Source: Candidatus Gastranaerophilales bacterium (lineage in GTDB: Bacteria; Cyanobacteriota; Vampirovibrionia; Gastranaerophilales; Gastranaerophilaceae). From it: a stretch of DNA of 64,000 nt. Made by a program: the position numbers and the translations under genes. Location: assembly GCA_944324285.1 (NCBI GenBank), contig CALUVR010000004.1, positions 1 to 64,000 on the forward strand, read 5' to 3'. Below the pieces are notes generated by a model. It had not been told where the DNA came from and did no database searches. It saw nothing but the letters and a program-made list of their open reading frames with translations. Below are positions 1-64,000 of the stretch, one piece after another (the stretch's first letter is position 1; each line of letters opens with the position of its first letter).

Positions 1-18
1 TGTAGAGTATGAAAGTTC

Positions 19-759
19 TTGATTTATCTGGATTTGGGGGGGGGGCAAACTAGTTTAAAGCTAAAATCGGACTTTACCCTTACGGAAAATTTTTTCTCGC
101 TGTCAGACAGGCTTTTTAAAAACGCCTTTACTTTGGCAGAAGTTTTGATAACACTTGGCATTATCGGTGTGGTTGCAGCGATGACACTTCCGGCCTTAAC
201 AGGAAAATATCAGCATAAGGCCCTTGAAGCTCAGTTTAAAAAAGCTTATGCAAATCTTCAAACAGCCATAAATACCGTAAATTCAGAAAACGGTATTTCT
301 TATGAATGTTATACCCTTCCGGGGGCTAATTATCATTACACAGAGTGCGATGAATTCTGGCCTAAGGTTTTGGCACAATATAAAGCCATGAAAGAGTGCG
401 GTGACTGGAAAAATAAACATTGCAGACCAAAGTATAAATCGAAAGCAGAAGTAATTGCTGCGGGCGGAACTATTAAAAATACAAACTGTTCGTTTCCTAT
501 AGATTCTCATTATGCATATAATCTAAACGACGGTTCAATGATTTATCTTTATAAAGCTTCTGATGGATTTAACTATCATAACTCTTTATTTTTCGCTTTT
601 GATGTGAACGGTAAAAAGGGACCGAATAAATGGGGTTATGATTTATTCTATTTGAATTTATATAAGCAAAATGAAAAGTCTGCAGTTCTCGGACTTACGA
701 ATGTCTGCGAACTTATTGAAAAAGGCGGTCAGTCAGCAGAAGATGTTATGCTGAAATAG
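19..759 (+). CDS. Type IV prepilin / pseudopilin-like protein with long leader
   Basis: Secreted pilin-like subunit of a type IV pilus or type II-like export system. The class III signal is AFTLAEVLITLGIIG at residues 36-50: cleavage would fall between Ala36 and Phe37, Glu41 is the +5 glutamate, and the next 20 residues form the hydrophobic helix. The C-terminal domain has six or more cysteines and a D-x-N-G...P-N-x-x-G-x-D motif shared with two other prepilins in this window. The leader is unusually long (36 residues) and crosses a run of ten G. The TTG start used here is weak. An ATG at position 9 reads out of frame and stops soon after the tract, but would join this frame if one G were lost. 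The family is clear; the start is not. Confidence 0.8.
   Translation: MIYLDLGGGQTSLKLKSDFTLTENFFSLSDRLFKNAFTLAEVLITLGIIGVVAAMTLPALTGKYQHKALEAQFKKAYANLQTAINTVNSENGISYECYTLPGANYHYTECDEFWPKVLAQYKAMKECGDWKNKHCRPKYKSKAEVIAAGGTIKNTNCSFPIDSHYAYNLNDGSMIYLYKASDGFNYHNSLFFAFDVNGKKGPNKWGYDLFYLNLYKQNEKSAVLGLTNVCELIEKGGQSAEDVMLK
36..45 (+). repeat. Homopolymeric G10 tract in the prepilin leader
   Basis: Ten consecutive G lie between the possible start codons and the prepilin signal motif. Tracts of this kind can slip during replication and switch a reading frame. Being near the window edge, it could also be a sequencing or assembly error. Confidence 0.9.
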
Positions 760-760
760 T

Positions 761-1579
761 TTATACATCACGAAGTCGTAAATAATCGTGCAAAGCTGTT
801 CTCCAGTCACGGCAAATGTGCTGGTTATCCATAATGCTGTATTTCGGACGCTTTGCAGGTCGAGGAAATTCATCCGTAGTACAAGGCGACAAATCAACTT
901 TCAAATCAGACTGTTTGAAAATTTCTTTTGCAAAACCGTACCAGCTTGTAGAGCCTGAGCCGCAGACGTGATATGTTCCGTACGGTTTTTGGAATAATTT
1001 TACAATCCCGTTTGCAAGTTCTACAGTCCAGGTAGGACATCCGATTTGATCGTCCACAACTTTTATACTGCCTTTTTGAGCAAGAGTAATCATTGTTTCA
1101 ACGAAATTTTTGCCGTAATGCCCGTAGAGCCAGCTTGTACGTGTTATATAATATTTCTTGCAGTATTTTTTGACTGCTTCTTCGCCCATAAGTTTTGTCA
1201 AACCGTAATTATTGATAGGGTTAGTTTTGTCATCAGGTTTATACGGTTCTGTTTTGGTGCCGTCAAATACATAATCCGTTGAAATATACACAAGCGGAAT
1301 ATCTAATTTACCGCAAACTTTTGCAATATTTTCTGTTCCTGTTGAATTTATAAGTTTTGCAGCTTCAAAATCTTCTTCTGCCTTATCAACATTTGTGTAT
1401 GCAGCACAATGGATTACTGTATCAGGGTGTTCTGCAGTCAGAATTTTTTCAACATCAGCAGGTTTTGTAATATCAAGCGAATCAACGTCAGTTTCTATAA
1501 CAAAAGCTCCCATATCTTCCAGTATAGGGCATAAATCCTGCCCGAGCATGCCGTTTGCACCTGTTACGAGAATTTTCAT
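761..1579 (-). CDS. rfbD: dTDP-4-dehydrorhamnose reductase
   Basis: Last step of dTDP-L-rhamnose synthesis: NAD(P)H reduction of dTDP-4-keto-L-rhamnose. The 272-residue length is normal for the family. A Rossmann motif GANGMLGQ sits at residues 7-14, and the short-chain dehydrogenase triad is visible as STDY around residue 102 and Tyr125/Lys129 in YGLTK. Its start codon shares one base with the stop of rfbB (TGATG), so the pair is translationally coupled. It is the last gene of a three-gene minus-strand operon. The first enzyme of the pathway, the nucleotidyltransferase RfbA, is not in this window. Confidence 0.95.
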   Translation of the reverse strand: MKILVTGANGMLGQDLCPILEDMGAFVIETDVDSLDITKPADVEKILTAEHPDTVIHCAAYTNVDKAEEDFEAAKLINSTGTENIAKVCGKLDIPLVYISTDYVFDGTKTEPYKPDDKTNPINNYGLTKLMGEEAVKKYCKKYYITRTSWLYGHYGKNFVETMITLAQKGSIKVVDDQIGCPTWTVELANGIVKLFQKPYGTYHVCGSGSTSWYGFAKEIFKQSDLKVDLSPCTTDEFPRPAKRPKYSIMDNQHICRDWRTALHDYLRLRDV

Positions 1580-2559
1580 CAGATAAGCTGTCCTTTCCGC
1601 TGTTCGACTGACTTAATCCATTTTTGATTATTTAAGTACCAGTCAATTGTCAGAAGTATACCTTCTTCAAAGGATACCGCAGGTTTCCAGCCGAGTTCTC
1701 CTGTAATCTTATCGTTGCAGATTGCGTACCGTTTGTCGTGACCGAGTCTGTCCTCTACAAATTCTATATAACTTTCATCTTTATTCATCGCATCAAGTAT
1801 AAGATGTGTAATTTCAAGGTTTGTTTTTTCGTTATGACCGCCTATATTATAAATCTGCCCCGGTGTACCTTTATGAAGCACCGTGTCAATTGCCGAACAA
1901 TGATCATATACATAAATCCAATCCCGTACATTCATGCCATCTCCGTAGACCGGAACTTTTTCATTTTTTAGTAATTTAGCTATAAAGAACGGAATGAGTT
2001 TTTCCGGATACTGATAAGGTCCGTAATTATTAGAACATCTTGTAATCAATGTCGGCAGCCCGAAAGTTTCAAAATATGAGCGTACGATTAAGTCCGCGCT
2101 TGCTTTTGATGCTGAATAAGGACTGTTTGGCGCAAGCGGAGTTTCTTCTGTGAAATAGCCATCTTTTCCGAGGCTTCCGTAAACTTCATCAGTGGACACT
2201 TGTAAATATCTTTCTATATGAAAAGCTTTAGCTGCCTGCAGGAGAATTGATGTTCCTTTAATATTTGTTTCAATAAACACTTCAGGTCCTGCGATTGAGC
2301 GGTCAACGTGGCTTTCAGCCGCAAAGTTTACAATCGCGTCAACTCCCGATACAACCTGCATTACAAGATGCTTATCGCAGATATCTCCATATATGAACTC
2401 ATAGTTAGGATTGTCTTTAATATCGTACAAATTTTCAAGATTCCCTGCGTAAGTTAGAGCATCAAGGTTTACAATATGGTAATCCGGATGGTGTTCAAGC
2501 ATATATCTTATAAAACAGCTTCCGATAAATCCGGCGCCGCCTGTGACTAATAATTTCAT
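1579..2559 (-). CDS. rfbB: dTDP-glucose 4,6-dehydratase
   Basis: Converts dTDP-glucose to dTDP-4-keto-6-deoxyglucose, the second step of the dTDP-rhamnose pathway. It is an extended short-chain dehydrogenase of 326 residues. GGAGFIGS (residues 7-14) binds NAD, the catalytic TDE triplet is at residues 123-125, and YSASK contains Tyr148 and Lys152. A GAGGAG ribosome site precedes the ATG, which overlaps the rfbC stop by four bases (ATGA). It works with the flanking rfbC and rfbD genes to supply rhamnose for a surface polysaccharide. Confidence 0.96.
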   Translation of the reverse strand: MKLLVTGGAGFIGSCFIRYMLEHHPDYHIVNLDALTYAGNLENLYDIKDNPNYEFIYGDICDKHLVMQVVSGVDAIVNFAAESHVDRSIAGPEVFIETNIKGTSILLQAAKAFHIERYLQVSTDEVYGSLGKDGYFTEETPLAPNSPYSASKASADLIVRSYFETFGLPTLITRCSNNYGPYQYPEKLIPFFIAKLLKNEKVPVYGDGMNVRDWIYVYDHCSAIDTVLHKGTPGQIYNIGGHNEKTNLEITHLILDAMNKDESYIEFVEDRLGHDKRYAICNDKITGELGWKPAVSFEEGILLTIDWYLNNQKWIKSVEQRKGQLI

Positions 2560-3113
2560 AAAAGCTCCTCTTTATTTATTTCTTTTAATGTAGGTTGAAC
2601 TTTGTCTTTATCGCTCAAAATTGGTTCAAAATTAATTTCCCAGTCAATATTAATATCTTTGTCACTCCACAAAACGCCTCTATCTGCATCTTTATTGTAT
2701 TCTCCGCTTGCTTTATAGCAGAGTTCCGCTTCATCAGAGAGAACAACAAACCCGTGGGCAAATCCTTCCGGAATATAAAGCATGTTTTTATTATTTTCAG
2801 AAAGTTCGACTTTTACATATTGACCGAAGGTTTTGGAATTTGGTCTGATATCAACTGCGACATCGTAAATTCTGCCGCGGACGCACCTGACAAGTTTTGC
2901 CTGCCCGTAAGGTTTTGCCTGATAATGCAGTCCTCTTAGAACATGTTCCGAGGATTTTGAATGGTTATCCTGATTAAATTCAACGCCAATTCCGTTTTGG
3001 GCAAATTCTGATTTTTTATAAGTTTCCATAAAAAATCCGCGGTTATCGCCGAAAACTTTCGGTTTTACAAGGATTACATCCGGAATAGATTGTCTTTCAA
3101 ATTCAAACGGCAT
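2556..3113 (-). CDS. rfbC: dTDP-4-dehydrorhamnose 3,5-epimerase
   Basis: Epimerises C3 and C5 of dTDP-4-keto-6-deoxyglucose. It is a 185-residue cupin-type enzyme with the family motif RGLHYQ, in which His63 is the expected catalytic base. The string of cupin strands continues through the GFAHGF segment. First gene of the rfbC-rfbB-rfbD operon, with a good GGAG ribosome site and an upstream sigma-70 promoter. Confidence 0.95.
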   Translation of the reverse strand: MPFEFERQSIPDVILVKPKVFGDNRGFFMETYKKSEFAQNGIGVEFNQDNHSKSSEHVLRGLHYQAKPYGQAKLVRCVRGRIYDVAVDIRPNSKTFGQYVKVELSENNKNMLYIPEGFAHGFVVLSDEAELCYKASGEYNKDADRGVLWSDKDINIDWEINFEPILSDKDKVQPTLKEINKEELL

Positions 3114-3140
3114 ACAGGCTCCTTAATTCTTCTGACAACT

Positions 3141-3169
3141 ATTATATCATAAAATAGATAATATGTCAG
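3141..3169 (-). promoter_or_regulatory. Sigma-70 promoter of rfbCBD
   Basis: Read on the minus strand: CTGACA, a 17-nt spacer, then TATAAT preceded by TGa (extended -10). The predicted transcript start lies about 20 nt upstream of the rfbC ATG. Confidence 0.7.
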
Positions 3170-3675
3170 CCTTTTTCTAAGTGAATGGTGAGGAGTGAAA
3201 GGTTCAGCATAAGATTTTGAAATGGTAAAAGGAATTTTTAGCTGAAAAGACGAAGGGTCGGAATTTTACTTCCCTCTCCCTTGCTCCTCTCACAGAGGGA
3301 GAGGGAGAAGAGAACCACGCACTTCTCACTTTATTGCTCTTAACGTCTCATCGTCCTAACGTCTTAGTATCTTAGTGCCTTAGTATTTTAGTTGGGCAGG
3401 TATGCTCAACCGACTTTACCTTCTTTATTGTTGGGCTGAAAGCCCAACCTACCCTCTTCAAATATTCACCGGTTCTACTTTGTTGGGCAAGTATGCCCAA
3501 CCTACTACTACATTCTCAAAGGCAGGAGGTGACACGGAAGTGCTTGAGGATTTTGAAGGAAAACCCTCACCCTTAATCCCTCTCCAAGATGGAGAGGGAA
3601 ATAGCGAACCCTTCACTTCTCACCATTCACTTTTCACTCCTCTCCTCTTAACAAAATTTAAAAATACCAATTTTC
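3170..3675. repeat. Repeat-filled spacer between rfbC and gyrA
   Basis: No gene is supported here. The spacer holds two inverted-repeat units built on GAGGGAGAGGG/CCCTCTCCC (about 3270-3316 and 3563-3601), a short tandem of CTTAGT-type units (about 3340-3392), and three hairpins of the form GTTGGGC...GCCCAAC (about 3391-3505). An open frame across 3402-3698 has no ribosome site and is made of these repeats. Similar units occur in the spacers near 27.2, 38.6 and 58.3 kb. Confidence 0.75.
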
Positions 3676-3704
3676 TTGTTTTTATGCTACACTATTGATA
3701 TAGA
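3676..3704 (+). promoter_or_regulatory. Sigma-70 promoter of gyrA
   Basis: TTGTTT, 17-nt spacer, TATAGA. The predicted transcript start near 3711 lies just upstream of the AAGGAG ribosome site, which supports the TTG start at 3731 rather than the TTG at 3710. Confidence 0.65.
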
Positions 3705-3730
3705 ATGACTTGGATAATAAGGAGAAGATT

Positions 3731-6289
3731 TTGAGCCAGCAAAATATTTTTGAGGACGGAAAGATTGTTCCGGTTAATATTAGAGAAGAAATGAAGCGCT
3801 GTTACATTGATTATGCGATGTCAGTAATCGTAGGGCGTGCGCTTCCGGATGTTCGCGACGGGCTGAAACCTGTTCACAGACGTATTCTTTACGCAATGAA
3901 CGAACTCGGAATGACCCCTGATAAACCGTTCAAAAAATGCGCCCGTATCGTCGGTGAAGTTCTCGGTAAATACCACCCGCACGGCGACAGTTCCGTTTAC
4001 GAAGCGCTGGTTCGTCTTGCTCAGGATTTTAACACCAGATACCTTGTTGTTGACGGGCATGGAAACTTCGGCTCGGTTGATGGCGACGGCGCGGCTGCTA
4101 TGCGTTATACGGAAGCCCGTATGCACAAGATTACCACCTCAATGCTTGCAGATATTGACTGCGAAACAGTTGAATTTGAACCGAACTTTGACGGTTCGCT
4201 GCAGGAACCTTCAGTTCTTCCGGTAAGACTGCCGATGCTTTTGTTGAACGGATGTTCCGGTATTGCTGTCGGCATGGCGACCAACATTCCGCCGCATAAC
4301 CTTGCGGAAGTCGTTGACGGCACAATCGCCCTCATTGATAATCCGAATATTACGGTTTCTGAATTAATGGAATATATTAAAGGACCTGACTTCCCGACTG
4401 CGGCTACAATTATCGGGCTGAATGATATTAAACAGGCATACGAAACCGGCCGCGGTTCTATAAAAATGCAGGCGGTTGCAGGGTTTGAAGAAATTGCAGG
4501 CGGCGGCGGGCGTCAGGCGCGCACGGCAATTGTCGTAACCGAAATCCCTTATCAGGTTAATAAGTCCATGCTTATTGAAAAAATTGCGGAACTTGTTAAA
4601 GATCAGAGAATTACAGGAATTTCCGACATCCGCGACGAATCCGACCGCGAAGGTATGCGAATTGTTATTGAACTTAAACGTGACGCAAAACCTGATGTTG
4701 TTAAAAATAACTTATTTAAATACACCCAGCTTGCCACGACTTTCGGTGTAAATATGCTTGCACTCTGCGGTAAACAGCCTAGATTAATGAATTTGTACGA
4801 AGTTCTTTCGGAATTTGTTGAACACAGGGTTGAAATCGTCACAAGAAGAACAATCTTCTTCCTCAAAAAAGCTAAAGTACGCGCGCATATTTTGGCAGGT
4901 TTAATCATTGCACTCGGTTCAATTGATGAAGTTATTGAACTTATCAAAAAATCCAAAACAACCGATGAAGCAAGAGAAGGCTTGATGTCGAGGTTCGGGC
5001 TTGACGCTGATCAGGCTAACGCAATCCTTGAAATGCAATTGAGAAGATTGACAGGATTGGAGCAGGATAAGGTTAAGGCTGAATATGATGAACTCTTGAA
5101 GAAAATTGCGGAATACGAAGAAATTCTCTCAAGCCGCCAGAAAATTCTTGATATTATTAAAACTGAATTGTTAGAAGATAAAGAAAAATACGGTGACGAC
5201 AGAAAAACTCAAATTCTTCCGGAACAGGGCGAAGTGACGATTGAGGACTTAACCCCTAACACTCCGATGGCTGTATTTATCACTCATCAGGGATATTTGA
5301 AACGTATTTCTCTTGATACATTTGAACGCCAGAACCGTGCAACCCGCGGAAAATCAGGCATTAAGACTAAAGAAGATGACGATATTCAGCACTTCTTCAC
5401 AGCAATGATGCACGATAAAGTGTTGTTCTTCTCATCTAAAGGAACTGTTTACAGTCTGAATGTCTACGACTTCCCTGAAGGCGGTCGTCAGGCTAAGGGA
5501 TTGCCTATCATTAACGTTCTGCCTATAGATCAGGATGAAATGATTACGGCCGTTGTACCTGTAAGCAATTTCTCGCATGAATTAAACCTTATTATGCTGA
5601 CGAAAAAAGGCTACATCAAACGTATTGAACTTGATAACTTTGTAAACATTCGCCGCAACGGTATTATCGCAATCGGTCTGGAAGAAGGGGATGAACTCAA
5701 ATGGGTTAAACTCGCGACAGGACGCGATGAAATTATCATCGGAACCTCCTGCGGTATGGCAATAAGATTCCCGATTGAAGATTTAAGACCTCTGGGCAGA
5801 AGCGCAAGAGGGGTTACTTCAATGAAACTTCGAACAGGCGATGAAATTATCGGATGTGACATTGTTCCGCGCGACTATGACGCTGATTTGCTTGTCGTAA
5901 CGTCTGACGGTTTCGGCAAACGTACAAAACTTTCCGAATTCAGAACCCAGAATAGAGGCGGTATCGGATTAATCGCAACAAAATTCAAATCAAATACATC
6001 AAGACTTGTTGCACTGACTATCGTAAAAGATTCTGATGATATAATGATGGTTACGGCAAACGGAGTTGTTTCAAGACTGAACGCAGGCTCGATAAGCTGT
6101 CAGGGCAGACCGGCAACCGGCGTCCGTGCTCAGAACCTTGTTGATAACGATGTTGTTGTATCGGTTAACAAAATCGTAAACCCTGATAATGACGAAACGA
6201 TTATAAAAGACAATGCGGCTGCTGACGCAGCAGAGGCTGAACAGAACGTTTCCCAGACAAGTCTTTTAGACAACAATCAGGGTGAATAA
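3731..6289 (+). CDS. gyrA: DNA gyrase subunit A
   Basis: Breakage-reunion subunit of DNA gyrase, which introduces negative supercoils with GyrB. The catalytic tyrosine is in AAAMRYTE (about residue 126). The quinolone-determining region reads [10 protein letters not shown], with Ser at the position of E. coli Ser83 and Glu at that of Asp87, the form usual in Gram-positives. The GyrA-box region at the start of the C-terminal beta-pinwheel reads [10 protein letters not shown]. The TTG start is chosen because AAGGAG stands six bases before it; the protein is then 852 residues, a normal length. The last 40 residues are acidic and low-complexity. It has its own promoter. Confidence 0.97.
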
Positions 6290-6352
6290 TTCAGAACTTA
6301 AAAATTAGATAAACTGATTGAAGAATATCTTAATCAAATGGAGGAAGGTTGA

Positions 6353-6448
6353 ATGCTTCAAATTATTTTGCTTATTGCAGTTGGTATATTTGGAGGGTAC
6401 GCACTTAACAGAATGACAAAACCTCCTGTAGAAAATAAAAAATTGTAA
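6353..6448 (+). CDS. 31-residue single-pass membrane microprotein
   Basis: A short frame starting MLQIILLIAVGIFGGYALNR: a hydrophobic helix of about 17 residues, then a basic and polar tail ending in lysines. I recognise no family. The case for translation is a GGAGG ribosome site eight bases before the ATG and a clean membrane-helix profile. It follows gyrA closely and may be read from the same transcript. The small size leaves some doubt. Confidence 0.6.
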   Translation: MLQIILLIAVGIFGGYALNRMTKPPVENKKL

Positions 6449-6457
6449 TAGATACAT

Positions 6458-6483
6458 AGGGCGGAATTCAAGAATTCCGCCCT
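6458..6483. terminator. Perfect 12-bp hairpin after the microprotein gene
   Basis: AGGGCGGAATTC and its exact complement are separated by only AA. There is no T-run directly after it on the plus strand (TAAAAAATT follows), so it may be a weak terminator or an RNA-stabilising hairpin. Confidence 0.5.
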
Positions 6484-6524
6484 AAAAAATTGCAAATACC
6501 ATAAAAATATGGTATCATTTTTTT

Positions 6525-6929
6525 ATGAGTATTGATTTTTCAAACTTTAAATCCGCGCTTAAAACTTTGAAAGCGGGTATGGTGATTCTTAATAAAAATA
6601 AGGATACTGACCTTGCTGATATGCTGGAAGATTCCTGCATAAAAAGATTTGAATATACTCTTGAGATTGCGCGCAAATTAATGAAAAAAGTTCTCAAAAA
6701 GGTTTACGGTAAATCTGAAGAAGAGCTTACTGTTAATAATGTTTTCAGGTTTATGCAAGGCTACGGATTTATTCAGGATTGGGAAAACTGGCGCGGATAC
6801 TATGAAAAACGTAATAATACCGCTCATGAATATAATCTCGAAAAATCAAGAAAATTGGTTGAAATAATTCCTGAATTTATAAAAGATGCGGATTTTTTAT
6901 CAGAAAAATTTGATGAGATAAAAGAATGA
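6525..6929 (+). CDS. HEPN-domain toxin of a HEPN/MNT pair (HI0074-like)
   Basis: An all-helical nucleotidyltransferase substrate-binding / HEPN protein of 134 residues. The HEPN RNase signature R-x4-H-x-Y is present as RNNTAHEY (Arg96, His101, Tyr103). In characterised HepT/MntA pairs the toxin is an RNase and the tyrosine of this motif is AMPylated by the partner. The stop overlaps the next gene's ATG by four bases, a typical toxin-antitoxin arrangement. No promoter box was assigned. Confidence 0.85.
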   Translation: MSIDFSNFKSALKTLKAGMVILNKNKDTDLADMLEDSCIKRFEYTLEIARKLMKKVLKKVYGKSEEELTVNNVFRFMQGYGFIQDWENWRGYYEKRNNTAHEYNLEKSRKLVEIIPEFIKDADFLSEKFDEIKE

Positions 6930-7210
6930 TAGCGGGCGTTACTGAAGAAGAAATTTCTATTATTAAAAATATCCTGAAGGATTATACCGGAGAATTTTTT
7001 GCCTATGGCTCGCGTGTAACAGGAGGTTTCTCACCTCTTTCAGATTTAGATATCCTTGTAAAATGTGAGGATTTTCAAAAGTTTAAATCTGAATTGAAGT
7101 TTAAATTTGACGAAAGCAGATTGCCGTATGTTCTGAATTTTACGGATTACAACTCTATTGATAAAAATTTTTATGATTTGATTAAGAAAGATTTAGTTAA
7201 ATTGAATTAG
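6926..7210 (+). CDS. MNT-family minimal nucleotidyltransferase antitoxin (HI0073-like)
   Basis: A small DNA-polymerase-beta-like nucleotidyltransferase of 94 residues. The active site G-S-x10-D-x-D is intact: Gly28-Ser29, then Asp40 and Asp42 in SDLDIL, which bind metal and ATP. In studied pairs this protein neutralises the HEPN partner by adding AMP units to its motif tyrosine. Translation is coupled to the HEPN gene by an ATGA overlap. Confidence 0.87.
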   Translation: MIAGVTEEEISIIKNILKDYTGEFFAYGSRVTGGFSPLSDLDILVKCEDFQKFKSELKFKFDESRLPYVLNFTDYNSIDKNFYDLIKKDLVKLN

Positions 7211-7221
7211 AATTTTTGATA

Positions 7222-7227
7222 TATAAT
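7222..7227 (+). promoter_or_regulatory. -10 box directly before proB
   Basis: A perfect TATAAT ends six bases before the proB ATG, so transcription from it would begin at or next to the start codon. No matching consensus -35 box is visible at 16-18 nt spacing, and there is no ribosome site between the box and the ATG. Confidence 0.45.
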
Positions 7228-7233
7228 AGAATT

Positions 7234-8376
7234 ATGGATAGACAAGATTTTATTAACGCAAAGCGTATTGTATTTAAATTCGGCACTAATATTCTAAGAG
7301 GAGAAGACGGCTCTGTTTCCTTGCCGAGAGTGTTTTCATTTATTGAAAACATAGCAGCACTCGTAAAAGCAGGGAAAGAGGTTATTATCGTAACTTCAGG
7401 TGCCGTGGGGCTTGGCAGGAAGCGTCTCGGGCTTGAAGGCTCTAAAGGTACCGCTCTAAAACAGGCGTGTGCCGCTATCGGGCAGAGTAAACTGATGTCA
7501 ATTTATGAAAACGGTTTTGATTCCTACGGGCTTGTTGCGGCTCAAATTCTTTTAACGGAAGACGACTTTTCTATAAGGACAAGATATTTAAGCCTCCGTA
7601 CAACCCTGAACAAACTCCTTGAACTTGGGACGGTTCCTGTTATTAACCAGAATGATACGGTTTCAAACGTTGATATAATTCCGCGTTACGAAAATATGCA
7701 GGTTTGTTTTTCCGATAACGATAAACTTTCTGCGCTTGTTGCAAGCGAACTTGATGCGGATTTACTGGTGATTTTGTCTGACGTGGATGGTTTGTACAAC
7801 GAAAATCCTAAAACAAATCCGAATGCCAAAATTATCCGAGAAGTCGATGAGGTTACGGATGAAATCTGTGCAATGGGAACCGATGCCTCTGAAGGCGGCA
7901 GAGGCGGCATGAGAACAAAACTGGAAGCTGCGCGTATGGTGACACGTTTCGGCGGGAAAGTTCTGATTGCAAACGGTACTGTTCCTTATATTATTAAAAA
8001 GATTTTTAATGGAGAGGATTACGGTACAATGTTCCTCCCGCAAAATGAAGGACTTTCGGATAAAAAACGTTGGATTGGCTATGCCACAAATATTATTGGA
8101 AAAATCGTCGTCAACAACGGCGCCAAAAAAGCTCTTTGCGAAAAAAGAAAGAGCCTTCTTCCAATCGGTGTTACAAGTGTTATTAATACCTTTGATAAGG
8201 GCGATGTTGTATCTATCCTTGATGAAGAAGGAAACGAATTTGCACGCGGTATTGTGAATTATGATTCGGTTTCGTGTAAACGTGTTATGGGCAACCATTC
8301 CGACGATATTATGAAGATTTTGAATTTTAAAAACTACGACGCGATTATAACCCGTGATAATATAACTATTTTATAA
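7234..8376 (+). CDS. proB: Glutamate 5-kinase
   Basis: First enzyme of proline synthesis: phosphorylates glutamate to glutamyl-5-phosphate. An amino-acid-kinase domain covers roughly residues 10-255 (KFGTNIL near the start, then SGAVGLG, then SDVDGLY), followed by a C-terminal PUA domain. The ATG at 7234 gives 380 residues and begins MDRQDF; an upstream in-frame TTG adds only six residues. It lacks a Shine-Dalgarno sequence but has TATAAT just upstream, so the mRNA may be leaderless. proA follows 62 bases downstream. Confidence 0.96.
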   Translation: MDRQDFINAKRIVFKFGTNILRGEDGSVSLPRVFSFIENIAALVKAGKEVIIVTSGAVGLGRKRLGLEGSKGTALKQACAAIGQSKLMSIYENGFDSYGLVAAQILLTEDDFSIRTRYLSLRTTLNKLLELGTVPVINQNDTVSNVDIIPRYENMQVCFSDNDKLSALVASELDADLLVILSDVDGLYNENPKTNPNAKIIREVDEVTDEICAMGTDASEGGRGGMRTKLEAARMVTRFGGKVLIANGTVPYIIKKIFNGEDYGTMFLPQNEGLSDKKRWIGYATNIIGKIVVNNGAKKALCEKRKSLLPIGVTSVINTFDKGDVVSILDEEGNEFARGIVNYDSVSCKRVMGNHSDDIMKILNFKNYDAIITRDNITIL

Positions 8377-8438
8377 TGCGCAGGCTACGTCTTGGAACCC
8401 TGCCTGTGTAACTGCGGAAATTTTGAAAAGAGGTAATT

Positions 8439-9692
8439 ATGGATTTTATTGAAATTGCAAAAGCTGCCAAAAAAGCTTCTCTGGAAATTGCAGATTTGCC
8501 GGCTGATATTAAAAATAAAGCACTTTTAAAAGTCGCAGATGCAATTGAGGCGAGTAAAGATGAAATTTTTGCGGCAAATAAAGAGGATTTGGCAGCCGCA
8601 GAAACCCTTGTGCAGTCCGGCGAAATTAATAAATCCACTTTTAACCGTCTTAAACTCGACGAAAATAAAATGCGCGATATGATTCAAGGAATACGCGATA
8701 TCGCAAAATTAGACGATCCTGTGAATAAAAAACTTCTTGTAAGAGAACTGGATGAAGGGCTGACATTATATAAGGTTTCCTGTCCGATAGGGGTTTTGGG
8801 GATAATCTTTGAGGCGCGTCCTGATGTTATTTCCCAGATTTCGTCGCTTGCAATTAAATCCTCCAACGCTGTTATTCTGAAAGGCGGAAAAGAATCTAAA
8901 AACACAAACCGTACAATTCTCGGAATAATAAATTCCGCGCTTGAAAAAGTGGACGGTTTTCCGAAAAATGTATTAAATCAAGTTTTTTCACGTGACGACG
9001 TTGCGGAAATGTTAAAATGCGACAAATATATTAATCTGATTATCCCGCGCGGCGGCAACAGTCTTGTAAAATTTATTAAAGAAAATACGAAAATTCCTGT
9101 TCTCGGGCATGCCGACGGAATTTGCCATATCTTTGTCGATGAAAGTGCGGATTTGGAGATGGCAGAAAAAGTTATAGTTGACGCCAAAACTCAATATCCG
9201 AGCGCCTGCAATTCCGTGGAAACCCTTCTAATCCATGAAAACTTTACAGAAAAGGATAAATTACTTGCCGCCCTGCAGCTTGCAGAAATTAAACTGGAAT
9301 TCAACCCGGAAAGCTGGTCGCACGAGTACGGTGATAAAATTCTTTCTGTAAAAACTGTCCGTAATGTCGATGAGGCAATTGAACATATAAATACCTTTGG
9401 ATCCGGGCATACGGAAAGTATTATTACGAAAAATATTGAAAATGCAGAAAAATTTATGAACAAAGTGGATTCGGCAGGGGTATATTTTAATACCTCAACC
9501 CGTTTTGCAGACGGTTTTCGCTACGGCTTCGGCGCGGAAGTGGGAATTTCCACAAACAAAACCCACGCAAGAGGACCTGTCGGGCTTGAAGGTTTAACTA
9601 TTTACAAATACAAACTCGTCGGAAACGGACATATTGTAGCTGATTACGCATCAGGCGAAAAAACTTTCCACCACAGAGATTTGCCGCTATAG
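8439..9692 (+). CDS. proA: Gamma-glutamyl phosphate reductase
   Basis: Second step of proline synthesis: NADPH reduction of glutamyl-5-phosphate to the semialdehyde. It is an aldehyde-dehydrogenase-fold enzyme of 417 residues. Cys257 in YPSACNSVET is the expected catalytic cysteine; FEARPDV and LKGGKES are further family signatures. An AGAGG ribosome site precedes the ATG. It forms an operon with proB; no proC is in the window. Confidence 0.97.
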   Translation: MDFIEIAKAAKKASLEIADLPADIKNKALLKVADAIEASKDEIFAANKEDLAAAETLVQSGEINKSTFNRLKLDENKMRDMIQGIRDIAKLDDPVNKKLLVRELDEGLTLYKVSCPIGVLGIIFEARPDVISQISSLAIKSSNAVILKGGKESKNTNRTILGIINSALEKVDGFPKNVLNQVFSRDDVAEMLKCDKYINLIIPRGGNSLVKFIKENTKIPVLGHADGICHIFVDESADLEMAEKVIVDAKTQYPSACNSVETLLIHENFTEKDKLLAALQLAEIKLEFNPESWSHEYGDKILSVKTVRNVDEAIEHINTFGSGHTESIITKNIENAEKFMNKVDSAGVYFNTSTRFADGFRYGFGAEVGISTNKTHARGPVGLEGLTIYKYKLVGNGHIVADYASGEKTFHHRDLPL

Positions 9693-9693
9693 G

Positions 9694-10140
9694 TTAATGT
9701 TTTTTCATTTCTTTATGCAGGACTTCTTCAAATGAAACAATCGGTTTCATCTGATATCCGCAGTCGTCAGATAAGGCGCCGCCCATAGAGAAAAGTTCCT
9801 CCTGCGGGTATCTTCTGCAAATCCCGGGGCGAGTTTTGTGGATTTTACACTTATGCGTTTCTGGGTCTAAATTCATGCACTCAAACACAAGCCCTGTTTC
9901 ATCTTTATCTATAACCTTCAAATAAGTATAAAACCTGTGCAGGTATTTTAGTTTTTCAAACTCTTTTTCGTCCTGAATGACGTGTTTGTAGTGTTTTACA
10001 TAAATTTTTGTACAGCATTTACCGCAGGCTTTGCATTTGCCTGTGCGGTAATATTTCCGCCTCAGAATTTTTGAAAGGATAAATTTTCTGATTGGAAGAA
10101 TAAAATTTTCTATCTTTGTAACGATTTGTAAATCTTTCAT
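9694..10140 (-). CDS. YkgJ-family cysteine-cluster protein
   Basis: A 148-residue protein of the YkgJ zinc- or iron-chelating family. Cysteines are arranged as CKACGKCC near the middle, then CMNLDPETHKCKIHKTRPGI followed by C and RRYP, the usual family pattern. It has no signal peptide and probably acts in the cytoplasm. The function of the family is not established. An AGGGA ribosome site precedes the ATG. It converges with proA, two bases apart. Confidence 0.85.
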   Translation of the reverse strand: MKDLQIVTKIENFILPIRKFILSKILRRKYYRTGKCKACGKCCTKIYVKHYKHVIQDEKEFEKLKYLHRFYTYLKVIDKDETGLVFECMNLDPETHKCKIHKTRPGICRRYPQEELFSMGGALSDDCGYQMKPIVSFEEVLHKEMKKH

Positions 10141-10169
10141 TTCCCTACCCGCAAAAGAATTTTTTCAGG

Positions 10170-10284
10170 GGTATTTATAAGTACGTAACACTACCGAATT
10201 ATAAATACCATAACAATACTATAACATAACCAAAATAACCAACCTTGACCTCTTGATAATCAAAAATAAAGAGGTCTTTTTTTT
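10170..10284 (+). ncRNA. Possible small RNA in the divergent spacer
   Basis: The spacer between the YkgJ gene and the next plus-strand gene carries an 11-bp inverted repeat (GGTATTTATAA / TTATAAATACC, arms 10170-10180 and 10199-10209). It is followed by an intrinsic terminator (GACCTCTT / AAGAGGTC, then T8). The terminator has no plus-strand gene before it, and a TATAAT for the next gene lies after it (10303-10308). A short transcript would explain this layout; no promoter for it was identified. Confidence 0.35.
10247..10284 (+). terminator. Intrinsic terminator without an upstream gene
   Basis: An 8-bp stem GACCTCTT/AAGAGGTC with a 14-nt loop, followed directly by eight T. Confidence 0.8.
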
Positions 10285-10337
10285 ATTTGAAAAAAATGTT
10301 AATATAATTATTATGGTTATTTTTTAAATATAAGGAG

Positions 10338-11321
10338 ATGAATATGCTTCAGGATAGATACGGAAGATTGACAATAATTGTGGCTTTTGTGATTATCGGA
10401 GTGATACTGATGATGGCGCCCGGCATGAATTCTGATAAAGTAAGCAGTAATTCTCACAATTCAGCAGTTACGACACAGGAAAGTTCAACAGCTTCAACAA
10501 ATAATGGCTCTGCAACTGCTAATTCCGGTATGAATAATTATGAAGCATCATCGTCAACAGAAGGTTCCTCAACCCTTGTTTCACCGGAAAGACAAATGCT
10601 TGATTCCTGGGGGATGAGTGAGAGTGTAACTCAATCAGAACCTGAAGCGGAAGCTTCCCCTGAAGTTTCTGTACCTGTGGCTGCTCCCGATTACGAACCG
10701 GAAACCAGCGAAAATATTACTAAAACGGAAGTTGAGGGTACTTCTTCCCTTGAAAGTCATACCTCATCCGCAGAAGAAGCTGCACCAGCAGAACCTAAAA
10801 AAATTCTCAGGGTCGGAGAGAAGTGTTTTGCCGCTCCTAAAAAAACTGTTTTTATGCTGAATACAGAATGCAGCAAGGTAGCAACTCTTTTCGGACTTCA
10901 CGCTTGTCCTTTAAAAGATGTAAAAGATGAATGGGCAGGTGCCGTAAGAACTTGCGGCGGAATAGGCAGGATGCCTACAATGGATGATTTACTTGCGCTT
11001 GCGCGTGTTCTTTATTCAAGTAACAGTATTGCTATCAGCGAGAAAGATAAAGTTCAGATTAAGGCTTATGGTAAATTTTCGGAAAAGCCCAGCGGAACTG
11101 ACAATATGTCGTTTAATGATCTGATTTATGTACCGGATATTGCTCAAAAATTGTATATGCCGGAAGCGTCCGAAGAAGGATTTTCTATATGGGGAAATAC
11201 AGAAATCAGCCCTGAGTACGCACTTGCAGTAACCTATGGTAAAAATGCAGTAAAATACAATAGTGCTACTTTGCGTACTTCCGAAAATTTTTATACAATG
11301 TGTCAGGTTAGTTGTGAATAA
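10338..11321 (+). CDS. Membrane-anchored Ser/Thr/Glu-rich protein, unknown function
   Basis: Not recognised. A hydrophobic anchor lies at about residues 13-27. A long disordered linker rich in Ser, Thr, Glu and Asn follows to about residue 150. The C-terminal domain has about five cysteines and the phrase RMPTMDDLLALA. The shape (anchor, linker, cysteine-containing globular end) suggests an extracytoplasmic protein held in the inner membrane. The start has AAGGAG seven bases upstream. The C-terminal domain vaguely recalls Lcl/DUF1566-type domains, but I cannot confirm that. Confidence 0.8.
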   Translation: MNMLQDRYGRLTIIVAFVIIGVILMMAPGMNSDKVSSNSHNSAVTTQESSTASTNNGSATANSGMNNYEASSSTEGSSTLVSPERQMLDSWGMSESVTQSEPEAEASPEVSVPVAAPDYEPETSENITKTEVEGTSSLESHTSSAEEAAPAEPKKILRVGEKCFAAPKKTVFMLNTECSKVATLFGLHACPLKDVKDEWAGAVRTCGGIGRMPTMDDLLALARVLYSSNSIAISEKDKVQIKAYGKFSEKPSGTDNMSFNDLIYVPDIAQKLYMPEASEEGFSIWGNTEISPEYALAVTYGKNAVKYNSATLRTSENFYTMCQVSCE

Positions 11322-11577
11322 TTTTATGCGGCAGGCTGATTTAACTGTTTAATAAAAATACATTATTTGAAGGAGTTACTTTACAAGAAGATAGTTTATC
11401 CTGATTGTAGAGATATTCTATCGTACTTTTATAACTTGGGGAATAAGGGCATGCTTTTTGTATTTAGTATTACAAAATGTAACTAAAATTTAAGTTATGT
11501 TAATATGCCTGAAATCATGTCAACATCATGGTTTTGGAGATTATTAAGTCGGCTTATGTACACTTAATATAAAATAG
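11322..11577. other. Spacer with nothing recognised
   Basis: AT-rich, with no inverted repeat ending in a T-run and no tRNA. A 39-codon open frame near 11370-11490 lacks a properly spaced start codon and is not called. Confidence 0.5.
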
Positions 11578-11606
11578 TTGTCCGCGCATGGGAATAAGAG
11601 TACAAT
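11578..11606 (+). promoter_or_regulatory. Sigma-70 promoter of yggS-sepF
   Basis: TTGTCC, 17-nt spacer, TACAAT. The predicted start is near 11613, about 43 nt before the yggS ATG. Confidence 0.65.
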
Positions 11607-11655
11607 TAAAATATGCTCGTAAATGAGACATTTCTTGTAGAGGGTTAGATTATTT

Positions 11656-12318
11656 ATGTTTGAAACAGTAAAAAAAAATCTTACACGTATACAGGAAGAA
11701 ATCGCACCTTATACACCTAATATTATTGCAGTTACAAAATACTTCGGGCAAGATGCCATTATCGCTGCTTATCAGGCAGGGCTGAGAAATTTTGGAGAGT
11801 CCAGAGCTATTGAAGCTATTGAAAAAATTAATCAACTCCCTTCTGAGATAAGAAATAATTCAATATTCCACTTTATAGGTCATTTACAGACAAATAAAGC
11901 CAAAAGGGTTGTTGAACATTTCGATTATATTCATTCAATCGACAGCGTAAAACTTGCAAAAGCAGTATCAAATGCAGCGTTTGAGCTTGGAAAGGAGCAA
12001 AAAGTTCTGCTACAGCTTAATAACGCGCACGAAATACAAAAATTTGGATTTGATAAATCGGAATTGTATGAAGCTTTTGGCGAAATAAAAGCCCTTAAAG
12101 GAATAGATGTTAGAGGACTAATGAATATGGCGCCTTTAGGAGCTTCTGAGGACGAATTGGAATGTTTGTTTACGGAGGTTGTATCTGTAAGAAATACTTT
12201 GGAGGAAAAGTTTAACTGCTCACTCCCCGAAATTTCGATGGGAATGAGTCAGGATTATGTTATTGCGGCACGGTGCGGTGCTACAATGCTCAGAATAGGC
12301 AGAAAATTATTCAGTTAA
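11656..12318 (+). CDS. yggS: YggS/PipY-family pyridoxal phosphate homeostasis protein
   Basis: A single-domain TIM-barrel PLP-binding protein of 220 residues that buffers PLP and affects amino-acid metabolism. Lys28 in VTKYF is the expected Schiff-base lysine. The motifs FHFIGHLQTNK, GLMNMAP and MGMSQDY are family signatures. As in cyanobacteria and many Gram-positives, it is followed directly by sepF (gap of 32 bases), which ties it to the division cluster. Confidence 0.94.
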   Translation: MFETVKKNLTRIQEEIAPYTPNIIAVTKYFGQDAIIAAYQAGLRNFGESRAIEAIEKINQLPSEIRNNSIFHFIGHLQTNKAKRVVEHFDYIHSIDSVKLAKAVSNAAFELGKEQKVLLQLNNAHEIQKFGFDKSELYEAFGEIKALKGIDVRGLMNMAPLGASEDELECLFTEVVSVRNTLEEKFNCSLPEISMGMSQDYVIAARCGATMLRIGRKLFS

Positions 12319-12350
12319 AGTAAGATAAATTTAATAACGGAGGAAAAACG

Positions 12351-12851
12351 GTGGCAGTTGTTACAGACAAAATTAAATCAGTAGTTGATTTTTTGGTAAA
12401 AGGCTTTGAGCCGAGAGAATCTTTTGAAGATTTGGCAGATGAAATGAATGAAGAAGCTTATGAAGTTCAGGATAATCTTGCGATTGATCCTGCATATTCA
12501 TACCAGCCTAAACAGGATAAAACAAATGAATTAAAAGTTGTTAATCATCCGAATTACCGCGGATATGAAGTTCTTGTAATGGAACCTCGTTCATTTGATG
12601 ATGCTGCCCAGATTGTCCAACACCTTAAAGATAGAAAAACACTTGTTCTTAACCTTCATTTATTAGATAAAGAACAATCCCAGAGAACTATTGATTTTGT
12701 CTGCGGCGCTGCTCATGCCCTTAATGGCAAGCCTCAAAAAGTCGGCGATTTGGTATTTGTATTCACACCGAGCAACGTAACTTTGTCTGTAGATATAAAG
12801 ACAAATCAGAATAAATTTAATGATTCATTGTGGAGAGCACCTCTGCAATAG
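12351..12851 (+). CDS. sepF: Cell division protein SepF
   Basis: Membrane-associated Z-ring protein that links FtsZ to the membrane. It has 166 residues: an N-terminal amphipathic segment, a variable linker, then the SepF core from about residue 60 (FDDAAQIVQHL, VLNLHLLD, GAAHALNG). The GTG start has GGAGG seven bases upstream. It shares a promoter with yggS and stands two genes before ftsZ. Confidence 0.94.
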   Translation: MAVVTDKIKSVVDFLVKGFEPRESFEDLADEMNEEAYEVQDNLAIDPAYSYQPKQDKTNELKVVNHPNYRGYEVLVMEPRSFDDAAQIVQHLKDRKTLVLNLHLLDKEQSQRTIDFVCGAAHALNGKPQKVGDLVFVFTPSNVTLSVDIKTNQNKFNDSLWRAPLQ

Positions 12852-12894
12852 TCAATTATGGGATAAGAAGAAAGAGGATAGTTTTTAAAATAAC

Positions 12895-12921
12895 GGAACG
12901 ATTTTATCGTTCCTTTTTTTT
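12895..12921 (+). terminator. Terminator of yggS-sepF
   Basis: GGAACGAT / ATCGTTCC, 8-bp stem with a 3-nt loop, then eight T. Confidence 0.9.
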
Positions 12922-12962
12922 GCCTTGTGCAATTTATGGAATTATGATATGGTTTATCTGTT

Positions 12963-13766
12963 ATGAAAAATAAAACTTATGCGATAGCCTGTAATCCGAA
13001 TATTGAACGCTCTTTGCAGGTGCGTTTGAAGCTTGAAGCTGTATTAAAAAAATATAATATCTTTGCGGAAATCATAGATATTGACAGTTTAAAATCCGGG
13101 TATGATTTTGTATTTGTAATCGGCGGGGATGGTACGATTTTGAAAACGGCGAGATTTTATTCAAAAACCGAAACCCCTGTATTCGGAATAAATCTTGGAC
13201 GTTTAGGTTTCCTTTCTCAATCCTCTGAGGAAAATATCGAAAAATCAGTAAAATTGATAATGGAGGGAAAGTTTGTTGTTGAAAACAGGATTATGCTGCA
13301 GTATAAAAATTCCCTTGCATTAAATGATTTTGTGGTAAAAGGTTCTGTAACGGGCAGAACATCGCGTTTTACGCTGAAGATAAATGATAAACCTGTTTGC
13401 GACTATCTTGCGGACGGGATAATAATTTCAACGCCTACGGGTTCAACGGCATACGGGCTTTCTGCAGGCGGACCTGTTGTATTCCCGTCATTAAATGCGT
13501 TTGTGGTGGTTCCGATTTGCCCTCATACGCTTGCTGCGCGTCCGCTCGTAATTCCGGATAATGAGGTTATATCAATATCTTCGTGTTCCGGAGAAAAAAA
13601 CTATGTGATATCTGCAGACGGTCAGGAGTATTTTCAAACTTCTTCAGATATAATTATTTCTAAATCCCTGTATACGGCAAAACTAGCACTTTTAGACAAT
13701 ACAGATTTCTATTCAATTTTGAGAGATAAGCTTCACTGGGGAATTTCTCCGGCTCACATAAAATAA
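12963..13766 (+). CDS. nadK: NAD kinase
   Basis: Phosphorylates NAD to NADP. It has 267 residues with GGDGT at residues 54-58, NLGRLGFLS shortly after, and the second-domain signature STPTGSTAYGLSAGGP. All catalytic motifs are intact. It stands between the sepF terminator and the ftsZ promoter region. No clear ribosome site precedes the ATG (a TATGG...TTATCTGTT stretch precedes it). Confidence 0.95.
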   Translation: MKNKTYAIACNPNIERSLQVRLKLEAVLKKYNIFAEIIDIDSLKSGYDFVFVIGGDGTILKTARFYSKTETPVFGINLGRLGFLSQSSEENIEKSVKLIMEGKFVVENRIMLQYKNSLALNDFVVKGSVTGRTSRFTLKINDKPVCDYLADGIIISTPTGSTAYGLSAGGPVVFPSLNAFVVVPICPHTLAARPLVIPDNEVISISSCSGEKNYVISADGQEYFQTSSDIIISKSLYTAKLALLDNTDFYSILRDKLHWGISPAHIK

Positions 13767-13801
13767 TATATTAATTTTTGTTCATAATTGTTGCGAAATT
13801 A

Positions 13802-13838
13802 TTGTACTTTTTGCCTATTTAAAATAGTATGGTAATAT
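13802..13838 (+). promoter_or_regulatory. Two overlapping candidate promoters of ftsZ
   Basis: TTGTAC-N17-TAGTAT and, shifted by nine bases, TTGCCT-N16-TAATAT. Either would give a 5' leader of about 70-80 nt. Confidence 0.5.
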
Positions 13839-13843
13839 ACCAT
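13829..13843. promoter_or_regulatory. Palindrome over the ftsZ -10 box
   Basis: ATGGTA-ATA-TACCAT, a perfect 6-3-6 inverted repeat that includes the TAATAT -10 candidate. Position and symmetry fit a repressor operator; no regulator is identified. Confidence 0.45.
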
Positions 13844-13914
13844 TGGGGTGCACTTTAATAAAGGTGCAAATTAAAGAAGGCAAAAGTAAATATATAATAA
13901 AAGAGGTAAACATA

Positions 13915-15099
13915 GTGGAAAATTTCGTATCAGATATCTTTGCAAAGAAAGATGAATCAAATGCACAGACTCCTTCGCGTTCACCGGTAAATCCGACAAA
14001 AATAAAAGTTGTAGGTGTCGGCGGCGGCGGCGGGAACGCAGTTAACAGAATGATTAAATCAGGATTATCAGGTGTTGAATTCTGGTTAATGAATACAGAC
14101 TTACAAGTTCTTGAATACGGTCAGACAAAGAATAAAATTCAGTTAGGTGCAAAATCTACAGCAGGTCTTGGTGCAGGAGGAGATCCTTCCGTAGGTGAAA
14201 AAGCTGCAGAAGAAGCTCAGCAGGAAATTACAGAAGCACTTGATGGCGCTGATATGGTATTTATCACTGCAGGTATGGGTGGCGGAACCGGTACCGGTGC
14301 GGCTCCTGTAGTTGCTAAAATTGCTAAAGAACTCGGTATTTTAACAATTGCTGTAGTTACAAAACCGTTCTCTTGGGAAGGGCGCAAAAGACAAAATCAG
14401 GCTGCACAGGGACTTGAAAAACTTAGAGAAGCTGTTGATGCAGTGATTGTTGTTCCGAATGATAAATTGCTTCAAGTTGTTGACAGACAAGTATCTCTTA
14501 TGGAATCCTTTATTATTGTTGATGAAGTTCTTTTGAGAGGTGTTCAGGGTATATCTGATATCATTACGGTTCCTGGTCTTATCAACGTAGACTTTGCTGA
14601 TGTTAAATGTGTAATGCAGGCATCAGGCTCTGCGCTTATGGGTATCGGTCGCGGCACCGGCGAAGGCAGAGCTGTTAAGGCTGCTGAAATCGCTATTAAT
14701 TCGCAGCTGCTTGAATCTTCAATCAACGGTGCAACCGGTGTTATCGTTAATATCACCGGTGGTCCTGACATGACTCTCCATGAAATTTCTGACGCAGCCA
14801 ATATTATCCACGATGCTGTAACAGAAGATGCAACAGTTATTATCGGTACTGCCGTAAATGAAAATATCAATAATGAAATTCAGGTAACTGTAATTGCTAC
14901 GGGATTTGAATTGAAAAATGAATCTCCTGAAATTACAAAGAACGAAAATGCAATCAAACAAATGAGTGCCTCTGATTTCTTTGCAAGTTCATTTAATACC
15001 TCTGCAGGCGTCCAGCAGTCAAATGTAAGACGTTCAATCCAGCAGGGAGCTTCATCTAATTTCACAAACATAGAAATCCCTGATTTTCTGAAAAAATAG
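13915..15099 (+). CDS. ftsZ: Cell division GTPase FtsZ
   Basis: Tubulin-like GTPase that forms the Z ring. The nucleotide-binding glycine-rich loop is [14 protein letters not shown] near residue 30, and the tubulin signature [10 protein letters not shown] follows. The protein ends with the conserved C-terminal peptide IPDFLKK, the docking site for SepF and other partners. The GTG start is preferred because AGAGGT lies seven bases before it, giving 394 residues; an in-frame TTG 72 bases upstream has no ribosome site and sits in the promoter region. A short near-palindrome (TGCACTTT...AAAGGTGCA) lies in the leader. Confidence 0.97.
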
Positions 15100-15123
15100 T
15101 GAAAAATTGATTATAAAACTTAG

Positions 15124-15153
15124 AAAAGCCTCCGGAGGTTTCGGGGGCTTTTT
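15124..15153 (+). terminator. Terminator of ftsZ
   Basis: AAAAGCCTCCG pairs with CGGGGGCTTTT (one G-U pair) around a 7-nt loop, ending in five T. Confidence 0.85.
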
Positions 15154-15181
15154 AGTTTATCCGGAAATTTTTCGTGTCCGG

Positions 15182-15252
15182 CAGTAAATCGAAAATTTTT
15201 CCAGCGTTGAGCAAATCCAGGAAACCAACGGCAAGCGGCGATATCGGATTAA
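15182..15252. repeat. Dispersed intergenic repeat, diverged copy
   Basis: Ends with AGCGGCGATATCGGATTA, an imperfect match to AGCRGCGACACTGGATTAG found near 58.69 and 63.48 kb. All three lie downstream of genes. Confidence 0.5.
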
Positions 15253-17454
15253 TTATTTCTTTTTATTTTTTGAATTTTTCTGATTACGCTGCTGCTGGGC
15301 GTGGGGATGTGCAGAATATGACGTTTGGATACGTTTAACGGAATAAACATCGGGGATTGCCTGTATGCAGTTGATGACCTTTTTCAGGGTTTCGACGTTA
15401 TCAAGTTCTATCCCGAGTTCTATGACCCCGATACGGTTACTTTTTGATTTCACGTTTGCATAATTAATGTTGATATTATTATCGGAAACGGCAGCTATAA
15501 TGTCTTTTAAAAGACCCATTTTTTCGCCTGTTTCAATGCGGATTGTGGTTGAATATGTTTTATTAATATTTTGTCCTGACCAGTGGATATCCATTAAACG
15601 TTCAGGCTGTACGTTTTCGAGTGTTTTACAGTCAATTCTGTGGACGGAAACTCCTTTTGAGCGCGTTACAACCCCGACGATAGGTTCACCCGGAATAGGA
15701 GAGCAGCAACGGGCAAATGAATACATTAAACCTTCAAGTCCGACAATATCCTTTTCGGATTTTTTTCTGTTTGAGGTATGGAAAGCATTTTCGACTGTTT
15801 TTTGCTGCGGCTTTTTAAGTTTATTTATAACTTTGTTAACTGTTGTTTCGCCATAGCCAAGCGCGGCAAAAAGGTCATCTGCGCTTTGATAATTCATTAA
15901 TTTTGCGACTTTATCAAATTCGCCCTGTTTCATATAGTCGTCAAAGACGGCTTTAGTGAGTTCGTGTTCAAGATTAGCTTTTCCTGTTTCAAGGTGGGCT
16001 TCTCGGTTATTTTTCTTGAACCACTGTTTAATTTTAGAGGCTGCCTGTTTTGTGACAACAAAGTTAAGCCAGTCAAGCCGCGGGGCAGGCGTTTTTGAGG
16101 TTAAAATCTCAACTATATCTCCGTTATTGAGTTTTGTGTCAAGCTGGGCAATTCTGCCATTTATGAGGGCGCCTACAGTTTTGTTGCCGACTTCCGAGTG
16201 GATACGGTAGGCAAAATCAACGGGAGTGGCATTTTTCGGAAGATCAAATACATCGCCGTTCGGAGTGAATGCAAACACCTGATCAGAGAAAAGGTCTAAT
16301 TTTACGGAATTTACGTAATCCTGAGCGGACGTCATATCTTTATCGTATTCAACGAGTTTTCTCATCCAGGAGAATTGTCTGTCTGATTGGGCGTCCGCTT
16401 TTTGGGAGCCTTTTTCTTTGTATCTCCAGTGAGCAGCAACCCCGTATTCCGCTACTTCGTGCATTTCCCATGTTCTAATCTGGACTTCCAGAGGTTTTGA
16501 GCGCGGTCCGATTACTGATGTGTGCAGTGATTGATACATGTTGCCCTTTGGCATTGCGATGTAATCTTTGAACCTCCCGGGAATCGGCTTAAATTGAGAA
16601 TGAATAAGCCCTAGAACTTCGTAGCATTCTTTTTCCGTATCAACAATTACGCGAACTGCAGTAATATCGTAAAGTTCGTGAAAGGCAAGGTTCAGACGCT
16701 TCATTTTTGCGTAAATACTGTAATAGTGCTTGGCGCGTCCCGTAATCTGAGCGTTTATCCCGCTTTTTTTGACGTCTTTTGAAATCTTATCTATTAAAAG
16801 TTGAACCGTCATTTCTCGTTCTGCTTTTGTCTGGGAAACAAGCTGTGCGATTTCAAAATATTTGTCGGGTTCAAGATACCTGAGTGATAAATCTTCAAGT
16901 TCTGCTTTTATTTTATAGATACCTAAGCGGTTTGCGAGCGGGGCAAAGATATCAAGAGTTTCTCTTGCAATTTTCTGTTGTTTTTGTGTTGCCATGAAGT
17001 TGAGTGTCCGCATATTATGCAGGCGGTCTGCAAGTTTAAGGAAGATAATCCTTATATCATTAGCCATTGCAATAAATAAACGACGGAAATTTTCTGCCTG
17101 ACGTTCTTCCTTAGATTTAAACTGCAATTTCCCGAGCTTTGTAACCCCCTGAACAAGCGTCAGAACATCTTTGCCGAATTTTGCTTCAATTTCTTCAGGT
17201 TTGGTATCAGTATCTTCTAAAATATCATGCAGAAATGCCGCAATAACCGTATGAGTATCAGCTTTTAAATTGACAAGAATTTTTGCGACTTCAACCGGAT
17301 GGATAATATATGGTTCTTCAGAAACTCTGTATTGACCATCGTGAAGTTTCTCCGCAAAATGGAAGGCTTCTTCAATTTGTTCAATATCCGCTTCTTCTCT
17401 GTTTTGCGCGATTAGTGTTTGTTTGATTTCATCAAATAGCGATTTTTCTGACAT
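15253..17454 (-). CDS. rel: Bifunctional (p)ppGpp synthetase/hydrolase (Rel/SpoT family)
   Basis: Makes and degrades the stringent-response alarmone. The 733 residues hold an HD hydrolase domain (His52, His76-Asp77, EDTDT), a synthetase domain with RFKDYIAMPKGNMYQSLH, a TGS domain near 395-460 and a C-terminal ACT domain near 655-725. Both catalytic halves look intact. There is no Shine-Dalgarno sequence; a good promoter ends nine bases before the ATG, so the mRNA may be leaderless. It converges with ftsZ. Confidence 0.96.
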   Translation of the reverse strand: MSEKSLFDEIKQTLIAQNREEADIEQIEEAFHFAEKLHDGQYRVSEEPYIIHPVEVAKILVNLKADTHTVIAAFLHDILEDTDTKPEEIEAKFGKDVLTLVQGVTKLGKLQFKSKEERQAENFRRLFIAMANDIRIIFLKLADRLHNMRTLNFMATQKQQKIARETLDIFAPLANRLGIYKIKAELEDLSLRYLEPDKYFEIAQLVSQTKAEREMTVQLLIDKISKDVKKSGINAQITGRAKHYYSIYAKMKRLNLAFHELYDITAVRVIVDTEKECYEVLGLIHSQFKPIPGRFKDYIAMPKGNMYQSLHTSVIGPRSKPLEVQIRTWEMHEVAEYGVAAHWRYKEKGSQKADAQSDRQFSWMRKLVEYDKDMTSAQDYVNSVKLDLFSDQVFAFTPNGDVFDLPKNATPVDFAYRIHSEVGNKTVGALINGRIAQLDTKLNNGDIVEILTSKTPAPRLDWLNFVVTKQAASKIKQWFKKNNREAHLETGKANLEHELTKAVFDDYMKQGEFDKVAKLMNYQSADDLFAALGYGETTVNKVINKLKKPQQKTVENAFHTSNRKKSEKDIVGLEGLMYSFARCCSPIPGEPIVGVVTRSKGVSVHRIDCKTLENVQPERLMDIHWSGQNINKTYSTTIRIETGEKMGLLKDIIAAVSDNNININYANVKSKSNRIGVIELGIELDNVETLKKVINCIQAIPDVYSVKRIQTSYSAHPHAQQQRNQKNSKNKKK

Positions 17455-17463
17455 GATATAATA

Positions 17464-17492
17464 ATATTACGAATTTTATTTCTTAATTTCAA
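17464..17492 (-). promoter_or_regulatory. Promoter of rel, close to the start codon
   Basis: Minus strand: TTGAAA, 17-nt spacer, TAATAT, then nine bases to the ATG. The usual start distance puts the first transcribed base within about three bases of the start codon. Confidence 0.6.
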
Positions 17493-17527
17493 GAAAAAAC
17501 GGTAAATTTCATACATAAGGATTACAG

Positions 17528-17806
17528 ATGTCAAAAGAAGACGGCTTAATTATAAAATTAAAAATTTCACCAAATGCTTCCAAAAACGAAATTATAAAAA
17601 CGGAAGAAGGGGTTAAGGTAAAGATTACGGCGCAGCCGATAGACGGCAAAGCTAATAAAGCTTTGATTGAATTTTTGTCAAAACATTTTAAAATCCCGAA
17701 ATCTTCTATTGAAATTCTCCGCGGTGAAACATCTAAAGAAAAAACTCTATTGATAAAAACCCGGGATGATGATAAAATTTCCATTATAAAAAACGTTTTA
17801 CAATAA
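17528..17806 (+). CDS. DUF167 / YggU-family protein
   Basis: A 92-residue cytoplasmic protein with the DUF167 signature: [13 protein letters not shown] at the start, [20 protein letters not shown] in the middle and KEKTLLI near the end. The family is widespread and of uncertain function. AAGGA stands upstream of the ATG. It is divergent from rel. Confidence 0.9.
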
Positions 17807-17846
17807 ACCCTTTGTGCAGGGTTTGAAATGAAAGGAGTTATGTTAA

Positions 17847-18902
17847 ATGAAGAAAAAAATAACGGCACTGCTTGCCGGATTGTTTCTTTTAGGCGGATTG
17901 TCAGTATCGGCGCTTGATAAGCATGCTGAAACTCTGGCTCTCCTTCCGACAATGAATACTGAATCAACGGCTCAAAATAGAATCTGGGTCGGTACATTCC
18001 AGCTTGTATGGAATGATTTGATGGACGGCATTGTTAAAGGTCCTGTTAAATTCAAAGGCAAAAAATCTATTGCGGCAGAACAGCTTAACAAACAGGACTT
18101 TACAAAGGAAATGCTTTCTGAAAATTCTTACTACACAAAATACGGAGAAACCTCTCCTGAACTTAAAAAAGCAATAGAAGAAGGCATAAAAGAAAAATTC
18201 AATGAAACAAGCGATGTTCTTGATTCTGCTGACTGGACGCCGGGGGCTGAAAAATACACCCTCTATGCTATGCTGAAAAAAGATTTCAAATTCCTCACCG
18301 CATTTGATAAATTAAAACAGGAAAAATTCGGCAAAAATAAAGAAAAAGTTCAGTATTTCGGTATAGATAAAAACAGTGACAAAATCCTTGATAAAACGGT
18401 TCATGTCATGTTCTACAATTCTTCAAAAGATTTTGCTGTTGTAATTTATACCCAGACAGATGATGTTCTTTATTTATACAGAACAAATGATGACAAAACT
18501 TTTGACAAATTATATTCAGATATGTTCATGAAAAGAGCAAAATATGACGGTACAACGGATTTTACAGAAAAAGATCTGTTAAAAGTCCCGAATATTGCAC
18601 TCTATAAAGAACAATCATTTGATGAACTGTGCAACAGACCTATTAAAGGTACAAATATGCAGCTTGACAAAGCTCTGGAGACAGTTGATTTCAAAATGGA
18701 TAATGAAGGTGTAAAACTGAAAAGCGAGGCAATAATTGCAACTAAAATGTCAGCGTTGCTTCCTGCCAAAAAAGTTAAACCTAGAAAATTCTATTTTGAT
18801 AATACATTTGTAATGTTTTTGCAGGAACAGGGCAAAGACAAACCTTATTTTGCAATGAGGGTAACAGATGTTGCCGCAATAAACAAAACCGAAAGAAAAT
18901 AA
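17847..18902 (+). CDS. Exported protein of unknown function
   Basis: A 351-residue protein beginning with a Sec signal peptide: KKK, then a hydrophobic stretch to about residue 22, with likely cleavage after VSA. The mature part is lysine-rich and soluble, with no cysteine pair except a single Cys near residue 262. I recognise no domain. AAAGGAG stands upstream of the ATG. A terminator follows, so it is probably transcribed alone or with the DUF167 gene. Confidence 0.85.
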   Translation: MKKKITALLAGLFLLGGLSVSALDKHAETLALLPTMNTESTAQNRIWVGTFQLVWNDLMDGIVKGPVKFKGKKSIAAEQLNKQDFTKEMLSENSYYTKYGETSPELKKAIEEGIKEKFNETSDVLDSADWTPGAEKYTLYAMLKKDFKFLTAFDKLKQEKFGKNKEKVQYFGIDKNSDKILDKTVHVMFYNSSKDFAVVIYTQTDDVLYLYRTNDDKTFDKLYSDMFMKRAKYDGTTDFTEKDLLKVPNIALYKEQSFDELCNRPIKGTNMQLDKALETVDFKMDNEGVKLKSEAIIATKMSALLPAKKVKPRKFYFDNTFVMFLQEQGKDKPYFAMRVTDVAAINKTERK

Positions 18903-18921
18903 ACAATATCGAAATATAGTC

Positions 18922-18950
18922 GGAGGTTTTTATAAAACCTCCGGCTTTAT
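18922..18950 (+). terminator. Terminator after the exported protein gene
   Basis: CGGAGGTTTT / AAAACCTCCG, a perfect 10-bp stem with a 3-nt loop, followed by GCTTTA. Confidence 0.8.
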
Positions 18951-19047
18951 ATCACATTAATAATACAAATTTTGGAGGATAGTCATAATCCTGTAAAAAT
19001 ATATAATAGTAACTAATATATTGTCGTAATTTTAAAAGGGAATAAGG

Positions 19048-19215
19048 ATGCATAATTTTCTTAATAGGTTGTTTTTTGTGTTTGTTTCTCTTATGGTTGT
19101 TTTGCAGCCGGCTTACGCCCGTGTGCGCCACAGAGGCTCGCACAAGTCTTATATAATTGAATTTGCAATGCTCGGGGCGCTTGCGCTGTATTTTTACGTT
19201 AAAGATAAAGCTTAA
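19048..19215 (+). CDS. 55-residue exported or membrane microprotein
   Basis: Starts MHNFLNRLFFVFVSLMVVLQ and continues PAYARVRHRGSHK, which looks like a signal peptide ending in AYA followed by a basic stretch. A second hydrophobic segment (FAMLGALALYFYV) lies near the C-terminus. An AAGG ribosome site precedes the ATG, and radA starts 26 bases after the stop, so the two may be cotranscribed. No family recognised. Confidence 0.65.
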   Translation: MHNFLNRLFFVFVSLMVVLQPAYARVRHRGSHKSYIIEFAMLGALALYFYVKDKA

Positions 19216-19241
19216 CAGAAAATAGAAAACAGGTAAACTTT

Positions 19242-20618
19242 ATGGCTAAGGTTAAATCGAAATGGGTTTGTACGGAATGCGGATATGAAACAGCCGGATA
19301 TTTAGGCAAATGCCCTGAATGCGGTTCATGGGGAAGTTTAGTTGAAGAGGTTCAGTTCTCTGAAAAACTTCCGAATGCTGCGGCAAACGAATTTATTAAT
19401 ACTGAAAAGCCGACCCTTTTGAAAGATATTAAAGTGGATGAAAGCGTCAGAGTTTCAACAAATATTCCTGAATTTGACAGGGTTTTAGGCGGAGGTTTTG
19501 TGCAGGGGTCGCTTGTTCTGCTTGCAGGCGATCCGGGAATAGGGAAATCCACGATTACTCTGCAAACCTGTGGTGAACTTTGTAAATCAGGCAGAAAAGT
19601 TCTCTATATCTCCGCGGAAGAAAGCGCAGCTCAATTAAAACTCCGTGCCGAACGCCTCGGAATTAATTCTGATAATCTTTATATCTACCCCCAGACTAAT
19701 ATGGAAAATATCAAATCCCAAATAGAAGAAATCTCACCTGATTTTGTCGTTGTAGATAGTATTCAGGCAATATATTCAAACAATGTCCCGAGTTCAGCAG
19801 GGTCAGTTTCTCAAATTCGTGAATGCTGTAACCTCTTAATGCATATTGCAAAAAGTAAAAATATTACAACGGTTGTAATCGGACACGTAACCAAAGACGG
19901 AAATATCGCAGGACCGAAAGTTCTTGAGCACATGGTGGATACGGTTATTTATTTTGAAGGGGACAAATACAAATCCTACAGAATGCTCCGTTCTATGAAA
20001 AACCGTTTTGGCAACACCTCAGAAGTCGGAATTTTTGAAATGATTGCAACGGGTCTCAGGTGCGTTTCAAACCCTAATGAACTATTTTTAAACGAGCGCT
20101 CTCTGGTAGCGGCTCCGGGAAGTGCAATAGTTGTAACAAATGAAGGTACAAGACCTTTGATGGTGGAAATTCAGGCGCTTGTCGGAATGACTTCATACCC
20201 GACGCCAAGGCGGGTTACCAACGGGGTTGACATAAGCCGTCTGCACCAGATTTTAGCGGTTCTGGAAAAACGTGTCGGACTTAATCTTTCCAAGCAGGAT
20301 GTATATGTAAACGTTATGGGCGGAATAGATGTCGATGAACCGAGTGCGGATTTAGGAATTGCGCTTGCGGTTGCAACATGCGCCCGTGATGTTGTCGTGG
20401 ACAGTCAGACTGTAATTATCGGTGAAATCGGACTTTCAGGCGAAATTCACCCCGTAAATAATATTGAAAAACGCCTCAATGAAGCTGCTGCTACAGGTTT
20501 TAAAAAAGCTATTATCCCGTACGCAAACGATGTTCCTCAGGACTTAAAGAAAATAGAAATCGTCAAAGTAAAACGCTTAATGGATGCCATCGCTGCCTGT
20601 GTCTCAGTGCAAGTGTGA
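19242..20618 (+). CDS. radA: DNA repair protein RadA
   Basis: RecA-like ATPase/helicase that processes recombination intermediates. The 458 residues show an N-terminal zinc finger (Cys10, Cys13, Cys24, Cys27), Walker A GDPGIGKST near residue 98, the RadA-specific KNRFG motif, and a C-terminal Lon-like domain (ADLGIALAVA). Length and motifs are standard. It converges with a minus-strand membrane-protein gene. Confidence 0.97.
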   Translation: MAKVKSKWVCTECGYETAGYLGKCPECGSWGSLVEEVQFSEKLPNAAANEFINTEKPTLLKDIKVDESVRVSTNIPEFDRVLGGGFVQGSLVLLAGDPGIGKSTITLQTCGELCKSGRKVLYISAEESAAQLKLRAERLGINSDNLYIYPQTNMENIKSQIEEISPDFVVVDSIQAIYSNNVPSSAGSVSQIRECCNLLMHIAKSKNITTVVIGHVTKDGNIAGPKVLEHMVDTVIYFEGDKYKSYRMLRSMKNRFGNTSEVGIFEMIATGLRCVSNPNELFLNERSLVAAPGSAIVVTNEGTRPLMVEIQALVGMTSYPTPRRVTNGVDISRLHQILAVLEKRVGLNLSKQDVYVNVMGGIDVDEPSADLGIALAVATCARDVVVDSQTVIIGEIGLSGEIHPVNNIEKRLNEAAATGFKKAIIPYANDVPQDLKKIEIVKVKRLMDAIAACVSVQV

Positions 20619-20722
20619 ATGGAGGTTTCCCTCGCTGGCAGCAAGTGAAAGTAAAATTTGAAGAGTATTACCTGCATTGAAAATGGAGAGTGACAGCGTT
20701 AGAGGTGGATGGCTTAAAGCAA

Positions 20723-21052
20723 TTATTTTTGTTTCTGAACGCCTTTTGCGTCTTTTACTATAAACGGTCTTACAAATGCCCAGGTTCCGTATAGTGATGT
20801 CAATAATCCCGCTGTCATTGTGCCTTTGAATAATTTTTGATGCTTTGTTTTATTTACAAGCCCGCCTAACGTTACAAGAGTTGTTCCTGTCATTATTCCG
20901 AGATAACCCTTGAAAATCGTCCGCGGTACCACAATCGTATCTGTCATATCAGACGAATTTTTTGTCTTTTCATGAATTTTGTCGAGCCAGCTTTCCCGTT
21001 GCTTTTGCGTGTTTCCTTTAAATTCGGCGGTGCTAATCTTTTGTATTCTCAT
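20723..21052 (-). CDS. Small membrane protein with N-terminal F-K-G tag, unknown function
   Basis: 109 residues from the second ATG, which gives MRIQKISTAEFKGN. This start avoids overlap with the upstream XRE gene and matches the tagged N-termini seen in other proteins here; an ATG 12 codons upstream is possible. Two weakly hydrophobic stretches (FKGYLGIMTGTTLVTLGGLV and GTMTAGLLTSLYGTWAFV) could be membrane helices. No known domain. Probably one transcript with the XRE gene. Confidence 0.7.
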   Translation of the reverse strand: MRIQKISTAEFKGNTQKQRESWLDKIHEKTKNSSDMTDTIVVPRTIFKGYLGIMTGTTLVTLGGLVNKTKHQKLFKGTMTAGLLTSLYGTWAFVRPFIVKDAKGVQKQK

Positions 21053-21068
21053 AAATTTTTCCCTAATC

Positions 21069-21287
21069 TTAATCAGGAATGTGTTCAAATATATCCTGAA
21101 TTCTGCAATTTAAAGCATTACACAATTTGTTTAAAGTTTCAAGTTCTATTGTTTTTGTTTTGTCGTGGTAAATCCTGAACACTGTTACATGTGTAAGTCC
21201 TGCAATCCGTGCGACTTCTGCCATATTAAGCCTTCGCCTGCCCATTATTTCCGAGAGTTTATTTTTAATCATATTTAAATTTTGCAT
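21069..21287 (-). CDS. Small XRE-family HTH regulator
   Basis: A 72-residue, single-domain Cro/CI-type DNA-binding protein. The helix-turn-helix reads NMAEVARIAGLTHVTVFRIY, with the family's later LNKLCNALNC helix. It lacks any sensor domain. A second in-frame ATG five codons in (MIKNKLSE) is equally plausible as start. It lies 16 bases before the tagged membrane-protein gene on the same strand and divergent from gap. Confidence 0.85.
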   Translation of the reverse strand: MQNLNMIKNKLSEIMGRRRLNMAEVARIAGLTHVTVFRIYHDKTKTIELETLNKLCNALNCRIQDIFEHIPD

Positions 21288-21385
21288 TTTTGATTAACTC
21301 TTGTAAAATGTATTATATTATTTAATCATTATTTATAATTTAAGATAATTAACTTTTTCTTAATAATTCATGCGGTCTAAACCTA

Positions 21386-21414
21386 TTGATTAGTTTTTTT
21401 GTTAATGATATAAA
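21386..21414 (+). promoter_or_regulatory. Sigma-70 promoter of gap
   Basis: TTGATT, 17-nt spacer, TATAAA, with a leader of about 36 nt to the gap ATG. Confidence 0.7.
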
Positions 21415-21450
21415 AAACATGTTATAGATTTACAGAATAAGAAGGAGTAA

Positions 21451-22461
<1,011 letters not shown>

Positions 22462-22480
22462 TTTCAAATTGTAATTAAAA

Positions 22481-22507
22481 AGACCTCTCGAAAGAGAGGT
22501 CTTTTTT
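22481..22507 (+). terminator. Terminator of gap
   Basis: AGACCTCTC / GAGAGGTCT, 9-bp stem with a GAAA loop, then a T-run. Confidence 0.92.
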
Positions 22508-22532
22508 GTTCTAAAATCCGTACAAAAAATTT

Positions 22533-23288
22533 TTATTCACACTTAGTGTTTTTGTTCAGGGAAAGTCCTTCACAGTGCAGGTAATCCATGTTCTCGTTTA
22601 TAATGACCCAGGCAGTGCAGCCCCTGCCCTGGTCTACCCCGCTTTTTTTAGGATTGCAATAGTTATCAAACAGATAGTAGCCTGAAACTCCCCATTGAAT
22701 TATCTTATTTTTCTGAATGGAAAATGAAAATACATCTTTCCCCATAGTGTTCGGTGGAGTTGCCCCGTTAACATCTATCCTGTAAAAACCGCTGTTAGAA
22801 TTGTCGCTGTATGTCATAATCATGCTGCCGTCGGCAAGTATAGCTTTTGAAAAATAACCTCTGTCCGGATAACCAAATACGCTGCCGTTTAAAGAATATA
22901 TAGGTGTTGAATACCAGCATCCTTTTTCTAATCCGCAGTATTTTGTAATTTTTAAATAGTCTTTTAAATGGTATAGTATATTTTCTGTATCATCATAAAG
23001 TGAGGTGTCCTGTTCCTCATTCGAGTCCCTCCCATCATTAGAATTAGCCAGTCCCCAGGTTTCAATCGATCCTTTGTCGTTAATTGCCATTAAGTAAGCC
23101 TGTTGCATTGTAGAATAATTTTTTTTTAATTTTGCTATGATAACTTTTTCCTGATGGCGCTGAATAAGTGTCGGAAGCGTCATGGCTGCAACAATTCCGA
23201 TTATCCCGAGTGTAATCAGAACTTCCGCCAGCGTAAACGCTGATTTATCGGAGTTTTGTGGTAAACATTTATTGTGGTTTTTATTCAT
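22533..23288 (-). CDS. Type IV prepilin / pseudopilin-like protein
   Basis: A 251-residue pilin-like substrate. The leader MNKNHNKCLPQNSDKSA is followed by FTLAEVLITLGIIG, with Ala at the -1 position and Glu at +5. The C-terminal domain has seven or more cysteines and the shared motif (IDVNGATPPNTMGKDVFSF). It has its own promoter and is divergent from an XRE regulator gene, an arrangement repeated at 28.9-30.1 kb. It probably passes through the PilMN/PilO machinery encoded near 54 kb. Confidence 0.9.
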   Translation of the reverse strand: MNKNHNKCLPQNSDKSAFTLAEVLITLGIIGIVAAMTLPTLIQRHQEKVIIAKLKKNYSTMQQAYLMAINDKGSIETWGLANSNDGRDSNEEQDTSLYDDTENILYHLKDYLKITKYCGLEKGCWYSTPIYSLNGSVFGYPDRGYFSKAILADGSMIMTYSDNSNSGFYRIDVNGATPPNTMGKDVFSFSIQKNKIIQWGVSGYYLFDNYCNPKKSGVDQGRGCTAWVIINENMDYLHCEGLSLNKNTKCE

Positions 23289-23321
23289 ATATTACTCCTC
23301 AATATGATTTATTATATCACT

Positions 23322-23350
23322 ATTATGAATTATTTTGTCACTTTTGTCAA
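23322..23350 (-). promoter_or_regulatory. Sigma-70 promoter of the prepilin gene
   Basis: Minus strand: TTGACA, 17-nt spacer, CATAAT. The -35 box lies within a direct repeat of TTTTGTCA (plus-strand copies at 23333-23340 and 23342-23349, nine bases apart), a possible regulator site. Confidence 0.7.
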
Positions 23351-23420
23351 TTATAACTGATATTAAAAATCATCATAAGTATTTTATTTAAAGTATATGA
23401 TTTATTTAAAGGAGTTTTTA

Positions 23421-23726
23421 ATGCAAAGTGTAAAAAAGCTATTCGGCAAAAGGATAAAAGAACTGCGCAAAGAGAAAAATCTTACACAGGAGCAGCTTGC
23501 GGAACTTGTAGATATAGACACCCGAAATATAATAAAGATAGAAAATTCGCAGACTTTTCCGAGATTAAAAACCATTGAAAAGTTTATGGAAATCTTTGAA
23601 ATCAGTGCATCGGATTTGTTTCGTACAGAACATTTGCAGGATACAGCATTTTTAAAAGAAAAAATCTTACAAAAGCTTGATAAAGATGATGATTTAGTCA
23701 GACTGGTTTATAAAATGCTGTTTTAA
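23421..23726 (+). CDS. XRE-family regulator, divergent from a prepilin gene
   Basis: 101 residues from the ATG that has AAAGGAG six bases upstream. The N-terminal Cro/CI helix-turn-helix reads KNLTQEQLAELVDIDTRNII. After it comes a C-terminal tail of about 35 residues with KEKILQKLDKDDDLVRLVYK. The regulator near 29.8 kb has the same two-part build and a similar tail, so the two are paralogues. It probably controls the neighbouring prepilin gene and itself. Confidence 0.88.
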   Translation: MQSVKKLFGKRIKELRKEKNLTQEQLAELVDIDTRNIIKIENSQTFPRLKTIEKFMEIFEISASDLFRTEHLQDTAFLKEKILQKLDKDDDLVRLVYKMLF

Positions 23727-23805
23727 ATCGGTCAGTATACTAGCCGGTTGGTTCTTGTGTATTTTACAAAACTTTCTGAAAATATTGACGAAAGGAGATA
23801 TTGTT

Positions 23806-24009
23806 ATGAGAGCTTTAAAAATTATTTCTTACATTCTGATAATCATCGGTGCATTAAATTGGGCTTTAGTCGGGATTTTTAATATTGACCTTGTAGCATT
23901 TTTGTTTGGCGAAATGTCTGTGGCTGCGCGCATTATATATGTTGTGATTGGGTTTGCTGCAATTGTTTCAATTGCTACAACTTTCAGGGAAATTTTTGAA
24001 AGATATTAA
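23806..24009 (+). CDS. DUF378 family membrane protein
   Basis: 67 residues from the ATG after a GAAAGGAG ribosome site. Two membrane helices (ISYILIIIGALNWALVGIF and ARIIYVVIGFAAIVSIATT) flank the short FNIDLVAFLFG segment; this is the DUF378 layout, with INWGLVG-type sequence in the first helix. Function unknown. It lies downstream of the XRE gene on the same strand. Confidence 0.88.
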   Translation: MRALKIISYILIIIGALNWALVGIFNIDLVAFLFGEMSVAARIIYVVIGFAAIVSIATTFREIFERY

Positions 24010-24038
24010 CAAACCAGTGGGGATTAGAACAAAAACTG

Positions 24039-26834
24039 TTAAACTTCAAGAGATTTAAGATACTGTTCGTTCGCTTTGAGGGTGTTTTCTGTCGCAACTA
24101 TTGAGTAGACAGGGGGGTCGCTAAAGATATAGTTTGCGGCATTATAAATATCCTCAGAGGTTACGGTATCTATCGCTTTGAGAAGTTCATTTTCTCTTTT
24201 CAAACCATACGGAGAATGAATCCCTGTATCAAGGGTATAGGTTTTATCTTCTCCGCCTTCGTTTTGTGAGAAAATTCTGTTTTTTAAAGCGAGTTTTGCG
24301 CTTTCAAGTTCTTTATCCGTAACTTTTTCGGTTTTTAATTTCCCGATATGCTTTTTGAAGCCTTCTATTGACTTTTGAAGGTTGTCGTAGCTTATTTCTC
24401 CGGTATCATTGTTTTCAGTCGTAGTGCTAATTGTAAGTTCCAAATCTCCGGTGTCATAGATGTGGCGGAGATTAGAACGTACGGAATAGGCGAGTTTCTG
24501 CTGTTCGCGAAGGTCACTGAACAGTCTTGAGGTTGGGCTTCCGCCGAGAATTTCGTTTAAAAGTTCAAGTGTCGCAGTATCTTTGAGGTTATGGTTAATT
24601 TTAAATTTGTATGCCATAACGACTTTTGCCTGATTTTTGGTGTGAATATCTGTTAAAACTTTTGTCTGCGTCTGAGGCTTGAAATTTTGGTACATAACAG
24701 GCTTGAACTCTTTTACTTTAGGGTATGCTGCTGCCTCACTAAATACAATGTTTTTCAAATTCGGTTTCTGTTCAAAAGGTGCTGATACCACCATTGAGGT
24801 TTTAGCTGACCCTATAAGACCGTTGTATAAATTTTTCAGGTCATCAAGAGTTACGTTATCAATGCTATTTAGGATTTCTTCATTCGTATAGCCCAGTATT
24901 GTTCCGTTATGGAGTTCTTTGTTTAATTTGTTGTAAGGATTTTTTTCGGTTCGCAAAAGGTCATCTTTAAGATTGTTTTTTACTTTTTTTAATACGTGTT
25001 CGGTAAACCTTGGTGCCAGAAGCACTTCTTTTGCGTTCTGAAGTGCAGCTTGTAAATCCGCTGCATCACACGTTGTATTAACCACAATATTCTTATCGCT
25101 TGCGATAAAGTCGTGTTCTATTCCTTTTTTAGCGTTGTCTGTTGAGTATTTTGTTTTGCTTCTGAAAATGGAACCTTCGTTTAATAGTGCGCAAAGCAGG
25201 AATGGAGTTGCGGCTTTATCTGTACTCACCGGTTTTTCCGTGCTGAAAGTGATTGTGAATGAACTATTTGGCGTTTTAGTATTGTTCAGTATAACTTTCA
25301 GATTGTTGGAAGGCAGGTTGTATTCTTCGACATTATTCATATTTACGGCGTTGCTGCGTCCCGTAAACGAAATAGATTTTGTTTTATTGTAATTTTCCTG
25401 TATATTATGTGCGTCTTTCGGATGAATTACTGTTATTGCGGGTTTTGAAATATCAAAATATTTTTTTGCAATATTTTTGATATCATCTGCCGTCATTTCG
25501 TTTATGATTTTTTCATAATCTTTTATAAGGTTTATATTATTTTCCAGAAGAGCTTCGCCTATCAGATTATTCATATCTTCCGAATATTCAAACGCTGTAG
25601 AAAGACTTCTATGCATTCTTTTTTTGATTACCTGCATCTCTTCATCACTTAAATCTGTATTTTGTCTTTTGGTAATCTGTTGGTATAGAATTTTCAATAA
25701 CTTTTCTGAATTTTCTTCATTTGTGTTCGCGGAAATAATAATTGCACGCGGAGCATCATTTTGAGTGCTTACTTTTTCATCATTTGCAAAGAGTTTTATA
25801 TTAAGCGGGTTTGTATATTTAGTGATGGAAGGGGAGGTTAAAAGCAATTCTATGAATGCTTGCAGCAAAATTCTATCTTTAGTGTTGCTGTTTTCGGGAC
25901 CTTTGAACCCCATAGCGACAAATGTGGAGGTTGCCTTATCCGAGAGAATATCTTCTCGGATTGGTTTATCTGTCGGGGTAAGAGTTTCAAAATACCTGTT
26001 ATTTTGCGGTGATTTGGTTGAGGTGAAGTATTTTGCCGCAAGTTTTATTGTTTCATCGGGTTTAACATCGCCAGAGATAACGGTTACCATATTAGCAGGG
26101 TAATAGTTTTTGTTAAAGTAGTCGGTAACGGCTTCTTTTGTCAGGTTTGTAATATTATTGGTTGAACCTGCTATTAGGTCACTTGATGTTGATTGGATAT
26201 TAAAAAGATTTTTTAGAGTTCTGTTAAATCCGATGTTTTCTGGATCTGATGTTATCATATTTATTTCTGAATTAACAATGCCTTTTTCTTTTTCCAGCAT
26301 ATTGATTGCAAATCTCGGGGATTCAATCATTGAGGCGTGGATTTTTATTTTCTTTTCCAAATCGCCGTCGTTTAGCAGGAACGATTTAATGTAGTAATTA
26401 GTTTCCGCAAAACTTGTACTGGCATTGGTATCAGCGCCCATTTCGTCAGTTTTTTTGAAAAATTCGCCGGCTTCCAGACCGTCAGAACCGTTAAAAAGAT
26501 TATGTTCAATATAATGGCTTATACCTCGTAAATTGTCCGGTTCGTTCATTGAACCGGTATTTACGTATGTTTTCACAACAGTTGCACCGTCATTTGGGAT
26601 AACCACAACTCTTTGACCGTTCGAAAGTTTATAAAGATAAGCCTTTGTGTTAAACGGTAACTCTATTTCTTCGATTTTTTTATAACTAAGCGGCTTTTTT
26701 ACGTTGTAATCAGGGGTAACATTTGAAATTTCGTTATTTTGCGCATGTTTATCACCGTTTTCCGGCATGGAATTTGGAGATGCCGAACGAAAATGAATAT
26801 TGCCTGTTTTATATAAATGGTTAATATTGAGCAT
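24039..26834 (-). CDS. M16-family zinc metallopeptidase (two-domain)
   Basis: A pitrilysin/processing-peptidase-type protease of 931 residues with two M16 halves in one chain. The zinc site H-x-x-E-H is His107-Tyr-Ile-Glu110-His111, with Glu190 (VNSEI) as the third ligand. The second half, from about residue 490, lacks the site, as usual. There is no signal peptide; instead the start reads MLNINHLYKTGNIHFRSASP, the short F-R tag seen in other proteins here, followed by a disordered linker to about residue 45. It is transcribed alone. The substrate is unknown. Confidence 0.9.
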   Translation of the reverse strand: MLNINHLYKTGNIHFRSASPNSMPENGDKHAQNNEISNVTPDYNVKKPLSYKKIEEIELPFNTKAYLYKLSNGQRVVVIPNDGATVVKTYVNTGSMNEPDNLRGISHYIEHNLFNGSDGLEAGEFFKKTDEMGADTNASTSFAETNYYIKSFLLNDGDLEKKIKIHASMIESPRFAINMLEKEKGIVNSEINMITSDPENIGFNRTLKNLFNIQSTSSDLIAGSTNNITNLTKEAVTDYFNKNYYPANMVTVISGDVKPDETIKLAAKYFTSTKSPQNNRYFETLTPTDKPIREDILSDKATSTFVAMGFKGPENSNTKDRILLQAFIELLLTSPSITKYTNPLNIKLFANDEKVSTQNDAPRAIIISANTNEENSEKLLKILYQQITKRQNTDLSDEEMQVIKKRMHRSLSTAFEYSEDMNNLIGEALLENNINLIKDYEKIINEMTADDIKNIAKKYFDISKPAITVIHPKDAHNIQENYNKTKSISFTGRSNAVNMNNVEEYNLPSNNLKVILNNTKTPNSSFTITFSTEKPVSTDKAATPFLLCALLNEGSIFRSKTKYSTDNAKKGIEHDFIASDKNIVVNTTCDAADLQAALQNAKEVLLAPRFTEHVLKKVKNNLKDDLLRTEKNPYNKLNKELHNGTILGYTNEEILNSIDNVTLDDLKNLYNGLIGSAKTSMVVSAPFEQKPNLKNIVFSEAAAYPKVKEFKPVMYQNFKPQTQTKVLTDIHTKNQAKVVMAYKFKINHNLKDTATLELLNEILGGSPTSRLFSDLREQQKLAYSVRSNLRHIYDTGDLELTISTTTENNDTGEISYDNLQKSIEGFKKHIGKLKTEKVTDKELESAKLALKNRIFSQNEGGEDKTYTLDTGIHSPYGLKRENELLKAIDTVTSEDIYNAANYIFSDPPVYSIVATENTLKANEQYLKSLEV

Positions 26835-27512
26835 AACTACCTACAATATTATAAAAACACAAACAATTAAAAAATTGCGCCTTAGTAATGAGTAAATTAA
26901 GAGCTGGCGTATTTCCCTAAGCCTCTATTAATAAAGGAGGTGGCGCAAAGCGTCGGAGGGTTTACCCCCTGACACCAAAACGCAGTAGTATTTATTTTCT
27001 CAATACGCTCCCGCCCTGCTCTCGCTATCGTTTCGAAAATAAATACTACTGCTAACATAACAGACCTCCTTTTATAAGAGTGTGACATAAAAGCCTCCCT
27101 TTGTAAGGAAAATTTTACGTCATTCTGAGGGCGATGCCCGAAAGAATCCAGCTTTTGGGAAAGTGAAGAGTGTAGCGTGACGGGACTTATTATTCTTGAA
27201 CATTCACCACTCATCGCTTACCCTTCAATATAAAAAGGCTGGATTGCTTCGGCTAACGCCTTGCAATGACTCAACATTCCAACTCCCCCTGGAGATGGCA
27301 TTGTTAGCTTTTTATTGCTATGAAATCTTTGATTTCGAGGAGGGGTAGCAATGAAAAGTTAACAAACTCTCTGGAGATTGGGTGAGGGTAAAAAGTTCCT
27401 GCAAAATATGCCGTCATTCCGGAAGCGTAGAAAAACTGATTGAGACAAAAGTCGAAATCAAGTTTTTCAAGCTATGCGGAATCGCAGAAACGCGGAACGC
27501 AGCGAAAATGTC
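26835..27512. repeat. Repeat-rich spacer before purA
   Basis: No gene is supported. It contains a GGAGGTGGCGCAAAGCGTCGG unit, a 17-bp inverted repeat, a copy of CATTCTGAGGG...GAATCCAGCTTTT (27117-27158), a related copy in the other orientation (27234-27270), and CTCTCTGGAGATTGGGTGAGGG. Short open frames here have no ribosome sites and follow the repeats. Confidence 0.75.
26983..27051. repeat. 17-bp perfect inverted repeat
   Basis: Arms CAGTAGTATTTATTTTC (26983-26999) and its exact complement (27035-27051) enclose 35 bases. There is no T-run on either side, so it is not an ordinary terminator. Confidence 0.9.
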
Positions 27513-28787
27513 TTACCCTCTGAAAATAGTCTGTTCTCTATCCGGTCCGACGCTCACAATTGAAATCGGAACTTCAAGAAGTTCTTCCAGACGCGAGAGA
27601 TATTTTTTGCAGTTTCCCGGAAGTTTTTCGTACTCTCTAATTCCAGTAACATCTTCCTCCCAGCCTTTGTGAGTTTCGTAAACAGGCTCTAAGTATTTAT
27701 GAATGAATACATCTGTCGGATAGGATGTGTAAATCTTCCCGTCACGAGTGTCTTTGTATGCTGTGCAGAGTTTAATTTCATCAAATGTATCAAATACATC
27801 AATTTTAGTTAATGCAACTGATGTAAGCCCTCCCACAAGCACTGCATATTTCATCGTTACAGCATCAAACCAGCCGCATCTTCTCGGACGTCCTGTGGTT
27901 ACACCGAATTCGTGTCCTATTTCGCGGATTTTGTCGCCTGTTTCGCCCGTCAATTCAGTCACAAAAGGTCCTTCTCCGACACGGGTAACGTAAGCCTTTG
28001 CCACCCCGATAACTTCATCAATCATTTTAGGTCCATAGCCTGAACCTGTACAAGCACCGCCGCCTATCGGGTTTGAGGAGGTTACAAAAGGATATGTGCC
28101 GTAATCCACATCAAGCATTACCCCCTGCGCCCCTTCAAAAAGCACTTGTTTTTTCTTTGAGGCGTTCAGCATTTCCTGCCAGTCAAAACATACATAAGGC
28201 TTAAAAATTTCTGCATATTTTTCACAGAGGGCAAGAATGCATTCTTTTGTATAAGGCTGGAGTCCGTAAACTTTTTCCAGCATTTTATTCTTTAATGGTA
28301 ATATAACGTCAAGTTTTTCGCTTAAGGCTTCAGGAGAATATAAATCTTCAATTTTTAACCCGATACGAGCCATTTTATCAGTGTAAGTCGGACCTATTCC
28401 TTTTTTAGTTGTTCCGATTTTACCCTTTTTCGCGTTATCTTCGCTGTAGCCGTCGACTTCCGTATGGTAAGGCATTGTAATTGATGCAAGCGGGCTGACT
28501 TTTAATCCTGAAACATCAATTCCCTGTTCAATGAGTTCTTTTACTTCTCTTTCAAAAGCTTCTGGCAGAATAACCGTTCCGGCACCGATAAAGCAGGTTT
28601 TATTCCCGTACAAAATCCCTGACGGAATCAGGTGAAATTTAAAGGTTTTATTGTGTGCAACAACTGTGTGGCCAGCGTTACAGCCGCCCTGATATCTGAT
28701 AATTAAATCCGCATCCTGTGCCAGTAAATCAGTAATTTTAGCCTTTCCTTCATCGCCCCACTGGGCGCCGACTACAACTTTATTCAT
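27513..28787 (-). CDS. purA: Adenylosuccinate synthetase
   Basis: Joins IMP and aspartate using GTP, the first committed step to AMP. 424 residues with the GTP-binding WGDEGKAKI near the N-terminus, GCNAGHTV, GIGPTY, TTGRPRRCGW and GPDREQTI near the C-terminus. All regions are intact. The leader carries a 7-bp hairpin (TTGTCTG...CAGACAA). The next gene upstream on this strand is a prepilin about 105 bases away. Confidence 0.97.
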   Translation of the reverse strand: MNKVVVGAQWGDEGKAKITDLLAQDADLIIRYQGGCNAGHTVVAHNKTFKFHLIPSGILYGNKTCFIGAGTVILPEAFEREVKELIEQGIDVSGLKVSPLASITMPYHTEVDGYSEDNAKKGKIGTTKKGIGPTYTDKMARIGLKIEDLYSPEALSEKLDVILPLKNKMLEKVYGLQPYTKECILALCEKYAEIFKPYVCFDWQEMLNASKKKQVLFEGAQGVMLDVDYGTYPFVTSSNPIGGGACTGSGYGPKMIDEVIGVAKAYVTRVGEGPFVTELTGETGDKIREIGHEFGVTTGRPRRCGWFDAVTMKYAVLVGGLTSVALTKIDVFDTFDEIKLCTAYKDTRDGKIYTSYPTDVFIHKYLEPVYETHKGWEEDVTGIREYEKLPGNCKKYLSRLEELLEVPISIVSVGPDREQTIFRG

Positions 28788-28892
28788 AACATATCCTCAC
28801 TTAATTCTTTTTTCTTGTCTGCGAAAAATATCCTTACAGACAAAAGGTCATTTACTGATTTATTTTAGCACAAAAAAGAAAAGATATCTTTT

Positions 28893-29624
28893 TTACCATG
28901 GATAATCATCCTTAATTTCCCAGCCGTCTACCATAATTAAAGCCGCACAATAAAATCCGTCTTGAGTTTTATTACAGCCCCTGCCGTTACCTCCGTTTAG
29001 AAACCAGTCTCTGTCAAAGTCCGTTGAGCCTTCTATTGCGGATGTATACCCAACCCCTGCTGGAACAAATCGTTTTTCAGGCTGAATTGAAAATGCAAAC
29101 ACATCCCGTCCATATTGGTTAGGTTTTTTAAAGCCGTTTAAGTCAATTATAAGGTTCATCGCCTCATGCCTTTCTCCTGTGTCCGGATCAGACAGACTTT
29201 CAACTAAATCTGCAGCAACTATCATTGTACCGTCAGCAAGTACTAATTTAGGATTGTTTGTTTTTGCCTCCCCGTAACTGTCGCAATTACCGCCTTTCAA
29301 ACATTTGTAATGTATGTCTGTAGGAAAATCTCCGGGTAAATATTCTTTTATAATTTTTATGTACGGTTTTATATATTTATCAGTAAACATTTCTGTATGT
29401 TCATTCCCGCCAATTCGAAAATCCCAGTATTTTACCTCGCCGTGGTCAACTTCGGCTCTTGTTATAGCTTGCTGCATGATTGAGTAAAATTTTTTTAACT
29501 GTACAGCTGTCTGTTTTTTTTGATAATTTCCAACTAATGCAGGCAATGTCATTGCGGCAACTACACCGATTATGCCTAATGTTATCAGTACTTCTGCAAG
29601 CGTAAATGCGTTTCTTTTCTGCAT
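28893..29624 (-). CDS. Type IV prepilin / pseudopilin-like protein
   Basis: A 243-residue pilin-like substrate with a very short leader: MQKRNA, then FTLAEVLITLGIIG with cleavage after Ala6 and the +5 Glu present. The globular domain has several cysteines and the shared LADGTM and IDLNGFKKPNQYGRDVFAF motifs. It is divergent from an XRE regulator and driven by a near-consensus promoter. It resembles the 22.5-kb prepilin more closely than the one at the window start. Confidence 0.9.
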   Translation of the reverse strand: MQKRNAFTLAEVLITLGIIGVVAAMTLPALVGNYQKKQTAVQLKKFYSIMQQAITRAEVDHGEVKYWDFRIGGNEHTEMFTDKYIKPYIKIIKEYLPGDFPTDIHYKCLKGGNCDSYGEAKTNNPKLVLADGTMIVAADLVESLSDPDTGERHEAMNLIIDLNGFKKPNQYGRDVFAFSIQPEKRFVPAGVGYTSAIEGSTDFDRDWFLNGGNGRGCNKTQDGFYCAALIMVDGWEIKDDYPW

Positions 29625-29658
29625 AATTCCTCCATCTGTTATATCGAAATATAATATA

Positions 29659-29687
29659 ATTATATCCTATAAGTAGAATAATTTCAA
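29659..29687 (-). promoter_or_regulatory. Sigma-70 promoter of the prepilin gene
   Basis: Minus strand: TTGAAA, 17-nt spacer, TATAAT. Confidence 0.8.
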
Positions 29688-29691
29688 CTCT

Positions 29692-29722
29692 ATAGATATA
29701 AAATTCAAAAAATTATATCTAT
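29692..29722. promoter_or_regulatory. Inverted repeat operator in the prepilin/XRE spacer
   Basis: ATAGATATAA and TTATATCTAT, perfect 10-base arms separated by 11 bases, just upstream of the prepilin -35 box. This is a likely binding site for the neighbouring XRE regulator. Confidence 0.5.
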
Positions 29723-29775
29723 GAGATGGTTATATTGCTTTGATGTAGACGCAATGATTAATAAGGAGTCAGATT

Positions 29776-30081
29776 ATGTCATTGAAAAAGCAATTAGGCC
29801 AGAAAATTCAGGATTTGAGAAAATCTAAAAAACTTACACAGGAAAAATTTTCGGAACTTATAGGTATTGATCCGAAAAATGTAAGTAAAATTGAAAATGG
29901 TATTAATTATCCGTCTGCAGAAACTCTTACTTCCATAGCTAACGCATTAAATGTGGATATTTATGAATTATTTGTTTTTAAAGATGATATTCCGTATGAA
30001 CTTATGCGGCAAGAACTTATCAAATCTCTTGAAAATGATAAAACAGTTCTTTATCTTTATAGAGTGTTAAAAGGAATGTAA
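29776..30081 (+). CDS. XRE-family regulator, divergent from a prepilin gene
   Basis: 101 residues. The Cro/CI helix-turn-helix reads KKLTQEKFSELIGIDPKNVS, followed by a tail with RQELIKSLENDKTVLYLYRV. It is a paralogue of the 23.4-kb regulator, sharing length, layout and a charged tail ending in a Y-aromatic helix. AAGGAG precedes the ATG. It is convergent with the Fic gene, five bases apart. Confidence 0.9.
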   Translation: MSLKKQLGQKIQDLRKSKKLTQEKFSELIGIDPKNVSKIENGINYPSAETLTSIANALNVDIYELFVFKDDIPYELMRQELIKSLENDKTVLYLYRVLKGM

Positions 30082-30085
30082 GCAT

Positions 30086-30694
30086 TTAGTGTAAATCTTG
30101 GATTGTATAGTTGAAATATCCTTCATAGTTGTAGCTTGCGTCAATTCCTTTCATATAAACTTCCCTGTTATTAATATCGGAAGTCAGGGCATTGCGTAAC
30201 AGTTCATTTATTTCAACGCTTTTTATCGGGCTGCGTTCCATAGCAAGAAGGTAATCTTCCTTATCTACTTTACTCCAGTCCACAACTTTTCCGATTTCTT
30301 TTTTCAAAATTAAATCTAACCAAATTCTGGTACTGCGTCCGTTTCCTTCGCTGAAAGGATGCGCAACATTCATTTCTACATATTTTTCAACGATTTCTTC
30401 AAATGTTGACTGCGGCATATTATCAATATGCTCAAGTGCCGGTTCCAGATACATTACAGGTGCAAAACGAAAATTTCCCTTTGCGATATTGACTTTTCTT
30501 ATTTCACCTGCAAATTTATATATTTCATCAAAAAGATATTTATTGATTTTAGATAACGAAAGAAATTTTCCCGGTTCAAGAGTATCAAGAATTCCTTTTT
30601 CAAATAATTCAAGAGCTTTTTTCTTGCTAAGCTTTTCTTCTACTCTTGCAAGTTCCGAAGATTCAGTAATACCAAGTTTGTTTTCTAAAACCAT
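30086..30694 (-). CDS. Fic-family AMP-transferase, class III type
   Basis: A 202-residue Fic enzyme expected to transfer AMP (or another phosphate group) to a protein hydroxyl. The active loop HPFSEGNGRSTR (His112 to Arg123) matches H-x-F-x-[DE]-G-N-G-R-x-x-R in full. A C-terminal inhibitory helix reads SYNYEG (Ser187, Glu191), which fits the [S/T]-x-x-x-E-[G/N] motif of class III, self-inhibited Fic proteins such as that of Neisseria. No separate antitoxin lies beside it. Class III and FicT proteins are known to act on gyrase subunits; a target here is speculation. Confidence 0.9.
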   Translation of the reverse strand: MVLENKLGITESSELARVEEKLSKKKALELFEKGILDTLEPGKFLSLSKINKYLFDEIYKFAGEIRKVNIAKGNFRFAPVMYLEPALEHIDNMPQSTFEEIVEKYVEMNVAHPFSEGNGRSTRIWLDLILKKEIGKVVDWSKVDKEDYLLAMERSPIKSVEINELLRNALTSDINNREVYMKGIDASYNYEGYFNYTIQDLH

Positions 30695-30732
30695 AAGTTC
30701 CTCTTGAATTCCATTGTAGCATAAATTTATAA

Positions 30733-31719
30733 TTAAAACTGCTTAATCAATTGCGGAAGGATTTCAAAGACATCGCCGACCATACCGTAGTCTGATATTT
30801 CGAATATCGGCGCTTTCTCATCTTTATTAATTGCAATAATTTTTTCGGATTTGTCCATACCTATTGTGTGCTGGATTGCTCCGGAAATTCCGCAGGCTAT
30901 GTAGAGTTTCGGAGTAACGGTTTTTCCTGTCTGTCCTATCTGCATATCATGTGACGCAAGCCCCATTTCAACCGCGACCCTGCTTGCGCCGACAGCTGCC
31001 CCGATTTTATCCGCAAATTCTTTTAAGAGTTTAAAACCTTCATCATTTTTCATTCCCCTGCCGCCTGCTACGATAATTTCCGCGCTGTCAAGTTCGTTTA
31101 TTTCAGTTGTAAGTTTTTTATGAAATTCCAGCAGTTCGACTTTTTTTTCTATATCGTTGAGGTTAACCATTTTATAGATTATTTCGGCAGGTTTAATATT
31201 ATCTTTTTCCGCAGGCTTAAAAACTTTCGGGCGAACGGTTGCCATTTGAGGCATATTTTTGCAGAGAATTGTTGCCATTAATTGCCCCCCGAAGGTCGGA
31301 CGGGTTGCGGCAAGCTGTCCTTTTTCGTTTATATCAAGACCTGTACAGTCTGCTGTTAAACCTGTATGAAGCGCTGTCGAAATTCTCGGCGCAATATCCC
31401 TTCCCTGATTTGTAGCTCCGATAAGCATAATTTCAGGCTTAATTTCATTTATAGCGTCAACTGCGGCTTTTGCAAAATATTCTGTATAATATGTGTCAAA
31501 TCTCTCATCTTCCAGGGCATAAATTTTGCTTATTCCGCTGTTAATAAAAGCTTCTCTGTATTCATCTGCTAATCCAGGCTTTGAAATCAATAGCGCATTT
31601 ACTTCCGCATCGCCGAGTTTTTCTGCGAGTTCCTGCGCCTTATTCGCAAGTTCGAAAAATACAGTATGGATATAATTATCTCTTGTGACTTCTGCATAAA
31701 TAAGGATTTCTTTAACCAT
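30733..31719 (-). CDS. etfA: Electron transfer flavoprotein, alpha subunit
   Basis: FAD-binding subunit of an EtfAB heterodimer. 328 residues with the C-terminal FAD motif GASRVAVEMGLASHDMQIGQ, then GKTVTPKLYIACGISGAIQH. Its start overlaps the etfB stop by eight bases. No acyl-CoA dehydrogenase or EtfQO gene accompanies it; the operon instead begins with an NfnA-like flavoprotein. Whether it bifurcates electrons cannot be told from what I see. Confidence 0.95.
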   Translation of the reverse strand: MVKEILIYAEVTRDNYIHTVFFELANKAQELAEKLGDAEVNALLISKPGLADEYREAFINSGISKIYALEDERFDTYYTEYFAKAAVDAINEIKPEIMLIGATNQGRDIAPRISTALHTGLTADCTGLDINEKGQLAATRPTFGGQLMATILCKNMPQMATVRPKVFKPAEKDNIKPAEIIYKMVNLNDIEKKVELLEFHKKLTTEINELDSAEIIVAGGRGMKNDEGFKLLKEFADKIGAAVGASRVAVEMGLASHDMQIGQTGKTVTPKLYIACGISGAIQHTIGMDKSEKIIAINKDEKAPIFEISDYGMVGDVFEILPQLIKQF

Positions 31720-32494
31720 TTAATCCTCCGCAAAGTTTAATTTTTTCAGCCAAAGCTGCAATCTCTGTAATTTTTTCACATTGAACATCCTTCGGTGCGG
31801 GACGGAATGCTTTGCTGACATACGTTGGGGAGCCTTTTAATCCTACTTCATCAACGGACAAGCCCAAATCTTCAAAACCGTAAGTTGTAATTTCGGAATT
31901 CTGCGCTTTTATAATTCCGTTAATTTTTGCCCTTGTCGGTTCAAAGTAATCTTTTAATACACAAATTAATGCAGGAAGTTTTACCTTAACGATTTCCGTT
32001 CCGTCGTCGAGTTCTCTGCGGACAGTGAGGCTGCCATCGTCATAAGAAATTATTTCCTGAACGTAAGTAACCTGCGGGATATTTAATGTATTTGCAATAC
32101 TCGGACCTGTCTGTGCAGTATCGCCGTCAATTGCAAACTGACCGCAGATAATTAAATCAAAATTGGGTATTTTAGTCTTAATTAGTGTTCCTACAGTCTT
32201 TCCTGTTGCGTAGGTATCTGCGGCTGCAAATTTTTTATCACTTAAAAGAATTCCTTTATCCACGCCGACAGCGATAGCTTTCTTTAGCATCTCAGAAGCC
32301 TGCAGCGGTCCCATTGTAAGTGCTGTTACTTCAGTACCTTCTGGCATATTTTTTAATTTAAGTGCGGCTTCTGTTGCATAGACATCATAAGGGTTCATGA
32401 TACTTTCAAGACCTTCACGCTGGATAGTATTGTTTTCTGTCCATTTGATGTCAGATGTATCAGGAACCTGTTTTATGCATAAAACGATTTTCAT
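31712..32494 (-). CDS. etfB: Electron transfer flavoprotein, beta subunit
   Basis: Partner of EtfA, 260 residues. Family features are KQVPDTSDIKW near the start, MNPYDVYATEAAL, GQFAIDGDTAQTGPSIA and PTRAKINGIIKA. A GAGGGT ribosome site precedes the ATG. It is third in a minus-strand run: NfnA-like flavoprotein, Cys-rich small protein, etfB, etfA. Confidence 0.95.
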   Translation of the reverse strand: MKIVLCIKQVPDTSDIKWTENNTIQREGLESIMNPYDVYATEAALKLKNMPEGTEVTALTMGPLQASEMLKKAIAVGVDKGILLSDKKFAAADTYATGKTVGTLIKTKIPNFDLIICGQFAIDGDTAQTGPSIANTLNIPQVTYVQEIISYDDGSLTVRRELDDGTEIVKVKLPALICVLKDYFEPTRAKINGIIKAQNSEITTYGFEDLGLSVDEVGLKGSPTYVSKAFRPAPKDVQCEKITEIAALAEKIKLCGGLNG

Positions 32495-32613
32495 TTAACC
32501 CTCATTATTGGAATGTTTCGAAAAATTTACCTGTTAAGCCAGAGTATAATTTACTACAGAATTGCACACAAATTCCATAGCAGTCTTTCAATACTATGCG
32601 GAATTTATACCGG

Positions 32614-32802
32614 TTATCCCTGTTTTTTTGCGGCAGCCTGTCTTGAGTTTGCTTCGATTAATGCGTTATATGCTACCAGGTATACGGAACATTTTTTTAC
32701 ATTAGGCATATACCATGCGCATCTTTCCTGCGTACAAACCATATCAACATTCTGCCCTACGCTGAGAAGCGGACAAAACGGAATTTCTTTAATTTCTGCC
32801 AT
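32614..32802 (-). CDS. Small four-cysteine protein in the Etf operon
   Basis: 62 residues. Four cysteines fall in CPLLSVG, CTQERCAWY and a later KKC, a spacing that could hold a metal or Fe-S cluster. The CPLL...C...CAWY pattern looks like a small family I have seen in anaerobes but cannot name. It lies 16 bases after the NfnA-like gene and about 120 bases before etfB, with AGGGAG upstream, so it is very likely part of this operon. Confidence 0.8.
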   Translation of the reverse strand: MAEIKEIPFCPLLSVGQNVDMVCTQERCAWYMPNVKKCSVYLVAYNALIEANSRQAAAKKQG

Positions 32803-32818
32803 ATTCGTAATCTCCCTG

Positions 32819-33667
32819 CTATTTGCTGATTTTTGCTGCTTGTTTTAAAAGGTTGCAATTTTCGTCGCGTTTTCTTTCCTGATCTTTATAGATTTTAGTT
32901 CTGTTAATAACTTCGTCAAAATCAATCTTGTGAGCGTCAAAATCAGGACCGTCAACACATGCAAATTTAACTTCGCCTCCGACAGTAACTCTGCAAGCCC
33001 CGCACATACCGGTTCCGTCAACCATAATCGGGTTCATGCTGGCTTCGGTATAGATTCCTTTATCTCTTGTGAGTTCTGCAACAGCTCTCATCATTGGCAT
33101 AGGTCCTACGGCAATGGCATAATCTATTTTTTCCTGTTTCATCAATCTTTCCATTACCTGAGTGACGAAACCTTTTTCACCCAGTGAGCCGTCATCGGTT
33201 GTAATAAACAATTCAGTGCAAGCATCTTTCATTTTGTCAGCCCAGAAAATTAGGTCTTTATTTCTTGCACCCATAATCATGTAAACCTTATTGCCTGCTT
33301 CTTTAAAGGCTTTTGCGATTAAGTAACACGGTGCAGCACCGTAGCCGCCTGCAAGACAAACAACTGTTCCGTATTTTTTGATATCGGTAGGTTTGCCGAG
33401 AGGACCTACAATATCTGCAATTTCATCGCCCACACCGAGAGTGGCTAATTTTTTTGTAGAATATCCCACAGCCATAAATACTAAGGTTAAAGCCCCTGTT
33501 TCTTTATTGACATCGGCAATTGTGAGCGGAACTCTTTCGCTGTTTTCGTCTGCTCTGAATATTATAAACTGTCCTGCTTTTGCATTTCTTACAACATAAG
33601 GCGCGTCGATTGTTATTTCATACTGGTTCGGACAAATTTCTTTTTTTGATAAAATTTTATATCCCAT
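32819..33667 (-). CDS. NfnA / dihydroorotate-dehydrogenase electron-transfer-subunit-like flavoprotein
   Basis: 282 residues of the sulfide/dihydroorotate dehydrogenase-like FAD/NAD-binding family (ferredoxin-NADP reductase alpha subunit, NfnA/SudB). An FAD domain (residues 1-100, with RVPLTIAD) is followed by an NAD(P) domain (CLAGGYGAAPCYLIAKAF). The C-terminus has DGTGMCGACRVTVGG and one more Cys, the expected [2Fe-2S] site. The usual large partner (GltA/NfnB-like) is not next to it; etfBA take that place. First gene of the operon, with a good promoter and GGAGAG site. Confidence 0.9.
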   Translation of the reverse strand: MGYKILSKKEICPNQYEITIDAPYVVRNAKAGQFIIFRADENSERVPLTIADVNKETGALTLVFMAVGYSTKKLATLGVGDEIADIVGPLGKPTDIKKYGTVVCLAGGYGAAPCYLIAKAFKEAGNKVYMIMGARNKDLIFWADKMKDACTELFITTDDGSLGEKGFVTQVMERLMKQEKIDYAIAVGPMPMMRAVAELTRDKGIYTEASMNPIMVDGTGMCGACRVTVGGEVKFACVDGPDFDAHKIDFDEVINRTKIYKDQERKRDENCNLLKQAAKISK

Positions 33668-33698
33668 TGTTTATCTCTCCTTAATAACCTATGAGAAT

Positions 33699-33727
33699 AT
33701 TATACACAAAGACAGATTTATAATCAA
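33699..33727 (-). promoter_or_regulatory. Sigma-70 promoter of the NfnA-like/Etf operon
   Basis: Minus strand: TTGATT, 17-nt spacer, TATAAT, with a leader of about 25 nt. Confidence 0.75.
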
Positions 33728-33807
33728 GGTTATGAAATTATGGTAATCAGTCAACAAGTGTAACAAAGTGTAAACTTCTGTTTAAACCTCTGTAAGTTTA
33801 TACTATC

Positions 33808-33822
33808 AGGAGGTTTATGTGA
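33808..33822 (+). promoter_or_regulatory. AGGAGG followed by a start-stop ATGTGA
   Basis: A perfect AGGAGG stands three bases before ATG-TGA, a two-codon frame. The overlapping GTG opens a frame into the gene below, adding 36 hydrophobic residues. It could be the true start, a translated leader that affects the downstream gene, or chance. Confidence 0.35.
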
Positions 33823-33926
33823 GGTTTTACATTTTTTCATTGGCAATTTTTATCTGCGTAAAAACTTTTTTAAAGTATACAAGCTATGTGTGCTTAATTT
33901 ACCCGAGAGAGGAGGATAATTTAAAT

Positions 33927-34910
33927 ATGGTTGAATCAATCAGCGGAAACGGATCAGTACAATATCCGGATGATAAGTCAAAACGGAAAAATCTGACAAC
34001 TTCCAGATCTAAAAGCAAGCCGGTTGTGCCGGTCGGAAAACGTTCCGGCAACACTGCAGCAAACGTAATCGGATTTATGATAGGGTATAGTGCGGGAAAA
34101 GCTACTATATCAGCTATCCAAAATATGATTGCCGATAATAAAGCTGCCAAGGCTTTAGAACTAAAAAGCCAGATGGAATACCGCCAGAATACAATAGATT
34201 ATACAATCGGCGGCAAGGACGGTAATGTTAATGTCGGGGTTGTAAAGTCTGAGGCTGATATTGATGAAATTTTAGAGTCAAAGTCTGCAGAATTAAAGAC
34301 AAAACTGGAAAACGAAGGATACCGTTACGGTACTACAATTTCAGTAACCGGAAGTTACAAAGAACCTGGCAGAAGTGTATCTACTACAGCAAGTAATTAT
34401 GTTAAAACAAGTTATGAAGAAAAAGTGGATGATTTAAAAGCACAGGGGTTTGAAGAAACAAAATCAGATAAATTCGAACTTGACGATAAAGACTCAAACC
34501 ATTCTGCGACTCTTGAGATGACCGGTTATGATACTGTTACTGTAAAAAAAGAGGAAATTGATAACAGGAATGAAGAAAATAAAAATTTTGATGCCGTAAA
34601 AGGTTCAAAGCTTGGCAAAAAAGACGGCGACGCTCAAATGGTTGATGAAAATACCGTTGTTCAAAATTATCAAAACGGAGCTGTCGTTCAAACTGTCTAC
34701 GATAATCCGGATGACCCTAAGTTAACCATAATGACAACTACATATCCGGACGGCTCTGTCAGTGTTAAAACAGATACTGATATCCCGATAAAATACGGAA
34801 TTGGGACTCCTGATTCGGAAAACTATGTTGAAGGTATTCTCACAAGCGGTACAGTAACTGAACAATATACACCTGACGGTGAGCTTGTTTATCGAAAAAC
34901 CAAGTCATAA
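33927..34910 (+). CDS. Protein of unknown function with glycine-zipper-like segment
   Basis: 327 residues from the ATG preceded by GGAGG (11 bases upstream). Not recognised. A basic, Ser/Lys-rich N-terminus is followed by a short hydrophobic, glycine-containing segment (NVIGFMIGYSAGKATISAI, about residues 45-63). A long polar region rich in Lys, Asp and Thr follows. No cysteine in the mature part. A GTG 108 bases upstream with AGGAGG would add a hydrophobic stretch; I prefer the ATG but the start is uncertain. Own terminator. Confidence 0.75.
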   Translation: MVESISGNGSVQYPDDKSKRKNLTTSRSKSKPVVPVGKRSGNTAANVIGFMIGYSAGKATISAIQNMIADNKAAKALELKSQMEYRQNTIDYTIGGKDGNVNVGVVKSEADIDEILESKSAELKTKLENEGYRYGTTISVTGSYKEPGRSVSTTASNYVKTSYEEKVDDLKAQGFEETKSDKFELDDKDSNHSATLEMTGYDTVTVKKEEIDNRNEENKNFDAVKGSKLGKKDGDAQMVDENTVVQNYQNGAVVQTVYDNPDDPKLTIMTTTYPDGSVSVKTDTDIPIKYGIGTPDSENYVEGILTSGTVTEQYTPDGELVYRKTKS

Positions 34911-34934
34911 TAATATTTTCGTTTTAAAGATTGC

Positions 34935-34969
34935 AACGGACTGTCTTTTATGATCGGCAGTCCGTTTTT
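34935..34969 (+). terminator. Intrinsic terminator
   Basis: AACGGACTG / CAGTCCGTT, 9-bp stem with a 14-nt loop, running into five T. Confidence 0.85.
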
Positions 34970-35007
34970 ATGCGCAATTATTTTATAGAAATGGTTTTTA
35001 TTTATTT

Positions 35008-35862
35008 ATGAAAATTATTGTGTCGAATGTAAATTATGTGGTTAATAGTAGTGCCTTTAAGAGAACGGTTCTCAGAACAAAAACAAGCGGGCATGATTGG
35101 ACACAGCTTTCGTGTTCAACTCGAAAACCCTCATTACTGCAAAGAATAAAAAAAATTTTTGGTTTAAGACAAAAAATTAATCCTAAGCGTTTCGCTGATG
35201 GTTCGCATACTCCGAAAGGTCCTTATGCAGCTTCCGTAAAATCAGTCCAAACATCTGACAAATATTTGAAATACGGTTATCTTTCAGAAAATGACAGAAT
35301 AGTTAACGGGTTCCGGGAAGGCGGACGAAATGCTTCGTTTACAAAGTTTGGCGATACTCTGTATGCGGATAGAGAAGTCATTACTGTTGATTTGGAAAAA
35401 GATGTCTATCTGCAGAATTTACTGAAGTACGTCAGAAAAAGTGCAACCTCACTTTCCGAAAAATCAAAAATGCAGTTTCTGTTTAAACTCATCCGCGATA
35501 TTGGCGGAGACAGCAAAGCAGCATTTAAAGGTTCCAACATGCTTGCCAAAAACCGTCAGGCTCAGGAAGTTCTTCTGGGTAAAATCTTTGAACACGAATG
35601 TGCTGTCTGCAGGCATAAATCAATTCTGGCAAAACTTCTCGGAGATGAACTCGGGTTGAATACGCGGCTTATCCGAGGAAATCTTAATGATATTGTCGGC
35701 GAAAACGCTCATATCTGGAATGAAATTAAACTGTCAAACGGCAAAAAATATCTTTTTGATGTTCAGCAGGGAGTTCTTATGGATATGACAAATAAAAACG
35801 CCTCAAATAACTATATTCTTTCTATGTATTTTACTCCGGATTTTCGTCAGGTTTATAAGTAA
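35008..35862 (+). CDS. Transglutaminase-like (EDR1/CTR1-type) cysteine peptidase-fold protein
   Basis: 284 residues. The C-terminal 100 hold a likely Cys-His-Asp triad: Cys201 in CRHKSILAKLLGDELGL, His235 in AHIWNEI, and Asp251 in YLFDVQ. The order and spacing match transglutaminase-like domains, most like the EDR1/CTR1 peptidase-like domain known from plant kinases. The N-terminal half is basic and unrecognised. The start MKIIVSNVNYVVNSSAFKR carries an F-K tag like other proteins here. No signal peptide and no clear ribosome site. The substrate is unknown. Confidence 0.75.
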   Translation: MKIIVSNVNYVVNSSAFKRTVLRTKTSGHDWTQLSCSTRKPSLLQRIKKIFGLRQKINPKRFADGSHTPKGPYAASVKSVQTSDKYLKYGYLSENDRIVNGFREGGRNASFTKFGDTLYADREVITVDLEKDVYLQNLLKYVRKSATSLSEKSKMQFLFKLIRDIGGDSKAAFKGSNMLAKNRQAQEVLLGKIFEHECAVCRHKSILAKLLGDELGLNTRLIRGNLNDIVGENAHIWNEIKLSNGKKYLFDVQQGVLMDMTNKNASNNYILSMYFTPDFRQVYK

Positions 35863-35877
35863 TTTATTAATATTTAC

Positions 35878-35906
35878 TTTACATTAACGCTTGCTTTATC
35901 TATAAT
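35878..35906 (+). promoter_or_regulatory. Sigma-70 promoter of glyS
   Basis: TTTACA, 17-nt spacer, TATAAT; leader of about 27 nt. No T-box or other leader structure is visible. Confidence 0.75.
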
Positions 35907-35938
35907 TCTTTTTGAATTGATTTAACAACAGGTGAGAT

Positions 35939-38008
35939 ATGAGTAAATATTTATTAGAAGTAGGAACAGAGGAATTACCATATAGATTTATACCGCAGGC
36001 TATAGAACAGCTTCATAGCGGATTTGAAAGTTTTTTAAACAGCAATAAAATCGGGTTTGAAAAGGTTGATGTTTATGCAACTCCAAGACGTTTAGCCGTT
36101 ATTGTGAGCGGTCTTGTTGAAAAAAGCGGCGATGAAACAAAGATAGTTAAAGGTCCGATTGCAAAGATTGCTTACGATGAAAACGGAAATCTTACTAAAG
36201 CCGGCGAAGGGTTCGCTAAGAAAAACGGTGTAGAACCTTCGGATTTGTATGTTGAAGATAATTACGTTCATGCCAAAATCGTTGTTAAAGGCAAATCCAT
36301 TGTTGAACTTCTACAGGAAAATGTCCCTGTTATTTTCTCTAAACTTCAGGGCGCTCACTTTATGAGATGGGGCTATAATGACCAGAAATTCTCCCGCCCT
36401 ATAAAGTGGATTGTTTCAATTCTTGATAGAGAAGAAGTTAAAATTAAGATTATTGATAAAGAATCCTCAAATGTTTCACGCGGTCACAGGTTTGCACAGC
36501 AGAACGTAATCATAGGACATCCGGACGATTATGTTGAAATTATGCGCAACTGTTGTGTTATAGTTGACCAGAACGAAAGAAAACAAATTATTGTTGAAAA
36601 AGCAAAAGAAGAAGCCGCAAAACTCGGGGCTGAACCTTATTACACGGAGGATTTGCTTGATGAAGTTACCTTTATTACGGAATATCCGGTACCTGTTACA
36701 TGTGAATTCTCAGAAGAATACTTAAAACTTCCTGAAGAACTGGTAGTTACTGTTATGGCAGTTCATCAGAGATATTTTGCGCTCTATAAAGACGGCAAAT
36801 TAATAAATAAATTTATTACAATGACAAACTATATCGGCGATGAATTCGCAAACATCAAAGCCGGTAATGTCCGCGTAATTAAGGCTCGTCTTGATGATGC
36901 CGTATTCTTCTTTAATGAAGATACCAAAAAGCCGCTTGCAGATTACGTGGAAGAATTGAAAGGCGTAACCTTCCAGAAAGGCATGGGTTCTGTTTACGAC
37001 AAAACAAAGAGAATTATTTCACTTTCAAAAGATATCGCAAAAGAATTGAATGTTCCGTCTGTTGATATTGAAAGAACCGCGCTTCTTTGTAAAGCAGATT
37101 TGGTGACCCAGCTTGTGTTTGAATTTACGGAACTTCAAGGATACATCGGCTCTGACTATGCAAGAGTCTCAGGTGAAAATGAAAATGTAGTCGAAGGTAT
37201 TAAAGAACATTACTTCCCGCTTAATGCCGAAAGCGAAACCGCAAAAGGGCTTGAAGGTCAGATTGTCGGGATTGCGGATAAAGTTGATACAATCTGTGCA
37301 GTATTTGCTGACGGTAAAAAACCTACGGGATCTTCTGATCCGCTCGGTGTACGCCGCGCAGCTTTAGGTATTATAAGAACAATTCTTGATAACAATTTGA
37401 AGATTAATGTTGCTGACTTAATCAAAAAAGACATGCTTCTTTTACCTGTATCAATAGAAACTTCTGAAAATAAAAACGCACTTCAAAAGTTAGCTGATTC
37501 AGTGAAGAAAAATGTTGCAAGACTTGTTCCGGCGCAGTGCCCGCAGGAAATTAACGATTTCTTTGTCCAGAGATTGATAATTTTCTTAGGCGATAAATAC
37601 AGTAAAAATGTCTTAGAATCCTGCGCTTCAAATAAAAATCCGATGGAAAATTTAGCAGATTACATTGAACGCGTAAAAGTTGTTTCAACTCTTAATAATC
37701 CTGACTTATTGGAATGCGCAAATCGTGTTATCAGAATTCTGAAAGAGGATGCTAAATATCCTGTAAATAAAGATTTATTCAAAGAAGCATCCGAGGGCAT
37801 GCTTTACCGTGAAATCCAAAATGTTGAAGATAACGCTGATTATGCAACATATTTAGACCAGCTAATTTTAATCAATCCTGCTGTTGCCAAGTTCTTTGAA
37901 GATGTTCTTGTGATGGATAAGGATGAAAAAGTTAAGGAAAACCGTCTTGCATTATTAACAATGTTAAAGAAAAAATATGAAAGGCTGACAGATTTTAGTA
38001 AGTTATAA
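35939..38008 (+). CDS. glyS: Glycyl-tRNA synthetase, beta subunit
   Basis: Beta chain of the alpha2-beta2 bacterial glycyl-tRNA synthetase, which charges tRNA-Gly. 689 residues, full length. Features are LLEVGTEELPYRF at the start, YATPRRLAV, VTVMAVHQRYFAL, and the HD-like core with GIADKVDTICAVF and SDPLGVRRAALGI. The alpha subunit glyQ is not beside it, so the genes are split. It has its own promoter and a GGTGAG ribosome site. Confidence 0.97.
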   Translation: MSKYLLEVGTEELPYRFIPQAIEQLHSGFESFLNSNKIGFEKVDVYATPRRLAVIVSGLVEKSGDETKIVKGPIAKIAYDENGNLTKAGEGFAKKNGVEPSDLYVEDNYVHAKIVVKGKSIVELLQENVPVIFSKLQGAHFMRWGYNDQKFSRPIKWIVSILDREEVKIKIIDKESSNVSRGHRFAQQNVIIGHPDDYVEIMRNCCVIVDQNERKQIIVEKAKEEAAKLGAEPYYTEDLLDEVTFITEYPVPVTCEFSEEYLKLPEELVVTVMAVHQRYFALYKDGKLINKFITMTNYIGDEFANIKAGNVRVIKARLDDAVFFFNEDTKKPLADYVEELKGVTFQKGMGSVYDKTKRIISLSKDIAKELNVPSVDIERTALLCKADLVTQLVFEFTELQGYIGSDYARVSGENENVVEGIKEHYFPLNAESETAKGLEGQIVGIADKVDTICAVFADGKKPTGSSDPLGVRRAALGIIRTILDNNLKINVADLIKKDMLLLPVSIETSENKNALQKLADSVKKNVARLVPAQCPQEINDFFVQRLIIFLGDKYSKNVLESCASNKNPMENLADYIERVKVVSTLNNPDLLECANRVIRILKEDAKYPVNKDLFKEASEGMLYREIQNVEDNADYATYLDQLILINPAVAKFFEDVLVMDKDEKVKENRLALLTMLKKKYERLTDFSKL

Positions 38009-38140
38009 TGCAGGTTTTGACGTATTGTAACAAAATCTAAACAATTCACTTAAAAAAGTAAATTATTTTTTTGATGATACTTTAAAATAGTACAAGAAGG
38101 TTACAAAACAAATCCGACAATCAAATATGTAGAGGTAATT

Positions 38141-38455
38141 ATGTTAGACCGATTGAAAAATTTAAAAATAGTAAAGAAGCTGAATGAATCAATCAGCCCA
38201 AAGTTACGCTGGCTGCATTTTTCAAAAAGCGGCATTGATAAATCGTCGCCTGAATACATAAAAATGATTAGCGGAGTTGAGGATATTCAAACAAATTCTG
38301 ACGAACGCAGGCTGGAAGCAATGGTCAGAGAACAGCTCAAAGAAGAATTCCCGAATATAGAGAATATGAAATCTTATGAGCTACTTGTCGATGCAGTGAT
38401 GCATAATTTAAAGAAAAAACAGCTTCAAGCCACTGAAGACCTTGACATTGAATAG
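38141..38455 (+). CDS. Small soluble protein of unknown function
   Basis: 104 residues, charged, predicted helical, with no cysteine, membrane helix or known motif. Starts MLDRLKNLKIVKKLNESI. An AGAGG ribosome site precedes the ATG and a strong terminator follows, which together support a real gene. Confidence 0.75.
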   Translation: MLDRLKNLKIVKKLNESISPKLRWLHFSKSGIDKSSPEYIKMISGVEDIQTNSDERRLEAMVREQLKEEFPNIENMKSYELLVDAVMHNLKKKQLQATEDLDIE

Positions 38456-38492
38456 GTCACTATATAAGGAAAATCCCTTATAAAAATAAAAG

Positions 38493-38525
38493 ATAATACC
38501 CCGGCTGTGGGTATTATTTTTTTAT
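38493..38525 (+). terminator. Intrinsic terminator
   Basis: ATAATACCC / GGGTATTAT, 9-bp stem with a 7-nt loop, then a long T-run. Confidence 0.92.
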
Positions 38526-38570
38526 ATAAAACAATAAAATAAAAAACGGTACATTGAAAAACATAATATA

Positions 38571-39150
38571 TTATATCGGAAAAATTTTTAATCCTCGTCC
38601 CTTGAGGGAGAGGGTGACCGCAGGGCGGGTGAGGGGTATAATGCTACAATATTTATAATTGGGGCTTGTGCAGCCCCAACCCCTGCACTGACATTCTTTT
38701 TCTTTTTGTCGATGAAAAGCGCATTGCCGCCAGAGGGCAGAAGCATACGCTATGCGTATGCGTGCCCGTTTAACGGCGGCAAGCAAGCAAAGAAAGAATA
38801 TCGGCTAAGAAAGAACAATACGCTATATTACAGCGCTGCTTCGCAACGCAAAGACCGAATGGATGTCGTTAAACGCTGACGCATTTAACCTTTTAGCCTC
38901 ACTACCGCACTTCGTGCACGTTCGGCAACCTGCCTACGGCAGGTATGAATCCCACCTGCCCCCCTTTACAAAGGGGGTAAAAAGCATCCCTTGTAAAGGA
39001 GGTGGCGCCAAGCGCCGGAGGGTTTTAAAGCGAGCGTGCGGCTCTGCCGCGATAGCGAGCAAAAGAGGTTGAAGGCTCTGCCTTCAACTACAACCATTTG
39101 ATTTCGCGTCGCAAAGCGACGCTGTAACGATTGCGTTTTTCTCTTTCTTT
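38571..39150. repeat. Repeat-rich spacer before the ACT-like gene
   Basis: No gene is supported. Units include CCCTTGAGGGAGAGGGTGACC, an 8-bp palindrome GCATACGC-TAT-GCGTATGC (about 38742-38760), CCTACGGCAGG, and GGAGGTGGCGCCAAGCGCCGG (about 38999-39019), the same unit as near 26.94 kb. G+C content is higher than in neighbouring genes. Open frames here have no ribosome sites. Confidence 0.75.
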
Positions 39151-39151
39151 G

Positions 39152-39198
39152 GTTCATTTCTTTCTCTTTTACCCGCAATAAAAGAGAAAGAAATGAAC
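39152..39198. repeat. 20-bp perfect inverted repeat
   Basis: GTTCATTTCTTTCTCTTTTA at 39152-39171 and its exact complement at 39179-39198, around a 7-base loop. There is no T-run, and it lies about 50 bases before the next start codon. It could be a hairpin end of the repeat block. Confidence 0.9.
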
Positions 39199-39247
39199 AC
39201 ATACAAATAACATATATTATGTGATAAGAATACAGAAAGGAGAAAAT

Positions 39248-39481
39248 ATGACAACAATTATCGGTGTCAAATTAACAGACAGAGCCGAAAGCTCCCTTGA
39301 ATTTCAACAAATTCTCACTAAGTACGGATGTTCAATAAGAACCCGTATCGGACTTCATCATACAGAAAACGGAGTTTGCACAAATAACGGCATTGTGCTT
39401 CTTGACCTCGATGAAAATGCTACTGATTTAATAAAAGAACTTTCCGAGCACTGGGAAGTCAAGACTATGCAATTTGACTAA
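39248..39481 (+). CDS. ACT-like small protein (TM1266 / iron-only hydrogenase system regulator type)
   Basis: 77 residues from the ATG after GAAAGGAG. The pattern (IIGVKLTDR, then LTKYGCSIRTRIGLHH, then GIVLLDL) resembles the ferredoxin-like TM1266 family often annotated as iron-only hydrogenase system regulators. No hydrogenase gene is in the window, so a role in hydrogen metabolism is only suggested. Two cysteines are present. Confidence 0.7.
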   Translation: MTTIIGVKLTDRAESSLEFQQILTKYGCSIRTRIGLHHTENGVCTNNGIVLLDLDENATDLIKELSEHWEVKTMQFD

Positions 39482-39509
39482 AATGTAATTATAAACTATT
39501 ATAGTACGT

Positions 39510-41129
39510 ATGAAAACAGAAGCAGAACGTTTGAAAAAAAAGCTTACCTACCAGCCTTTGCTTGACAAAATCGCAAATGGAGATAAACTTTTTAAGGAAC
39601 AAAAGTACACAGAAGCTATAGACGTATTTAAAGAAGCTCTGTCAGAAATTGATAAGTCTTATGAATATAATATATGTGAACTCTATAGAAAAATCGGTAA
39701 CTGCTATTACCGCCTGAAAGATAGGGATTTAGCCTGCGAAGCGTTTGAAAATACCCTTAAATATTGCACAACAAACGCAAGCGTCTATTCTATGCTTGGC
39801 TATATGTGCTACTATTCAGATAATGAAAAAAGCATCAGATATTATTCAAAAGCTCTTTCTCTAAAACCTCTGCCGAATTGTGTTTCAAGTATCTGCCTTA
39901 CTATGCTTAAATCAGATAAATATTCCCAGAAAGAGCTGAAAGAAGCCATAGAATACGAAATAAACCGTTATAGACCATACGTATTAAAGGACGATAAACC
40001 TTTTGAATATTCTGTGCCGCAAAATCCAAATAAAAAATTGCATATAGGCTATATGTCCTCTGATTTTCACTGTCACGCTATGATGCAGTTTATTTTGCCG
40101 CTTTTGGAATATCATAATCAAAAGAAATTTAATTTTACGCTTTATGCATGTTCCCCGAAACAGGATTCCACTACAGAGCGGATTAAACGTACCGGAATGA
40201 GGTTTGAAGATTGTTCAAAGTTAACGGAAAAAGAACTTGCCCAAAAAATTCACGATGACGGTGTTGATATTCTCGTCGATTTAGGCGGTTATACCCACTG
40301 CAGATGCTTTGCTCTGTATTATAAACCTGCGCCTCTGATTATGCAGTATCTGGGGTTTGTAAATACAATGGGGATGAAAGAGATTGATTATATTTTTGCG
40401 GATGAATTTGTTATTCCGAAAAATATTGCTAAATATTATACGGAAAAACCTCTTTATTTGAAATCAGGAATGCACAGATTTGATTTTAATAATGCCAGAA
40501 TACAGCTTCCAGATATAAATGAGCTTCCATACTATTCAAACGGCTATATAACATTCGGCAGTTTTAACTGTCCTTCTAAAATAAATGATTACACAATAGG
40601 TCTGTGGGCAAAAGTTCTGCAAAATGTACCGAATTCAAAGCTTCTTATCTACAGAACCCAGATGACGGAAAAAATTATTAACAAATTTAAAAAGAAGTTT
40701 GCTGAGTACGGTATAGGTGACAATCGTGTGATATATCAAAATGAACATTGTAAAGGAATTCATTTTAATGCATATAAAATGGCTGATATAGCACTTGATA
40801 CAACTCCGTTTAACGGTCTTACAATAACACTTGAATTGATATCTATGGGGATTCCGGTAGTCACTCTTGTCGGGCAGAGCATGCAATCACGCGGCTGCGC
40901 TCATATTAACCACGAATTAAAACTGAATGATTTGATTGCCGAAAATGAGAGTGAATATATAATAAAAGCGCAGGCACTTGCCAATGATATCAAAAAACTT
41001 GACTACTACCGTCATCATTTGCGGGATATTTTGAATAAATCGCCACTGAGGCGTGACGCCAAAGGGTTTGCAAAGTGTGTGGAAGATGCATACACTAAAG
41101 CGTGGAAGGATTATTGTAAATCTTTGTAA
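39510..41129 (+). CDS. TPR protein with GT41 (O-GlcNAc transferase-like) glycosyltransferase domain
   Basis: 539 residues. Two or three tetratricopeptide repeats fill about residues 20-125, followed by a GT41/SPINDLY-type catalytic domain from about 175. Signatures include IGYMSSDFHCHAM (residues 179-191, the motif of the active-site histidine), DILVDLGGYTH, ITFGSFNCPSKI and DTTPFNGLTITLELISMGIPVVTL. In eukaryotes and some bacteria this fold adds GlcNAc to Ser/Thr of proteins; the bacterial substrate here is unknown. It is probably cytoplasmic. A nucleotidase gene follows 51 bases later. Confidence 0.92.
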   Translation: MKTEAERLKKKLTYQPLLDKIANGDKLFKEQKYTEAIDVFKEALSEIDKSYEYNICELYRKIGNCYYRLKDRDLACEAFENTLKYCTTNASVYSMLGYMCYYSDNEKSIRYYSKALSLKPLPNCVSSICLTMLKSDKYSQKELKEAIEYEINRYRPYVLKDDKPFEYSVPQNPNKKLHIGYMSSDFHCHAMMQFILPLLEYHNQKKFNFTLYACSPKQDSTTERIKRTGMRFEDCSKLTEKELAQKIHDDGVDILVDLGGYTHCRCFALYYKPAPLIMQYLGFVNTMGMKEIDYIFADEFVIPKNIAKYYTEKPLYLKSGMHRFDFNNARIQLPDINELPYYSNGYITFGSFNCPSKINDYTIGLWAKVLQNVPNSKLLIYRTQMTEKIINKFKKKFAEYGIGDNRVIYQNEHCKGIHFNAYKMADIALDTTPFNGLTITLELISMGIPVVTLVGQSMQSRGCAHINHELKLNDLIAENESEYIIKAQALANDIKKLDYYRHHLRDILNKSPLRRDAKGFAKCVEDAYTKAWKDYCKSL

Positions 41130-41147
41130 ACCAAAGCGCAAAAAATA

Positions 41148-41182
41148 ATTTTCAGGAACCTTAATGTTAAGGGACTGAAAAT
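41148..41182 (+). promoter_or_regulatory. Hairpin enclosing the ribosome site and start codon of the nucleotidase gene
   Basis: The outer stem ATTTTCAG/CTGAAAAT includes the first two bases of the start codon. The inner stem CCTTA/TAAGG contains the AAGGG ribosome site. Both would be hidden when folded, so translation may be switched by temperature, a protein or a ligand. Translation from the preceding gene ends 19 bases before the hairpin. Confidence 0.5.
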
Positions 41183-42749
41183 GATTAATCCTTTGATTAC
41201 ATCACAATCGTCAAATTTAATATCCCGAAATAACAGGCAGAACTATTCCAACCCAAAAAATCCGCCGATTAGTTCAGACTATACCCGCACAAGTATATTT
41301 TACGTTAACGACTATCACGGCAGAGCAATAAATATGGAGCGAACAATAACGGCTTCAAATGAGTTTGACAGATTTGTCCCATCGCAGCCGACAGATAAGC
41401 TTAAACTGGCATCCGGCGATATTATGCTTGGAGAAGATTCTTTGATAAATAAAGTCGCAGCAACATTTTTAAGAATTATCGGTGTTACGGCGTCTGCTGT
41501 GGGAAATCACGAATGTGATACTAATCCTGCTGAAATAAACAATCTGTTTCCTCATCTTTCATATACCCTTCTTGCCTGCAATTTGAAGTCAAAAGATGAA
41601 AACGACGATTTTCATAAATATATAAAGTCCTCAATTATAGAAGAGCATAATGGTAATAAATACGGGATTATCGGGACTATTCCGTCTGATTTATTGACAA
41701 GATTAAAGTATGCGGATGTCTTGAGAGAGAAGGATATAGAACCTGCGAGTATTGAAGAAACCATACAAATGGTTCAATCAGAAGTTGATAAATTGAGGGC
41801 GCAGGGGGTAAATAAAATAATCCTTTTATCCCATAGCGGTTACGGATATGACATGAAGATAGCAGAGCAGACCGACGGTATTGATGTTATCCTTGGCGGG
41901 CATTCCCATAACCTTTTGAAAGATATTAAGGAAAACATAAATCTTTTGAAATCAAAAAGCGGCGAGCCTGTAATTATTACGCAAGCGGGTCGCGACGGCA
42001 GAAACTTCGGCGTTTTAAACCTTGAATTTGACAGTAACGGAATTATCACAAAAGCTCAGAATAACGTTGCGACAACACGAATATTCAGCCGTAACGCACC
42101 GGCAAGACACGTATTTGATATGATATTAGGTAAACCTGAAGTCGTCGGACATGTTAGAACCGCACCTCCTATAATGCAAAATGATTTGATAGATCCGAGT
42201 CCTCTTGCAAACTTTGTGCTTGATGCCGTGAGGGAAGATACAGGTGCTGAAGTTGCTATAATTTCAGCTGCTCTCCTTCGCGGAAGTTTGGAAAAAGGAA
42301 GGGTTGATACTAGGACGATTTCTGAATTATCTCCTTTTAAAAATAAAATTGTAAATGTATATTATACTGAAAAAGAACTTGTTGACGCTATAAAATTTGC
42401 AGCGCATTCGTTCTCAAATCAGAGTAATAAACCGGGGCTGATATACGTATCCGGTTTAAAATACACCGTTTCAAAAGATGGTAAAATAAAGGAGATTAAA
42501 TTTGTCCGAAAAGACGGAACAGAAGAGAATATAGATGTAAACAATCCTCGTAAAGATAAAAAGTATCTGGTTTCCGTGAACGATTATATTGCAGCAGGCG
42601 GGGACAATTTTAGTATGCTTAATAAGATTAAGCAGGCAGAGAAAGTATTTGATTACGATTTGACAAAGTGTGTAGAGGATTACTTCCGCCGGCATCCGGA
42701 ACCAGTTGATATAGTGGACGACGGCAGAATAAAAGTTGTCGATGAATAG
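41181..42749 (+). CDS. 5'-nucleotidase / UDP-sugar hydrolase family protein
   Basis: 522 residues with a calcineurin-like metallophosphoesterase domain and a 5'-nucleotidase C-terminal domain. Metal ligands are visible: Asp44 and His46 in NDYHG, Asp80 in SGD, GNHE (Asn109-His110), LSHSGYGYD and GGHSH. The C-terminal domain has VNDYIAAGGDNF. UshA-type enzymes act in the periplasm, but no signal peptide is present here; the first 35 residues are polar and Asn-rich. It could act inside the cell or use another export route. Confidence 0.9.
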   Translation: MINPLITSQSSNLISRNNRQNYSNPKNPPISSDYTRTSIFYVNDYHGRAINMERTITASNEFDRFVPSQPTDKLKLASGDIMLGEDSLINKVAATFLRIIGVTASAVGNHECDTNPAEINNLFPHLSYTLLACNLKSKDENDDFHKYIKSSIIEEHNGNKYGIIGTIPSDLLTRLKYADVLREKDIEPASIEETIQMVQSEVDKLRAQGVNKIILLSHSGYGYDMKIAEQTDGIDVILGGHSHNLLKDIKENINLLKSKSGEPVIITQAGRDGRNFGVLNLEFDSNGIITKAQNNVATTRIFSRNAPARHVFDMILGKPEVVGHVRTAPPIMQNDLIDPSPLANFVLDAVREDTGAEVAIISAALLRGSLEKGRVDTRTISELSPFKNKIVNVYYTEKELVDAIKFAAHSFSNQSNKPGLIYVSGLKYTVSKDGKIKEIKFVRKDGTEENIDVNNPRKDKKYLVSVNDYIAAGGDNFSMLNKIKQAEKVFDYDLTKCVEDYFRRHPEPVDIVDDGRIKVVDE

Positions 42750-42764
42750 AGGTTTTGTTTAACT

Positions 42765-42796
42765 AAAAAGGCTGCTTCGACAGAAGCAGCCTTTTT
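42765..42796. terminator. Bidirectional terminator between the nucleotidase gene and fba
   Basis: AAAAAGGCTGCTTC / GAAGCAGCCTTTTT, a perfect 14-bp stem with a 4-base loop; T-runs on both strands serve the two convergent genes. Confidence 0.93.
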
Positions 42797-42817
42797 AAAA
42801 TTTGACTTATTCTAAAA

Positions 42818-43777
42818 CTAGTCTTTAGCGTGACCTGCAGTTCCGAGAACGTCGCGCATTTTGTGCATAACCATTTCTTTAACTGCAGTTCTTCCAGGAC
42901 CCATGTATTCTCTAGGGTCGAATTTTTCAGGGTGTTCAATAAAGAATTCTCTGATAGTTGAAGTCATTGCAAGTCTTAAATCAGTATCAATGTTGATTTT
43001 TGCAACGCCGTGTTTAGAAGCGTAGTTAAGCATATCTTCCGGAACGCCCTGTGCATCAGGAAGCTGTCCGCCATATTTATTACATTTAGCAACAAATTCA
43101 GCAGGAACTGAAGATGAGCCGTGTAAAACGAGCGGATAGTCATATCCAACAGCTTCATTAACAGCTTTTTTAATTGCCGCAAGTCTTTCAAAGTCTAATT
43201 TAGCTTCGCCTTTGAATTTGTAAGCGCCGTGAGAAGTACCGATAGCTACAGCCAATGAATCGCAGCCTGTTTCTTTTACAAATCTTGCAGCTTCTTCAGG
43301 ATCTGTATAAGTTGAATCTTTAGCGTGAACTTTAACATCATCTTCAACACCGGCTAATTTACCGAGTTCAGCTTCAACAGAAACACCGCGCGGATGAGCG
43401 TAATCAACAACCTGTTTTGTTAATTTGATATTTTCTTCCAATGGGAATCTTGAACCGTCAATCATAACTGATGAGAAACCGCCATCGATACAAGCTTTAC
43501 AAATTTCAAAATCAGCACCGTGGTCTAAGTGTAAAGCGATAGGTACTGTAGTTGTAGCTAACGCAGCTTCAACCAATTTGATTAAGTAAGTCTGGTTAGC
43601 GTATTTTCTTGCACCTGCAGAAACCTGTAAAATAATAGGTGATTGAGTTTCTTCAGCAGCTTCTGCAATACCCTGCAAAATTTCCATGTTGTTAACGTTG
43701 TAAGCACCGATAGCATAACCGCCTGCGAGTGCTTTTTTGAACATTTCTCCTGTTCCAACTAATTTTCTTTCACTCAT
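42818..43777 (-). CDS. fba: Fructose-bisphosphate aldolase, class II
   Basis: Zinc-dependent glycolytic aldolase, 319 residues. Features: ALAGGYAIGAYNVNN, the zinc-binding HLDHG, YPLVLHGSSSVP and KINIDTDLRLA. Codon use is biased towards a small set, as in gap, in keeping with high expression. AGAAGGAG precedes the ATG. Confidence 0.97.
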   Translation of the reverse strand: MSERKLVGTGEMFKKALAGGYAIGAYNVNNMEILQGIAEAAEETQSPIILQVSAGARKYANQTYLIKLVEAALATTTVPIALHLDHGADFEICKACIDGGFSSVMIDGSRFPLEENIKLTKQVVDYAHPRGVSVEAELGKLAGVEDDVKVHAKDSTYTDPEEAARFVKETGCDSLAVAIGTSHGAYKFKGEAKLDFERLAAIKKAVNEAVGYDYPLVLHGSSSVPAEFVAKCNKYGGQLPDAQGVPEDMLNYASKHGVAKINIDTDLRLAMTSTIREFFIEHPEKFDPREYMGPGRTAVKEMVMHKMRDVLGTAGHAKD

Positions 43778-43967
43778 TTGAGTTCTCCTTCTTTTTTATT
43801 CATTTACCGATAATGTCGGACTTTTTTATATTTATGCCAGAGGCTAATGTCTGTGTAAATATCATACACACATGTAAATTACAACAAAAAAAGAATTAAT
43901 ACAAGATGGCGTGTAAGGTGCTACTTTTATAGTAAATATTAAGAAAGATTAAAATCATATATACTAT
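43778..43967. other. Divergent spacer between fba and the tagged protein gene
   Basis: AT-rich, no gene seen. It holds the fba promoter; the promoter of the plus-strand gene follows directly. Confidence 0.6.
43856..43884 (-). promoter_or_regulatory. Candidate promoter of fba
   Basis: Minus strand: TTGTAA, 17-nt spacer, TATTTA. An alternative reading shifted by three bases gives TTGTTG-N17-TGATAT. Confidence 0.5.
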
Positions 43968-43996
43968 TTTACAAAACACTAAAAGCCTGATATAAT
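43968..43996 (+). promoter_or_regulatory. Strong extended -10 promoter
   Basis: TTTACA, 17-nt spacer, TATAAT preceded by TGA (TGnTATAAT). The 5' leader would be about 108 nt, long for this window. Confidence 0.75.
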
Positions 43997-44110
43997 CAAG
44001 CAAAAAAGGGGAAGATGAAGTAAGTATATAATCTTTAGGTATCAAAATTTTGAATGCCTTATTTTTATATGCATAATCGTATATTTTTTTGCTAAAAATG
44101 GAGTAAGAAT

Positions 44111-45265
44111 ATGGCTATATCACCTATCAGTAATGCATTAACAAGAAATTATAATGTAGGGTTTAACGGGAATAATAAAAAATCAGGAAACAGAGGAAAT
44201 AATGTTTCACATAATGTGACTTCGTTTGTAAAAGCGGCACCTCTTGCGGCGGTTATTGCGATGAGTCCTTTGACAACACAAAATATTCAGGCATTAGATA
44301 AGCTTCCAAATACTGCGCATACAACACTTGTGTATAACAATAATGCTAATGCTATTGACGATATTAGACAGTCCGGAAATATCATTTCGCATAAAGAGTT
44401 TGAAGATGCAACTGATCTGGGCTTGAGCGCGGATGTTAACTTGATAAAAAATCCGAAAGGTGCTGAAACGAAAAACAGTGTTGAAGTTTTCGTTTCAAGT
44501 CAGGATGACAGAATATACGATTTAGGCGGTTTGCAAGGCAAGGTAAGAGGTCTTGTAAATGTCACTTATGAAATTTACGGTGATGACGGAAATGAATACG
44601 GAAAATTCAGAATTAGACAGTTTCTGGTAGAGGATAAGAACAATCCGGGTGATATCTACAATGTGACTGCGTCAAAGGTTTCTGATTATATTGAATCAAT
44701 TGTTAATGACCCTAAATACGAAACCGGTATAGAAACTTTAAATTTAACACGTAAAATCAGACCGTCTGTAAGTACTGGATTTCAGAATGTTCCGACCGAT
44801 CCTTCCTGGATGGAAAAAGCCAAAAAAACTTTCACAAATTTCGGAAAAGAAATTGTGACAGCGGAAGTTCAGGGTGATTACGGTACTTACCAGCTTGTCG
44901 GATATTCAACAGACGGAAATGATGACGATTTTGAAGTTCTGACGATAGGAAAACTGGGTGAATACGAAGGTATCAGAGCTATGGTTGGTCCTGAAATGAA
45001 AGTGGATGGCATAAGAGATATTAATTCACAATTCTTCAGCTATGATATTTTTGACAGCATGGACTATAGTCAGGTTAATATAAGTAAAGAAGGCGTCGGC
45101 AAATTCGCAATTATGGATGATGGACTTGTGAAGGCATTGCGTAATGCTATGGGAGCACCTCAATTTAATAATGCGTATAAAGTTGACTCAAACATTGAAC
45201 ACATCCTTGTTATGCCGTCAGGTTTGATTTCAAAACTTAATTATCAGGAAGGACTGACAAAGTAG
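44111..45265 (+). CDS. Protein of unknown function with N-terminal F-N-G tag
   Basis: 384 residues beginning MAISPISNALTRNYNVGFNG, then a polar stretch, then a hydrophobic segment (KAAPLAAVIAMSPL, about residues 42-55). The rest is soluble and acidic with no cysteine. No domain recognised. It has a strong promoter, a GGAG ribosome site and a 1019-residue gene downstream in the same direction with no terminator between, so the two may form an operon. Confidence 0.85.
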   Translation: MAISPISNALTRNYNVGFNGNNKKSGNRGNNVSHNVTSFVKAAPLAAVIAMSPLTTQNIQALDKLPNTAHTTLVYNNNANAIDDIRQSGNIISHKEFEDATDLGLSADVNLIKNPKGAETKNSVEVFVSSQDDRIYDLGGLQGKVRGLVNVTYEIYGDDGNEYGKFRIRQFLVEDKNNPGDIYNVTASKVSDYIESIVNDPKYETGIETLNLTRKIRPSVSTGFQNVPTDPSWMEKAKKTFTNFGKEIVTAEVQGDYGTYQLVGYSTDGNDDDFEVLTIGKLGEYEGIRAMVGPEMKVDGIRDINSQFFSYDIFDSMDYSQVNISKEGVGKFAIMDDGLVKALRNAMGAPQFNNAYKVDSNIEHILVMPSGLISKLNYQEGLTK

Positions 45266-45360
45266 AAATTTATATTAACAAATGTAAATTTTTATAAGCA
45301 TGTTGAAATCAGCAAATTTAGTATGTTTTTACATGGATAGGTACAAAAACTAAGAGAGAA

Positions 45361-48300
45361 ATGGTTATGTCAGAAATTGAAAGAATAGTCACAAGTCAAA
45401 CAACAACCGGAACCTCTTCCTCTACAACATCGGGGGCAAGTTCCGCGTCGAAAAGTGACAACACCATTTTCGCAGGTACCAAAAAGAAAGATTTAACACA
45501 AGAAGAAATAAAATTGTTAAAATCATTAGGAATTGATCCTAATGATACAGCCGCAGTCGAGCAGTGGCGGGCATTACCGGAGGAGCAGCGTACAGCACAG
45601 CTTAACCAGTATTACATGCAGTCGGAAGCAGATAAAGGTACAGCGCCTCAAACTCCGCAAAATACAACACCTCAGCCGTCAGCTTCTTCTCCAGTCACAC
45701 CGGAAGCTGATGTTTCTGCACAATCTTCTGCAACACCGGCAGCACAGGGAGCTGATACTTCTGTATCAACACCAACGACGCCGGCTGCAACAACACAAAC
45801 TTCCCAACAGGCAACTACGCAAACAGCAGCACCGACGACACAGCAGGATGGAACAACAGCTCCAAGTGCACAGGCAGCGCCTGCAGCAACAACTCCGACG
45901 ACCCCAACGTCGGCACAAACTACTGCTGATACACCTGATGCGGCAACCCAATCTGCTGCACCTCAGACACAAGGTGCTGCTGCGAAGATGCCAGGAGATG
46001 CCCTGTCGCCAATTGATCCGGATAGTATGCCTTCTCTTACGGAAACGCTGGCTCCTCAAACTAATCTTGAAAAAATCACTATTAAAAAAATGGATATTAT
46101 GCGACGTATCCCAGAGGAACACTGGAAAGAGTATTCTGAAGAACAGCGCTTGACATTATTGATGGATTCTTTGGACGATCAGTTTAAAGAAGAATTAAAG
46201 GGCATGGATAGTAAACAGCGTTCTGAAGTTATAATTGGCTTGATTGATAATGAAATCAAGAAAGAGCGAGGTTTGTCTGATGAAAAATGGGATAGTTTTT
46301 CTGATGATAAAAAATTAAAGTATCGTTTGAAATACGGAACTTCATTTGCTATTGCTATTAAAAAGGGTTACACAAGAGAAGATCTCGAAAATCTTTCTTC
46401 TTACGAAAGAAGTAAAGCGGAACTTGAAGCATATAATGAGTTGAAGACTTCGTTTCTTAGCCGGTTTGACAGTGCTTCTATAGACCAGGCTACACTAAAA
46501 AGATATGAAAAAATTGATAAGCAAATGCAGGAACAGCAAGAGAGCATGGATGTCGTTGATGCGCTTGCTGAATTCAGTCAAAACCAGTCGTTAAATGAAT
46601 ATGTAGTTGATGAAGTCGGACGGACTGCAGCTTCTGCTGCTGTAAATACTCATAGTGCAGCTGTTGCAGATGCTATTATTGAAACTGCTAATACCGTAAA
46701 ATCAGAAGTTGCGCCTGCAGAAAATATTAAAAAGAATTCTTACTTAAATAAATTTGAACAAGAAACCGGTCTAAAAAGTTCTGATATAAAACCTGGCGAT
46801 ATAAAAGCTGAAAGAAAATATGAGAAAGAACTGTCTAAAGCTTTGGAAAAAGATTTGCAAGATAAAACACCTGAAGAGCGTGATGCGTTTTATAAGGAGC
46901 TGATACTTAATAATAGCGGGGATAAAGACCAGCTTATGCACTTAGTTAACGCTATGAGACTTGCCGGTAAAGATCAGGTTTATTTCACTGAGATGACGGA
47001 TGTTATGAGCCGGATGGGTAATACAACCAATCTCCAAGCGAATGAAAAACAGCAAGTACAGAATGTTTTGAATGCAGCTATTGAGACTACCGATAAAGAA
47101 AATGATAATGCTGAAGCCACTGCAAACCTTGCAGATACAGCTATGGGGTTAGATGATACAAAGGCAGCACGCGAACAACTCGAAAAATTGGAAGGAACTA
47201 CAAAAGATCATACTGAAACAATTCACAGGTATGCTCGCAACACTAATTTCTCGCGAGCTTTAGGTAAAGGCGTATTAGGTAAAACTGTAAGAACCTTTAA
47301 ATTACCGGAAGCTAAGATTAAAAGTACTGCTGTTTTTGCAGAATATGAACTTAAAGAAGATATTACCGAGGCTATGAAACCTGCAGAAGGTGAAAAACCT
47401 GACGGCAAGCTTCAGTTAAAGCAGCAGGAGGCTGCTTTGGCTGCTAACCCGAAAAGTGTTATTGTTAACCAGGCTTTAAAAGATGCAACTCCGTTTATCG
47501 CAAAGGATGCTGCAAGTGAATACTTTGAAATCGGTTTTAAAGCTACTGAAAACCTCGAAGGAAAAGATGTTCAAATCGAAGCCCAGAAGGGTTGGAATGA
47601 TATAATTCCGGAGTGCGACGCCTCAGTTCAGGGCGATATGTTCAAAACAACCATGACTTCTAAATACGACGAAGTTCTTGAATACGCTTCTTCTAATATC
47701 TATAAGTTAGATGAGTCTGTTCAATCTGAAGCAATTCAGATTACTTATGAAACAGGAAATCAGAAGGCTATTGATGCTGCTAATGCCCAGCTTGATAAAT
47801 GTGATGCAAAAGCCGTGGAAGCAGTAGGTGAAGATGTTGTCGCCCGCGAAACTCGGGCTACAGAAACCCGTTACGCACAGGAAGTTGCTGAACAGGTCGC
47901 TGAATTTAACCAGAAATATCAGGAACTTACCGGTACTTCGGCACAGGAAAATCTTCTTCCGGATGCGGATGAACAAAAGATTGCATTCGTGGAAAACTTC
48001 CTCCATGCTACTCCTCAGGAACAATATAAATTGCTCAGTAAGATCCCTCAGGCTTGGCAGGGTACAGTATTTTCAAAAATATGTCAGTATTGCCCGAATC
48101 TTCTGACAGGACTTGTTAAACAAGGTTACGGCAAACAAATCCTTAAAACTCCTGGCATGCCGTCCGATGTAATTTACAAAGTTATTAATACAATGCTTAC
48201 CTGCGGAACTAAAGATAAAAACGATGCCGCAAAATACGTTGTCGATCATAAGGCTCTCTTTACGGAATCAACTCTTGAACGATGCGAAGAAATCCTTGAA

Positions 48301-48420
48301 GGAACAAAACGTAATATGAGTTATACGTCCGCTCCGATGGGCGGCGGTGTTCAATCTGCGCTTCAACCTTCTATGAGTGCTATTTATCCAGACAGGAAAA
48401 GTATGTTTTTTAAAGCTTAG
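45361..48420 (+). CDS. Very large Thr/Pro/Ala/Gln-rich protein, unknown function
   Basis: 1019 residues, not recognised. Residues 1-220 are a low-complexity linker of Thr, Ser, Pro, Ala and Gln. After that the protein is highly charged and helical, with phrases such as WDSFSDDKKLKYRLKYG and repeated short EEQR-type motifs. No signal peptide and no membrane helix. A second in-frame ATG two codons in (MSEIER) fits the AGAGAG ribosome site better. The repetitive linker produces long shadow frames on both strands, which are not genes. The layout suggests a scaffold or surface-layer-like role, but nothing proves it. Confidence 0.85.
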   Translation: MVMSEIERIVTSQTTTGTSSSTTSGASSASKSDNTIFAGTKKKDLTQEEIKLLKSLGIDPNDTAAVEQWRALPEEQRTAQLNQYYMQSEADKGTAPQTPQNTTPQPSASSPVTPEADVSAQSSATPAAQGADTSVSTPTTPAATTQTSQQATTQTAAPTTQQDGTTAPSAQAAPAATTPTTPTSAQTTADTPDAATQSAAPQTQGAAAKMPGDALSPIDPDSMPSLTETLAPQTNLEKITIKKMDIMRRIPEEHWKEYSEEQRLTLLMDSLDDQFKEELKGMDSKQRSEVIIGLIDNEIKKERGLSDEKWDSFSDDKKLKYRLKYGTSFAIAIKKGYTREDLENLSSYERSKAELEAYNELKTSFLSRFDSASIDQATLKRYEKIDKQMQEQQESMDVVDALAEFSQNQSLNEYVVDEVGRTAASAAVNTHSAAVADAIIETANTVKSEVAPAENIKKNSYLNKFEQETGLKSSDIKPGDIKAERKYEKELSKALEKDLQDKTPEERDAFYKELILNNSGDKDQLMHLVNAMRLAGKDQVYFTEMTDVMSRMGNTTNLQANEKQQVQNVLNAAIETTDKENDNAEATANLADTAMGLDDTKAAREQLEKLEGTTKDHTETIHRYARNTNFSRALGKGVLGKTVRTFKLPEAKIKSTAVFAEYELKEDITEAMKPAEGEKPDGKLQLKQQEAALAANPKSVIVNQALKDATPFIAKDAASEYFEIGFKATENLEGKDVQIEAQKGWNDIIPECDASVQGDMFKTTMTSKYDEVLEYASSNIYKLDESVQSEAIQITYETGNQKAIDAANAQLDKCDAKAVEAVGEDVVARETRATETRYAQEVAEQVAEFNQKYQELTGTSAQENLLPDADEQKIAFVENFLHATPQEQYKLLSKIPQAWQGTVFSKICQYCPNLLTGLVKQGYGKQILKTPGMPSDVIYKVINTMLTCGTKDKNDAAKYVVDHKALFTESTLERCEEILEGTKRNMSYTSAPMGGGVQSALQPSMSAIYPDRKSMFFKA

Positions 48421-48446
48421 AGGAAAGGTGCGAAATTTGTAGTGAA

Positions 48447-48474
48447 AACGCCGGCTGATTTATCAGCCGGCGTT
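48447..48474. terminator. Bidirectional terminator-like hairpin
   Basis: AACGCCGGCTGA / TCAGCCGGCGTT, 12-bp stem with a TTTA loop. It lies between two convergent genes; T-runs are poor on the plus strand (TTCTTAT) and better on the minus strand (TTTTCACT). Confidence 0.75.
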
Positions 48475-48493
48475 CTTATATATCAAAATGTTT

Positions 48494-49570
48494 CTATTCA
48501 GCGTCTTTGTTGATGTCTTTTACGCTTAGTGCAATTCGATGTTCCTGAGGAGTGAATTTCTTAATAAGAACTTCTATGCTGTCGCCGACTTTGTATTTGT
48601 TAAACGGATTAACGTTTTCTTCAGCCATTTCCGATACAGGAAGAAGAGCTTCAACTCCAGGGAAAATGTTGATAAATGCACCGAATCCTGTCACTTTATT
48701 AACGGTTCCCGTGATTATCTGTCCTTCTTCAAACTGACCTTCAATCTGCTGCCATGGATCTTCGCCCATTCTTTTTAAAGAAAGCGAAATTCTCTTTAAT
48801 TCAGTGTCAATTTTAATGATTTTAACTTCAACAGTTTCTCCTAACGAAATAACATCAGATGGGTGTTTAATTCTCTGCCAGGAAATTTCAGAAATCGGAA
48901 GAAGTCCGTCAATACCATTGATATCAATAAATGCACCGAAGTCTGCAATTCTTACGACTTCACCTTTTACAACCTGACCTTCTTCAAGTGAGGATAGGAT
49001 GTTATCTACAACCTGATCTCTCTGTTCAGCTACTGCAAGTCTTTGAGAAAGAATCAATTTGTTTTTCTTAGGGTCAGCTTCAAGAACTTTGACTTCAATT
49101 TTTGTATCAATAATTCCGTCAAACGGAGTGCCTGTTCTCAATTGTGATGACGGTATGAATCCTTTTAAATCTGCAACGTCAACCAGAACTCCGCCTTTAA
49201 CAACTGAAACAACTTTTGCAAGGATTGTATCACCCTGAACTTTAGCATCATTAAGCTGCGCCCAGGCTTGTGCAAATGCAAGTCTTTTCAGTGAGAGAAG
49301 CATACCTTCGGAGTCGTTTTCTTCTTTTAACACATAAAATTCTTTAACATCGCCAACTTCGAGAGTTTCAGCTTCTCCTGACGGAAGTTCTTTGTTAGGT
49401 AAATAAGCTTCTGTCTTTGCTCCGCGAACGCTTACCAGGTAACCTTCGCTGTCTTTTTTCATAATCGTGCCTTCTACAATATCAGCGACTGAGTATGATT
49501 TTGAGAAAGATTCGTTTAATAATCTTTCAAATTCATCTACAATGTTTGTTTTTTCTAATGTTGTTGTCAT
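48494..49570 (-). CDS. rpsA: 30S ribosomal protein S1
   Basis: RNA-binding ribosomal protein of 358 residues, with four S1 domains in tandem (starting near residues 28, 110, 193 and 278). This shorter version is common outside Proteobacteria. Typical S1 phrases occur in each repeat, such as GGVLVDVADLKGFIPSSQL, GAFIDINGIDGLLPISEISW and GAFINIFPGVEALLPVSEM. It begins six bases after the ispH stop. Confidence 0.95.
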   Translation of the reverse strand: MTTTLEKTNIVDEFERLLNESFSKSYSVADIVEGTIMKKDSEGYLVSVRGAKTEAYLPNKELPSGEAETLEVGDVKEFYVLKEENDSEGMLLSLKRLAFAQAWAQLNDAKVQGDTILAKVVSVVKGGVLVDVADLKGFIPSSQLRTGTPFDGIIDTKIEVKVLEADPKKNKLILSQRLAVAEQRDQVVDNILSSLEEGQVVKGEVVRIADFGAFIDINGIDGLLPISEISWQRIKHPSDVISLGETVEVKIIKIDTELKRISLSLKRMGEDPWQQIEGQFEEGQIITGTVNKVTGFGAFINIFPGVEALLPVSEMAEENVNPFNKYKVGDSIEVLIKKFTPQEHRIALSVKDINKDAE

Positions 49571-49576
49571 TTTGTA

Positions 49577-50446
49577 TTATTCTCCTTTTTCAATTTTTTT
49601 TATTACGTTTTCAATAATATTCTGCGGGGTTGATGCGCCCGCTGTAATCCCGATTTTTTCGGATTTTGCTATTATATCTTTATAGTTATCTAATTCGGTA
49701 TCATTTTCTATATGGATTGTACGGGTAATATCTTTTAGAATTTCTGCGAGGTGAGTTGTGTTTGCACTTTTTTTAGAGCCGACAACTATAACAAGGTCGT
49801 TTTCTTTTGCGAGTTCTTTAGCTTCACTCTGGCGCATTGCAGTACTTTGACAAATTGTATTTGCAATATGGAGTTCTTTTGAGATTGACGTTAAATATTC
49901 AACGATTTCATTAAGCGTTGTAATTCTTTGCGTTGTTTGGACTACGACTCCGGTTTTTTTGTGGGCTTTAATTTCCGGCTCAAAAGGTTTTAGCTGGTCA
50001 ATGGAAGTTGCTACTACAACCTTATCGCTCCAGAGTTTTGCGTTTGCCTTAATTGCAATAACTTCAGGGTGTTCGGATTTACCCACGATTACGACGTAAT
50101 ACCCGTCTTTTGCCAGTTCAACGGCTTTTTGCTGAACCTTCTTAACGTCCGGGCAGGTCAAATCCACAGGAGTAAAGCCTGCATTTTTAATTTTTTCTAT
50201 AACTTCAGGACTTTCTCCGTGGCTTCTTACAACACAAATTCCGTCGCCGTGTTCAGGTATTTCTTTCAACGTTTTTATCCCGAGTTCTTCAAGCTCTTTT
50301 ATTACATCCGTATTATGAATAAGCTCTCCAAGAACCGAGACATTTTTATCGGGATTTTCGGCTTTTAATTTTTTTACGGTTTCAACGGCTCGTTTTACCC
50401 CGTAGCAGAAACCCGCAAATTTTGCTAATGTAATTTGTTTAGGCAA
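49577..50446 (-). CDS. ispH: 4-hydroxy-3-methylbut-2-enyl diphosphate reductase
   Basis: Last enzyme of the MEP isoprenoid pathway, a [4Fe-4S] protein. 289 residues. The three cluster cysteines are in AGFCYGVKRAVE (Cys14), LTCPDVKK and ICQSTAMRQ; SHGESPEV and GASTPQNIIENV are also conserved. Coupling to rpsA mirrors Clostridia, where the two are adjacent or fused. Confidence 0.96.
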   Translation of the reverse strand: MPKQITLAKFAGFCYGVKRAVETVKKLKAENPDKNVSVLGELIHNTDVIKELEELGIKTLKEIPEHGDGICVVRSHGESPEVIEKIKNAGFTPVDLTCPDVKKVQQKAVELAKDGYYVVIVGKSEHPEVIAIKANAKLWSDKVVVATSIDQLKPFEPEIKAHKKTGVVVQTTQRITTLNEIVEYLTSISKELHIANTICQSTAMRQSEAKELAKENDLVIVVGSKKSANTTHLAEILKDITRTIHIENDTELDNYKDIIAKSEKIGITAGASTPQNIIENVIKKIEKGE

Positions 50447-50525
50447 TTTTAAATTGTCTTCTTTCTTTAAAACTCACGAATAAAAATTCGCTGTATGTAT
50501 ATTAAATTACAAATATGCAAAAAAA

Positions 50526-50765
50526 TCAAGGTTCACAGATTAAATCGTCAATTTTTACATTCAGGGCAGTTGCTATATTATATGTTACTTCCAGACTAAT
50601 TTTCACTTTTCCTTTTTCTATTAAACAAATATATTGCTGACTTGAATTTGCAGCTTCTGCAAGCTGTTCTTGTGTCAACTGTTTTATAGCCCTGTATTTT
50701 CTTATATTCGCGGCGAGCCGTTTTCTCAACATTATAGAAACATTTTTATCATCCATATTATCCAT
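50526..50765 (-). CDS. XRE-family HTH regulator
   Basis: A 79-residue Cro/CI-type protein. The helix-turn-helix is KQLTQEQLAEAANSSQQYIC, and the domain ends with NIATALNVKIDDLI. The first in-frame ATG (MDNMDDKN) is used; other ATGs follow closely. It is divergent from a 79-residue hypothetical gene across a spacer containing a clear palindrome, so it probably represses one or both genes. Confidence 0.9.
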   Translation of the reverse strand: MDNMDDKNVSIMLRKRLAANIRKYRAIKQLTQEQLAEAANSSQQYICLIEKGKVKISLEVTYNIATALNVKIDDLICEP

Positions 50766-50800
50766 ATTATAAATAAGTTGCGTTCAAATTTTTATCGAGT

Positions 50801-50831
50801 ATAGTTGATTTGTTATCAACTATTATTGATA
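50801..50831. promoter_or_regulatory. Palindromic operator in the XRE divergent spacer
   Basis: ATAGTTGAT-TTGTT-ATCAACTAT, a perfect 9-5-9 inverted repeat, overlaps a second one, TTATCAA-CTATTA-TTGATAA. Together they give three TTGAT-type half-sites. Confidence 0.6.
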
Positions 50832-50853
50832 AATTTTAATTTGGAGTTGTAAA

Positions 50854-51093
50854 ATGAATAAAAATGATGATGCATTAATGAAAAGGTTGTATGATTTGGC
50901 GACTGATTTTGAAAAAATTGTCATGCTATCTGATACAATAAAAAATTTTGGAAACTTTAGCGATGAAGTATCCGGCGGAACTGAAAAAATTCAGTGTCTT
51001 GCTGAACTGTTATCTGATAAGTGCAGGAATCATCAAAAGTTGTTGGTTGATATTATACCTGAAATGCAGGTTTTAATTAATAATACAAAATAA
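50854..51093 (+). CDS. Small protein divergent from an XRE regulator, unknown function
   Basis: 79 residues, helical and acidic, with two cysteines and no known motif (starts MNKNDDALMKRLYDLATDF). TTGGAG precedes the ATG. The stop lies within a bidirectional terminator. The arrangement with the XRE gene resembles a regulator-target pair; a toxin role is possible but nothing specific supports it. Confidence 0.75.
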   Translation: MNKNDDALMKRLYDLATDFEKIVMLSDTIKNFGNFSDEVSGGTEKIQCLAELLSDKCRNHQKLLVDIIPEMQVLINNTK

Positions 51094-51121
51094 AAGAGGC
51101 TTTTTGAATACCTCTTTTATT
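51089..51121. terminator. Bidirectional terminator
   Basis: AATAAAAGAGG / CCTCTTTTATT, 11-bp stem with an 11-base loop, covering the stop codons of the small gene and of rpoD. Confidence 0.8.
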
Positions 51122-52115
51122 CTCCAAAATATGTTTTTAAGCCGAATGTAAGTTTTTTGTTTTTACATAATTTTTTGAGCTTAGCGATTGCACGATTTTC
51201 AATCTGGCGAATTCTTTCTCGGGAAACTCCGTATTGGGAGCCGATTTCATCCAGAGTTTTTTTTCGTCCGTTGCTATCAAGCCCGAAGCGAAGAATAAGT
51301 ACATCGCGTTCTTTTTGGCTAAGCTGGCTAAGAATTTTTTTTATATCATCAAACAAATTTTCCTGAGTGACTCTGCCGTCAGGAGAAACTGAGGTGTCGT
51401 CAACAATAAAATCTGCAATTTTTGCGGATTCTTCTGAAGAATTTGCAGGTGTTTCCATACTTATTGTTAATTGAGCCGATTTAATAATGGAATTCAGTTT
51501 GCTGACGGAAATCCCGAGTCTGTATGCAATTTCCTGTTTTGAAGGGGAGTGTCCTAATTCCGTTGTTAAATCAATCGTTGCGCGGCGGATTTTGCCGAGA
51601 GATTCAATCATGTGTATAGGAAGTCTTATAATCCTTGATTTATCTGCAATAGCTCTTGATATTGACTGCTGAATCCACCAGGTCGCATAGGTTGAAAATT
51701 TGTAGCCTTTTGTGTAATCAAAGCGTCCTGCAGCTTTCATCAAACCTAAATTGCCTTCTTGTATCAAATCAAGAAACGAAAGACCGCGTCCTATATATTT
51801 CTTTGCAATACTTACAACAAGTCTTAAATTAGCATTTATAAGAAGGTTTTTTGCAAATTCAGACTGGGTTTCATATATTTGTCTTGTGAGTTCCCGTTCC
51901 TGTTCCGGCGAAAGAAGCGGAATTTTCCCAATTTGCTGGAGGTAAATTTTTACGCTGTCATCAGAAGTTACGGAGGATAGACTCTCCTGTACTTTAGGAT
52001 CCTCTACGGAACTAAGAATATCGTCATCTTCCTCCTCTTGAAGCTGTGCAAAGTCAACTCCTTCTTCTGAGATGTCGTCTGTCAACATTCCGAGTTTTTC
52101 AATTTCTTTTCTCAT
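51117..52115 (-). CDS. rpoD: RNA polymerase sigma factor, RpoD/SigA family
   Basis: Sigma-70 factor of 332 residues with a short acidic N-terminus and no long region 1.1. Region 1.2/2 is visible as [32 protein letters not shown] and [15 protein letters not shown]; region 4.2 is [20 protein letters not shown]. It is probably the principal sigma factor, matching the TTGACA/TATAAT-like promoters here, though a group 2 factor cannot be excluded. Third gene in nadA-rlmB-rpoD order. Confidence 0.93.
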
Positions 52116-52142
52116 AAAGACTCTCCGTTTATATTATAACTG

Positions 52143-52892
52143 TTATTTTCTGGTTTGTCCTTTTGTTAACTTTTGTCTCACTGTTTCAAATATAATTGCC
52201 GAAAGTGCGTTAGAAACATTCAGCGAATTAAAATTGTTTTCCATAGGAATTTTTACAATAAAATCAGAAGCCTTCAAAAGGGATTTTGAAACTCCCGCGT
52301 GTTCCGCGCCCATTATTATCGCAAAATTCATATCAGTATAGTTAACATTATAATAATTATCTTTTGCTGAAGCGTCCGCTGCAATTACCCACCAGTTGTT
52401 TTCTTTTAGCTTTTGGACTGCATTCATAAGGCTGTTGACTTTTATGACGGGTATATGATTGATTGCTCCGGCACTTGTTTTTTCCACAATTGAATTTACC
52501 TGAACATTTCGTCTTGAGGGGATAATGATAGCGGAAACTCCTGCACAAACGCATGTTCTTATTATTGCTCCGAGATTATGTGAATCTTCAATTCCATCGA
52601 GGATTACGATGGAGGAATTTTCATGCGGCAGCTCAAGAAATTCGTCAAAATCCGTGTATTTTATCGGGGAAACTTGTGCAATGACTCCTTGATGATTAAA
52701 CTCTGCATATTCCGCAAACTTTTCTTTCGCAACAAATTGGAATACTATTCCGCGTTCTTTTGCAAGTTCTTTTATTTTTTCAATTTTATTATCAGTGTGG
52801 ATGTTTTTTGATATAAGAATTTTGTTAATTTCACGTTTACCAGAAATCAGTGCTTCCGTTACTGAATTTTTTCCGAAAATTATGTCATCCAT
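52143..52892 (-). CDS. rlmB: 23S rRNA (guanosine-2'-O-)-methyltransferase family, RlmB/TrmH
   Basis: SpoU/TrmH-type methyltransferase, 249 residues. An N-terminal substrate-binding domain (FGKNSVTEAL) precedes the SPOUT catalytic domain: GIEDSHNLGAIIRTC, KTSAGAINHIPV, IMGAEHAGVS and IPMENNFNSLNVSNAL. The start overlaps the nadA stop by one base. Confidence 0.93.
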   Translation of the reverse strand: MDDIIFGKNSVTEALISGKREINKILISKNIHTDNKIEKIKELAKERGIVFQFVAKEKFAEYAEFNHQGVIAQVSPIKYTDFDEFLELPHENSSIVILDGIEDSHNLGAIIRTCVCAGVSAIIIPSRRNVQVNSIVEKTSAGAINHIPVIKVNSLMNAVQKLKENNWWVIAADASAKDNYYNVNYTDMNFAIIMGAEHAGVSKSLLKASDFIVKIPMENNFNSLNVSNALSAIIFETVRQKLTKGQTRK

Positions 52893-53800
52893 TATTTTGA
52901 AACCTCTAACATTCTATCAATACAAAGAAGAGCTTTTTGTGCGGTATTGCTATCTATGTTAATTTCGTGCTGCTCTTTTGCTAATGCGTTATAAATGTCA
53001 TTTAATGTGTGCCATTTCATATTCGGGCAGATAATATTATCTTTAATTAGAATAAAGTCTTTTTCCGGATAGTCGCGTTTTAGTCTGTCAGCTACCCCTT
53101 TTTCTGTGGCGATTATAAACTGTTTTGCATTACTTTCTTTTGCATATTTCATAATTCCCGTAGTGCTTCCTACATAATCCGCAAGCCGTGTGACTTCCAT
53201 GTGGCATTCCGGATGCGCAAGAATTTTGGCTTCAGGATAATTTTTTCTCGCATTCAGAATATCTTCAGGCTTAATTCTCAGGTGTGTCGGGCAGTATCCC
53301 GGGTAGGTTATTACTTCGACTCCGTTTAATTTTGATTCTACCCATTTGCCGAGGTACGTGTCAGGCAGGAAAAGTACTTTCGGAGCGTTAAGACTTTCTA
53401 CTATTTTTAGTGCGTTTGAGCTGGTGCAGCAAATATCACATTCCGTTTTTACTTCTGCAGTGGAGTTAATATAACATACAGCTGGTATTGAAGGATATTT
53501 TGCCTTAAATTCTCTCAATTGTTTTAAATTAATCATATCAGCCATAAGACATCCTGATTCAAGTCTTGGAAGAAGGACTTTTTTCTTCGGATTAAGAATT
53601 TTGGCGGTTTGAGCCATGAAATATACTCCTGCAAATACGATAATTTCCGCATCTGTTTTTGCTGCCATCTGGCTTAAGTAAAGAGAATCCCCAACGTAAT
53701 CCGCGACTTCGTCAATTTCTTCATTTTGATAACAATGCGCAAGAATAACTGCATGTTTTTCTTTTTTAAGCTTTCTTATTTCGGTTACAATTGAATTCAT
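52892..53800 (-). CDS. nadA: Quinolinate synthase
   Basis: Makes quinolinate from iminoaspartate and DHAP for NAD synthesis, using a [4Fe-4S] cluster. 302 residues, with HCYQNEEI, GDSLYLSQMA and LPDTYLGKWVE. Cysteines around ESGCLMAD, VKTECDICCTSSNA and ILAHPECHME include the cluster ligands. GAGGAG precedes the ATG. No nadB or nadC lies nearby, while nadK is elsewhere in the window. Confidence 0.96.
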   Translation of the reverse strand: MNSIVTEIRKLKKEKHAVILAHCYQNEEIDEVADYVGDSLYLSQMAAKTDAEIIVFAGVYFMAQTAKILNPKKKVLLPRLESGCLMADMINLKQLREFKAKYPSIPAVCYINSTAEVKTECDICCTSSNALKIVESLNAPKVLFLPDTYLGKWVESKLNGVEVITYPGYCPTHLRIKPEDILNARKNYPEAKILAHPECHMEVTRLADYVGSTTGIMKYAKESNAKQFIIATEKGVADRLKRDYPEKDFILIKDNIICPNMKWHTLNDIYNALAKEQHEINIDSNTAQKALLCIDRMLEVSK

Positions 53801-53841
53801 TTAAGGGCTTCTCCTCTATAAAGTGTAAATTTTTGTTAAAT

Positions 53842-53871
53842 TTGGCTAATCCTGTAAATATATTGTATAAT
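53842..53871 (+). promoter_or_regulatory. Promoter of the PilMN-PilO genes
   Basis: TTGGCT, 18-nt spacer, TATAAT; the leader would be about 35 nt. Confidence 0.65.
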
Positions 53872-53912
53872 AAAAATAAGAATTAGTTACATTATAGAGA
53901 AAAATTAAGAAG

Positions 53913-55670
53913 ATGAGTGAAGATTTTTTAAGTAAATTTTTGTCGCAAATAAGCGGCGGTGGAAGTAAAGAGTATGTATATCTCTCTGTGACACCAGGGG
54001 TTGGTTTGGAAATGTGCCAGCTGGATATTACAACATCTCCTAAGTCTGTTAAATCTTATGCGGTCAGAGAACTGGCTTACAATGAAACTTCGAAAGATAT
54101 CGCGGATTATGAAGTTTTTAAAAATGCGGTATCTGAAATGTTTGATGAATTGAAGATTAATCCTAAGTGTAACGTTCTGGTTAATATTCCGCTTGTTTCA
54201 ATGGGGACAATGAATCTTCCGTTGATATTGTCGGATGATCAGCTTCTGGTCAGCGTTACGTCTGAGGTTGAACAAACGTATATTTTCAGACGGATGGAAC
54301 CTACAATTGCCTGGCAGGATGTTAACGTTAATCAGGGAACAGATAGCAGAAAAATCTTGTATGCGGCTGTTCAGGCTCCTGTTATTGAAAATATCAAAGC
54401 TGCTCTTGCAACGTTAGGTTGTACTCTTATTGATATTGATGTTTCGGTTGCTTCTTATTTGAGAGCTTTGGATTTTACCGGGCTTACAACAACCCAGATG
54501 CAGGATAATGTTACCTGGAACCTTATGATTGTTAATTCAACAGGATATTCTCTTATATCTCTTGTTGGAAAAACTGTTGTTGATTATTATGAAGAACCTC
54601 TCGCTATTAAAACTTTTGAAGGTGATGATATCTATAATGCAATTAATTCTTCCGCTCAGATTACTTTAATGAGTTACCCCGCAAATTATTTGTATATCAT
54701 CTCCGAAACAGATATGGTAAGTGCTGAATTGCTTGCTTCTAAAATCCAGGGTGCCGGTACGGTTGATTTCTTTGAAAATAACACATTCAAAAAACATGAA
54801 GTTATGCCGGTAAGTTTGGATGTACTGCCGGATAATGTTTTGAAAATTTCTATGCAGATAGTCGGTATTGCGGCTACGAATTATTCAAATTACCCGCTGA
54901 AATTCCATTTTATTAAGCAGGCAAAATCGTCAGGCGGCGGCTTCCTTGCCGGAGCCTCGGAAGAAGTTCCGGTTCCGATTACTATCGGGGATAAAACATT
55001 TGAGATTACACCGACAATGGCTACGACTCTGTCTACTGTTCTGTTAGCTGTTATTGGCGGTTTTATGGCTCTTCTCTCTTTCGTGTTGCTGCCGAAAGTA
55101 GCTGCCACCAGACAACAGGCATTAGATGATATTACTATTAAAAACCAGGATATTGATGCCCAGGTTTCCAAACTTGATAAAGAACAACAAACTACGGGAA
55201 GCTTTGATTTTAAAGAGGAAGTTGATGTTGTTCTTAAGAGTAATCGAACCAAGCTTATGAATTATTCAGCTATCGGGCAGACAATTCCGGAAACGGTTTG
55301 GATTACTTATTTTATGACTCAAGGCGACGGGCTGGTTGATATTAAAGGGGCGGCTACAAATGTTGAAGATGTATACTCATTCTTCAGAACTTTAAAAGAT
55401 TCCTTAATCAGTAAAAATTTAAAACTCCAAAAGTTAGAAATGCAGGCAGGTTCTGTTGATGAGTTGCTGTCATCATCGGATTCTCAAGTGTATGAATTTG
55501 AGATTACAAACATGACTAAAGATCAGTTAGCTGCACTGTTCGGTAAATTGCTCGGTAAAGATGGTGAAGAAATTGATCCGAATTCTCCGGAAGCCAAACA
55601 GAACGCAGGTGGTAATAAGGATAACGGTTTATTAAGTAAAATCCCGATTCCGGATATCAGCAAAAAGTAG
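53913..55670 (+). CDS. Type IV pilus assembly protein, apparent PilM-PilN fusion
   Basis: 585 residues. The N-terminal half (about 20-330) has an actin-like, PilM-type look without a signal peptide. A single membrane helix follows (residues 371-394, TTLSTVLLAVIGGFMALLSF), then a coiled coil and a small C-terminal domain like PilN. The normal INLLP motif between PilM and PilN is not present. It is followed 24 bases later by a PilO-like gene, the expected order PilM-PilN-PilO. The Glu/Asp-rich tail is extra. The fold assignment is by layout, so the fusion is inferred rather than shown. Confidence 0.65.
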   Translation: MSEDFLSKFLSQISGGGSKEYVYLSVTPGVGLEMCQLDITTSPKSVKSYAVRELAYNETSKDIADYEVFKNAVSEMFDELKINPKCNVLVNIPLVSMGTMNLPLILSDDQLLVSVTSEVEQTYIFRRMEPTIAWQDVNVNQGTDSRKILYAAVQAPVIENIKAALATLGCTLIDIDVSVASYLRALDFTGLTTTQMQDNVTWNLMIVNSTGYSLISLVGKTVVDYYEEPLAIKTFEGDDIYNAINSSAQITLMSYPANYLYIISETDMVSAELLASKIQGAGTVDFFENNTFKKHEVMPVSLDVLPDNVLKISMQIVGIAATNYSNYPLKFHFIKQAKSSGGGFLAGASEEVPVPITIGDKTFEITPTMATTLSTVLLAVIGGFMALLSFVLLPKVAATRQQALDDITIKNQDIDAQVSKLDKEQQTTGSFDFKEEVDVVLKSNRTKLMNYSAIGQTIPETVWITYFMTQGDGLVDIKGAATNVEDVYSFFRTLKDSLISKNLKLQKLEMQAGSVDELLSSSDSQVYEFEITNMTKDQLAALFGKLLGKDGEEIDPNSPEAKQNAGGNKDNGLLSKIPIPDISKK

Positions 55671-55694
55671 AATATAAAAGGATAGATTTTTTAT

Positions 55695-56279
55695 ATGGAT
55701 AAAGAAACGTTAAAACTCTTTAAAAATGCATTAGCAATACTAGGACTGTTAATTTTCGTTTTTGTATATTTGTTGTTTACAAAACTGATACCGACAGTTC
55801 AGGCTATTGGGCAGACTGCCGCTGAATATAAAACTCAATCAAGTATTCTTGCTGAAAAGGAGCGTTTGCTTGATACTAAGAAACAGGCTGTTATGAAGGC
55901 TACTGATACCAATCTTACGGGCAGCAAAGAAATGTATAAACCTCTTGAAAGCGGTTTAGATGCTGAAGGCGTTGTTGCGGCACAGTTTGATGATATTTTA
56001 AAACTTCTCAAAGCTAACTCTATTAAAACAAGATCTATTAAATATAATTACAACCCGATGGACGATCCGTTTGTGAAGAGTGCTGCTGATAAATTGAGCG
56101 CCTGCACTCTGGATATGCAGATGGTTGCTACTTACAAAAATTTTGAAGGTTTTATAAAGGATTTGTATAAGCACGAACATTTCCTTGATATTTCGAAAAT
56201 TGAAATTATCCCGTATGAGAAAAATAAAACCATGCTTTTAATAAACTTTAAATTAACTCTTTATGCTTTAAAAGTTTAA
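55695..56279 (+). CDS. PilO-like inner-membrane protein
   Basis: 194 residues. A short cytoplasmic start is followed by one membrane helix (residues 12-34, ALAILGLLIFVFVYLLFTKL). A coiled coil (about 45-75) and a periplasmic ferredoxin-like domain follow; YKNFEGFIKDLYKHEHFLDI is a typical PilO stretch. It forms the inner-membrane alignment complex with the PilMN gene upstream. A terminator follows, so the operon ends here; PilQ, PilB, PilC and PilD are elsewhere. Confidence 0.75.
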   Translation: MDKETLKLFKNALAILGLLIFVFVYLLFTKLIPTVQAIGQTAAEYKTQSSILAEKERLLDTKKQAVMKATDTNLTGSKEMYKPLESGLDAEGVVAAQFDDILKLLKANSIKTRSIKYNYNPMDDPFVKSAADKLSACTLDMQMVATYKNFEGFIKDLYKHEHFLDISKIEIIPYEKNKTMLLINFKLTLYALKV

Positions 56280-56297
56280 TAAAATAAAAATAATGAT

Positions 56298-56328
56298 AAA
56301 AAACCCTCTTGTAAAGAGGGCTTTTTAT
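56298..56328. terminator. Bidirectional terminator
   Basis: CCCTCTT / AAGAGGG with a 3-base loop, flanked by A6 and T5; serves the PilO and radical SAM genes, which converge. Confidence 0.9.
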
Positions 56329-57185
56329 TATTCGCTGAATTCTGAAAAATTTATTCCAAAAAGGAGTTTTTTATTATTAATACAGTTTGCGCATTGAGGA
56401 GTTTCAAGAACAGTTTTATCTGAAAAATCTGTAAAATCAGCTCCGGAGCGTCCTCTATGGTCGTTTGAAAGAAATGGACAAGTATAAATGCCTTTTGAGG
56501 TTAAAATCCGTCCGTATTCGCAGTCAAGACTTTCCCAGAATAAATTCCTGATTTCCTGAGGTTTTACTTTTGAATAGCAATCATTTATGACAAAGTTATG
56601 CGGCTGGGTTTCAAACCCTATTTTGTCACATATTTTTTTGAATTCTTCGAGCAGAACGGTTTTATCTTCATTATAATAATTTGTAATGCATAATATCGGG
56701 TTGAATTCATATTTAACAAGGTTTTTAATTGCGTGCAGAGTTTGTCTGTACGTTCCTCTGCCGCGGATATCATCGTTTTTGATTTCGTTGTAGTGGTCAA
56801 TACTTAGTTTAAATATAATTTCAAAATGACTTTCATCCTCAACGCGTTTTAAAAATCGGGCTTTTTTTTCGTTTATAAAACTGCCGTTTGTGCAAATACA
56901 GACGTTGCATCTTTTGAGGCAAAGCCTTAATATACTGTTAAAGTCCGGATGGGTCATAGGTTCTGCACCTGTTAAATAAATGCACTGCAGGTTTTGTTGT
57001 ACAGTATCGTTGAGAGCTTTTTTTATGATATCAACTGAGATAAAGTCCTTTACTTTTTTGGATAGCGGAAAATCAATATAGCAGTGGTTGCAGCGCAGGT
57101 TACAGTTTCTTTCAGTGAGTTCTATAAAAAGATTGTCTAAATTTTTAAGATGGCTGATTGGCGCAGTAAAAATTGATGATTTCAT
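56328..57185 (-). CDS. Radical SAM protein with C-terminal cysteine motif
   Basis: 285 residues. The radical SAM cluster motif CNLRCNHC (Cys28, Cys32, Cys35) follows LTERN, and YLTGAEPMTHPDFNSILRLC is the glycine-rich SAM-binding region. The C-terminus has a TCPF...QCANC pattern resembling a partial SPASM/twitch domain, which often holds an auxiliary cluster in peptide-modifying enzymes. No candidate peptide substrate lies beside it. A GGGGGA ribosome site precedes the ATG. Confidence 0.9.
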   Translation of the reverse strand: MKSSIFTAPISHLKNLDNLFIELTERNCNLRCNHCYIDFPLSKKVKDFISVDIIKKALNDTVQQNLQCIYLTGAEPMTHPDFNSILRLCLKRCNVCICTNGSFINEKKARFLKRVEDESHFEIIFKLSIDHYNEIKNDDIRGRGTYRQTLHAIKNLVKYEFNPILCITNYYNEDKTVLLEEFKKICDKIGFETQPHNFVINDCYSKVKPQEIRNLFWESLDCEYGRILTSKGIYTCPFLSNDHRGRSGADFTDFSDKTVLETPQCANCINNKKLLFGINFSEFSE

Positions 57186-57270
57186 TTTTAAATCCCCCTT
57201 AATTTAAAATCATTTTACGTATAACAATTTTTTATTGAAATTACCTGAGCGGGTATTATTTAGAGGGTAT

Positions 57271-57588
57271 TTATTTATCTGAAAAGTCGTTAGCTTTTTT
57301 ATCCTGAAGCCATTTGCTCATAATATAGTGTTCATAGCTGAGGGCAAAGTTATAAAGAGCGTTTACAAGAACTCTTCCGCTGTCGGATTTTCCGACAATG
57401 AAGAAATCTCCTGTGGAATTTTCCGCAAGCATAATTTCTCTATGGACAATTTTATCAACATGATTTTTCGGGTTTTTGTAGATTACAACTTTTATCCATT
57501 CACAGAGAAGTTTTGTTGCGGTTGTTTTATTTTTTATTAAATCATCGTTACGAGCTTGTAGATATTTTGAAAATTCTTTTAAAATCAT
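57271..57588 (-). CDS. Small protein of unknown function downstream of comF
   Basis: 105 residues from the ATG with GAGG six bases upstream (starts MILKEFSKYLQAR). Charged and helical, one cysteine, no known domain. Its ATG starts just past the comF stop, so it is read with comF. Possibly a pilus or competence accessory, by position only. Confidence 0.75.
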   Translation of the reverse strand: MILKEFSKYLQARNDDLIKNKTTATKLLCEWIKVVIYKNPKNHVDKIVHREIMLAENSTGDFFIVGKSDSGRVLVNALYNFALSYEHYIMSKWLQDKKANDFSDK

Positions 57589-57589
57589 T

Positions 57590-58237
57590 TTAATCCTCAA
57601 ACGGGGTTGTTGTTGCAAGACATACTATATCATCAATACCATACTTTTGAAATTCCTTAATCATTTCATTGAAAGTTGAACCCGTTGTGCAGATATCGTC
57701 AATGAGGAGAATTTTACCATTTTGAAGTCTTTCAGGATGAACTTTAAAAGCATTTGCAAGGTTTTCTGCGCGCTGCGGTTTTGAGAGTTTGTATTGCGGT
57801 TTTGTATCTTTAATTCTTTCTATTATGTCGGGGTTATAAATATAGCCGCCGAGTTTTGCAAGTTCCATTCCGACAAGTTCCATGTGGTTGTATTTGCGTT
57901 TCTTTTTTCGTTTGTGGAAAATCGGAACCGGAACTATCTGGAAATTTTTATCTTCCGTGACATTTAGCCAGTAATCGTACATGAATTTTGCCTGAAAATA
58001 AGCTAAATCTTTTTTGTTATGGTATTTGAGGGCGCGAATCATTTTCTGGAGAGTTTTTGCATAAATTCCTGCGCAGTAGACTTTTTTCCCTTCAATAATT
58101 CTGTTTACTTTGACGGGGAGATAATCCATTTCGTCATAGCATTTAGAACACATAATGGAGCATTCTTTAGAACTTTTGCAAAAGTAGCATTTTTTCTTAT
58201 AAATCCAGTCTAAAAGACCGATTAAAAATTCTTTCAT
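57590..58237 (-). CDS. comF: ComF-family phosphoribosyltransferase-like protein
   Basis: 215 residues from the ATG that gives MKEFLIGLLDWIYKKKCYFC. An N-terminal four-cysteine zinc motif (CYFCKSS...CSKCYDEM) is followed by a phosphoribosyltransferase domain whose PRPP loop is ILLIDDICTTGSTFNEM. ComF proteins are needed for DNA uptake in competent bacteria. A longer frame extending upstream runs into repeats and has no ribosome site. Confidence 0.92.
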   Translation of the reverse strand: MKEFLIGLLDWIYKKKCYFCKSSKECSIMCSKCYDEMDYLPVKVNRIIEGKKVYCAGIYAKTLQKMIRALKYHNKKDLAYFQAKFMYDYWLNVTEDKNFQIVPVPIFHKRKKKRKYNHMELVGMELAKLGGYIYNPDIIERIKDTKPQYKLSKPQRAENLANAFKVHPERLQNGKILLIDDICTTGSTFNEMIKEFQKYGIDDIVCLATTTPFED

Positions 58238-58709
58238 AAAAAGATTATACCACGGAAACGAGTGGACCTCTAAAACCCCTCCTCCGGCACTACGTGCCAC
58301 CCTCTCCCTCAAGGGGCGAGGGGAAATAGTATCTTAGTTGAACAGGTCCCTGCACGGAGAGTGAATCCACTTGACGTCATTGCGAGCACTAGCGAAGCAA
58401 TCCAGCTTTTTACTATGTGAAGAGTGAAAAGTGAAGTGACAAATTTTTTATTGAACCCCTCACCCCTCACCCCTCACCCATCACTCCTCACCCTTCACTT
58501 ATCCAAAAGCTGGATTCTTTCGGGTTTCACCCTCAGAATGACGTAACATTTCTCCTTAGTATCCTACTTAGTATATGTTATTATAAACCTCCCCCGGTAC
58601 TTCGCGCCACCCTCGCCTATTGCAGGAGAGGGTGGATTAGAGAATATTTCACCTCTTACCGGTTACTAATCTAAGAAGCCGACGGAGAGCAGCGACACTG
58701 GATTAGACA
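58238..58709. repeat. Repeat-rich spacer between comF and the histidine kinase
   Basis: No gene is supported. It contains CCTCCGGCACTACGTGCCACCC, GTCATTGCGAGC...GCAATCCAGC (58372-58410), a tandem of CCCCTCA units (about 58456-58480), CCAAAAGCTGGATTCTTTC...CAGAATGACGT (58503-58544), a unit with TACTTCGCGCCACCCTC, and AGCAGCGACACTGGATTAG (58688-58706). Several match copies in the 3-, 27- and 63-kb spacers. Confidence 0.8.
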
Positions 58710-59981
58710 TTATGACGGAATTTTTATACAAAATTCAGTTCTTACATTTTCTTCGCTCTCAACTGTAATCTCGCCGCCGTGTGAACGGATTATCTGTTGG
58801 GAAAGATACAGCCCTAAGCCGGTTCCGATTTTGCGGAATTTTTTTGCGGCAGAGTAGTATTTATTGAATATAAGTTTAATATCTTTTGGCGGAATACCCT
58901 GCCCGTAATCAATTACGGAAATTGTTATAAATCCCGGGATTTCTCCTGTTTTTATATCAATATCTTTTTTCGTGTTGCTATGGGCAAGCGCATTATTTAT
59001 AAGGTTTTTTATAACCCTTTGGAGTTGTATCGGGTCTGCAGTTACTTTGATGTCGCGCGGCGGATAAAAATTTACTTTAAGTCCATGTATTGCCGCAAAT
59101 GGTGTAATATCCTCTATAATACCGTTAATAAATCCATTGAGTTTGATATTTTCTTTGAGAAGTTTTATCCCTTTTTCTTTTATTTTGTAGGTTTCAAGTA
59201 CGATTTGTACAAGTTCAATAAGTTCTTTGTTGGAAGATTTCATATTTTTTAATGCAACTTCCTGTTTATCGTTAATCTCGCCGAATTTTCCGGCAAGCAG
59301 AAAATCAAGAATATTAGCTTCCGCAACAATCGGAACCTTTAGGTCGTGTGTGAGGGTTGCTACAAAATCCTCTTTAAGTGTTTCGATTTCTCGTTCATTA
59401 GTAACATCTTTTATAATGAGTACATACCGTTTTTTATTATCGTCGAGTGATAACCTGATTGAGCTGATTGTGAAATTATTTGTCGGAGTATGTTTTATAA
59501 AGACATCTTTATTGTGGAGTCGTTCAAGGTTAAAATGAGGCGGCATCTGCAAAAAATCCAGAATATTTTTGCCGATAACATCGTGACCTTTTACACCGAA
59601 CCAGCTGCTTATCTGCGGGGTTGCCCTTAGTATATGTAATTGGTCATTAACGATTAAAATCCCGTCAGACAAAGAGTTGATGACAGATTCCAGAAGCTTA
59701 TTCTGGCGCATGAGTTCTGCCTGATATTCAATAATCATTTTTTCTCTGTCATTAAGGGTTTCCACCATCCTGTTAATACTATCTGTAACATTCTGATATG
59801 TAGGATGTTCAAGTTTTTCTATTTTTGTTGAAAGATTTCCGTAGCGGATTGAGTTGACCGTATTGGTTACGGTTCCCAGATAATCGTTAATCTTTGACCA
59901 GCGTTTATTTGCCTGTCTTGTTATAAGGAATAAACCTATAAATACTGCAATAATTCCTAAATTTAAAAGATACCAGAGCAT
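58710..59981 (-). CDS. Membrane-anchored PAS sensor histidine kinase
   Basis: 423 residues: one N-terminal membrane helix (residues 5-21), a HAMP-like and coiled segment to about 95, a PAS domain (about 100-195, starting INSLSDGILIVNDQ), then HisKA with the phosphorylated His212 in ATLTHDLKVPI. A HATPase domain shows LIKNLINNALAHSN, DYGQGIPPKDI and GTGLGLYLSQQII. There is almost no periplasmic part, so the signal is probably cytoplasmic or in the membrane. No response regulator is adjacent: an orphan kinase. Confidence 0.93.
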   Translation of the reverse strand: MLWYLLNLGIIAVFIGLFLITRQANKRWSKINDYLGTVTNTVNSIRYGNLSTKIEKLEHPTYQNVTDSINRMVETLNDREKMIIEYQAELMRQNKLLESVINSLSDGILIVNDQLHILRATPQISSWFGVKGHDVIGKNILDFLQMPPHFNLERLHNKDVFIKHTPTNNFTISSIRLSLDDNKKRYVLIIKDVTNEREIETLKEDFVATLTHDLKVPIVAEANILDFLLAGKFGEINDKQEVALKNMKSSNKELIELVQIVLETYKIKEKGIKLLKENIKLNGFINGIIEDITPFAAIHGLKVNFYPPRDIKVTADPIQLQRVIKNLINNALAHSNTKKDIDIKTGEIPGFITISVIDYGQGIPPKDIKLIFNKYYSAAKKFRKIGTGLGLYLSQQIIRSHGGEITVESEENVRTEFCIKIPS

Positions 59982-60099
59982 ATTTCCTCTTATATTTTAT
60001 TTTATGATACAATTATAGCAGACAAAGGATTTAATGTTAATACTTAAAGATAAATAAGATTAATCGAATTTGCAGATCAGATTAGAAAAGGAAGCAGAA

Positions 60100-60594
60100 A
60101 TGAGAAAGATTAAACTGCCCGATACAATAAAAATGGTTATAACGGATTTTGACGGAGTTGTTACTGACAACTGTGTTTATATCGGCGAAGATTTTTCTAT
60201 GAGCAGAAAAGTTAATTTTAAAGATATAATGGGGTTTTCTCTATTGAAAAAAAATGATATAAAAATCGGAATAATTTCAGGAGAAGCAAATTCCGCAATT
60301 GATTTACTTGCACGAAAATTTTTAATAGAAGAAGTTCATCAGGACATAAGAATTAAAATAAATGTACTTCAGTCGATTGTGGAAAAATATTCTCTTACAC
60401 AGAACGAATATCTTTATATCGGAGATGATGTAAACGATTTGGAGTGTTTGAATTATGCAAAATATAAAATAACAGTTCCGCACGCCCCTGATAAAATAAA
60501 AAAAATAAAAGGAATACAAATAACCAAACATGATGGCGGCGACGGAGCATTTAGAGAGGTGGCAGATTGTTTGATAAGCTTAAAAAAATCTTAG
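60100..60594 (+). CDS. kdsC: KdsC-like HAD phosphatase
   Basis: 164 residues from the ATG; a HAD-superfamily phosphatase of the KDO-8-phosphate phosphatase type. Motif I is DFDGVVTD, and GDDVNDLECL is motif IV; there is no cap domain, as in KdsC. It would release KDO for lipopolysaccharide. A related NeuB-pathway or CMP-sugar phosphatase is possible. Its end overlaps the next gene by 28 bases, so they are coupled. Confidence 0.85.
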   Translation: MRKIKLPDTIKMVITDFDGVVTDNCVYIGEDFSMSRKVNFKDIMGFSLLKKNDIKIGIISGEANSAIDLLARKFLIEEVHQDIRIKINVLQSIVEKYSLTQNEYLYIGDDVNDLECLNYAKYKITVPHAPDKIKKIKGIQITKHDGGDGAFREVADCLISLKKS

Positions 60595-62060
60595 AATATA
60601 TAAAAAAACTCAGTTTTTCGATTGATAAATATAAAGAGGATTCAATAGTGCAGTCGCTGCCGACAAAGGCAATCGTAAACCGTGCTAAAAAATATATAGA
60701 TAAAGAGGATTACGCAGAGGCTGAAAGCATTCTGAATGAGGCTGTTGAATTCCCGCAGGAGGATTCGCTCGTATATAAATATTTAGGAATTTGTGCAGAG
60801 AAAACAAACAGGTTTTCCGATGCTATGATAGCGTTTAAAAAATCTGCCAATATAAATCCTCAGGATAAAGAAATCTGGTGTAAACTCGGGTTTTCTCAAA
60901 TTCAGTGCAAATTATTTGAAGATGCTGAAAAAGCTTTTGAAAACGCAAATAAAATAAATCCTTCAAATACGGATGTTTTTACGGGCTGGGGTATGGCTTT
61001 AATGAAACAGAAAAGGTATTCTGACGCCCATGAAAAATTTATCGAGGCAACACGGCTTAATAAATACAATTTTATGGCAATGCTTCTTGCCGCCATTATG
61101 GAGATGAGGCTGGAACGATATGAGGACGCTGAATTAAAGCTTAATTTTCTCTCGACTGTTGCCCCGAATGACTCGAATACTTATGAATATGCCCATTTAA
61201 AATATATAAAAAAAGATTATAAAAACGCTGAATATTACGCGAAAAAATCGCTTGAATTTAATCCAATGATGCTAAATCCTTATCTTATACTTGCAAGAGT
61301 TTATAGGGAGCAGCTTGATTATAAAAAAATGGAAGAAACCTTTAAGCATGCCGAAATACATAATTCACAAAAGCCTGATTTGTATTACGAATGGGGGTTA
61401 ATGGAACAGTATCTGGAGCATTATGACAGAGCAAAAGTTATGTTTGAAAAGGTTTTGGAACTTTCTCCGGATGAAGATTATGCAAAAGCAGGACTGGGAC
61501 TGACGTTTGCGGCTGCTGGAAAATTAGATGAGGCAGAAAAACTTATATCAGAAGTTATGGAAAAAGAACCGGATAATTATCTGGCTGTGAAAGGTAGTGC
61601 TATAATTGCTTTTAAAACCGGAAATTTTGATAAGGCAATTGAGAGTTTTAAGCATATTCTTCAGGAAGATAAAACGGATTATGTTTGCAGCTACTATATT
61701 GCAAAATCATACGAAAATCTCGGAAACGATATACTGACAAAAGAATATTACGAAAATGCAATTAAAGATTTTCCAACATATATAAATTCTTACATAGATT
61801 TTTCAAAGTATTTAATTTCTCAAAAAGAATACGCAGAGGCGCAAAGAAAACTTAGAAAAGCCTTAAAAATTGAAGAAAATAACACGGAGATTTTGAACCT
61901 TCTTTTTTATGTGAGTTACATACTTGTCAAAGACAACATTTGTGAATATAATGTAAAGGAAGTTCTGTCGATTGCAGATAAGATAAATGAAATTGACCAG
62001 GAAATCTTTAAATACCCTGAAGAAAAGGCAGAACTCACCGAGATTTTGAATAAACTATAG
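60567..62060 (+). CDS. TPR-repeat protein
   Basis: 497 residues of tandem tetratricopeptide repeats, about 10-11 units (for example PQDSLVYKYLGICAEKTN), which make protein-binding superhelices. No catalytic domain, signal peptide or membrane helix. The TTG start has AGAGAGGT upstream and overlaps the kdsC end. It is followed 13 bases later by lysC. A scaffold role is likely, partner unknown. Confidence 0.87.
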   Translation: MFDKLKKILEYIKKLSFSIDKYKEDSIVQSLPTKAIVNRAKKYIDKEDYAEAESILNEAVEFPQEDSLVYKYLGICAEKTNRFSDAMIAFKKSANINPQDKEIWCKLGFSQIQCKLFEDAEKAFENANKINPSNTDVFTGWGMALMKQKRYSDAHEKFIEATRLNKYNFMAMLLAAIMEMRLERYEDAELKLNFLSTVAPNDSNTYEYAHLKYIKKDYKNAEYYAKKSLEFNPMMLNPYLILARVYREQLDYKKMEETFKHAEIHNSQKPDLYYEWGLMEQYLEHYDRAKVMFEKVLELSPDEDYAKAGLGLTFAAAGKLDEAEKLISEVMEKEPDNYLAVKGSAIIAFKTGNFDKAIESFKHILQEDKTDYVCSYYIAKSYENLGNDILTKEYYENAIKDFPTYINSYIDFSKYLISQKEYAEAQRKLRKALKIEENNTEILNLLFYVSYILVKDNICEYNVKEVLSIADKINEIDQEIFKYPEEKAELTEILNKL

Positions 62061-62073
62061 AAAGAAGAAGAAA

Positions 62074-63339
62074 TTGAGAAAGATTATAGTCCAAAAATTT
62101 GGCGGAACCTCAGTAGCAGATACCGATAAAATAAAAAATGTAGCCTCAACCGTAATAAGAGAAAAAAAGAACGGGAATGACGTAGTTGTAGTAGTTTCGG
62201 CTATGGGGCATACAACGGATTATCTGGTCAAAATGGCAAAAGATTTGTGCCCTGTACCGTCTGAGAGAGAGATGGACATGCTTCTTTCAACGGGTGAAGG
62301 CGTTTCAATAGCGCTTCTTGCAATGGCAATACAGGCGGCTGGATATGATGCTGTAAGCTTTAATGCCATGCAAATCGGGATTATGACTGAGAATGTGCAT
62401 TCGAAAGCCAGAATTATAGATATAAAAACGGATAAACTCAAGAAAAACCTCGCAGAAGGTAAAATTATTGTTGTTGCAGGTTTTCAGGGCGTAACAGAAG
62501 ACGGCGAAATTACAACCCTCGGGCGCGGAGGTTCTGATACCTCTGCAGTTGCGCTGGCAGCAGCCTTGAACGCAGAGCGCTGCGATATTTATACGGATGT
62601 TGAAGGTGTCTATACGACAGATCCTCGTATTGTTCCAACGGCTTCCCGTTTGGATGAGATTTCTTATGAAGAGATGCTTGAACTTGCGCATGCGGGTGCA
62701 AACGTTCTTCATCCGAGAAGTGTCGAAACCGCAAAACAATTTAATGTTCCGCTGCGCGTCAGAAGCAGTTTTAAAACGGAGAATAAAGGTACTTTAATTT
62801 TAGGAGTTGACAATATGGAAATTTATAAACCTGTGGCAGGCGTTGCGGCAGATTTGTCGCAGGCGAGAATAGTTGTATGTGATGTCCCAGATGTTCCGGG
62901 GCAGGCAGCAAGAATTTTCAGTAAACTTGCTGAAGATAATATTTCGGTTGATATGATTATTCAGTCTTATGCCAGAAAAATTTCTCACACCAATGATATT
63001 GCTTTTACAATAGACGCTGCTGATACTGATAAAACCATGGCGGCTCTAGATTCATTAAAAAAAGAACTTGCCTGTGGGGAAATCCAATTAAATAAAGATA
63101 TCGCAAAAGTTTCCATTGTCGGTGCCGGCATGATTGATAGACCTGGTATCGCATCAACTATGTTTGAAACTCTTGCAGAACAAGGTATTAACATTAAAAT
63201 GATTTCAACTAGTGAAATTAAAATAAGCTGTCTTGTAGAAAAAGAGGATGCTAGAAAAGCCGTAAAAGCACTGCATGATGTATTTGGTTTAAATTGTGAT
63301 GAGATGGCGGAAGTTAAAGGTGACCTGCCAGATGTGTAG
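62074..63339 (+). CDS. lysC: Aspartate kinase
   Basis: Phosphorylates aspartate, first step to lysine, threonine and methionine. 421 residues: KFGGTSVADTDKI at the start, the kinase domain to about 245 (GRGGSDTSAVALAAAL, DVEGVYTTDPRI), then two ACT domains that usually bind lysine or threonine for feedback control. The TTG start, preceded by AGAAGAAG, is the only sensible one. It is last in the kdsC-TPR-lysC run. No lysine riboswitch is seen, as it lacks its own leader. Confidence 0.95.
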   Translation: MRKIIVQKFGGTSVADTDKIKNVASTVIREKKNGNDVVVVVSAMGHTTDYLVKMAKDLCPVPSEREMDMLLSTGEGVSIALLAMAIQAAGYDAVSFNAMQIGIMTENVHSKARIIDIKTDKLKKNLAEGKIIVVAGFQGVTEDGEITTLGRGGSDTSAVALAAALNAERCDIYTDVEGVYTTDPRIVPTASRLDEISYEEMLELAHAGANVLHPRSVETAKQFNVPLRVRSSFKTENKGTLILGVDNMEIYKPVAGVAADLSQARIVVCDVPDVPGQAARIFSKLAEDNISVDMIIQSYARKISHTNDIAFTIDAADTDKTMAALDSLKKELACGEIQLNKDIAKVSIVGAGMIDRPGIASTMFETLAEQGINIKMISTSEIKISCLVEKEDARKAVKALHDVFGLNCDEMAEVKGDLPDV

Positions 63340-63359
63340 ATAAATTTTCACATAAGTAA

Positions 63360-63402
63360 AATAACGGGCGGAATGAATTGTTCCCGCTCGTTATTTTTTT
63401 GC
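63360..63402 (+). terminator. Terminator of the kdsC-TPR-lysC genes
   Basis: AATAACG and CGTTATT pair at the base of a G+C-rich hairpin, followed by a T7 run. Confidence 0.8.
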
Positions 63403-63787
63403 AATGCTCAAATATTCTAGCTGTCCGAAAAATTCCGCGATAAGGCTGTAAAACGAAATTTTGAGTGGCGTTTGGAAAGCGGCGACACTGGATTAGCAGA
63501 AAAGAAAAGAGCCCTTTATAGGGGCTCGTTGGAATTAAGAATAGCTGGAAGTATGAAAAAGATTTAATTATATTAAACAGAATGAGTGTATTTTTTACAA
63601 TTGCCGGCATGGGTAATTTGCTGCGTATAAGAATTTTAAGATATTTTTGCAGTATTACCCGATCGGGTATATTTTTAGAGCAGAATAATTTTCTGAAACA
63701 TACCAATAAGTGTAATTCTAGCACTTTATGCTAAAATGCACTTAAATGCTAGCTTTCAGTCCTCTTAATAAAACTTTATAATAAGGG
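63403..63787. other. Spacer with dispersed repeat, palindrome and minus-strand terminator
   Basis: No protein gene is supported. It holds AGCGGCGACACTGGATTAG (63478-63496), a hairpin with a minus-strand T-rich tail (63497-63527), a perfect palindrome TACCCGATCGGGTA (63656-63669), and a CTAGCA...TGCTAG pair near 63.72-63.76 kb. An open frame on the minus strand over this region looks random. Confidence 0.65.
63497..63527 (-). terminator. Minus-strand intrinsic terminator, no gene before it
   Basis: On the minus strand GAGCCC pairs with GGGCTC around a 7-base loop and is followed by TTTTCTTTTC. No minus-strand gene lies upstream within the window. Confidence 0.55.
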
Positions 63788-63816
63788 TTGACAAAATATT
63801 TTTTATGATTTATAGT
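63788..63816 (+). promoter_or_regulatory. Strong promoter of the last gene
   Basis: TTGACA, 17-nt spacer, TATAGT. The leader of about 58 nt holds a hairpin (AAGTGTT / AACACTT, 63831-63849) and a CCTC...GAGG pair next to the ribosome site. Confidence 0.85.
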
Positions 63817-63880
63817 AAAAGTGTTAGATGAAGTGTTAAATGAACACTTAATAAGAAAACCTCACGAGAGGAGGACAATT

Positions 63881-64000
63881 ATGTTAACAATCAATCCAAT
63901 TAATTCAGTAAACTTAAATACAAAAAAATATGTTTCTTTCGGAGACGCTAATCCAAATAACGTTACTCCGAGCATGGCTATTTTATCACTCCAGGCTCCG
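63881..64000 (+). CDS. N-terminal fragment of a protein with F-G tag, unknown function
   Basis: Only the first 40 residues are inside the window, starting MLTINPINSVNLNTKKYVSF followed by GDANPNN. A GAGGAGG ribosome site stands seven bases before the ATG and a near-consensus promoter lies upstream. The tag resembles those of the M16 peptidase and three other proteins here. The rest runs past the window edge. Confidence 0.75.
   Translation, partial: MLTINPINSVNLNTKKYVSFGDANPNNVTPSMAILSLQAP

Follow-up and report, generated by a model that had tools for sequence, protein, structure and literature searches.

Genomic setting and hairpin

The window analysed here, a 64,000-nucleotide stretch of DNA from a Candidatus Gastranaerophilales bacterium whose genome comprises 2.0 Mb in 55 contigs, contains a 5'-nucleotidase family gene preceded by a co-directional gene encoding a TPR and glycosyltransferase family 41 protein (Table 1). 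The nucleotidase product, 522 residues with Metallophos and 5_nucleotid_C domains, agrees with the identification of the gene in a preliminary description of this DNA, and matches to it were found in 90 of 99 genomes searched (own genome counted). Its nearest named relatives belong to Candidatus Gastranaerophilales, among them, at 83% identity, Candidatus Scatousia excrementigallinarum. The glycosyltransferase gene ends 51 nt before the nucleotidase ATG, with no T-run terminator between the two; a glycosyltransferase 41 gene end 51-53 nt upstream is found in the window and at loci L003-L009 and L015-L016, with a small TM1266-like gene 76-100 nt upstream taking its place in L010, L011, L017-L023 and L025. 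The 51-nt interval itself (41130-41180), from the glycosyltransferase stop to the ATG, is open in the nucleotidase frame, as are its counterparts in L003, L004, L006 and L007.

Table 1. Features around the nucleotidase start and the candidate small RNA, in window positions
Feature	Position	Strand	Remark
TPR and glycosyltransferase family 41 gene, upstream and co-directional	39510..41129	+	possible source of read-through RNA
Motif distal block, TTGTAAA	41114..41120	+	shared with the final codons of the upstream gene
Motif core block, GCAAAAAA-type (here GCAAAAAA)	41138..41145	+	G at 41138 is position 0
Motif T-tract and CAGG block	41147..41156	+	from the motif alignment
Outer stem, 5' arm, ATTTTCAG	41148..41155	+	upstream of the predicted transcription start
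-10-like block, here CCTTAA (consensus TTTTAA at +21..+26)	41159..41164	+	putative -10, from the start-codon distribution
Inner stem, 5' arm, CCTTA	41159..41163	+	overlaps the -10-like block
Inner stem, 3' arm, TAAGG	41168..41172	+	predicted fold
Ribosome site, AAGGGA	41169..41174	+	GGGA in nearly all orthologous leaders
Predicted transcription start	41169..41173 (+31..+35)	+	from the start-codon distribution
Outer stem, 3' arm, CTGAAAAT	41175..41182	+	runs into the ATG
5'-nucleotidase family gene	41181..42749	+	no Sec-like N-terminal stretch
Candidate small RNA	10184-10285	+	behind the second motif copy, ends in an intrinsic terminator

The start of the nucleotidase gene lies within a predicted hairpin of two stems: the outer stem's 3' arm ends with the first two bases of the start codon (ATG at 41181), and the inner stem covers most of the AAGGG site. 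Both stems had been proposed in the preliminary description, and their position and pairings were confirmed. The fold of 41120-41210 has a z-score of -2.9 (2 of 200 shuffles equally stable), the 37-nt leader alone reaches z -4.9, and the hairpin, at -13.3 kcal/mol, takes third place when 51 start regions from the window are ranked, a comparison based on automatically chosen start codons from which we use the ranking alone, one value being an edge artefact. In a long RNA the predicted stem would sequester both the ribosome site and the start codon; the fold makes this earlier claim possible, and similar pairing in orthologues exceeds expectation. A role as terminator of the upstream gene was rejected, there being no T-run after the hairpin, as was a short reading frame of four codons within the loop (41164-41178), the ATG of which is lost in L004 and L008. 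Elsewhere in the window, at 33780-33822 (+), an AGGAGG ribosome site lies within a stem, TAAACCTC/GAGGTTTA, before a putative GTG start at 33819.

A conserved motif across the family

The 5' arm and loop of the hairpin constitute one copy of a motif of about 50 bp, composed of TTGTAAA, 18-19 bp, GCAAAAAA, a T-tract, CAGG and TTTTAA. Orthologous leaders share TTGTAAA (ATGTAA in some), the 18-19 bp spacing, GCAAAAA, the T-tract and often CAGG or CACGG, and these blocks are kept even under different upstream genes. Additional copies in the same genome were recovered with R1, a sequence-only model built on 22 motif sequences that include window positions 10126-10170; among 28 own-genome copies that were read, 23 lie a short way ahead of a gene of similar type on the same strand and 5 do not. 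Across the family, R1 matches at E<=1 occur in all 60 sampled Gastranaerophilales family genomes, while at E<=0.01 there are 6-19 copies each in 19 family genomes versus 0-2 in each of 58 genomes drawn from other families of the class, with other families of the same order lying outside the sample. A strict sequence pattern matched 2 sites in the own genome and 1 in the control; a looser one matched 10, several of them within genes, and again 1 in the control.

Three of 30 own-genome motif loci (L084, L088 and L090) were excluded as lying inside ORFs, and the loci taken from the 60-genome search represent 109 of the matches listed, not all of them. With the G of GCAAAA as position 0, 135 of 136 motif loci could be anchored (L134 has no anchor), and their alignment displays TGTAA (-23..-19), a T-rich stretch (-16..-11), TA (-2,-1), GCAAAAAA (0-7), a T-tract (9-14), a G-rich block (17-20) and TTTTAA (21-26), with little conserved past +27. 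The arrangement, distribution and conservation of these blocks indicate that the nucleotidase leader very probably contains a promoter specific to this family. A sigma-28-type promoter was rejected, the motif departing from the sigma-28 consensus; a TAAA...GCCGATA sequence does occur at another gene (L061). Searches of an open-access literature collection listed no paper describing this promoter, the regulon or the small RNA discussed below.

Predicted transcription start

Six anchored loci offer no ATG frame within range; for the genes at the other 129, the position of the first ATG behind the motif could be examined. Only two have it at or before +30, neither with a ribosome site: L183, which starts at +29, and L079, which has another ATG at +33. 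A further 19 genes start at +31..+38, none of them with a ribosome-site core, and a single gene starts at +39..+42, with a ribosome site. The first ATG falls at +43..+75 in 72 genes (59 with a ribosome site) and beyond +75 in the other 35 (28 with a ribosome site). This accumulation of start codons lacking ribosome sites at +31..+38 puts the predicted transcription start near +33. For the nucleotidase gene, transcription is therefore likely to begin inside the hairpin, with the ATG at +43. RNA taken from 41170 onward cannot form the hairpin because the 5' arms are absent; its predicted fold is no better than that of shuffles (z -0.4), although GGGA is weakly paired in it with a distal CCC.

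Leaderless mRNAs are a general class of bacterial transcripts, and where the ATG sits near +33 such mRNAs offer the simplest reading of the pattern: in 19 genes the start codon coincides with the predicted transcription start, 6-9 nt past the -10-like block, without a ribosome site. The nucleotidase gene differs in having a short leader of its own, and the promoters described here differ from the general class in their extra blocks, GCAAAAAA and TTGTAAA.

A second copy of the motif in the window (10126-10170) precedes a frame-free stretch ending in an intrinsic terminator, which we consider a candidate small RNA; an Rfam search with it (10184-10285) returned no match. A block of about 50 nt with almost no G shows no variation among the 12 genus members aligned. 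The locus was matched in 13 of 13 genus genomes, with the main match starting at 10186 in the diverged genomes G007, G001 and G010 (identity 97, 89 and 95%, respectively). The core (<=3 mismatches) is present in 25 of 117 family genomes, and an R1 match lies just upstream of it in most of 24 small RNA loci, being weak or missing in some. Conservation thus begins at about the predicted start, which backs the start site only roughly because the first bases of the small RNA vary between members.

Conservation of the pairing across orthologues

Compensatory changes in relatives, which the preliminary description had named as a check of the hairpin, were examined within the genus and across clades. 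The fraction of paired cells within the genus is 79%, falling to 66-69% once the partners are shifted by a single column. Both sides have changed in 2 of 13 pairs, a number equalled by 376 of 500 shuffles, while double-change cell counts and the covariation score were equalled by 8 and 6 of 500 shuffles, respectively. Covariation within the genus is therefore weak. Across clades, stem sequences differ (L001, L010, L017, L020 and L023) and the position of the pairing is retained, so that pairing is kept with different stems.

As a control we held the upstream half of each leader fixed and swapped the segment that separates the ribosome site from the ATG (the spacer) between 17 of 28 nucleotidase leaders, one per clade (L024, L025 and L030 have no anchor). 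Pairing is stronger with a leader's own spacer than with those of other clades (p 5e-5 for the 17 leaders; 0.0003-0.0015 over six definitions), also when the window's leader is removed (p 0.0008; 0.001-0.008 over six definitions), with the reservation that p-values from foreign spacers and shuffles ignore shared ancestry. The effect is found in 11 leaders having a close co-directional upstream gene (L001 excluded; p 0.0005-0.002) and is absent in 5 leaders, from 3 genera, lacking such a gene (p 0.77-0.98), a contrast that was framed post hoc, after the data had been seen. A close upstream gene is nevertheless accompanied by a weak or missing hairpin in L012, L015, L016, L018, L022 and L025, of which L012, L018 and L022 count among the positives of that contrast. 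The leaders L226 and L229, both outside the scored set, resemble the negative L013.

The hairpin is not a general part of the regulon, an option rejected on the basis of 64 leaders labelled non-nucleotidase (combined p 0.95). One of these, L158, was afterwards reclassified as a nucleotidase leader, which left 63 other regulon leaders for the six-definition test, in which the swap effect is absent (p 0.35). Other regulon genes with a close upstream gene have no such hairpins.

Proteins encoded behind the motif

In the 129 proteins behind the motif, N makes up 12.4% of residues 2-25, against 5.4% for 52 window genes; P (5.3% against 2.6%) and Q (6.5% against 3.6%) are likewise enriched, and L and E are under-represented. 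Sec-like stretches occur in 5 of the 129 and in 6 of the 52. An F[GTQSNR][GASV]-type pattern, picked after the sequences had been read, is found in the first 60 residues of 52/129 proteins behind the motif and 5/52 window genes, and a looser N-terminal pattern in 88/129 and 24/52. Two further genes of the window, at 44111-45265 (+) and 35008-35862 (+), encode similar N-termini (MAISPISNALTRNYNVGFNGN and MKIIVSNVNYVVNSSAFKRT) with no strong motif match directly upstream.

The same genome encodes homologues of FlhB, FlhA (two matches), FliF, FliE and FliH, and a search of it for flagellin gave no match, such that export apparatus genes are present and flagellin is absent. The FliF, FliE, FliH and FlhA genes lie on contig C18 (L204, L201), where the FlhB gene adjoins one encoding a small protein limited to sigma-70 region 4. 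On contig C27 a second, shorter FlhA-family match (163 bits) lies in an ORF (L205, 9999-11477) whose end closely precedes a motif copy and a signature-type gene. In genome G099 an FlhB-like gene, named by its sequence likeness to the FlhB of our genome, stands behind the motif (L180); near the latter's own flhB (L200) the motif was looked for and not found. Taken with export genes lacking flagellin, the proteins behind the motif give a hint of a secretion regulon, and we put forward an export regulon as a hypothesis only. The gut genome MEL.A1, according to Di Rienzi et al. (PMC3787301), is without filament and L and P rings, a loss read there as ongoing genome reduction. Our genome is similar in having export and basal-body homologues and no flagellin match; where that account describes genome reduction, we propose a regulon of possible cargo.

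Discussion

Building on features read directly from the sequence, namely the two stems at the gene start, a motif present across the family, the distribution of start codons and the clade-by-clade complementarity, we infer a transcription start, read-through and a block to translation that could combine as follows. The family-specific promoter would fire from inside the hairpin, at about 41169-41173, yielding a hairpin-free mRNA whose leader would measure about 8-12 nt. Read-through RNA from the glycosyltransferase gene would carry both arms, fold, and hide the ribosome site and start codon, blocking translation only on messages running in from the neighbouring gene. With read-through RNA folded shut and its own mRNA open, synthesis of the nucleotidase would require activity of its own promoter. 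Because +33 falls downstream of the strong 5' arms, the hairpin would be confined to read-through RNA. We give this explanation as a whole, a promoter embedded in a guard hairpin, an even chance of being correct, and whether the guard role is under selection is likewise finely balanced. A point against it is the -10-like block at this locus, CCTTAA, which departs from the TTTTAA consensus.

The preliminary description had instead suggested a thermosensor or a protein-controlled switch. RNA thermometers such as ROSE and FourU have a stem covering the ribosome site and start codon, as does the hairpin described here. The 5' arm, however, is promoter DNA upstream of the predicted start, so the main mRNA should lack it and the stem is not expected there; moreover, the four U of this hairpin pair with A residues and not, as in FourU, with the ribosome site. 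An Rfam search of the leader identified no family, its sole match being at chance level and on the opposite strand, and a riboswitch or thermometer family was rejected accordingly. Nor does the locus resemble a leader that binds a protein or ligand, given that both stem and loop vary between clades and conservation is limited to the blocks of the promoter motif. A temperature, protein or small RNA response could be retained if transcription began further up in the A/T tract, placing the hairpin in the main mRNA. TTGTAA and TAGCAA, about 16-17 bp apart, may be read as -35 and -10 elements, and the pairing position is kept while its sequence varies between clades. We nevertheless regard an upstream start as unlikely: start codons are nearly absent before +31 and then cluster without ribosome sites, conservation extends to +27 in all genes with or without a hairpin, pairing depends on the upstream gene, and Rfam offers no match.

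The main rival to the guard hairpin is incidental pairing, in which the promoter is real and its T-rich sequence matches by chance the A-rich bases that precede the start codon, a reading to which we assign a sizeable minority chance. It accords with the lack of excess pairing in the 64 other regulon leaders and of a strong hairpin in many orthologues. In addition, at the motif copy at 10126 a perfect 11-bp inverted repeat spans the start and is imperfect in relatives, showing that chance repeats occur. Against it, the spacer swap, which preserves composition, still favours own spacers, even without the window's leader. The inverted repeat might also act in DNA, as the operator of a repressor of this promoter, considering that it overlaps the -10-like block and the predicted start; such a role is very improbable, as the repeat is wholly different in sequence in L010, L017, L020 and L023, which makes the operator of a single repressor hard to sustain, and is absent from other promoter copies.

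The closest parallel to the guard hairpin is the lysozyme gene e of phage T4, for which a review (PMC3014915) describes long early transcripts that fold and are translated poorly, and late-promoter transcripts without the 5' part; T4 soc, 49 and I-TevI are named beside it. In T4, on that account (PMC3014915), long transcripts bury both the ribosome site and the start codon in a stem, and a promoter in the DNA of the 5' strand gives transcripts that lack it. The nucleotidase locus would be organised alike, with the difference that start sites, structure and loss of translation were measured in T4 and are predicted here. The nucleotidase locus further differs in its bacterial chromosomal setting, its promoter type and the turnover of stem sequences between clades.

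More broadly, these findings raise the possibility, on balance a doubtful one, that gut Gastranaerophilales possess a dedicated promoter class, often producing leaderless mRNAs, for a large set of cargo proteins of a flagellum-derived, filament-less type III apparatus. The nucleotidase would be one of these, its guard hairpin confining translation to times when the programme runs, and the small RNA would be included. From a single hairpin, the analysis leads to a probable family-wide promoter and a testable rule for transcription starts in mostly uncultured gut relatives of Cyanobacteria, and with that rule come an apparently leaderless class of mRNAs, a highly conserved small RNA and a large set of co-regulated proteins. 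If these proteins are exported, this would explain why flagellar-type export genes have been kept without flagellin, and the guard hairpin would bring to a chromosome a mechanism for which a phage offers the best-documented example.
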